Part shown: positions 1 through 31,411 of the stretch, piece by piece | Layout: each line of letters starts with the position of its first letter | Position numbering within the stretch: position 1 is the stretch's first letter | IMG/VR virus record: IMGVR_UViG_3300009008_000162 | Span: 1 to 31,411 of that record | DNA length: 31,411 nucleotides | From: a virus | Reading direction: 5' to 3' (one strand) | Translations under genes and position numbers: made by a program | The notes under the pieces: generated by a model | The model's input: the letters and a program-made list of their open reading frames with translations, nothing else | Databases searched by the model: none | Told to the model about the DNA's origin: nothing

Positions 1-1
1 A

Positions 2-3000
2 ACACAAAGGGATCTAATAAGGTTTAATAGAAGAAAAAAGTCCCGTGAAAGAAATAGTCGAAGGGTAGAGAGCTGGCAGCTTCAACGAGGTCAAACGTCT
101 GGGAAACAGACGCAACAAAGAGAGTCAAAATATAGCGTAGAGACAACCGGGAAATCAATAGACACATCTTCGGCGGTGGAGATTACAGAGGGTACTAGAC
201 CAGCTGTCCTTGGTATCTTTGATTTCCAACCCGTATACGGTGATACAGGTTATTCGGGCGGAGAGCTCACAACCACAGGGAAGCTAATAGCTTTAACTAA
301 CGCAGTTAAGTACCTTAACATGTCGTCGATCGTCGGAACCCCATCACGTCCTGCATCGGCATGCGAGACGTATCCCATGCAGCCTCTGATGGACTGGAAC
401 TTTGCTGGTAAAAGCTTCCAACTCAGGCTGGATTGTGCTTCATCGATGGGAAATGATCTTACTGCCATTTTTGATTACCTGATGCTAAATGCAGAATCTG
501 CTATTGAAGCGTCAAACACAGAAGTCTTAATGACAATTATGAGAGACCTTGCAGTAGCGCTACAGGGCTGTTCTCCTCGGTTACTAGAATCGGATGAAAG
601 GTCCTTTGAAGCCGGGACCGATATGCCGTCCAACATTTACTCACAAAGTTTTTCTGTGCAAGGGGTTCTTCATCGGTCTGATGTTTTTGAAGCAATTCTT
701 GTGTCGTTAGGCCAATTTGATGATGACCAATTAATGAAAAGTATATTCCACACTCTTGGTCATGAATGCTTATTATCCATCAATAAGAATTTAAACGGAC
801 AAAGCGCTGCGATTGATTCATTGTTCGAGGTGAGTGTTGCTAGAGAAACATTTATGCCCAGCACAGACTCGAGTCTTAATTGTTACAATATGGTACAGTA
901 CGGAGGCGAAGACGATTCAGAAATGTTATTCCCGCTAGAGCCATGTGATATAGCACCTGATGATGAGACAAAATATGCGAGTTGGCCTGATATCTTTCGT
1001 GATTTGCCATGGATTGAATATGACGGCGGCACTACAAAGAAGACCAGGTCTACATCCAACGGGTGGGATGTTGATTGGACCGAAGCTTATTCGAACATGA
1101 ATAGGAAGGCGTCTGCTAATCTATCGGAAGTTCTTGCTTTACTTGATACGAGCTGGATACCAGACGGTGTCGGGATGGCTGGTGCCTCGTTCTTCCCAGA
1201 ATTCATTGTGGTGTCTTGTCTGGGTGCGGTCGAGGCTATAATAACGGATGAGGGCTCCTCCATGGATGAATGCAGTGCTGAGACAGCTGTTGCGTTATGG
1301 TGGATAAATCAAGCAGCATCCGATGAGAATATGCTACGCTGTCTGATGTTGTTTCTTTCGGATTTGTATCTGACGCTTACATACGATCCGATGGCGGCGG
1401 ATGGGCCCGGCTCCGGTGGCGCTGCGGCTGCCTGGATGGCCCCCATGGATGGCTCCAGTTCTAGAGCCAAGCGCCGCGGCAAGAGAACGCGAGATAGCGG
1501 GTCTGCTACAGCGGCGTCGGCGATGGCTGATAGAGAGGCGTCGGCCGCTGCTTCTGTCGATAGAACATGTCTGAAGGCAGTACTTCTGGCGTCTAAAGAA
1601 ATGACGTCATTTGTATCAGAAACGCTCTCGCCCCTCATTCGGAAGGGAAGCTATGTAAGCTCCAACGGAGACGCCGGTGGCGACCCGGGTGCGCTAAGTT
1701 CGAATGCGCCGTTTTATGCAGAGTATCTTCAGCAAGCGATTTTAAAGTCTGCTATCAGTTATGACCACGTCTTTTTCTCTAACCCCAATCCGGCCAGTAC
1801 CTATGACGGCATGAGTTTTGATACAGATGAGCTGGTTTCGATCCTCGCGAGATCGGCAAGTTCAGAGGGCATGTTTTCTAGATTTCTCAATACTTGGGAA
1901 GATGTGATGTCGGTTGAGCGTAACGGTTACGGCGTGTTCAATAAAAGATCAACAGACCAGACGGCTTATTCTGGTACGTATCGTACCCACATGCAGGTTG
2001 GGTATTTAGTGGGAGCAGTGAAGCTTTACTCTTCAATTTTCAGCGGTACTTTTACTGCGATGAGTGATATGGTAGACTCAACTGCTGTTTCGATTTCATG
2101 GGATGCTGAGAATTTTGCAAAGTTGCATACGAGTCTTGTTAGTCTGTTAACGAACCAGTATGGCGTGGGCTATGAGGACTTCGGGATGCCAAGCGGGGGT
2201 CCTGGGATCGCGGCCGCGAGCCAGGTCGCGATGGAGGAGGGGTCGTCCTACTACGCCGAGGTCAAAGCGGCCGATGGCTATGATGCAGATCAACTCACAT
2301 CTGCATTGATGGTTATTGATGCACTTCAAGCAGAATCAGACTCTGGTTACGAAGCTGTGACGGCGCTTAAAACTTATTTCTACGAGATCTCGTCTGCGTT
2401 CCAAGAACTCTCCAGTCTTCTTGGCGAGGGCTTGCAGGTTGAGCCAGCTATCCAGAGTACAATGGGTGTCAAAGCGACCGAGGAGTTAGGTAAAATGATT
2501 GTTAACGGTCTGAAAATCTCCTCCGATTCTCTCGCTTATCTACAGATGGCGATCGGTGGTGATAATGTAGAGGGTCCAGAATTCGGCTGGAGAAATAACA
2601 CTCCCAGTGGATACAGTAGAGAACCGATGGTTGATAAGGCGTATAGTCCATCCTACGGCTTTAACGATTTCTTTTCAGTAGGAATGGAAAAATTGCAGAA
2701 CGTAGATCCTCTTCCTACAAAAATTATGGCTGTGGGTTTACCAACTGGGTTTTTAGACGAATTAGAGGTGAACCCCGTTGCTTTAGATTCGCTGTCTAGA
2801 CAGAGCTGGTCTGTTGACCACTGGAATTATGAGGTTGTTTTAGAAAAAATCGATCTTACTCGTCCCGATGTTATCTACAAAGAACAAGTTTTTGAATTCC
2901 CGCGCTACATGTATTTTCAGCTTCCCTGGGTCAATTTCAACCAGCATGCATGGTCTTATTCCCTCGCTTGGGCCCCAGCGGTCGTCGCAGATCCGATCAC

Positions 3001-3667
3001 GCTGGGTGGAAATAACTTGACTTCCACTGGTTTTTTGGGAACAATGTCCACCGATATTTGGTCTGATGAAGCGTTACATAATTTACGAATGAATACAGTG
3101 CTTAAATTATACTTAGATACAATTTACGGTGTGTCGACATGGATATGCGATTTTCCAGTCAATGAGACCGCACAAAATGAAATAAAGGATTCGAAGATTT
3201 ATTTGCAAGCTTGGGGCGATGACACTACGACTAGCTTTAATGATGACACTTTCCTGACTGCGTCATGTGCAGCATTCGTGAGTAGTGAGACTAGTGCGAA
3301 GTATCCTAGTGGCTTCGAGTGGTTTTCAACTGATAGCACCCCGTTTTATTTAGACTCCTCAAAGTATCCATCATCGTCTGAAGAAAATGTTATCTACAGT
3401 TATCTAAACACCCTGACAAGTACGGTCGACGGCTCTTCTTTCGCCAAAAAATTATACCAGGGTGTTATATTCGAGAATATTTTGTGCATTCCTTATGACC
3501 CAAAATCTTTTGAATTGGATACTGAAGCGGCATCTTCGACGTCTCCAACAACGATGGCGATGGATACGGCAGAGAAGGAGGTCTCCATTGGTCTGGAAAC
3601 CTCCGAAGGAATTGATGCCGCAAGTTTTCGTGTTACAATTCGTTTTCCAGATAGCGGAGGAGAGTAA
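2..3667 (+). CDS. Giant putative virion structural protein, 5' end outside window
   Basis: The reading frame is open from base 2 to the TAA at 3665-3667, giving at least 1221 residues. An internal GTG at 176 could be called as a start, but it has no purine-rich ribosome binding site and the 58 codons before it have no stop and read as a basic, Arg/Lys/Gln-rich segment. I therefore treat the gene as cut by the window edge. No domain is recognised. The chain is mixed alpha/beta, with no signal peptide visible in this part and no obvious membrane helix. Two GC-rich, low-complexity stretches (about 1395-1560, Ala/Ser/Arg/Gly-rich, and about 2185-2275) look like linkers or inserts. The stop overlaps the ATG of the next gene (TAATG), so the two are probably translationally coupled. 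Size and position among tail-type proteins suggest a baseplate or tail component; that role is inference. Confidence 0.75.
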   Translation, partial: TQRDLIRFNRRKKSRERNSRRVESWQLQRGQTSGKQTQQRESKYSVETTGKSIDTSSAVEITEGTRPAVLGIFDFQPVYGDTGYSGGELTTTGKLIALTNAVKYLNMSSIVGTPSRPASACETYPMQPLMDWNFAGKSFQLRLDCASSMGNDLTAIFDYLMLNAESAIEASNTEVLMTIMRDLAVALQGCSPRLLESDERSFEAGTDMPSNIYSQSFSVQGVLHRSDVFEAILVSLGQFDDDQLMKSIFHTLGHECLLSINKNLNGQSAAIDSLFEVSVARETFMPSTDSSLNCYNMVQYGGEDDSEMLFPLEPCDIAPDDETKYASWPDIFRDLPWIEYDGGTTKKTRSTSNGWDVDWTEAYSNMNRKASANLSEVLALLDTSWIPDGVGMAGASFFPEFIVVSCLGAVEAIITDEGSSMDECSAETAVALWWINQAASDENMLRCLMLFLSDLYLTLTYDPMAADGPGSGGAAAAWMAPMDGSSSRAKRRGKRTRDSGSATAASAMADREASAAASVDRTCLKAVLLASKEMTSFVSETLSPLIRKGSYVSSNGDAGGDPGALSSNAPFYAEYLQQAILKSAISYDHVFFSNPNPASTYDGMSFDTDELVSILARSASSEGMFSRFLNTWEDVMSVERNGYGVFNKRSTDQTAYSGTYRTHMQVGYLVGAVKLYSSIFSGTFTAMSDMVDSTAVSISWDAENFAKLHTSLVSLLTNQYGVGYEDFGMPSGGPGIAAASQVAMEEGSSYYAEVKAADGYDADQLTSALMVIDALQAESDSGYEAVTALKTYFYEISSAFQELSSLLGEGLQVEPAIQSTMGVKATEELGKMIVNGLKISSDSLAYLQMAIGGDNVEGPEFGWRNNTPSGYSREPMVDKAYSPSYGFNDFFSVGMEKLQNVDPLPTKIMAVGLPTGFLDELEVNPVALDSLSRQSWSVDHWNYEVVLEKIDLTRPDVIYKEQVFEFPRYMYFQLPWVNFNQHAWSYSLAWAPAVVADPITLGGNNLTSTGFLGTMSTDIWSDEALHNLRMNTVLKLYLDTIYGVSTWICDFPVNETAQNEIKDSKIYLQAWGDDTTTSFNDDTFLTASCAAFVSSETSAKYPSGFEWFSTDSTPFYLDSSKYPSSSEENVIYSYLNTLTSTVDGSSFAKKLYQGVIFENILCIPYDPKSFELDTEAASSTSPTTMAMDTAEKEVSIGLETSEGIDAASFRVTIRFPDSGGE

Positions 3668-5547
3668 TGTCCATCGAATCAGTCCCAAGTTATCCAATGA
3701 AGTGGTTTGACGCTCCTGAGATCGAAGAGATGGTGGGAACTAGCGTCTATAATTTTTTCACTGTTGATGAAATGATAAATGAGTCTGGTGATACAGCCGT
3801 TAACGGAAACTTATCTTCGACTTTATTGAAAAAAGGAACCGCAGACATCGGGAATTTAAACGCTAGATTTCCCCGTTACATCAAATTGGACTTTTATGTT
3901 GGAGACACATCAAAGAAGATTTTGACCACTAAAAATACGTCTATAAAAAGCGTTAAAGCAGAAGTATTAGCTGCACTTCAGGAAGGAAAAGTGAATAGTG
4001 AAGAGTCGATGGCCGGGACCGGATTCTCAACGTGGCTTTTTGGGAATGAAAATCTAAAGGTGGATCTTACGAATTTTTGGGCCCGAAAGTTTGCTACCCT
4101 AACAGGAACAGACATGTTCGTGTCTGGTTCGGCGCTAGACATGTTAAAAGAGAAGGCAGGTGATTTTCCGAATCCTGATTTTTTAGAATCGATATTGCCA
4201 GCTGACTTTGGACTCTCAACCGATGACTCATCGTTTTTAAGTTCGTTAAGTCAACGGTATTTTAACGCGACAATAAATAACGCCTATAGTGAGTATATGT
4301 TCAGGCCTACTATAGAAAGAGGTCTTGCCCCCAACATGACAGACCCGATGCGTCGTTTTTTTGAAGCACAAACGACACCGTCTGATGATACCAGCGCAAA
4401 ATGGGTTAGTGACGATGAGTATGTGTTAGATTTACCCTTCACAAATGTTACAGAGTGTAAGTCTCCAGACTTTGTTTCTGAGGGTGAAGTTGTTGGGTAT
4501 CTATTCGAGAAAGAGAGGATCTTAAAGGGTAAGAGTTATAGGATGTCCCCGATATTTGTTGAGGGCAGTGATGTGAGGACAGCTTACGATTCTCAGGTAG
4601 CTTATGACCAGACGTATAAGTACGCAGCCAGATCCATCGTTAAATTTAGAATACCGATCACAGACTGGGCATCTGGTGAAACGTTTATCGGAGAGTTTTT
4701 TTGGGCCAGCCGCCTGAGTTCCCCAGTATCAGTTACAGTTGCTGAAAACCGTCGACCTAATCCACCTTCTGACATAAGCTATTACTATAATTTTGATGAA
4801 GATAATCTGATTATCACCTGGTCTCCCCCAGTTAATCCACAGCGAGATGTGAAGTATATCCAGATTTACCGCCGACTGTCCACTGACAAGGCCTTTACCC
4901 TTATAGCACATTATGATTTTGACGACTCTATAATTGTAAAAGAGTCTCCTGAAGAGGTAGATTTAACCTTGGTGAGAGAAACGCTGATGATGCCCTGTAC
5001 TTTCGTGGATTATGACTGGGATAAAACAAAAAGCTATATCTATTCTATTGTGACAATTGACGCTCGCCAGCTAAGTTCTTTCTATTCATCACAAACACGT
5101 GTTTATTTTGACTCAACCTCGAATAAATTAAGAAAAGAATTTATATCGTACCAGGGTGCACCAAAGCAGTACCCTAATTGGTTTTTGAAAGCGAACTTTT
5201 TCTCAGATTGCATAAAGGACAGTTCACATAAGGAAGTAAAAATATATTTTAATCCAGAAACATACACAGTTGTAAAAGCAGGCGGGGAGGAAGTGCCAGT
5301 GTTCTATAGCACTGATATTGATCCAGAAGCAAAATATCTGTTTCAATTTATCAATGTGGATAGATTGGCTGAACATCAAATCTCTGTCCAGGTAACCAGA
5401 GAGGTTCCTGTCGCAGAGACGGAGTCCACCGATACCCCCATGCTGACAAGGGCTCGTTTATCTGCAAGAGGCGGATTTGACGATTCGAGACTAACTGGAG
5501 AGGGTGATCTTAGGGACCCAGAAGGGACTGAAAGTGACAGACCATAA
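3667..5547 (+). CDS. Putative tail/baseplate structural protein with fibronectin type III-like domain
   Basis: This is a 626-residue protein starting at an ATG that overlaps the previous stop by one base. Residues about 361-465 look like a fibronectin type III fold: a proline-rich entry (RRPNPPSDI), a strand with the typical tryptophan before a double proline (LIITWSPP), and a following YIQIYRR strand. Such domains are common in exposed parts of phage tails and often bind surfaces. The N-terminal 360 residues and C-terminal 120 residues are not recognised; the last 50 are polar and Arg/Asp/Glu-rich, probably disordered. There is no signal peptide or membrane segment. Coupling to the giant gene upstream suggests the two proteins work in the same structure. 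The structural role is well supported by context, the exact location is not. Confidence 0.7.
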   Translation: MSIESVPSYPMKWFDAPEIEEMVGTSVYNFFTVDEMINESGDTAVNGNLSSTLLKKGTADIGNLNARFPRYIKLDFYVGDTSKKILTTKNTSIKSVKAEVLAALQEGKVNSEESMAGTGFSTWLFGNENLKVDLTNFWARKFATLTGTDMFVSGSALDMLKEKAGDFPNPDFLESILPADFGLSTDDSSFLSSLSQRYFNATINNAYSEYMFRPTIERGLAPNMTDPMRRFFEAQTTPSDDTSAKWVSDDEYVLDLPFTNVTECKSPDFVSEGEVVGYLFEKERILKGKSYRMSPIFVEGSDVRTAYDSQVAYDQTYKYAARSIVKFRIPITDWASGETFIGEFFWASRLSSPVSVTVAENRRPNPPSDISYYYNFDEDNLIITWSPPVNPQRDVKYIQIYRRLSTDKAFTLIAHYDFDDSIIVKESPEEVDLTLVRETLMMPCTFVDYDWDKTKSYIYSIVTIDARQLSSFYSSQTRVYFDSTSNKLRKEFISYQGAPKQYPNWFLKANFFSDCIKDSSHKEVKIYFNPETYTVVKAGGEEVPVFYSTDIDPEAKYLFQFINVDRLAEHQISVQVTREVPVAETESTDTPMLTRARLSARGGFDDSRLTGEGDLRDPEGTESDRP

Positions 5548-5611
5548 AAGAATAATTTACGCCAACGGTCTGGGGATATAATTAAACGCAGGTTGGCAGG
5601 AGGAATATAAA

Positions 5612-6319
5612 GTGGGATTCTTAGACAACAGTACAAACAACGTCATTGTTGATGCAGTTTTAACCGATTACGGTAGAGAATTGCTTGCGCAAAATGATGG
5701 CAGCTTTTCAATCGTGAAATTTGCATTTGGCGATGATGAAGTAGACTATAGCACGATAAAGAAATTTGGTAGAACGGTAGGGAAAGAGAAGATAGAAAAG
5801 AACACGCCTGTTTTTGAAGCTCAAACAAATCAAAATTTGGCTTTGAAGAATAAGCTTGTGAGTTTATCTAATCCGGTCCTTGTCAAGATGCCTGGTATTA
5901 CATTAAGTGGTGATACAACTGATGCAGTGCTAGCTTTCAAGCGGACTGGGTCATCGTCGCAGTTATCTGTGACACTCACCCAAACAGTCAGTGATGAAAA
6001 TACCCTAGACCCTGAATTACGAGATCAATCATTCATTGTGAAGCTTCCGTACAAGTTCCTTCAGCTAAGCGGAAATAGTCTTACCCCCGACTCTATAGAT
6101 GCTGATGACGTCGCGACGTATATCGTAACTAGAGATTCTTCGACAACCTCTATTGGCGGTTCGAAGCTGACTTTAACGATCGCAGTTAGATCTATATCTG
6201 ACAGCGTATTCGAGTTTTACGGTGATTCAGATAATAAGTCGCAGATCTCTTCTACAATGACAGTTACAGGCGTACAGTCTGGTGTCACGACAGAATTGAC
6301 AATAACAATAGGTAAGTGA
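5612..6319 (+). CDS. Virion structural protein (FLDN/VDAVLT-type family)
   Basis: This is a 235-residue protein with a GTG start at 5612, chosen because AGGAGG lies just upstream at 5599-5604. The N-terminus (FLDNSTNNVIVDAVLTDYGR, then FAFGDDEVDYS) matches from memory a family of virion proteins in marine T4-like myoviruses that begin with the same pattern: a DN motif, a VDAVLT strand, a GR-E-L helix and a KFAFGDDEI/V motif. The remainder is predominantly beta, Ser/Thr-rich and ends in strands, as in tail-fibre or baseplate-wedge adaptor domains. It opens a run with the next two structural genes; the gap to the next gene is only 7 bases. Precise function is unknown. Confidence 0.7.
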   Translation: MGFLDNSTNNVIVDAVLTDYGRELLAQNDGSFSIVKFAFGDDEVDYSTIKKFGRTVGKEKIEKNTPVFEAQTNQNLALKNKLVSLSNPVLVKMPGITLSGDTTDAVLAFKRTGSSSQLSVTLTQTVSDENTLDPELRDQSFIVKLPYKFLQLSGNSLTPDSIDADDVATYIVTRDSSTTSIGGSKLTLTIAVRSISDSVFEFYGDSDNKSQISSTMTVTGVQSGVTTELTITIGK

Positions 6320-6326
6320 GGAAAAA

Positions 6327-7664
6327 GTGGCTACATTTAAGGAAATTGGAGCAACAGATATTAAGACAAGCAGGTCTGTCTTAAATCAGCTTGTAGACGT
6401 GATTCAGGAAGATATTTCTGGGTCAGCAACACGTAGATCTTATCAGATTTTTGTAACTGGTGGAATCGGGCCCGGTGTTACATCATCGCTATATCAGACA
6501 GTCTACGATCAAGACTTCTCTTTGCAAACAGCTAATCAGCTTTTCGATGTTACATTCGGCACTTATTATTCTGGTTCTTTGGTTTATAGCTCTTCTACTG
6601 GACAAGACTCGAATGGAAAACTTTTGTTCCCTTCACAATCAATAATGATGAGGGAAAAAGCTGACATCTATAAGCAGTATGCTGCCAACCTACTTGGAAA
6701 CGCAAATTCAGCCTTTTATACTCCGTTCGGATCCAGCACTATAACAGATAGGGTTGATAATGCTCTTTTCTTGTCTTTCAAGAGATTGTTCACAAGAGAC
6801 AAAATGAAGAGAGAGACGTTCGCTGTAAAGATGTATTATTCAGCGTCATGGCAGGGCTCACAATGGCGAGGATCTGGATCATATCCTGGAGATGGTGGTT
6901 TTAACACACAAGCAGACGGTAACGGCACGATTAGAACTCGACAAATGCCTATCGGCGCCGGAACCAATTTAAACGCCACTTCAATCTTAGACTCTAGAAT
7001 TTATACTGATTTTGGGGCTTCTCAAAACAGGAGAAGAACCTTCGGTGGTGAAGTTGGAGATTTAGTTTATTCCAGCAATACCGGCGTGAAAGCTGGCCTT
7101 ATCTTTTATGATGCTGGAACGGTCATGCTTAATTTAGATCGAGTGATTAATGGAACTCAGCCAGTGAGCGGTGTCATTGATGCCATGCGAGCAGGGACCC
7201 TTAACGATGTTGCGACTGGAAAAACAGTCTTGGGGGGCTGTGCCAATAATGACCTGGGTAATTACCAGTTTTCACAAAATCCATTAGCGTCATTTATTCC
7301 CGATCTTCTAACTTCTGCAAGCATTGACGACATTGTACGGCATGTGTGCACCACACGTTTCAGCTCGGGATCACTGACAGCTGCGACCTTCCAGAACAAT
7401 ACGAACATTAATTCTACATTGATCTTCTGTCGGGCCACTGCTGACGAGTTTAATTACTCATCAAACCCAACGTTTACAGACAGTTCAAATAGAATTGTTG
7501 TTGTTGACGAAGGACAAGAAGATACTCAACGCACATTCAGCTTTATTACAACAGTCGGGTTGTATGACGTTAATGATAATCTGCTCGCGGTCGCAAAGCT
7601 TTCTAGACCCATTGAAAAAAATGATGAGAAAGACCTAACCGTGAGGGTGCGGTTGGACTTCTAG
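6327..7664 (+). CDS. Virion structural protein with C-terminal VRVRLDF module
   Basis: This is a 445-residue protein with a GTG start at 6327 behind a GAGGAAAAA ribosome binding site. The N-terminal region (GATDIKTSRSVLNQLVDVIQ, then FVTGGIGPGVTSSLYQTVYD and a DFSLQTAN motif) is of a type I recall in marine T4-like phage structural proteins. The last 70 residues form a beta module with SSNPTF, a GLYDVNDNLLAVAKLS strand and a final VRVRLDF. The same plan recurs at the end of the next protein (SSNPDF, FLDENLNVICK, IVRIRLDF), so the two genes share a C-terminal docking or oligomerisation module. There is no signal or membrane segment. It is probably part of a baseplate or fibre assembly; the exact role is unknown. 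Confidence 0.7.
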   Translation: MATFKEIGATDIKTSRSVLNQLVDVIQEDISGSATRRSYQIFVTGGIGPGVTSSLYQTVYDQDFSLQTANQLFDVTFGTYYSGSLVYSSSTGQDSNGKLLFPSQSIMMREKADIYKQYAANLLGNANSAFYTPFGSSTITDRVDNALFLSFKRLFTRDKMKRETFAVKMYYSASWQGSQWRGSGSYPGDGGFNTQADGNGTIRTRQMPIGAGTNLNATSILDSRIYTDFGASQNRRRTFGGEVGDLVYSSNTGVKAGLIFYDAGTVMLNLDRVINGTQPVSGVIDAMRAGTLNDVATGKTVLGGCANNDLGNYQFSQNPLASFIPDLLTSASIDDIVRHVCTTRFSSGSLTAATFQNNTNINSTLIFCRATADEFNYSSNPTFTDSSNRIVVVDEGQEDTQRTFSFITTVGLYDVNDNLLAVAKLSRPIEKNDEKDLTVRVRLDF

Positions 7665-7674
7665 CGGGGGTGAG

Positions 7675-10257
7675 ATGGCCCTCTTCAAAATAGACAAAAC
7701 GTATTTTGATACCTTCGAGGTCTTAACAGAACCAACAAGAACTTTTTCCTCTTCTTCGGTGGGGGGAATCACGGGCGCAATTCGTGTATTTCCCTTGGCG
7801 TCAATTGGTTTGAAGGAGATTCTTAATGTATCTGCTGAGGGGGAGCCACCGATAGACAGCAGCCCAGATATACTCCGTGGTGATATTCTGGCGGCTTTTC
7901 AAACATCTGGTTCTTTAACTGGCTCAGCTGCAGAAGCTGCAATGCAAGGGTATCTAGATTCTGTTACGTCATCGTCTATAACACTAATGAACCAGAAGCA
8001 GGTAGAAGTATTACGGTTTGAGCCTTCGTATAAGTTTACTTCAGACACTCTACGAAAGGGTGTTGTACAAAATGTCTTATTTCCTTTTTACCGCCCTCGG
8101 TATCCGACACCTTGTAATTGGTCGTTTACAAACTATCACACTGTAAATTTCTTCACCGCTGCCCCACTCCCAAACAAGGCGGGACTAAGAGGTTCTGGCG
8201 CGAAAGTCTTTGGTTCTATCCCAAAGCAGTCTGCTCTGATATATCCGTTTATGACTGCATCTCGCTATTCTATTTCATCTAGTTGTTATCGTCCAAGCAC
8301 AGCATTTGCGTTTGATTTCTGGATTAATCCACGCTACGGACAGGATACTAGGGCAGATGTATATCATGCAGGTACTTTGTTTCATTGCTCTAGTAGTTAT
8401 GCGGTATCATTAGTTTCCGGAAGTAGAAAAGACCCGAACGGGTTTGTGGATGGCTTTCGTCTATTATTACAGCTTAGCCACTCGGCCGAAATACCTCCAT
8501 CTTCATGTAGTTTAGATACTGGAGTGATAGGGCAATATCCACGAGATCTTATTTTTTCTTCATCAGACAATTCTTTAACAAAGAATAAATGGCACCATTG
8601 TTGCGTTCGTTGGGGTGGAAAGATTTCGCAACAAGGTACGGGATCATTTGTAATTGATGGTATAGAGAGAGGAACATTCATTATACCCTCTGCCTCAATC
8701 AGGCAAGAAGATTTTCCAGGTGCAGGTCCTGACGCTCTATTCGTCGGGAATTTTTATGAGGGGCCGAATGGTAAGACCTCTCCTGATGATAGCTATATTG
8801 CGCAATTCTTCCATCCAGCTGTAGCTCGAAATGATGGATTGCCCAATTATTATCCTAGCGTTTCTTATGATTCTGATTCTGATCTTAACAAGGATCCTCA
8901 ACGTGCTGGTGGGCCGAAGGGCGGCCTAATGACGTATGTTCCTGGGTACGCTTTAGATCACCCACTTCGTGCCGAGGTACATGAGTTAAAGATCTACAAC
9001 AAATATAGGAACCTTGCTCAGATAGACATATCACGAACCGATGGCGTGCAATATCTTGATATTGAGCGTGATGAAGGTCTTATGTTCTACGTCCCACCAT
9101 TCTTTGTTAAGAATACAAAGGTAAGAGAAATACTACAAACTCCATTTCAGTCTGTGATGGGATCAACTGATGATCCGTATAACGTTCCGCTAGCTTTTGG
9201 GGTTGGAGGACATTACTTGAATTTGGAGAATTTTGTAAAAGATTTTGCAAGTGGTCAATTTCCACGGCTTCTTAATCTTTCTGCGTCGACGCTCGATACA
9301 AGCACTGGCTGGCTGAGCGCGAATGACTTCTTATACGCGACGGGTAGCGTTGCAAAAAGGAATTTGACAATTCTTCCATGTGACAATGGGGGTTTTAAGC
9401 CAAATTTTGATTTGTTAAGACAAGACGCATATCAAAACGTTGGGCCGAATCTTACTGGGGAAAGCTTAAAGAAGGCATCTGCAAATGCTGAGCTTGCACT
9501 TTCTCTCTTTGTAAATGACTCCGGTCGCCAAAATCTGTCTATGATTTCTCTTAATAATCTTTTAGCTACAGGATCATCTGTAGTCGGCGGTGGCGTTGGT
9601 CAGGGTCAGGAAGAAAAAACGGGATCAATTTCGGCTGATTTGGCAGGACCAACTCCAGATGATCCTTCCATCCCGACAGGCTCTATTTTGACGATTTTTA
9701 ATCGTACTCGAGATGCTACGTCTGATGAGGTTGTTTTCTTTGACGCCAGCAATCTTTTCTATGGTGATCGTATTAAGTCTGGTTCTTACATTCTGAATGA
9801 TGATAACCTCACAGGCTCCAATGGACAGGTAGGAATTACGTTCAAGGATGACGGTCGAGGTAATCTATACCGGTGTGATGCCTCTGGGAGTCATCCGACA
9901 TGGGCTTCAGCGGGAACGCTTTTATACGATGAGGGTCTGGCTGTAATCAAAACACCGGTATTGCCAAGATTTGGAATTGATCAGTTTAAGGTCAGCATGG
10001 TGGGAGAACGAAAAGTCTACGTATTACAGATAAGCGTTCCAGCAGAAGCTGGTGAGCTTGATTTCTCATCAAACCCAGATTTTGAATTTTTACGACCCTC
10101 TGCCCTGTCTGCCGACGTGAATGAGGATTTTGTCTATCTTACAACGCTTAACTTTTTAGATGAAAATCTTAATGTTATCTGTAAGAATAATTTTTCACAA
10201 GCGATGATTAAGCGAGTTAATGATCGCTTTATTGTGAGAATCAGACTGGATTTTTAG
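7675..10257 (+). CDS. Large virion protein with LamG/concanavalin-like domain
   Basis: This is an 860-residue protein with an ATG at 7675 behind a GGGGGTGA ribosome binding site. Residues about 205-370 look like a LamG/concanavalin-type jelly roll: FAFDFWINP, a strand with TLFHCSS, the typical NKWHHCCVRW motif near residue 304, and a VIDG turn followed by a return strand. This fold is common in phage fibres that bind glycans. The protein ends in the same SSNP...RIRLDF module as its upstream neighbour. A Gly/Ser-rich break near residues 635-670 may be a linker. The stop overlaps the GTG of the resolvase gene by one base. I infer a receptor-binding or fibre/baseplate-linked role, without knowing the ligand. 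Confidence 0.7.
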   Translation: MALFKIDKTYFDTFEVLTEPTRTFSSSSVGGITGAIRVFPLASIGLKEILNVSAEGEPPIDSSPDILRGDILAAFQTSGSLTGSAAEAAMQGYLDSVTSSSITLMNQKQVEVLRFEPSYKFTSDTLRKGVVQNVLFPFYRPRYPTPCNWSFTNYHTVNFFTAAPLPNKAGLRGSGAKVFGSIPKQSALIYPFMTASRYSISSSCYRPSTAFAFDFWINPRYGQDTRADVYHAGTLFHCSSSYAVSLVSGSRKDPNGFVDGFRLLLQLSHSAEIPPSSCSLDTGVIGQYPRDLIFSSSDNSLTKNKWHHCCVRWGGKISQQGTGSFVIDGIERGTFIIPSASIRQEDFPGAGPDALFVGNFYEGPNGKTSPDDSYIAQFFHPAVARNDGLPNYYPSVSYDSDSDLNKDPQRAGGPKGGLMTYVPGYALDHPLRAEVHELKIYNKYRNLAQIDISRTDGVQYLDIERDEGLMFYVPPFFVKNTKVREILQTPFQSVMGSTDDPYNVPLAFGVGGHYLNLENFVKDFASGQFPRLLNLSASTLDTSTGWLSANDFLYATGSVAKRNLTILPCDNGGFKPNFDLLRQDAYQNVGPNLTGESLKKASANAELALSLFVNDSGRQNLSMISLNNLLATGSSVVGGGVGQGQEEKTGSISADLAGPTPDDPSIPTGSILTIFNRTRDATSDEVVFFDASNLFYGDRIKSGSYILNDDNLTGSNGQVGITFKDDGRGNLYRCDASGSHPTWASAGTLLYDEGLAVIKTPVLPRFGIDQFKVSMVGERKVYVLQISVPAEAGELDFSSNPDFEFLRPSALSADVNEDFVYLTTLNFLDENLNVICKNNFSQAMIKRVNDRFIVRIRLDF

Positions 10258-10814
10258 TGCAGAAAGAAGTTATTTTAGCGTTAGACATATCGACGTCTTA
10301 CGTTGGTTGGTGTTTAGTGGATAATCAGGGTACGCTGGTAGCCGCTGATGCCATTGATCTAAAGAAGATGATGGATATGTTTTCTAAAGCCGAAGCAGTC
10401 CACCAAGCCTTCGCCAAGCTCAATAGTGAGAACTCAATTAAGCGAATTGTAGTAGAAGAAAATCTGCAAGCTTTTCGTCCAGGATTCTCTTCTGCGAAGA
10501 CAATATGCACACTTGCTAGATTCAATGGGATGGTAAGTTTGCTGGCGAATCAAGCGACAGGGATAATTCCGGAATTTGTGAATGTTAATCATGCAAGGAA
10601 GTCTGTGGGACTAAAAATAGACCGGAAAAGTGATACTTCCACAAAAGATCAAATTTTGGTATGGGTGAAAAACCATGGAATGGAGAAATTTTCATGGCCC
10701 ATGCGTACGATGAAGTCAGGTCCAAGAAAAGGTCTTGTAATCTCTCATGAGCGCTGTTATGATATAGCAGATGCATTTGTTATTGCAAAATCCTGTGTGT
10801 TAGATGGACGATGA
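10257..10814 (+). CDS. ruvC: RuvC-like Holliday junction resolvase
   Basis: This is a 185-residue protein close in length to bacterial RuvC. RuvC-type nucleases cut four-way DNA junctions with a metal-binding acidic cluster. Here the cluster is visible: D10 in the first strand (LALDIS, followed by YVGW), E67/E68 at the end of a second strand (RIVVEEN), and D169/D172 in the last helix (DIADAF), with the same three-residue spacing as the last two acidic positions in E. coli RuvC. It starts at a GTG overlapping the previous stop and overlaps the primase gene by 11 bases. T4 itself uses endonuclease VII (gp49) for this step, so this phage apparently uses a different enzyme. The likely job is to clear branches from replicating DNA before packaging by gp17. 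Confidence 0.85.
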   Translation: MQKEVILALDISTSYVGWCLVDNQGTLVAADAIDLKKMMDMFSKAEAVHQAFAKLNSENSIKRIVVEENLQAFRPGFSSAKTICTLARFNGMVSLLANQATGIIPEFVNVNHARKSVGLKIDRKSDTSTKDQILVWVKNHGMEKFSWPMRTMKSGPRKGLVISHERCYDIADAFVIAKSCVLDGR

Positions 10815-11778
10815 ATTCATAGTAAAAAAAAGAATTAAGCTAATTCAACAATCATTTGGTACCTCTCTAGTAGATAGAGATGGGATCAATATTTCTGTCA
10901 GTTGTGTGAATGAAAAGTGTAGTACTTTTGGAAAGCCGGCAAAGAAGAAATTGGTAATACGTGTTGACAATGAATTTTACCACTGTTGGGTTTGCGGGCT
11001 TAAGGGCAAAGGCCTTTCTCGTTTTTTTGCTAGATATAAACCGCGGTTTGGTGCCGCGGCAAAAGAGCTGTTTAAGCACCACATCCAGGAGGCCGAGGAA
11101 GAAGTAGTCCCACCAGTCTATCTGCCTGAGGGATTTACACTACTTGCTGCGCTTCCAAAGCGCGCCGATCCTGACTTAAAGGCATGTAGAAAATATCTCC
11201 TGGATAGAGGCCTCACCCTTCGTGATTTGTGGTACTTTAAGGTAGGTAGCGTCACCAAGGGCAAATACCGACGGAGGGTGATAATTCCTTCTTTTGATGC
11301 TGATGGTAAACTGAATTATTTCACTGCCAGAACGATTGATGGTGATACAACGCGCAAATATGTAAATGCAAGAGTAAAGAGGACTGAAATTATTTTTAAT
11401 GAAATTAACATTGATTGGTCTGAACCACTTACGATTGTAGAAGGACCCTTCGACTTGATAAAAGCAAACCAAAATTGCACTTGCTTGTTAGGGAGTAGTT
11501 TAGCTGACCGCCACGCTCTTTTCCAGCAGATTGTAAAAAACAAAACAGATGTTATTTTATGTCTGGATCCTGACGCAAATGTGAAATTACACAAAATTGC
11601 TGCTAATCTTTCTAAGTTTGGGGTGAATGTAAAGATGATAGAAATAGATGGGTTTGACGATGTTGGAGAAATGCCTCCGGGCCACTTCGAAACGTTGCTT
11701 AATACAGCGGTACAGTGGAATGAAATGCATCGACTGCGCTCTTTAATAAGCGGCATCAAGTCGGGATCGCTTATATGA
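10804..11778 (+). CDS. DNA primase, zinc-binding plus TOPRIM domains (DnaG/gp61-like)
   Basis: This is a 324-residue protein, near the 342 residues of T4 primase gp61. The N-terminal zinc-binding motif has C34-x4-C39 and C61-x2-C64 (YHCWVCGLKGKG). It is followed by a DnaG-core-like stretch (RRVIIPSFDADGKLNYFTAR, then KYVN) at about residues 156-188. The TOPRIM fold carries E213 in IVEGPFD and D255/D257 in CLDPD, the usual metal-binding set. Such enzymes make RNA primers for lagging-strand synthesis with a replicative helicase, which is not in this window. The gene overlaps ruvC by 11 bases and the Mre11-Rad50 fusion by 4 (ATGA), so these genes are likely co-translated. A TOPRIM nuclease is less likely given the CHC2-type finger. 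Confidence 0.82.
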   Translation: MDDEFIVKKRIKLIQQSFGTSLVDRDGINISVSCVNEKCSTFGKPAKKKLVIRVDNEFYHCWVCGLKGKGLSRFFARYKPRFGAAAKELFKHHIQEAEEEVVPPVYLPEGFTLLAALPKRADPDLKACRKYLLDRGLTLRDLWYFKVGSVTKGKYRRRVIIPSFDADGKLNYFTARTIDGDTTRKYVNARVKRTEIIFNEINIDWSEPLTIVEGPFDLIKANQNCTCLLGSSLADRHALFQQIVKNKTDVILCLDPDANVKLHKIAANLSKFGVNVKMIEIDGFDDVGEMPPGHFETLLNTAVQWNEMHRLRSLISGIKSGSLI

Positions 11779-14700
11779 GTTTTAGGTGCGCCCACTTTGC
11801 AGATATTCATTTTCGAGGGCTTACGAGGCACGAAGAATATCGAGACGTTTTTTCAAGGGCATTTAAGAAGCTTCAAGAGCTCTCTCCAGATGCCATTTTC
11901 CTGGGTGGAGACATTGTCCATTCAAAAACACAAGGAATAAGCCCTGAGCTTATTGAGATTCTTCGATGGTGGTTTACGTCCCTTGCAGAAATTGCTCCAG
12001 TCCATGTAATTTTAGGAAATCATGATGGATTGATGACTAATGAAGACCGGCTAGATGCTATCACACCCATTATTAACACGTTAAACAACCCACGAATTCA
12101 ATTAATGAAGGGTACGGGTGTATACCCAACCGGAATTCCGGGCTTTAACTGGTGTGTATTTTGTTGTTTCGATCAAGCTGGGTGGGAGAAGCTCTCTCCA
12201 CCAGCGGAGGGTGTGAGTATTGCTGCTTTTCACGGCGCGGTGAACGGTTCGTTAACAGATCAAGAGTGGGAAATCAACGGTGATAGCGTGAAGGTAGATT
12301 TTTTCGCTGATTTTGACTATACAATGCTCGGAGACATTCATAAAAGGCAATTTTTAACAGAACGGGTGGCGTATCCAGGATCGACGATTCAGCAGAACTA
12401 CGGAGAAGACGAAGAAAAGGGGTTTCTGCTTTGGGATATCAAAGACAAGGAAACTTTCAGCGTAGATTTTATTCCGCTAAAGAATAAACGTTCTTTTAGG
12501 ACGATTAAGTGGCTTGGAGACGTTACAAGTACGTTACAGCCGCTGCCACCAGAGTGGTCATCTTCAAGATTTCGTGTAGCCCACACTGGATTGTCACAAT
12601 TAGACTTTAATCAGCTTCAAAATGCGCTAAAAGAGCAATTTAACGCTTACGAAGTCGTCTCTAAGAATGAAGCGTCGAATTTTTCTGGTGCAGATACTGA
12701 AATTAGCACTTCTATTGGGAAAATTAGCCGAAATGACCTTCGAGTCTTCAGTCAACAAGACAAATTAATGTCAGATTTCGTTTCTGGGCTAAAAATAGAG
12801 GATTCCGCGCGAGAATCTCTAAGATTGCTCCACAAAGACGTTTTCAAACGTTGCGTGCAGCAAGTTTCTAACAAATCGCACCAATGGCGTCTAAGAAAGC
12901 TAAATTTCAATAATACTTTCGGCTATGGAGAGAATAATTCAATAGATTTTGATTTATTGCATGGGATAACCGGAATTTTTGGAAAAAATCGCTGTGGAAA
13001 GTCATCTATCCCCGGAACGTTGGTATACTCCTTGTTCAACGCCACTGATCGGGGCACGATTAAGAATATTCACGTTATGAATAGCCGAAAAACGTATTGC
13101 CAGGCTTCTACAGACTTTTCTGTGGGTGGGGAGATGTATAGGGCTGATAGACAGACAGTCAAAAAGGTAACCCGGAAGGGAAGCGTCTCCGCGCCGACAA
13201 ATCTGAACCTTTTCAAGATAGATGGTGATGGTCAGATTCTAAAAGATGACACAGGGGAGCAAAGAAGAGAAACAGAGAAGTCACTTCGTGATTTAGTGGG
13301 CACGGTGGAAGATTTCTTAATGACGTCCTTTGCATCTCAGGGCGATATGAATGCATTCATTAGAGAAGGATCAACAAAGAGAAAGTCAATTCTTACTAGA
13401 TTTCTTGATCTCCAGATTTTTGATGATATGCTTCGAGTCGCAAAGAATGAGATGGCTGAATTAAGAGGTGAAATGAAAACAGCTCCTGATCGAAATTGGG
13501 ATGTTTTAATTTCTGAACAAAACAGTCTTTTAGAGAACTTTTCATCTGAAAAATCAGAAATTGAAGATGAGCTTCAGGAAAAGAAAGAAAAGAGAGATAC
13601 CTTGAAAATCCAGCTTGCAGCGCTACCCACTGCGGGCTCTTATACAAAGAAGCAAATCACTGACCAAACCGTCAAACTGCACTCATTTGAAGCAAGAAAA
13701 GCTGACTTTAAGGACCAGATTTTGAAGCTTTCAATGGAGATGGATTCTGCGTCAAAGTTGTTAGAGAAGATCGAGATTATTCGGAACCAATTCCCTATTG
13801 ACGATTTACGTAATCAAGTTGATCTACAAAAAGACCTCAAGAACCAATATGAGCTATTGGACTCACGACTTCAATTAGAGCTGCAACGCTTGGATTCGAA
13901 AAAGAAATCAGCAAAGAAGCTGGATGCTGTCCCGTGTGGTGATGAATTTCCCAAATGTCCCTACATTCGTGCAGCACACAAAAGCGCCAAAGAGCTCGGG
14001 GGTCAAAAAGAAATAGTGTCGACAACGCGCAGGGAATTGCGCGCAATTAAGTCTAATTTAGACTCTTTGGTATCTGAGGGTCTAAATGAAAAGATGAAGA
14101 AGTATGAAGACATACTCCAGCAGGATCAAGAGCTTAAGCTTGGCTATTCTGATATGAAGCTTGGTATGCGAGAGCTTGAAGCGCAGCATCAGGAAGTAAA
14201 GACGTCGCTTAATTCGGGGAAAGAATTATTGAGAGAGATGCGCTTACGCTCTATCGATGAAGAGAAAGATTCTGAGGTTGCAAAAATGCAATTAGATCTT
14301 TCGAACATTGATAAGCGGATTGCAGAACTCGATGCTGGGCGCCTTTATCATGCAGAACAGATAAGCGTGTCGCGTCAGAAGGTAGAAGATCTTACTTCTG
14401 AAAATAAAAGATTTGGAGCAATAAAGCAGAGGTGGGAAACTTACAGTTTGTTTATTCAAGCAGTCGATAAAAAAGGGATACCGCTTACCATTTTATCATT
14501 ACAGTTACCGCAGATAAACGCTGAGCTTCGAAAAATCTTACAGGGCGTCGTAAATTTTGATATTATTTTAGAGCCAGAAATAGACTCGAATCAGATGGAG
14601 ATTTTTATCGACTATGGTGATTCAAGGAGAATTATAGAATGCGGTTCAGGCATGGAGAAAATGATTTCGTCATTAGCCCTGAGGGTTGCGCTAATAAATA

Positions 14701-14918
14701 TTTGTAATGCTCCCAGAAGCGATATTCTCATAATTGATGAAGGGTTTGGGGCTTTAGACGATAAAAACATAGAAGCGTGTAGCCGCTTATTGATAAGTCT
14801 TAAAAAATACTTTTCGAATATTCTTGTGATATCACATGTTGATGCAGTAAAAGATATCGTTGACAATGTTTTAGACATCCAGAAAAATGGGAAGGACGCC
14901 TGTGTTAAATTTTCATAG
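11775..14918 (+). CDS. Fused SbcD/Mre11 nuclease and SbcC/Rad50 ATPase (gp47-gp46 fusion)
   Basis: This is a single 1047-residue chain. The N-terminal half is a calcineurin-type nuclease with all motifs in order: D10-x-H12, G45-D46, G81-N82-H83-D84, H153 and G186-D187-x-H189. The C-terminal half is a Rad50/SbcC ATPase with Walker A G403-S411 (GKNRCGKSS), a Q-loop near SFASQGDMNAF, a coiled coil (about 560-900), a hook with C721-x6-C728, an ABC-type signature (GSGMEKM), Walker B ending D988-E989, and a SHVD switch. In T4 the nuclease (gp47, 339 residues) and ATPase (gp46, 560) are separate, and gene 47 precedes 46; the fusion keeps that order. The complex resects double-strand ends and is central to recombination-dependent replication. 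The hook spacing is wider than the usual CxxC. No frameshift is needed to read it through. Confidence 0.9.
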   Translation: MSFRCAHFADIHFRGLTRHEEYRDVFSRAFKKLQELSPDAIFLGGDIVHSKTQGISPELIEILRWWFTSLAEIAPVHVILGNHDGLMTNEDRLDAITPIINTLNNPRIQLMKGTGVYPTGIPGFNWCVFCCFDQAGWEKLSPPAEGVSIAAFHGAVNGSLTDQEWEINGDSVKVDFFADFDYTMLGDIHKRQFLTERVAYPGSTIQQNYGEDEEKGFLLWDIKDKETFSVDFIPLKNKRSFRTIKWLGDVTSTLQPLPPEWSSSRFRVAHTGLSQLDFNQLQNALKEQFNAYEVVSKNEASNFSGADTEISTSIGKISRNDLRVFSQQDKLMSDFVSGLKIEDSARESLRLLHKDVFKRCVQQVSNKSHQWRLRKLNFNNTFGYGENNSIDFDLLHGITGIFGKNRCGKSSIPGTLVYSLFNATDRGTIKNIHVMNSRKTYCQASTDFSVGGEMYRADRQTVKKVTRKGSVSAPTNLNLFKIDGDGQILKDDTGEQRRETEKSLRDLVGTVEDFLMTSFASQGDMNAFIREGSTKRKSILTRFLDLQIFDDMLRVAKNEMAELRGEMKTAPDRNWDVLISEQNSLLENFSSEKSEIEDELQEKKEKRDTLKIQLAALPTAGSYTKKQITDQTVKLHSFEARKADFKDQILKLSMEMDSASKLLEKIEIIRNQFPIDDLRNQVDLQKDLKNQYELLDSRLQLELQRLDSKKKSAKKLDAVPCGDEFPKCPYIRAAHKSAKELGGQKEIVSTTRRELRAIKSNLDSLVSEGLNEKMKKYEDILQQDQELKLGYSDMKLGMRELEAQHQEVKTSLNSGKELLREMRLRSIDEEKDSEVAKMQLDLSNIDKRIAELDAGRLYHAEQISVSRQKVEDLTSENKRFGAIKQRWETYSLFIQAVDKKGIPLTILSLQLPQINAELRKILQGVVNFDIILEPEIDSNQMEIFIDYGDSRRIIECGSGMEKMISSLALRVALINICNAPRSDILIIDEGFGALDDKNIEACSRLLISLKKYFSNILVISHVDAVKDIVDNVLDIQKNGKDACVKFS

Positions 14919-15126
14919 GAAGAAACCGGTTCCTCTTGATTGCCCGCTATGTCGAAAGATGTTTCGGGATCTTCAGGATTCGCTACAATATTTAGAGAGT
15001 GGGTGTTGTACAGATTGTTGGTTAGGATTTGTCGAACCCTTAAAAAAAATTAATAAAGATGAGGAATATTTTCCCACTCGCCAAGAAATAAACCAATGGA
15101 AGAAAAAGCTTAAGGGCCATAATTAG
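14902..15126 (+). CDS. Small four-cysteine, probable zinc-binding protein
   Basis: This encodes about 74 residues. I prefer the GTG at 14902 because AAGGA (14892-14896) sits 5 bases upstream; the in-frame ATG at 14887 would give 79 residues but has no ribosome binding site. The gene overlaps the end of the Mre11-Rad50 fusion. It has a CPLC knuckle followed about 20 residues later by CCTDC, enough for one zinc site, then a basic, lysine-rich C-terminal helix. This resembles small zinc-ribbon or adaptor proteins. Position suggests a partner of the DNA-processing cassette or a regulator of the next genes. I do not recognise a family and assign no function. Confidence 0.6.
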   Translation: MLNFHRKKPVPLDCPLCRKMFRDLQDSLQYLESGCCTDCWLGFVEPLKKINKDEEYFPTRQEINQWKKKLKGHN

Positions 15127-15143
15127 TTTGAGGAGAACCACCA

Positions 15144-15527
15144 ATGTTGAATTTAGAAGAAGTTAGAGCGCTCGGCGAGGTCTTAAATGTCTCGTGGGGT
15201 AAGTCCACCGACAAGTATCTAAAGAACGGCTTAAAAGTCACGCATAATTTCGCTGGTGACGTATTAGATTTGCAGTACCAGACTGTTGTGCATTTTGCTG
15301 CTGAGACAGCTCTGGGCTTGCAAGCTGTTCGTCAAAGAGAGATTTCTAATGAGATTTTTACCAGCGCGCTTAAGGAAATTAAAAGCCATTTCAAGGAAGT
15401 AGTCGGCAGAGCACTAAAGGTTGAAGAGCTGAACAGGGATGATGATGTGGAGTTGATTCAAGCTACTTCGAATTCTCCCCGAAAGATTGCATACTATAGA
15501 GCGCTGATAAGGCTTCGTGTAAGCTAG
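15144..15527 (+). CDS. Conserved-looking hypothetical protein upstream of terminase
   Basis: This is a 127-residue protein whose ATG lies 8 bases after GAGGAG. It appears alpha/beta: an N-terminal helix (EEVRALGEVLNVSWGKS), two strands (LKVTHNFAGDVLDLQYQTVV), then helices. The C-terminal basic stretch (RKIAYYRALIRLRV) could contact nucleic acid. It sits 7 bases before gp17, the place occupied by the small terminase gp16 in T4, but I see no clear gp16-like helix-turn-helix or coiled coil, so that identity rests on position only. It could equally be an unrelated accessory protein. Confidence 0.6.
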   Translation: MLNLEEVRALGEVLNVSWGKSTDKYLKNGLKVTHNFAGDVLDLQYQTVVHFAAETALGLQAVRQREISNEIFTSALKEIKSHFKEVVGRALKVEELNRDDDVELIQATSNSPRKIAYYRALIRLRVS

Positions 15528-15534
15528 TGCTCTT

Positions 15535-17130
15535 ATGCCGCCAACGAATAAGCAAAAACAAGTAAATGAAATTGTAAAGTGTGGAAAAGACCCTGCATAC
15601 TTTATTAATCGCTACGTACAGATCCAGCACCCGATCCGTGGCCGTATACCTTTTCACACCTATTCTTTTCAAGACGATTGCTTAAAGCATTTTAACGACC
15701 ATCGTTTTAATATTGTTGTAAAGTCAAGACAACTTGGATTGTCAACGCTGACCGCAGCCTATGCTGTTTGGTTGGCTCTTTTTCGAAAAGATAAGACTGT
15801 TTTGGTCATTGCGACCAAGCTTGCTGTCGCTCAAAACTTTATCAAGAAAGTAAAAATTGCCCTATCTGCTATTCCAAAGTGGATGTGGATTACTGAAATA
15901 ACTGCAAAAAATACACAGGCGATTGAGTTTTCTAATGGGTCGATGATAAAAGCTGTTCCCACTTCTGACGATGCAGGTCGATCAGAAGCGTTGAGCCTAT
16001 TGATCGTAGACGAAGCCGCATTTATTAGGAATTTTGATGAGTTGTGGAAAGGTCTTTATCCCACACTATCCACAGGTGGGCGCGCCATTGTAGTAAGTAC
16101 CCCGAATGGTACAGGTGGACAGTACTATGAACTTTATCATCGAGCGGTATCTGGAGAGAATGAATTCAATCATATTAAGCTGCCATGGGACGTGCACCCA
16201 GAGAGAGATGATAGGTGGTTTGATAACGAAGCAAAGAACTTGAACAAACAGCAGATCGCTCAAGAGTTGCTTTGCGATTTCCAAGCATCTGGAGACACTT
16301 TCTTAACTCAAGAAGATATTGAGAAGCTATATATGAGGGTCAGGGCGCCACTTGAGAAGTGGGGCCCAGAAAACGGGGTATGGGTCTGGAAGTACGCGAA
16401 TCCCGATCACTCGTATATAATTTCAGCAGATGTGGCAAGGGGTGACGGTGCTGATTATTCTACTTTTTGTGTTATAGACACGATTGAGTCAGAAGTTGTT
16501 TGTGAATTTAAGGGAAAAATTCCACCCGACCAATTATCTGAGCTTCTAATAGAGGCCGGACGACGTTACGGCGAGGCTACGCTATGTCCAGAGAGTAACA
16601 CCTATGGATACGCTGTTTTAATGAAGCTGCGAGAGTCTGGTTACAGGAACATTTACTTTCGGAAAGAGAAAGAAAAGTTCGACGCACTTTTCGGGAATGG
16701 CTCTATTGGGAAGGCAGGGTTTTCTACTCAGGGCGGTTCCCGCGCTCAAATCCTTACAAAGTTAGAAGAAGTGATTAGGAATGACAAGATAAAGTTGTAT
16801 TCATCACGTCTTGTTAGCGAAATGAAAACCTTCGTCTGGAACAGGGGGAAAGCACAAGCACAACGCGGTACCAACGATGATCTCGTGATGGCATTGGCAA
16901 TAGGTGTTTGGCTTTACGATGCAGACAAGACAGTGTCTCAAACAACAGTTGATATTAACGCAGCAATGCTTGCAGGGTTTGCTTTGAATAGCACAGACGA
17001 TCGAGATTCTAAAGATATGAGCGAATTCAACCGTAAAGCCAGCCTATTTACATCCAGAGGATGGCCCATGTTGATGGATCCAGATCATCCTGCTTTATCT
17101 GGGTCTGCAGATTTTAAGTGGTTACTATAG
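15535..17130 (+). CDS. 17: Terminase large subunit, DNA packaging ATPase/nuclease (gp17)
   Basis: This is a 531-residue protein (T4 gp17 has 610). The ATPase domain has a Walker A of the displaced-lysine kind, K63-SRQLGLST-71, in place of a standard GK[ST], and Walker B LLIV followed by D159-E160. A coupling-type motif VVSTPNGTGG follows. The C-terminal RNase H-like nuclease has D299 (IISADVARGDGADYS), E353 (LCPESNTYG) and D448/D449 (TNDDLVMALA), matching the D-E-D triad of T4 gp17. It docks on the portal, moves DNA into the prohead and cuts the concatemer. The ATG at 15535 has little ribosome binding site, so translation may depend on the preceding gene 7 bases away. The portal gene follows. 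Confidence 0.93.
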   Translation: MPPTNKQKQVNEIVKCGKDPAYFINRYVQIQHPIRGRIPFHTYSFQDDCLKHFNDHRFNIVVKSRQLGLSTLTAAYAVWLALFRKDKTVLVIATKLAVAQNFIKKVKIALSAIPKWMWITEITAKNTQAIEFSNGSMIKAVPTSDDAGRSEALSLLIVDEAAFIRNFDELWKGLYPTLSTGGRAIVVSTPNGTGGQYYELYHRAVSGENEFNHIKLPWDVHPERDDRWFDNEAKNLNKQQIAQELLCDFQASGDTFLTQEDIEKLYMRVRAPLEKWGPENGVWVWKYANPDHSYIISADVARGDGADYSTFCVIDTIESEVVCEFKGKIPPDQLSELLIEAGRRYGEATLCPESNTYGYAVLMKLRESGYRNIYFRKEKEKFDALFGNGSIGKAGFSTQGGSRAQILTKLEEVIRNDKIKLYSSRLVSEMKTFVWNRGKAQAQRGTNDDLVMALAIGVWLYDADKTVSQTTVDINAAMLAGFALNSTDDRDSKDMSEFNRKASLFTSRGWPMLMDPDHPALSGSADFKWLL

Positions 17131-17157
17131 CGTTTATTATATGGTTGAGGTTATTCA

Positions 17158-19128
17158 ATGGCAGATAAAGGAAATATATTTCAGCGTTTAACGCAACTCT
17201 TCAGGTCTGGGCCCGTAGTAAAAAGAAGAGTAAGATCAAACGCACCCGGTATGTCTTCATCGGCAGCACAGCTTTTTAAGCGTGCCCATAACGACGTATA
17301 CAACACAACGTTAAGCGCGTACGGATCATTTGACCGTATGTCACGTTATTCAGATTTTAGTGAGATGGAGGCTACACCTGAGATCGCCTCAGCACTAGAC
17401 ATTTATTCGGAAGAAACAGTCAGCCCAGATGAGCATGGGAGAGTACTCCATATTTTCTGCGAAGATGAGATAAAAAAAGAGTTGTTAGAAACCCTTTTCT
17501 ACGATACGTTAAATCTTGAATTTAACTTGGTAATGTGGGTGAGGAATCTTTGCAAATATGGGGACTTCTTTTTGTTCAATGACATCGATCCGCAATTTGG
17601 CGTCGTGAATGCATACCCAATTCCTATTTCTGAAATGGAGAGAGAAGAGGGCTTTGATCCTGAGAATCCCGGTGCAGTTCGATTTAGGTGGCTCACTCAA
17701 GGAAATTCAGTTTTAGAAAATTGGCAGGTAGCGCATTTTCGGCTTTTAGGTAATGATGCATTTCTGCCGTACGGTTCTTCGGTTCTTGAATCTGCTAGAA
17801 GAATATGGCGCCAATTAATATTAATTGAAGATGCGATGCTCGTGTATCGTGTTATTAGAGCCCCCGAACGGCGCGTTTTCTATATTGACGTTGGTAATGT
17901 TCCACCTGAAGATGTCACGAATTATCTTGAGCAAGCAACATCAACACTTAAGCGATCTCAAGTTGTTGATAGAGACTCTGGCAAAGTGGACTTACGCTAC
18001 AACCCGCTATCAGTTGACGAAGATTATTTCATCCCAGTCCGCGGTGGGGATAGCGGTACCAAGATCGACACCCTGGCTGGAGGACAGAACACTGCTGCGA
18101 TTGAAGATGTTGAGTATATCCAGAAGAAGCTTTTTGCTGCGCTAAAGATTCCCCGAGCTTATTTGGGATATGACGAAGATATCGGTGCAAAAGCCACCTT
18201 GGCTCAAGAGGATATTCGCTTTAGCAGAACAATTCAGCGTATCCAAAAGACAGTAATCGCAGAGCTTAACAAGATTGCGATGATTCACTTGTTCGTGCAT
18301 GGTTATGACGGTGAAGATCTTATTGATTTTGACTTGAAGCTTTCGAACCCTTCTTCTGTTGCACAGATGCAAAAGCTGGAATTGATATCACAACGATTCG
18401 ATATCGCTGGGAAGGTTCCAGAAGGTATGCTAGATAGACGATGGGTACAGAAGAATGTACTCGGCTTGACTGACAAGATGATTGAAGAAATTCATGAAGG
18501 CAAGATGAAGGACAAAATCGAGGATGCTGAAGTCGAGGGAGCCGGCGCAGAAGAAGGCGGCGGTGAAGAAGGTGGTGGTGGCGACGAGGGCGGCGGCGGA
18601 TTATTCTCGGCTGACGTCCCGTCTGGTGAAAAGCTTTTAGTTGCGGTACCAGGAGATAAGGTAAAAGTTTCAGACCCCAGTTATGATAGAATGTCTGATG
18701 AAGAAGACGAAGATGAAGTAGACCTTGCCGCTCTTTCAATTGACGATCCCGACGCCCCCTTAAAAGCGCAGGCAGCAGTTAAGAAATATAAGAATAAATC
18801 TAGCTCTAGAGGACCCCTAACAACGCACATGCCAGACTTTAAATCAATGGTCACACATTCTAGGTCACAAGACTCTATGCGAAAGCCATTCGGTACCGAT
18901 CATTTACGGCGTGCTTTTGAGGGGACAGAATCCTTTGAAGAAGATACCTATAATAGAGGGGCTAGTCATGTCCGACCAGCCGTGACTCCAGAGCTAAGGG
19001 GGGCATTTGCATCCTTAGCCTCTATATTAAATCCTGAAGGCGGAGTGCTTCTATCAGAAGCATTAGAAAATGAGGGAGAACAAATCGAACTCGATGAATA
19101 CGATGCCGGAGAAATAGATGAAAGTTAA
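17158..19128 (+). CDS. 20: Portal protein (gp20) with Gly/Glu-rich linker and long C-terminal extension
   Basis: This is a 656-residue protein (T4 gp20 has 524). The N-terminal pattern (YSDFSEMEATPEIASALDIY, then EET) and the motif EYIQKKLFAALKIPRAYLGY near residues 320-340, followed by a long helix (LAQEDIRFSRTIQRIQKTV), are typical of T4-type portals. The dodecameric portal forms the DNA entry vertex, nucleates prohead assembly and binds gp17. Residues about 455-485 are an almost pure Gly/Glu repeat, followed by about 170 acidic then basic residues that T4 gp20 does not have. The tail could be disordered, cut by the prohead protease, or face the head interior. A GAGG-type ribosome binding site precedes the ATG. 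Overlap with the next gene is 11 bases. Confidence 0.92.
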   Translation: MADKGNIFQRLTQLFRSGPVVKRRVRSNAPGMSSSAAQLFKRAHNDVYNTTLSAYGSFDRMSRYSDFSEMEATPEIASALDIYSEETVSPDEHGRVLHIFCEDEIKKELLETLFYDTLNLEFNLVMWVRNLCKYGDFFLFNDIDPQFGVVNAYPIPISEMEREEGFDPENPGAVRFRWLTQGNSVLENWQVAHFRLLGNDAFLPYGSSVLESARRIWRQLILIEDAMLVYRVIRAPERRVFYIDVGNVPPEDVTNYLEQATSTLKRSQVVDRDSGKVDLRYNPLSVDEDYFIPVRGGDSGTKIDTLAGGQNTAAIEDVEYIQKKLFAALKIPRAYLGYDEDIGAKATLAQEDIRFSRTIQRIQKTVIAELNKIAMIHLFVHGYDGEDLIDFDLKLSNPSSVAQMQKLELISQRFDIAGKVPEGMLDRRWVQKNVLGLTDKMIEEIHEGKMKDKIEDAEVEGAGAEEGGGEEGGGGDEGGGGLFSADVPSGEKLLVAVPGDKVKVSDPSYDRMSDEEDEDEVDLAALSIDDPDAPLKAQAAVKKYKNKSSSRGPLTTHMPDFKSMVTHSRSQDSMRKPFGTDHLRRAFEGTESFEEDTYNRGASHVRPAVTPELRGAFASLASILNPEGGVLLSEALENEGEQIELDEYDAGEIDES

Positions 19129-19957
19129 ACACAATAAAAAAAGAAACGTTGGTGTAGTTTTTGCTCAATTATCTGAATACGTTTCTGCTGCTCTTGTTGA
19201 GGGCGATAACGAAAAAGCAACAACGGCTTTGGGGATAATCAAGCGTCATTACGCTCCTGGCTCTGAAGTATATAGAGAGTTCCGATTGTTCAGGGCGCTA
19301 ATGGTGACTGAGGTTCCGTCTCCCGCTTTAGCTGCCAGTGTAATTTCTGAAGCAAAAGATGCTAGTAAGAAATTTGACGAGAAAAAATTGACACAAGAAA
19401 AGTCAAGCTTGATCAAAGACATTAACTACACCCTAAAAGAAGATTTTTATTCTAGAAGAGTTGCTGACTATAAAATGTACGCTACTGTCCAGTCACTTTT
19501 AGAATATTGGAGACAGGAGAATAGAGATCCTGCTCTTTTAATAAAATTTGAAAAGAAGCTTCATGAACATTTGATGAGCGAAAAAAGCTCGCCGCAATTG
19601 CAAACGCTAAAGACTCCCTCAGTTGATAGATTAGTTCTAAAGATCATGAGAGAGAAAGTGGAAGAAAAATATGGCAGAGTTTTGACGACAGAACAATCTG
19701 ATCTTTTACGAGATTATGTGATGTTGGCAGAGAAGTCGCCTGATAGACTTATCGAAAAATTAGAAGATGTAAAAACCACAACGCTTCGTAAGCTCTCTGT
19801 GTTTTCAACAGCATGTGAAAATCCAGTCCTCAGTAAGAATATTACTGAAGTATCCAATAAAATTCACTCGCTACGTCTTGATAGTCCTGATGACTCTTTA
19901 GTTTCGCAATACTTAACAGTGATGAAACTTGCGCAAGAAATAGGGGAAAGTAAATAA
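19118..19957 (+). CDS. Alpha-helical hypothetical protein between portal and prohead protease
   Basis: This is a 279-residue protein overlapping the portal gene by 11 bases, with GGAGA 7 bases before the ATG. It appears almost entirely alpha-helical and charged, rich in Lys, Glu and Leu, with no signal peptide, membrane segment, cysteine cluster or catalytic motif. In T4 the interval between genes 20 and 21 holds small prohead core proteins (gp67, gp68). This protein sits in the equivalent place but is twice as long, and I see no clear similarity. A core, chaperone or portal-associated assembly role is plausible by position only. Confidence 0.65.
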   Translation: MKVKHNKKRNVGVVFAQLSEYVSAALVEGDNEKATTALGIIKRHYAPGSEVYREFRLFRALMVTEVPSPALAASVISEAKDASKKFDEKKLTQEKSSLIKDINYTLKEDFYSRRVADYKMYATVQSLLEYWRQENRDPALLIKFEKKLHEHLMSEKSSPQLQTLKTPSVDRLVLKIMREKVEEKYGRVLTTEQSDLLRDYVMLAEKSPDRLIEKLEDVKTTTLRKLSVFSTACENPVLSKNITEVSNKIHSLRLDSPDDSLVSQYLTVMKLAQEIGESK

Positions 19958-19958
19958 C

Positions 19959-20579
19959 ATGTCTGAATTAAAGCTTTTGACAGAATGGACACCTTTCGAA
20001 TACACGAAAGAGCTTGTTGAACAATCTAAGATTGAGAATGATGGACGCATTGTAATGAAGGGTGTGTTGCAGAAGGCAGACACCCTAAACCAGAACGGTC
20101 GTGTTTATCCTCGAGCTATTTTGGATCGAGAAGTTAGAAATTACCAAAAATTTATTGCTGAAAATAGAGCTCTGGGAGAGTGCGACCATCCTGATAGTTC
20201 AGTGGTCGAGCTTAAGAACGCTTCTCATATAGTTCGTGAAGCCTACATGGACGGTGACGTTTGTTACGGTACCGTTGAGCTTTTGGACACTCCATCTGGT
20301 AAAATACTTCAGAGCTTAGTTGAATCCGGTGTAACGCTTGGTATTTCATCAAGAGGAGTTGGTTCCACAAAGCGTAGCGGCGATTATGACGCAGTCCAAG
20401 ATGACTTCCAACTTATTTGTTGGGATTTTGTATCCGAACCCTCCACCCCTGGTGCATTTATGATGCGTGAAGGTCGTGTTGTGAGAGAAGACGAGTTGAA
20501 TAACTTTTTTAATAAATCAGATAGAATCCATAGATTGTTTAATGAGATCTTAGATTGGGAGGATTCAGATGAGCAGTAA
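19959..20579 (+). CDS. 21: Prohead maturation protease (gp21)
   Basis: This is a 206-residue serine protease of the T4 gp21 type (T4: 212 residues). The catalytic histidine lies in ECDHP (H77) and the serine in LGISSRG (S130/S131), the arrangement seen in prohead proteases with the herpesvirus-assemblin-like fold. The N-terminal segment with GRVYPRAIL is also typical of the family. The enzyme is built into the prohead, cuts scaffold, capsid and core proteins after (L/I)xE sites, and then destroys itself. It overlaps the next gene by 11 bases, within which lies that gene's ATG. Confidence 0.93.
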   Translation: MSELKLLTEWTPFEYTKELVEQSKIENDGRIVMKGVLQKADTLNQNGRVYPRAILDREVRNYQKFIAENRALGECDHPDSSVVELKNASHIVREAYMDGDVCYGTVELLDTPSGKILQSLVESGVTLGISSRGVGSTKRSGDYDAVQDDFQLICWDFVSEPSTPGAFMMREGRVVREDELNNFFNKSDRIHRLFNEILDWEDSDEQ

Positions 20580-21153
20580 ATATCCAGGCCCAGGCTTTAA
20601 CGCTGTGGGTGAATATCAGCGAAGCGGTATTCCCTTTGTAACATCTTCACATGGCGCAGAGGTGGTTGCCACAGCGGTGACGCAAATTAGGTTCCCTCGT
20701 GTGACACGGTGGTTTCAAATTGTAACAAGCGCATCATCTGATACCAACGCTCATCTTCGGATCGGATTCACTGCAAACGGTGTGAAGGGAATGGGCGTGA
20801 TAACAGGGTCTATTCAAACTGGTGATTTTTTCCAAGCTGGTAATAACACTAGTAAGCCCCAGCAGCCGGTGTATGTAGATGTTTCTCCAGCGCCGGGCGC
20901 TTGGCAAAAGTCTCAGTACCGGGGCGCGGAAGAAGTAACTTCACACGGCATGAAGAATTATTTTGTCATTCCTGCATCTTCAGCGACTGATAAAGTTGGG
21001 ACAAACACTCATAGGTTTGAGTTGGCTTGTACAGATCTCTTTCTTATGGCAGAGAATGGAAGTACTGGTTTCACTCTTATTGCTGGACTAACAAACATTC
21101 AGCGTAATCAACTTGACCTTACAGGTTCAGCGGGCTTCGACGGAGTAGGCTAA
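20569..21153 (+). CDS. Beta-rich putative head structural protein
   Basis: This is a 194-residue protein with a strong GGGAGGA ribosome binding site inside the end of gene 21. It is rich in Gly, Ser, Thr and aromatic residues and shows alternating strands (TRWFQIVTSAS, HLRIGFTANGV, TGFTLIAGLT), suggesting a compact beta-sandwich. There is no signal peptide or enzymatic motif. Being translationally linked to the protease and upstream of the scaffold, it is likely a capsid-associated or vertex/decoration component. I do not recognise a named family. Confidence 0.65.
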   Translation: MSSKYPGPGFNAVGEYQRSGIPFVTSSHGAEVVATAVTQIRFPRVTRWFQIVTSASSDTNAHLRIGFTANGVKGMGVITGSIQTGDFFQAGNNTSKPQQPVYVDVSPAPGAWQKSQYRGAEEVTSHGMKNYFVIPASSATDKVGTNTHRFELACTDLFLMAENGSTGFTLIAGLTNIQRNQLDLTGSAGFDGVG

Positions 21154-21593
21154 TGGCTAAAGTTTCTAAAGAGTTATTAAAAGAATTAGTCAAAGAGTGC
21201 TTATTCGAAATTTTGCTAGAATCGACCGGTGATGCCGGGATGAACTTAATGGAAAATAAGGTTCCGCCAAAAAGAAGACCAAAAAAGAACACAAACCGTA
21301 GTCTGCGTCCAGCGCTAGACAATATAGCATATGGTAGTGATAAACGAAAGAATACCACCCGGTCTTCCACCCCGCTTGACGTTTCATCTATAACGTCAGA
21401 CCCGGTGATGGCTGCGATATTTCAAGATACAGCTGCTACAACTCTAAAAGAGCAGGCTGCTGCTGAGAGAGGTCGGCCAGTCGGAAATGACGCTATTTCA
21501 CAAGCCGTGTCTGATAGCGATCCTACCCAGTTGTTTGGGGAGGCGGCGCAGAATTGGGCAACATTAGCCTTTAGCGAGAAAGCGAAAAGTTAG
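21153..21593 (+). CDS. Putative prohead core or internal head protein
   Basis: This is a 146-residue protein whose ATG overlaps the previous stop (TAATG). An amphipathic N-terminal helix (SKELLKELVKECLFEILLES) contains LLE-S, fitting the (L/I)xE cleavage rule of gp21 proteases. A basic stretch follows (KVPPKRRPKKNTNR), and the rest is polar and probably loosely folded. This layout, a short N-terminal targeting helix with a cleavage site then a basic body, resembles T4 internal and core proteins that are packed into the head and cleaved. The N-terminus is similar in style to that of the next gene. Role is inferred. Confidence 0.55.
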   Translation: MAKVSKELLKELVKECLFEILLESTGDAGMNLMENKVPPKRRPKKNTNRSLRPALDNIAYGSDKRKNTTRSSTPLDVSSITSDPVMAAIFQDTAATTLKEQAAAERGRPVGNDAISQAVSDSDPTQLFGEAAQNWATLAFSEKAKS

Positions 21594-21644
21594 ACAAAAA
21601 TACTCGCAACGACATACATAATAATAAGCTTTGGAGGATTAAAC

Positions 21645-21917
21645 ATGGCGAAGCATATCAAACTTACACCGGCCCTTTTACGAAAGCTGGTTTTAGAAGA
21701 AAAAAGAAAAATCACTGAAACACTCGAGCAAGAGGAAGAAGCTGTTGATAAGGTTAAAGCTGAAGAAGTACCTGCCGATGATCTTGCCGACTCGATTGAA
21801 AAAGATATAGACTGGATTAAAGCGCTAAAGATTCAAGAAAGCGTTTTGACTAGAAAAATGAAGAAAGTTAAAGAAGCCAAAAGGCGTCTTAAGACTCGAC
21901 TACACAAGAAGCTTTAA
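21645..21917 (+). CDS. Small charged helical protein, possible prohead core component
   Basis: This is a 90-residue protein with a strong GGAGGA ribosome binding site 7 bases before the ATG. It is nearly all helix: an N-terminal KLTPALLRKLVLEEKRK segment that parallels the start of the previous protein, a central acidic part, and a very basic C-terminus (KMKKVKEAKRRLKTRLHKKL). Small, highly charged helical proteins in this position (T4 gp67 and gp68) are prohead core proteins. LEE near residue 20 fits the cleavage rule (L/I)xE. Homology to those T4 proteins is not evident. Confidence 0.6.
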   Translation: MAKHIKLTPALLRKLVLEEKRKITETLEQEEEAVDKVKAEEVPADDLADSIEKDIDWIKALKIQESVLTRKMKKVKEAKRRLKTRLHKKL

Positions 21918-21941
21918 TTTTAATAAGGGAGGCTCAAATCA

Positions 21942-22424
21942 ATGCCAACGCACACACAGACAATCGTTGAAGCAAATTCAACAACAAAAGCCATGGGGAC
22001 GGCTTCCACTGAAACAATTGTTGCAACTTTTCCTGCATCACCCATCTATACAGAAGAGTTGACAGACGACGAAAGAAAAGCACAATTTCAAGAGTTGGTT
22101 CTTGATGGCGTCGTAAATGATGGCGGTCACACATTTGGTGAATTTAGTCGTGATTACTCCGACGCTCCAAATATGGCTGACGTTGAAACTGGTGGTGGCG
22201 GTTTACCTGCTAGTCCATATGTTCCGAATCCTGTCTCACCCGGTCCGGGTAGTATGAACCCAACAGATCAAGCTGATCCTCCATCTGGTTTCGGTGAATC
22301 ACCCAATGAGCAATGGGGTGAAGGTGTCGGTTCCCAGCTCAGCCCGAATGATTCTTCTGCCGCACAGTCTGCTGGTACATTAGGAGATTACGTCTTTGGT
22401 GCTGCGTGGGGTAGCGGCACTTAA
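21942..22424 (+). CDS. Hypothetical head-region protein, Pro/Gly/Ser-rich
   Basis: This is a 160-residue protein with a GGGAGG ribosome binding site before the ATG. The N-terminus holds TIVE-A within the first 11 residues, a good match to the (I/L)xE prohead protease site. The C-terminal half is poor in hydrophobic residues and rich in Pro, Gly, Ser and Asn, so probably disordered. No domain is recognised. It overlaps the next gene by one base (TAATG). Its place between protease and scaffold suggests a head role. Confidence 0.55.
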   Translation: MPTHTQTIVEANSTTKAMGTASTETIVATFPASPIYTEELTDDERKAQFQELVLDGVVNDGGHTFGEFSRDYSDAPNMADVETGGGGLPASPYVPNPVSPGPGSMNPTDQADPPSGFGESPNEQWGEGVGSQLSPNDSSAAQSAGTLGDYVFGAAWGSGT

Positions 22425-23014
22425 TGCGCGATTTTCCCGACGATCCTCTTAGCTTTGGACTTCGTCGGGGAGCAGGAGCGTATAAAGATACCAGAGATGA
22501 TTTAGGTTACGGTAGAAACAGCAATCATTTTCATAAGCCTCGCTCAAAAGGCGAGGCTTTTCCTTACGCGAATGTTAAGAATGAAGAAGTTATTGAAGAT
22601 GAAGAAGTAATGAGTGATGAAGATTTGCAAAAGTTCATTAATAAAATTGCTACTCCCTATAAGAGTTCGGATTCTTTGATTAAGCGTTCTAGAGACAGCA
22701 TGTACAAAGCGGGAGGAAACAAGCCGGTCGGTCCTTCGCTGGGAGAGCAAGCAGGAAAAGGTTTGGCCCCATTTCCAGCGATGTATAAAAAAAGAATTCA
22801 AGTGGGAGGGGGAGTTAATTCTCCCATGGCCATTGACCCAGGCCAATATCCCAGGACGGGAACAAAAAGGGGATGGTCCCTTGCGCCCGAAGAGCCGGCA
22901 TTAGATGCTGCGAATATAACATATTCTGAGTATGAGTCTGGCGAAGACCCTAATTTAATAAAGCTAAGAAAAGTGATAAGATACATTCTCGATCAGGAAA
23001 ATGAGGCTGAATAA
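22424..23014 (+). CDS. Hypothetical protein containing a terminator-like hairpin in its coding region
   Basis: This is a 196-residue protein whose ATG overlaps the previous stop (TAATG) and has only a weak ribosome binding site, suggesting coupled translation. The sequence is polar: an Arg/Asp/Gly-rich start, an acidic patch (KNEEVIEDEEVMSDEDL), then a Gly/Pro/Lys-rich middle and a C-terminal helix (LIKLRKVIRYILDQENEAE). A perfect 9-bp hairpin followed by a short T run lies at codons 38-46. An ATG at 22610 just after the acidic patch could allow a shorter product, though no strong ribosome binding site precedes it. No family is recognised. Confidence 0.6.
   Translation: MRDFPDDPLSFGLRRGAGAYKDTRDDLGYGRNSNHFHKPRSKGEAFPYANVKNEEVIEDEEVMSDEDLQKFINKIATPYKSSDSLIKRSRDSMYKAGGNKPVGPSLGEQAGKGLAPFPAMYKKRIQVGGGVNSPMAIDPGQYPRTGTKRGWSLAPEEPALDAANITYSEYESGEDPNLIKLRKVIRYILDQENEAE
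22535..22561 (+). terminator. Terminator-like hairpin inside a coding region
   Basis: The arms AAGCCTCGC (22535-22543) and GCGAGGCTT (22551-22559) pair perfectly over 9 bp with a 7-base loop, and the 3' side runs into TTTT before CC. The shape is that of a Rho-independent terminator with a short T run. It lies within the 22424-23014 gene, upstream of scaffold and capsid genes, so it could reduce read-through or mark an RNA processing site. Function is unproven. Confidence 0.45.
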
Positions 23015-23084
23015 AGAAACTCACAAGAATTCTTTGGCGTTTAGTGCATATTTAAGTTGTGTGTGCTAAGAGGATTAACATAAT

Positions 23085-24638
23085 ATGTCAACAAATCTTT
23101 ACTTAGAAGCGATTGCGGAAGCTCAGCAATTAAAAAAATTAGCAGAGCAGAACGCGAAGAATAAAATTATTGAAGCTTTGACCCCGCGTATCCAAGCGAT
23201 GGTAGAAGCCCAGCTTCTTTCTGAACAAGACGATGAGATCGAAGTAATTGCTGTAGAGGAATTACCAGACGAGCTCGATGTAGAGGCCGCTCCTGATGAG
23301 TTAGTGGCTGAGCCAGTAGATGGCGTAGGTTCTGCATCTGTCGTTATTAATTCGCAAGGTGACGTTAACTTAACGGTCGCCGAGCAAAAATCTTCTCTGA
23401 GGAATCAGAGAGTAGGTAGCAACGGTGCTACTACTAATAAATCCAATCCATCCAGAGTTAATGGGCTAACAGAGCGAAACAGTAAGCTTCGACGGAAGGT
23501 GAGGAGAATGGATGTGTTGTTATCCGAGGTAAAATATAAAGATTTATCTCCAAAACAACGCGCTGTTATTAAGAGGTCATACCAAAAACTTTTAGACGAA
23601 GCAATAACTTTACGATCAGAGGCAATAGTTAGTTCTGGTAGCAAGGAAAAAGGTCTTCGTTTAGCAATATTCGAAACATTAAAGGAGATGAACCAAATGA
23701 CTAACCGACGCAGCCGAGCCATTTTCAACCGACTTTTTGAAGCTGGCTACGGTGAACTAGACGAAATGGAACTGGTTCTCAGTGATGAGGACCTTGAAGC
23801 TCTTGGCGTAGAAGACGCCGAGGAAGCCGATGTCGATGCTCTTGATTTAGAGCTTGTAAGCGACGTGGGCGCAGAGGAAGAAGAAGCCGAAGGCGAAGAG
23901 GAAGTTGAAGCCGGCGAAGGCGAAGAGGAAGAAGCAGCTGAAGAAGAAGTTGCACTCGACCTTGAAGAGATGCATGAGGTATTCGAAATCGATCCTCGTA
24001 TGCTTCGCCGCGAACTCAGCAAGCTCCGCAGAGTACGTGAAGCCACAGAGGGCAGCGCTCTCGCTTCTGACGAAGCCGACCAGTTTGGTGGCGGTGACAT
24101 TGAAGATGAGTCCTTTATCGATGTAGATGAAGACGACCTTCTTAATGCGCTCGCTGATGAGCTTGGCGATCCTTCGGTCCCCACACCTACAGTAGAATCT
24201 CGTAGACGACGTGCAAGACGCCGTGCTAGAATGTCTGAAACCAGACGTCGTGGCACCCGGTCTCGTACAGCTCGGTCTACAACTAGAAAGGCCGGCCGCG
24301 GTACTGTTGCAGAGAATGCACAGCTTAAGCGCCAGCTTTCTGAAATGAATCTTTTTAACGCAAAACTGCTTTATGTGAACAAACTGATGCAAAATCGTAA
24401 TGTAAGTTCTAAGCAACAGCGTGCCATAGTCGAGGCCCTTGATAATGCCAAGACAATTCGTGAGGCGAAGCTCGTTTACGAGTCATTGTCTCGTTCGTTG
24501 AAGAAGTCTTCCCTTACGGAAGGCAAAGCAAGAAGAGTTCTGGGATCGTCCAGCAAGCCTACTCGCAGCTCCGGCAGCAAAATAACTGAGTCGGCACAGA
24601 CAGATCGTTGGGCAGCTCTTGCTGGTATCAAAAAGTAG
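23085..24638 (+). CDS. 22: Prohead scaffold/core protein, long form (gp22-like)
   Basis: This is a 517-residue protein with AGAGGA before the ATG. It has a helical N-terminus (YLEAIAEAQQLKKLAEQN), a basic helical segment (about 125-200), a long acidic region (about 210-350, with near-pure Glu/Ala/Gly at 259-290), an Arg-rich patch (about 375-405), and a C-terminal coiled segment (NAQLKRQLSEMNLFNAKLLY). Composition and position directly before the capsid gene fit the T4 scaffold gp22 (269 residues), which is degraded by gp21. Several (L/I)xE sites are visible (IAE-A, IIE-A, LAE-Q, LSE-Q). The protein is almost twice the T4 size, and codon use changes sharply at residue 205, where a second start is likely. 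The segments around residues 130-170 and 420-460 look alike, suggesting an internal duplication. Confidence 0.82.
   Translation: MSTNLYLEAIAEAQQLKKLAEQNAKNKIIEALTPRIQAMVEAQLLSEQDDEIEVIAVEELPDELDVEAAPDELVAEPVDGVGSASVVINSQGDVNLTVAEQKSSLRNQRVGSNGATTNKSNPSRVNGLTERNSKLRRKVRRMDVLLSEVKYKDLSPKQRAVIKRSYQKLLDEAITLRSEAIVSSGSKEKGLRLAIFETLKEMNQMTNRRSRAIFNRLFEAGYGELDEMELVLSDEDLEALGVEDAEEADVDALDLELVSDVGAEEEEAEGEEEVEAGEGEEEEAAEEEVALDLEEMHEVFEIDPRMLRRELSKLRRVREATEGSALASDEADQFGGGDIEDESFIDVDEDDLLNALADELGDPSVPTPTVESRRRRARRRARMSETRRRGTRSRTARSTTRKAGRGTVAENAQLKRQLSEMNLFNAKLLYVNKLMQNRNVSSKQQRAIVEALDNAKTIREAKLVYESLSRSLKKSSLTEGKARRVLGSSSKPTRSSGSKITESAQTDRWAALAGIKK
23681..23687 (+). promoter_or_regulatory. Internal ribosome binding site in the scaffold gene
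   Basis: AAAGGAG lies 9 bases before the in-frame ATG at 23697. It is as good as the sites in front of the major capsid gene, and codon use changes right after it, so it probably drives a second product. The same seven bases encode part of the LKEM stretch of the long form. Confidence 0.5.
23697..24638 (+). CDS. Probable short form of the scaffold from an internal start
   Basis: An in-frame ATG at codon 205 of the scaffold gene is preceded by AAAGGAG at 9 bases and would give a 313-residue product, much closer to T4 gp22 (269 residues). By eye, the 204 codons before it use TTA for leucine about eleven times; the 313 codons after it use TTA about once and prefer CTT, CTC and other C-ending codons like the highly expressed capsid gene. 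This suggests that the downstream part is made in greater amount than the upstream part. The arrangement would parallel lambda Nu3, a scaffold made from an internal start within a larger gene. The product is predicted, not demonstrated. Confidence 0.5.
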   Translation: MTNRRSRAIFNRLFEAGYGELDEMELVLSDEDLEALGVEDAEEADVDALDLELVSDVGAEEEEAEGEEEVEAGEGEEEEAAEEEVALDLEEMHEVFEIDPRMLRRELSKLRRVREATEGSALASDEADQFGGGDIEDESFIDVDEDDLLNALADELGDPSVPTPTVESRRRRARRRARMSETRRRGTRSRTARSTTRKAGRGTVAENAQLKRQLSEMNLFNAKLLYVNKLMQNRNVSSKQQRAIVEALDNAKTIREAKLVYESLSRSLKKSSLTEGKARRVLGSSSKPTRSSGSKITESAQTDRWAALAGIKK

Positions 24639-24679
24639 ACGCCAATTAACAAAGAAATATTTCTAAGGAGAAATTAAAA

Positions 24680-26641
24680 ATGTCTAAAAAGTTCACACTT
24701 GAACAGCTGACCGAAGGTATTCGGCAGCGTCACTTGGGCGAAAACAACGCTCGATTGACAGAAAAGTGGAGTAGAACTGGTCTCCTCCGAGGTCTCGAAG
24801 GCGTCCATCGTGAAAACATGGCGCAGTTACTTGAGAATCAGGCAGGACAGGTTCTAAGAGAGCAAAACACCCTTGGTGGTGGCGGTCTCTCTCCCTCCGC
24901 AAGCTCCGGTGATATCCGGGGTTTTACCAACGTTGCTTTCCCCATCGTTCGTCGAGTATTCGGCGGCCTTGTGGCAAACGAGTTGGTTTCAATCCAACCA
25001 ATGAGCTTACCTTCTGGTCTGCTCTTCTATCTTGACTACACCTACGGTACTAACGTTGGTGGTGATGAAGATGGTATTGGTACAGCCAGTCAGAATACAT
25101 ATGATGCTGGTCAGTCCATCTATAATAACCCCGCAGGTAAGGGCATACGCTCCGGTTCTCTTGGAACTGGTGGTCAGTATGATCTTGTCGGTTCAGGTTA
25201 TTCTAGAGTTCACACAGGTTCCCAGCTCGCTGGCGGTTCTGAAACAACAGGCGCTAAGTTAGCAGCGACTTCCTGGTTCACACTTGGAAGCAATGCAACT
25301 CAGAGTCGTGTAGCAGCCCGTTCGCTGACTGCAAACCGTAAGATGAAGAGCTCCGGTGCTGATGGTCGATTCCTTCAGTTTGACCCCCAGGTCACTCAGT
25401 TAATCGATGATGAGAACGGTAAGTGGTTCTTCCTCGCAGTTGACCTTGGTAACCCTGCGTTGACAAATATTGATCTTACTCAGCTGAAGGACATCGCGCT
25501 CTTCCTGACGAGTTCAAACCCCGGCTCTGCCGCTGGTGATGTCGCCGATCTTGGCGAAACATTCCAGGGTGGTCAGGGTGTTGTTAACCTTCGACGTCTG
25601 AACATGCTAGTTACCTCCGCTTCTGCGGCTGGTTCACTGACACCTGCTCCGATGGCTACTAAGTCAACATCTGGCGCAGCGCTTCTTATGGTTCTTTCCG
25701 GTTCCGGTATTGGTACGGCTTTCTCGTCCTCTATCGTTGCTAACTTCTTGATCAGTGGTCCTAAGGCCGCATCGCTTGCATCGACTGTTAACGAAGCTGA
25801 CACTCTCGTAGTGCCCGTCTTCGAGTCGAACTTTGCAATCGACGCACCAGCCCCCCAGATTCCTGAGATTGATATCAAGATCGAGGCTATCTCGGTTGTC
25901 GCAAGCACTCGCAAGTTGCGTGCTCGTTGGTCACCGGAACTCGCTCAGGATTTGAATGCCTATCACAGCTTGGATGCTGAGGTTGAGCTTACTCAGATTC
26001 TGTCTGAGCAGATTGCTCTTGAGATTGATCGTGAGATCCTGAATGACCTGCTCATGCAGGCGAAGACTGTTCGTTACTGGTCTAGAATGCCAGGTCAGTT
26101 TGTTAACAAGAAGAGTGGTGCTGTCCAGTCTAAGGCTAGCTCGCTTAATCCCGGACCGGCTTTCACCGGTACGGTTCGTGAGTGGTATGAAACCCTCGTT
26201 GAGACAATCATCGATTGTGCTAATGAGATTCATCGCTTAACTCTTCGCGGTTCCGCCAACTTCATCGTGGTATCCCCCGATGTGGCCACCATCCTTGAGG
26301 CTTCTGTCCTCTATCGTCCTTCTTACAGCATTGATGGAGACGGACAGGTTGGTGCACCAATGGGACTCGGATGTGAAAAGGTCGGTACGCTGAGTAACCG
26401 TTTCACAGTCTATAAGGACCCCTACTTCCCACGCAACAAGATCCTTGTTGGGTACAAGGGCGGTAGCTACCTTGAGACTGGATACGTATACGCTCCCTAC
26501 GTACCGCTGATCGTCACTCCTACTATCTTCGCTCCCGAAGACTTCACACCTCGCAAGGGCGTGATGACTCGGTACGGTAAGAAGATGGTACGTTCCGATT
26601 TCTACGGTGTCGTTAACTGCATGAGCATGGACGTTATCTAA
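24680..26641 (+). CDS. 23: Major capsid protein (gp23)
   Basis: This is a 653-residue protein (T4 gp23 has 521) of the HK97 fold class. Matching features are the RRVFGGLVANELVSIQPM segment near residue 90, the ARWSPELAQDLNAYHSLDAE and EIDREIL motifs near 420-455, and a C-terminus with YAPYVPLIVTPTIFAPEDF then RYG. The N-terminal 65 residues are a charged helical pro-region with candidate gp21 cuts after E52 (LLE) or E61 (LRE); T4 gp23 is cut after E65. The extra length seems to be Gly/Ser/Thr-rich loops, notably about 115-190 and 280-380. Codon use is strongly biased to C-ending, frequent codons, as expected for the most abundant virion protein. AAGGAG precedes the ATG, and a strong terminator follows the stop. 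Confidence 0.95.
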   Translation: MSKKFTLEQLTEGIRQRHLGENNARLTEKWSRTGLLRGLEGVHRENMAQLLENQAGQVLREQNTLGGGGLSPSASSGDIRGFTNVAFPIVRRVFGGLVANELVSIQPMSLPSGLLFYLDYTYGTNVGGDEDGIGTASQNTYDAGQSIYNNPAGKGIRSGSLGTGGQYDLVGSGYSRVHTGSQLAGGSETTGAKLAATSWFTLGSNATQSRVAARSLTANRKMKSSGADGRFLQFDPQVTQLIDDENGKWFFLAVDLGNPALTNIDLTQLKDIALFLTSSNPGSAAGDVADLGETFQGGQGVVNLRRLNMLVTSASAAGSLTPAPMATKSTSGAALLMVLSGSGIGTAFSSSIVANFLISGPKAASLASTVNEADTLVVPVFESNFAIDAPAPQIPEIDIKIEAISVVASTRKLRARWSPELAQDLNAYHSLDAEVELTQILSEQIALEIDREILNDLLMQAKTVRYWSRMPGQFVNKKSGAVQSKASSLNPGPAFTGTVREWYETLVETIIDCANEIHRLTLRGSANFIVVSPDVATILEASVLYRPSYSIDGDGQVGAPMGLGCEKVGTLSNRFTVYKDPYFPRNKILVGYKGGSYLETGYVYAPYVPLIVTPTIFAPEDFTPRKGVMTRYGKKMVRSDFYGVVNCMSMDVI

Positions 26642-26663
26642 GGTAACTGAGGTTCTAAAATCT

Positions 26664-26693
26664 AAGGGGTGCCCAATCGGGCACCCCTTTTTT
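26664..26693 (+). terminator. Strong Rho-independent terminator after the major capsid gene
   Basis: GGGGTGCCC (26666-26674) pairs perfectly with GGGCACCCC (26679-26687) around a 4-base loop, extended by AA/TT pairs, and is followed by TTTTTT (26688-26693) and more T-rich sequence. It lies 22 bases after the capsid stop codon and should end the head operon transcript. Confidence 0.93.
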
Positions 26694-26734
26694 ATTTTAT
26701 CACGGATAGCGGATAATTTGCACCCCTCCCGCAA

Positions 26735-26744
26735 TATATAAAGG
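26735..26744 (+). promoter_or_regulatory. Candidate late promoter for the decoration gene
   Basis: TATATAAAGG lies between the capsid terminator and the next gene, about 72 bases before its ATG. It partly resembles the T4 late promoter box TATAAATA, but not exactly. A promoter is expected here because the gene is isolated between two terminators. No convincing -35 element was found, so the exact position is tentative. Confidence 0.35.
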
Positions 26745-26816
26745 TAGGCCCGGTTCAAATAATCACCTGACACCCACGGGGGATCGGAAGCATTGGGAGC
26801 ATAAAGGAGGAAGATT

Positions 26817-27326
26817 ATGCCTAAGGTAACAATTTCAGCAGCGAAAGGTATCGAGCAAACCACGGGTACCGGACTATTACAAATAAACAGTGGTTATGCA
26901 GGAAAGCGTCAGGTTGTCGATCTGTCCGGCACCACAGCTACACCAACAGTAGCTCAAAGTGGGACAATATTTACGTTTGATGGAACAGCATGCACAGTTA
27001 CGTTGCCCCAAGCCCAAGCCGGTCTGGAGTATACATTCGTCGTGGGTGCCACTCAAACCGGTGATGCAGTTATTACGACGCAAACCGCGGATGGCTTGGC
27101 AGGAGCTTTGGTAACCACGACTGCGGCGTTTAATAGCACTAACCTGTCTACTACAACGTCTGTGATCGATTCGTGGGCTGCAACAATAGATACGCTTACC
27201 ATGAATGGAACGACACAGGGTGGCATTGTTGGCTCCCGAATCCATGTGGTTGCTGTATCCGCGACAATGTGGCAGGTTTCTGGAATCAATATCGGATCCG
27301 GAACTCTGGTAACTGTAGCTTCCTAA
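26817..27326 (+). CDS. Putative capsid decoration or head fibre protein
   Basis: This is a 169-residue protein with a near-perfect AAAGGAGGA ribosome binding site. It is rich in Thr, Gly, Ala, Ser and Val, with alternating beta strands (KRQVVDLSGTTATPTVAQSG, TFDGTACTVTLPQAQ, YTFVVGATQTGDAVITTQ), no Lys/Arg clusters and no membrane segment. The profile fits small beta-sandwich head decoration proteins. It is flanked by strong terminators at 26664 and 27372, so it has its own transcript, as expected for a protein needed in high copy right after the capsid protein. A fibre or other surface-lattice role is also possible. Confidence 0.68.
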   Translation: MPKVTISAAKGIEQTTGTGLLQINSGYAGKRQVVDLSGTTATPTVAQSGTIFTFDGTACTVTLPQAQAGLEYTFVVGATQTGDAVITTQTADGLAGALVTTTAAFNSTNLSTTTSVIDSWAATIDTLTMNGTTQGGIVGSRIHVVAVSATMWQVSGINIGSGTLVTVAS

Positions 27327-27371
27327 TATATTTGGGTTGTAACAGTCACCTTTGCGGTGTAGCTAGTTTTC

Positions 27372-27399
27372 AAAGGGGCGCCATGGCGCCCCTTTTTTT
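27372..27399 (+). terminator. Strong Rho-independent terminator after the decoration gene
   Basis: GGGGCGCCATGGCGCCCC (27375-27392) is a perfect 18-base palindrome flanked by AAA on the left and TTTTTTT (27393-27399) on the right. It lies 46 bases after the stop codon at 27326 and should end the short transcript of the decoration gene. Confidence 0.92.
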
Positions 27400-27461
27400 A
27401 TTTTCCAAATTTTACTTCTATTTTCATTGCTTTATTTTTGAATTCAAGTTTGGAGAAACAA

Positions 27462-27788
27462 ATGCCCGAAACCGGAACATCAACCACTGCTAAGAAGACA
27501 CCTAAGGCAAAGCCTGCAAAGACGACCACAGCTCCAGCTGTCGAAGCTGCAGTAGAAGATAATTCTGGTGCCCTCGCAGCAGATCTCGCAGCAGCCCAAG
27601 CAGAGATCGCAGACCTGAAGGCACAAGTTAGCGATCTCACGCCTGAACCTGAGCCAGAGCCAGAGCCGCTTACGGTGGATCAAAAATTAGAGATGCTTTG
27701 TCATTCTCTAAGAAAGACATTCTTACGAGGGGGTCGCACTAATAAGGTAGCAGCCCTAGACGAGTGCCTGTCAAAGCTGGGATATTAA
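27462..27788 (+). CDS. Small hypothetical protein with Lys/Ala/Pro tail, coiled segment and PE repeat
   Basis: I place the start at the ATG 27462, which has GGAG six bases upstream; an upstream in-frame TTG at 27438 lacks such a site. The 108-residue product has a basic, histone-H1-like stretch (TAKKTPKAKPAKTTTAP), a short heptad-like helix (LAADLAAAQAEIADLKAQVS), a Pro-Glu repeat coded by repeated gag/cca-type hexamers at about 27646-27668, and a compact helical C-terminal domain (DQKLEMLCHSLRKTFLRGG). It follows the terminator at 27372 and precedes the neck genes. It could bind DNA or another head protein; I do not recognise a family. Confidence 0.6.
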   Translation: MPETGTSTTAKKTPKAKPAKTTTAPAVEAAVEDNSGALAADLAAAQAEIADLKAQVSDLTPEPEPEPEPLTVDQKLEMLCHSLRKTFLRGGRTNKVAALDECLSKLGY

Positions 27789-27906
27789 TTCCAAAAATTT
27801 TATTTTTTATTTAGACCGTGTGGCCATGTTTTTATGTAGAAAGTGCCCCGGTTTTTTATCAAAATATGATTTTAGAGTCGCCGACTAATTAAGATATTTC
27901 GCGTTC

Positions 27907-27923
27907 AGTCTAATAGTTAGACT
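27907..27923 (+). repeat. Inverted repeat just before the neck gene start
   Basis: AGTCTAA (27907-27913) and TTAGACT (27917-27923) form a perfect 7-bp inverted repeat around TAG. The right arm directly abuts the AAGAG that serves as ribosome binding site for the ATG at 27935. It could be an operator for a DNA-binding protein or an RNA hairpin influencing translation. The 146-base gap that holds it (27789-27934) is otherwise AT-rich with no clear gene or terminator. Confidence 0.5.
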
Positions 27924-27934
27924 AAGAGCGTGTT

Positions 27935-29095
27935 ATGTCTACATTTGCATTTACAAAAAACCCAACCCCGTTTGGCTTCTTCGATTCTGACGCTGATTTT
28001 CAGACCGAAGCCAATTCCATGATTTCATTCGTCAAAAGGAAATTGGGCGATGACATACTGTCTGTTGAATTAACAAAGAAACAGATGTGGGCTTGTTTTG
28101 AGGAATCCTTTTGTGAGTATGGTAGAATCATTAATGAAGCTGATGCAAAATCTCAATTAAACAATTTGCTTGGATCGTCAACAGCTAGCAATCCCACAGG
28201 ACTATTTCCAAGACAAAACCTCGAATATCTTTTGCGGATGGCTGAGCCTTATTCTATGGAAGCAGGCCTGGGTGGAGTGTATAATCAGGTTTCTGGCTCA
28301 ATCCAGCTTCGATATAAAGTGCAAGATTATGATATATACTCAGAATTGAAGGATTCTAGTGGTAATCTTTTGATAGCAAGTGCTTCTCAAAAGCCAGCAA
28401 GAATCAGAGAGGTTTTTCACTTCTCCCCACAAGCTGCATATAGGTTTTTTGATACCACATCTGCCATCAATTATTTGAATAACGAGTTTTCGTTTGAATC
28501 GTTTACTCCAGAAACAGTATTTTATGTGCTACCCGTTTTTGAAGATGTCTTACGAGCCGGTCAAATGGACATTTCAAATAGAGTAAGACGGTCCAATTAT
28601 TCATACAGAATAATTGGGAGTAAGTTGCGTATTTATCCTATGCCGACTCAAACGTCTGGTAGCTTACCAAAGCTTTGGGTACGAGTTTCTTTCCCTCCCG
28701 ACCCTCTAGATCCGTCAATTCCTGATGAATCGATTTATGGTGTCTCGAATCTTTCTAATGTGCCATTTGGCAGACTGGCATTTAATAAGGCTAATTCTGT
28801 TGCACGGCAGTGGGTCCGCCAATATTGTCTTGCTTTGTGTAAAGAGCTTTTGGGGCAGGTAAGATCAAAATTTCAGACTGTACCAATCCCATCTGGTGAT
28901 CTCACTCTTAATGGCCCAGACCTTATTTCTCAAGGAAGGGAAGATCAAGGACGCTTAAGAGACCAGCTTGTTGAGCTGTTGGACAGCTTAACATACAGTG
29001 CGATGCTGGAAAGTGGCGCGACTGACGCAGAAAATATTATGAGAGCGCTTAAGCTAATTCCCATGCCCCTCGGAAAATCGATCATTATATCATGA
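27935..29095 (+). CDS. 13: Neck protein, head completion (gp13-like)
   Basis: This is a 386-residue protein (T4 gp13 has 309). The C-terminal part (ARQWVRQYCLALCKELLGQV, then a PIPSGDLTLNGPDL motif and a final helix QGRLRDQLVELLDSL) is characteristic of T4-type gp13 neck proteins. The N-terminal part begins with an FVKRKLGDD-containing helix also seen in this group. gp13 binds the portal after packaging and, with gp14, forms the neck to which the tail attaches. The gene starts a block 13-14-15-18 and is preceded by an inverted repeat touching the ribosome binding site. The gap to gene 14 is 9 bases. Confidence 0.85.
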   Translation: MSTFAFTKNPTPFGFFDSDADFQTEANSMISFVKRKLGDDILSVELTKKQMWACFEESFCEYGRIINEADAKSQLNNLLGSSTASNPTGLFPRQNLEYLLRMAEPYSMEAGLGGVYNQVSGSIQLRYKVQDYDIYSELKDSSGNLLIASASQKPARIREVFHFSPQAAYRFFDTTSAINYLNNEFSFESFTPETVFYVLPVFEDVLRAGQMDISNRVRRSNYSYRIIGSKLRIYPMPTQTSGSLPKLWVRVSFPPDPLDPSIPDESIYGVSNLSNVPFGRLAFNKANSVARQWVRQYCLALCKELLGQVRSKFQTVPIPSGDLTLNGPDLISQGREDQGRLRDQLVELLDSLTYSAMLESGATDAENIMRALKLIPMPLGKSIIIS

Positions 29096-29104
29096 GGATG
29101 AGCA

Positions 29105-29773
29105 ATGGCTAGATTATTCATAACTCCTCGGGAAATTGACCTTATTTCTGATGTCACCAAAGAGATCATCAAAGATGTAGTTGGTCAGAAGATTTTTTAT
29201 TATCCAATACGGTATGATAAGACACAAATTCATGATGTTTATGAAGAGGCCCCTGATAAGATATTCGACCACCCTATTGACATAGATTCTCAAGTTGTCT
29301 GGCAACCAAATGAGACCAGGACAAATCGTTTTGGACAAGAACAATATTCTTCTATAGAGGTTTATTTGCATTATCGAGACATGATCGATAAAGACATTGG
29401 GGTCAGAGAGGGAGATTATTTCAGTTATGGCGACACATTTTTTGAAATAACGTCTTTAGAGTGGCAGAACAATATTTATGGAGAGGTTGAATACGTAACT
29501 GGTGTAAAGTTGATGGGTAAGCAGGCTCGTCTTGGTCAGATTGATAAAGAACCCCACGGCCCGACAGACGAGGGTTACTCAGATCCTGATGCTACACAGA
29601 AAGTATTCGTCCAACAACGCGGATTTGCAAAAAATATACTTGGTGAAACAGGTGATGTAAGAGCTTTGATAGAGCAGGGAAAACTGGAGTTACCTCCAGC
29701 CCCGGCTCCAGCAGAAGTATCTCCCAAGGGTTCACCAGAACAAATAAGTTCTGCATTCTATGATGAGAGTTGA
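29105..29773 (+). CDS. 14: Neck protein (gp14-like)
   Basis: This is a 222-residue protein (T4 gp14 has 256) with GAGGA before the ATG. The middle part (EVYLHYRDMIDKDIGVREGD, then FSYGDTFFEITSLEWQNNIYG and VTGVKLMGKQARLGQ) is a beta-barrel-like arrangement typical of head closure proteins. The C-terminal 50 residues are Pro/Ala/Glu-rich and probably flexible. Position directly between gp13 and a gp15-like protein supports the call. gp14 closes the head and forms the ring for tail joining. Confidence 0.75.
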   Translation: MARLFITPREIDLISDVTKEIIKDVVGQKIFYYPIRYDKTQIHDVYEEAPDKIFDHPIDIDSQVVWQPNETRTNRFGQEQYSSIEVYLHYRDMIDKDIGVREGDYFSYGDTFFEITSLEWQNNIYGEVEYVTGVKLMGKQARLGQIDKEPHGPTDEGYSDPDATQKVFVQQRGFAKNILGETGDVRALIEQGKLELPPAPAPAEVSPKGSPEQISSAFYDES

Positions 29774-29776
29774 TAA

Positions 29777-31159
29777 ATGACGACTAGATATTCAAAAGAA
29801 AAGAAAGTCAATAGTGTAAGTTCAGGGTATGATAATCCTGATGCTGTAGATGACTTAACAATTCCATCATGTACTATCGAAGATGTCGATCGAGCTGTTT
29901 TCAACCTTTTTAATGAAGAAATTCCCTTATTTGTTAAGCGGAAAGATGAATTAAAAAAACCACCTGTTATTTTCGCGACAGGTGAACGATTTGCATTGTT
30001 GGCTAGAAATCGTCCATTACGAGATAAGTCAAACGCTTTAATTCTTCCCTTAATTTCGATTGTAAGAAGCGGAATAGACCAACTCGGCGCGAAAGGTGCC
30101 ACACAATTTCAGGGCTCTCCCATTTTGGTAAAATCTCGGATTTCGAAAGATGACCTAATATTCCAGCGGCTTCAAAATAAGTACGGTTTCAAGAATGACG
30201 ATAATATGGTCATTAAACCGGGTAATCAAACAGACCTGGGTGTGGGCTCGGGAACAGATCCAGGCAAAATTTCTTCTAGAAAATCGCCTGCAAACATTCC
30301 CATGAAAGTCCGTGAAGGAATCATCCTTACGCCCTCTGTGGCAAAAAACATTATTGAGTACATTGAGATGCCGCCTATTAAGCAGTACACGGCGAATTAT
30401 GAAATTACATTTTGGACGCAGTATACTCAAGAAATGAATGCCTTGCTTACGATTATGATGGGAAGCTACGTTGAGAGTCGAATGCGCACTTATTCTATAA
30501 AAACACCATCCGGTTATAGATTTTCAGCTTTTGTCGATGCAGCTCTAAATCCCCAGAATAATTTTGATGACTTCACCGATGCTGAAAGATTGGTGAAGTA
30601 TTCATTCACAATGTCTGTAGCAGCGTATATGGTCGCGCCTCAAACCCCCGGTCTACCTCAACCGTTGAGAAGATTTGTTTCTGCTCCTAATTTTTCTTTT
30701 GATGCAGCTGGAACAATTGGGGGCGTACCTGCGTCAGCTCCTCCCGGAGCAGTACCTTCTGGTCAAGCAGGCGCGTATGTTCTTGATAATTTGGCTAGCG
30801 AGGGTGATCCCATGCCGCCCGGCTCCATCGGCGCGAGCTCAGCTGACGGAGTAATGGCGCAAGCAGAAAGTTTTGCTGAGAAGGTTGCTCGAGGCCAGGC
30901 CGAACAATTGGCCGCTGGCTTCCCTGGCGCTACAAAAGTCATTCTTGGCGGAACCGATTTTAATAATGTTGGTACGACAAAAAAATCTTCAGCTCCTACG
31001 ACCATAATTACAATCGTGGACCCATTTACGGGTGAAATCTCTTATCGAGAAATTACTGTGAAAATGGCAAATCCGCGCAAGGGAGAAACGGTCTTTAGAG
31101 ACAGTCAGCTGCCATCGGGCGGCTTCGAAATAGATTTCGGCCTTTTGGTTGAAGATTGA
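29777..31159 (+). CDS. 15: Tail completion/sheath stabiliser protein (gp15-like)
   Basis: This is a 460-residue protein (T4 gp15 has 272). The segment around residues 204-255 (ANYEITFWTQYTQEMNALL, then SYVESRMRTYSIK) matches the pattern of T4-type tail terminators, which cap the tail tube and sheath and bind the neck. A DVDRAVFNLFNEEIPLFVKR motif lies near the N-terminus. The C-terminal 170 residues are Gly/Ala/Pro-rich and have no T4 counterpart. The neighbours on both sides (gp14 and gp18) support the role. The ribosome binding site is weak (GAGAG). Confidence 0.7.
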   Translation: MTTRYSKEKKVNSVSSGYDNPDAVDDLTIPSCTIEDVDRAVFNLFNEEIPLFVKRKDELKKPPVIFATGERFALLARNRPLRDKSNALILPLISIVRSGIDQLGAKGATQFQGSPILVKSRISKDDLIFQRLQNKYGFKNDDNMVIKPGNQTDLGVGSGTDPGKISSRKSPANIPMKVREGIILTPSVAKNIIEYIEMPPIKQYTANYEITFWTQYTQEMNALLTIMMGSYVESRMRTYSIKTPSGYRFSAFVDAALNPQNNFDDFTDAERLVKYSFTMSVAAYMVAPQTPGLPQPLRRFVSAPNFSFDAAGTIGGVPASAPPGAVPSGQAGAYVLDNLASEGDPMPPGSIGASSADGVMAQAESFAEKVARGQAEQLAAGFPGATKVILGGTDFNNVGTTKKSSAPTTIITIVDPFTGEISYREITVKMANPRKGETVFRDSQLPSGGFEIDFGLLVED

Positions 31160-31224
31160 TGAGACATTTAGGACTTCAACAGAATAGTTATTTTTGATAA
31201 AAGCAGATCCAGGAGAGCTAACTC

Positions 31225-31411
31225 ATGGCAGAACAAACATTTAGATCACCAGGTTTCTTTGAAAGAGAAATCGATGCGACAGCAAGAGAAACCCAAGTCC
31301 TTGGTGTTCCCGCAGGTGTTATTGGTACAGCTGATAAAGGTCCCGCTTTCGTACCGGTAACGGTCGGAAGCATGAGCGACTTCTTAAATAAATTTGGGGA
31401 TCTCGATCCAG
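31225..31411 (+). CDS. 18: Contractile tail sheath protein (gp18), 5' part only
   Basis: The ATG at 31225 follows AGGAGAGC and reads open to the window edge (62 full codons). The peptide starts RSPGFFEREIDATARE and continues GVPAGVIGTADKGPAFVPV then FLNKFGDLDP, matching the well-known N-terminal pattern of sheath proteins: a SPG(I/V)-E start, G-A-(G/L)-x-G-x-(A/S)-x-(K/W)-GPAF, and F-x-FG. The sheath contracts to drive the tube into the cell. The gene is cut by the right edge. The 65-base leader (31160-31224) shows no terminator. Confidence 0.9.
   Translation, partial: MAEQTFRSPGFFEREIDATARETQVLGVPAGVIGTADKGPAFVPVTVGSMSDFLNKFGDLDP

Follow-up and report, generated by a model that had tools for sequence, protein, structure and literature searches.

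The window analysed here is the whole of IMG/VR virus record IMGVR_UViG_3300009008_000162, a stretch of 31,411 bases that carries a T4-type head block. This block comprises a large terminase (15535-17130), a portal protein of the T4 gp20 type (17158..19128, + strand), a separate prohead protease of the Peptidase_S77 family and T4 gp21 type (19959..20579, + strand), five small open reading frames (ORFs), a 517-codon ORF (23085..24638, + strand) and the gene for a gp23-type major capsid protein (24680..26641, + strand), which is followed on its 3′ side by a terminator-like hairpin at 26664-26689. The 517-codon ORF thus sits between the protease gene, from which the five small ORFs separate it, and the capsid gene, which it immediately precedes. 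Its full-length product of 517 aa (57.5 kDa, pI 4.9) is a candidate capsid scaffold, a role suggested by its position, its acidic and helical make-up, its neighbours and its protease motifs. Two of the small ORFs between protease and candidate scaffold, at 21153-21593 and 21645-21917, encode proteins with similar beginnings (MAKxxKxxxxLLxxLVxE); neither has a Pfam match, and they could be small core proteins standing where T4 has gp67/gp68. The capsid protein itself is 653 aa long and has database matches in two pieces with an unmatched stretch in the middle, which suggests an inserted domain. Elsewhere in the window, at 11775-14918, a single 1047-aa protein fuses an SbcD-type nuclease (Metallophos, aa 4-189) to an SbcC/Rad50-type ATPase (AAA_23, from aa 375); in T4, the corresponding gp47 and gp46 functions are encoded by separate genes.

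Inside the 517-codon ORF, a Shine-Dalgarno heptamer AAAGGAG (23681..23687, + strand) stands 9 nt 5′ of an in-frame ATG at 23697, the spacer being ATGAACCAA, just as a preliminary description of this DNA had read it. Initiation at this ATG would yield a short form of 313 aa (23697..24638, + strand; 35.0 kDa, pI 4.8), nested in the long one and ending at the same stop codon. The duplex energy of the internal Shine-Dalgarno is −8.7 kcal/mol, compared with −9.1 for that of the capsid gene, and it is stronger than the primary Shine-Dalgarno of the ORF, AGAGGA (23069..23074, + strand), which lies 10 nt 5′ of the ATG at 23085 and reaches −5.8. Beyond the window, a Shine-Dalgarno match of at least 5 bases precedes 36 of 741 other in-frame internal ATGs (4.9%), whereas the site at this conserved column is near-universal in relatives and is not a product of chance. 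A T4-type late promoter (TATAAATA) is absent 5′ of the internal start in the window, and one of 56 relatives has one.

Codon use changes at nearly the same point. The preliminary description, counting by eye, had put the leucine codon TTA at about eleven before the site and about one after it; the exact figures are 12 of the 23 leucine codons up to the site (204 codons) and 1 of the 32 beyond it (313 codons; Fisher P = 3e-5). When codon scores are trained on the capsid gene versus the 24 other genes of the window, the N-terminal part scores as ordinary genes do (−0.26 per codon), and the C-terminal part, at +0.04, lies above all 24 of these genes and below the capsid gene (+0.22), in keeping with the capsid-like codon use that had been ascribed to the short form. 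A changepoint analysis likewise recovers the break that had been proposed: the best single changepoint falls after codon 199, with 0 of 5000 permutations as high, on a near-equal plateau of codons 178-206 that includes 204, the internal Met being residue 205. Among 56 relatives, capsid-trained codon adaptation is higher in the C part than in the N part in 51 (Wilcoxon P = 4e-10; P values are nominal, related sequences being counted as independent), and the profile averaged over all 56 steps up at the internal site.

IMG/VR holds more than 300 relatives of the candidate scaffold gene, collected by similarity to the window protein, and the internal Shine-Dalgarno with its Met is almost universal among the 97 unique full-length sequences. 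Metagenome-assembled genomes labelled Methylococcaceae and Halobacteriovorax contain two of the relatives, perhaps by accident of binning; the phage collection yielded no cultured member with the full gene. In a representative set of 60 relatives under 70% identical, the Met occupies the same column in 53. Both the start and its ribosome-binding site are conserved at the nucleotide level. The codons at −5/−4 read NNG-GAG in all 51 Met-bearing representatives that have x-Glu there, against 4.4% of control pairs elsewhere in the same genes, and where the two residues are Lys-Glu they are encoded AAG-GAG in 41 of 41 (control 13%). This two-codon pair ends 9 nt 5′ of the internal ATG and is kept even when the amino acid differs, GGAG persisting where Gln, Glu, Met or Leu takes the place of Lys. 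The short form starts with the pattern MxxRxxxxIFxxLFE (23697..23762, + strand), and in 46 of 53 relatives the internal Met is followed by Ser, Ala or Thr, as expected of a genuine N-terminus. Relatives gathered later by other routes (L249, L250, L259-L262, L264, L273, L275, L277) also have the internal site. Among the seven remaining representatives, the site is shifted by −1 or +3 codons in two; in four, an ATG led by a Shine-Dalgarno lies some 24-31 codons further downstream, where coincidence is harder to discount, although several diverged members have it at a recurring position. Clades without the canonical site have thus apparently re-created a start nearby; in one small clade (L125/L253, L254, L255), an internal site is not recognisable. 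A quick tree of capsid proteins has the site in all parts of the environmental clade and in none of its four outgroup rows; a single gain is likely on this tree, which has long branches.

The internal start also appears to be the stronger of the two. Its Shine-Dalgarno exceeds the gene's own in 52 of 55 relatives, with median energies of −8.7 and −5.6, respectively; the corresponding medians are −8.0 for the capsid gene and −2.6 for other internal ATGs. The mRNA is least structured at the site, where the 40-nt folding energy averaged over 56 relatives is minimal at −2.5 kcal/mol, versus about −5 to −8 around it. Kept in relatives, led by a strong Shine-Dalgarno and set in a dip of mRNA structure, the conserved internal start that the preliminary description had proposed now has strong comparative support. 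The results on codon use and folding speak for differences in expression, as indirect indicators rather than measurements. The earlier proposal of a rarer long and an abundant short form fits insofar as the long part has ordinary codon use and a weaker start, and Shine-Dalgarno strength and codon use together suggest that the short form is the more abundant; the protein ratio itself we infer, as we do the place of the long form.

Two predicted helical elements would be exclusive to the long form. The first is a long N-terminal helix (aa 1-52; 23085..23240, + strand), which is among the conserved parts of the protein, with Glu21 and Pro34 invariant, and is kept also in phages without the internal start. 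The second is a basic three-helix bundle (aa 122-203; 23448..23693, + strand), the end of which coincides with the internal start. Further on lie an acidic, mostly disordered linker (aa 231-380; 23775..24224, + strand), with 55 Asp and Glu to 14 Lys and Arg, and then two elements present in both forms: the most conserved part of the protein, a C-terminal helical domain (aa 408-475; 24306..24509, + strand; QLxEMNLFNAKLLYVNKL...IVEALDxAKTLREAKL), and a conserved tail, DRWAxLAGIxK (aa 503-517; 24591..24635, + strand). The full-length predicted model is mostly of low confidence (pTM 0.30), and a fold search with the N half returned only generic three-helix bundles, none with an E-value below 0.001. 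Similar-looking helices in the two halves had prompted the idea of a tandem duplication of one scaffold module, which is unsupported, as hhalign assigns homology between the N and C halves a probability of 6-16%. A similar LAGI tail closes the pre-capsid gene of immuto, Mel-JY01, XacN1 and RM378, whose scaffold-position proteins otherwise show little similarity; this tail may be a shared capsid-binding element.

Taken together, these comparisons of sequence favour, with a probability of about 0.8, a single gene that gives rise by internal initiation to two co-terminal scaffolds, a scarce long one of 57.5 kDa and an abundant short one of 35 kDa. Weak ribosome loading at 23085 would produce the long form, made up of N-terminal helix, three-helix bundle, acidic linker and C-terminal domain; loading at 23697, as strong as that at the capsid gene, would produce the short form, reduced to the linker and the C-terminal domain. 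Toward the capsid shell, both would present the conserved C-terminal domain and tail that they have in common. The prohead core would consist mainly of the abundant short form, and the scarce long form would bring its N-terminal module to a restricted set of places, most probably those at which assembly starts, at the portal, the protease or other core proteins. By analogy with lambda and T4, the long form could be hypothesized to act as a nucleating or connecting species: in T4, the portal nucleates the core (PMC9958956), and in lambda, an initiator is formed by C, Nu3 and the portal (PMC3224144). A more specific picture is tentative, and we give it clearly less than even odds: throughout a group of T4-like phages, most of them uncultured, the head core would be built from two scaffold isoforms with a common C-terminus, their ratio fixed at translation, and the scarce long one would nucleate the core or set its size and tie it to the portal vertex. 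If this picture were true, internal initiation would be a means of stoichiometry control in capsid assembly.

The chief competing explanation accepts that the internal site is used and takes the short form as the sole working scaffold, the long form being a by-product or a minor assembly control and the upstream 204 codons in effect the product of another gene, fused. The ordinary, low-expression codon use of the long part and its weak primary start would suit this account, which we nevertheless consider rather improbable. The conserved N-terminal helix argues against it, all the more because immuto and Mel-JY01, two isolates that lack the internal start, join this helix and the C domain in one protein. 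In addition, the N and C domains lie on one open frame in all 117 complete unique copies, without a single stop at the joint, although such a stop would be easily gained if the fusion were unimportant. Versions split at the site, which the preliminary description had raised as a telling case, are likewise absent among the relatives; in L052 a frame shift disrupts the N half, and the other partial cases are contig ends. Selection on the long form as well as the short, as indicated by its conservation, is therefore well supported.

Considerably less probable still is that the conserved motif is a gp21-type protease cleavage site ([L/I]-x-Glu) and that the short form arises from processing rather than initiation. 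A majority of the conserved sites do also fit the cleavage motif of T4-type proteases, [L/I/V]-x-Glu, with L/I-K-E in many relatives; enrichment of [L/I]xE motifs is confined to the N part (9 vs 3.7 expected), and in T4 the protease gp21 degrades gp22 (PMC9958956). Conservation of the amino acids at the site could indeed be due in part to cleavage. However, selection at the protein level would permit AAA and GAA where NNG-GAG is fixed, and it is initiation, not cleavage, that explains a Met 4 residues on with Ser, Thr or Ala next to it, the dip in mRNA structure and the step in codon use. The alternative that the preliminary description had itself offered, a recent fusion of two genes with the internal site as the relic start of the second, draws on the sharp codon break and the fossil-like start at the joint, but is rejected as very unlikely: fusion, site and break are common to relatives down to about 40% identity or less, the uninterrupted ORF recurs in the 117 complete relatives and, with both domains, in immuto and Mel-JY01, and a relic would have lost its silent-site conservation. 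An ancient fusion with its start retained is compatible with two forms made by internal initiation. Equally unlikely is that the internal Shine-Dalgarno pauses ribosomes for folding or complex assembly without starting them, as might be supposed from the proposal that internal Shine-Dalgarno-like sequences slow elongation, since pausing needs no ATG at 6-9 nt, no Ser, Thr or Ala second residue and no codon-use step, and since in divergent clades the ATG moves together with the Shine-Dalgarno.

The genetic device as such is already known. In phage lambda, the scaffold Nu3 is nested in frame within the protease gene C. The window gene resembles this pair in its in-frame internal start, common C-terminus and location in a head-assembly block, lambda's short product being the scaffold (PMC3224144). 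It differs in that the long product of lambda is a protease with a scaffold tail, whereas the long form of the window has no protease match and no recognisable enzyme domain; no homology is claimed. Since the gp21-type protease of the window is encoded by its own Peptidase_S77 gene, the protease-linked N-terminus envisaged in the preliminary description is rejected, and both products look like scaffolds. In T4, an internal translation start is annotated in gene 21 (NP_813810.1), also in frame and within the head-core block of a T4-type phage; in that phage the gene concerned is the protease and the shift is 22 codons. Phage endolysins made as two polypeptides from single genes (PMC9430671) share the in-frame internal start and common stop, but are lysis enzymes and play no part in head assembly. 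What would be new in the present case is a long form without a protease and a pair of products that both resemble scaffolds; we found no report of such an arrangement in T4-type scaffolds in the open-access literature. A large, mostly uncultured T4-like group thus appears to make two scaffold versions from one gene via a guarded internal ribosome-binding site, judging from conservation across its members. Every relative of the window gene would be annotated as encoding a single long protein, when the main product is likely the short form from codon ~205. The case offers an example of a nested start under silent-site selection across very divergent phages, and the long/short pair could serve as a genetic handle on the nucleation and sizing of the T4-type core, which are still open, the structure of this core being unresolved (PMC9958956).

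The protein of T4 that corresponds most closely in place is gp22, the major prohead core protein (T4_CASP, PF25623). It too is a helical, acidic protein encoded between protease and capsid genes; the window protein is about twice as long and has two predicted forms. Homology between them was not found: the window protein has no Pfam match to PF25623, whereas T4 and S-BM3 gp22 match, and profile-profile comparison with hhalign gives a probability of 1.6-1.8%. The label of scaffold accordingly rests on position and make-up. A scan of T4 gp22 revealed no Shine-Dalgarno-led internal start, and no clear counterpart of the window's internal start is present in cyanophage or T4 gp22. Flavobacterium phage immuto and Microcystis phage Mel-JY01 each encode a scaffold-position protein (QQO92121.1 and WWT39314.1, respectively); these two proteins have the N-terminal helix, the C-terminal domain, the LAGI tail and the gene position in common with the window protein, but are shorter (413 and 366 aa, respectively) and have neither the three-helix bundle nor a matching conserved internal start. 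The immuto protein (L161, 3083-4324) contains two near-identical internal repeats (FEQWLDSVSAQMDKFGKNNPTIQAIEKAV) and is annotated as 'DNA polymerase phi-like', which is probably a misannotation. In cyanophage S-PM2, the open frame of g22 (L243, 544-1407) extends well upstream of the annotated start, in a frame other than that of the annotated 'ORF4'. S-BM3 gp22 aligns across this annotated start, which may thus have been misplaced.
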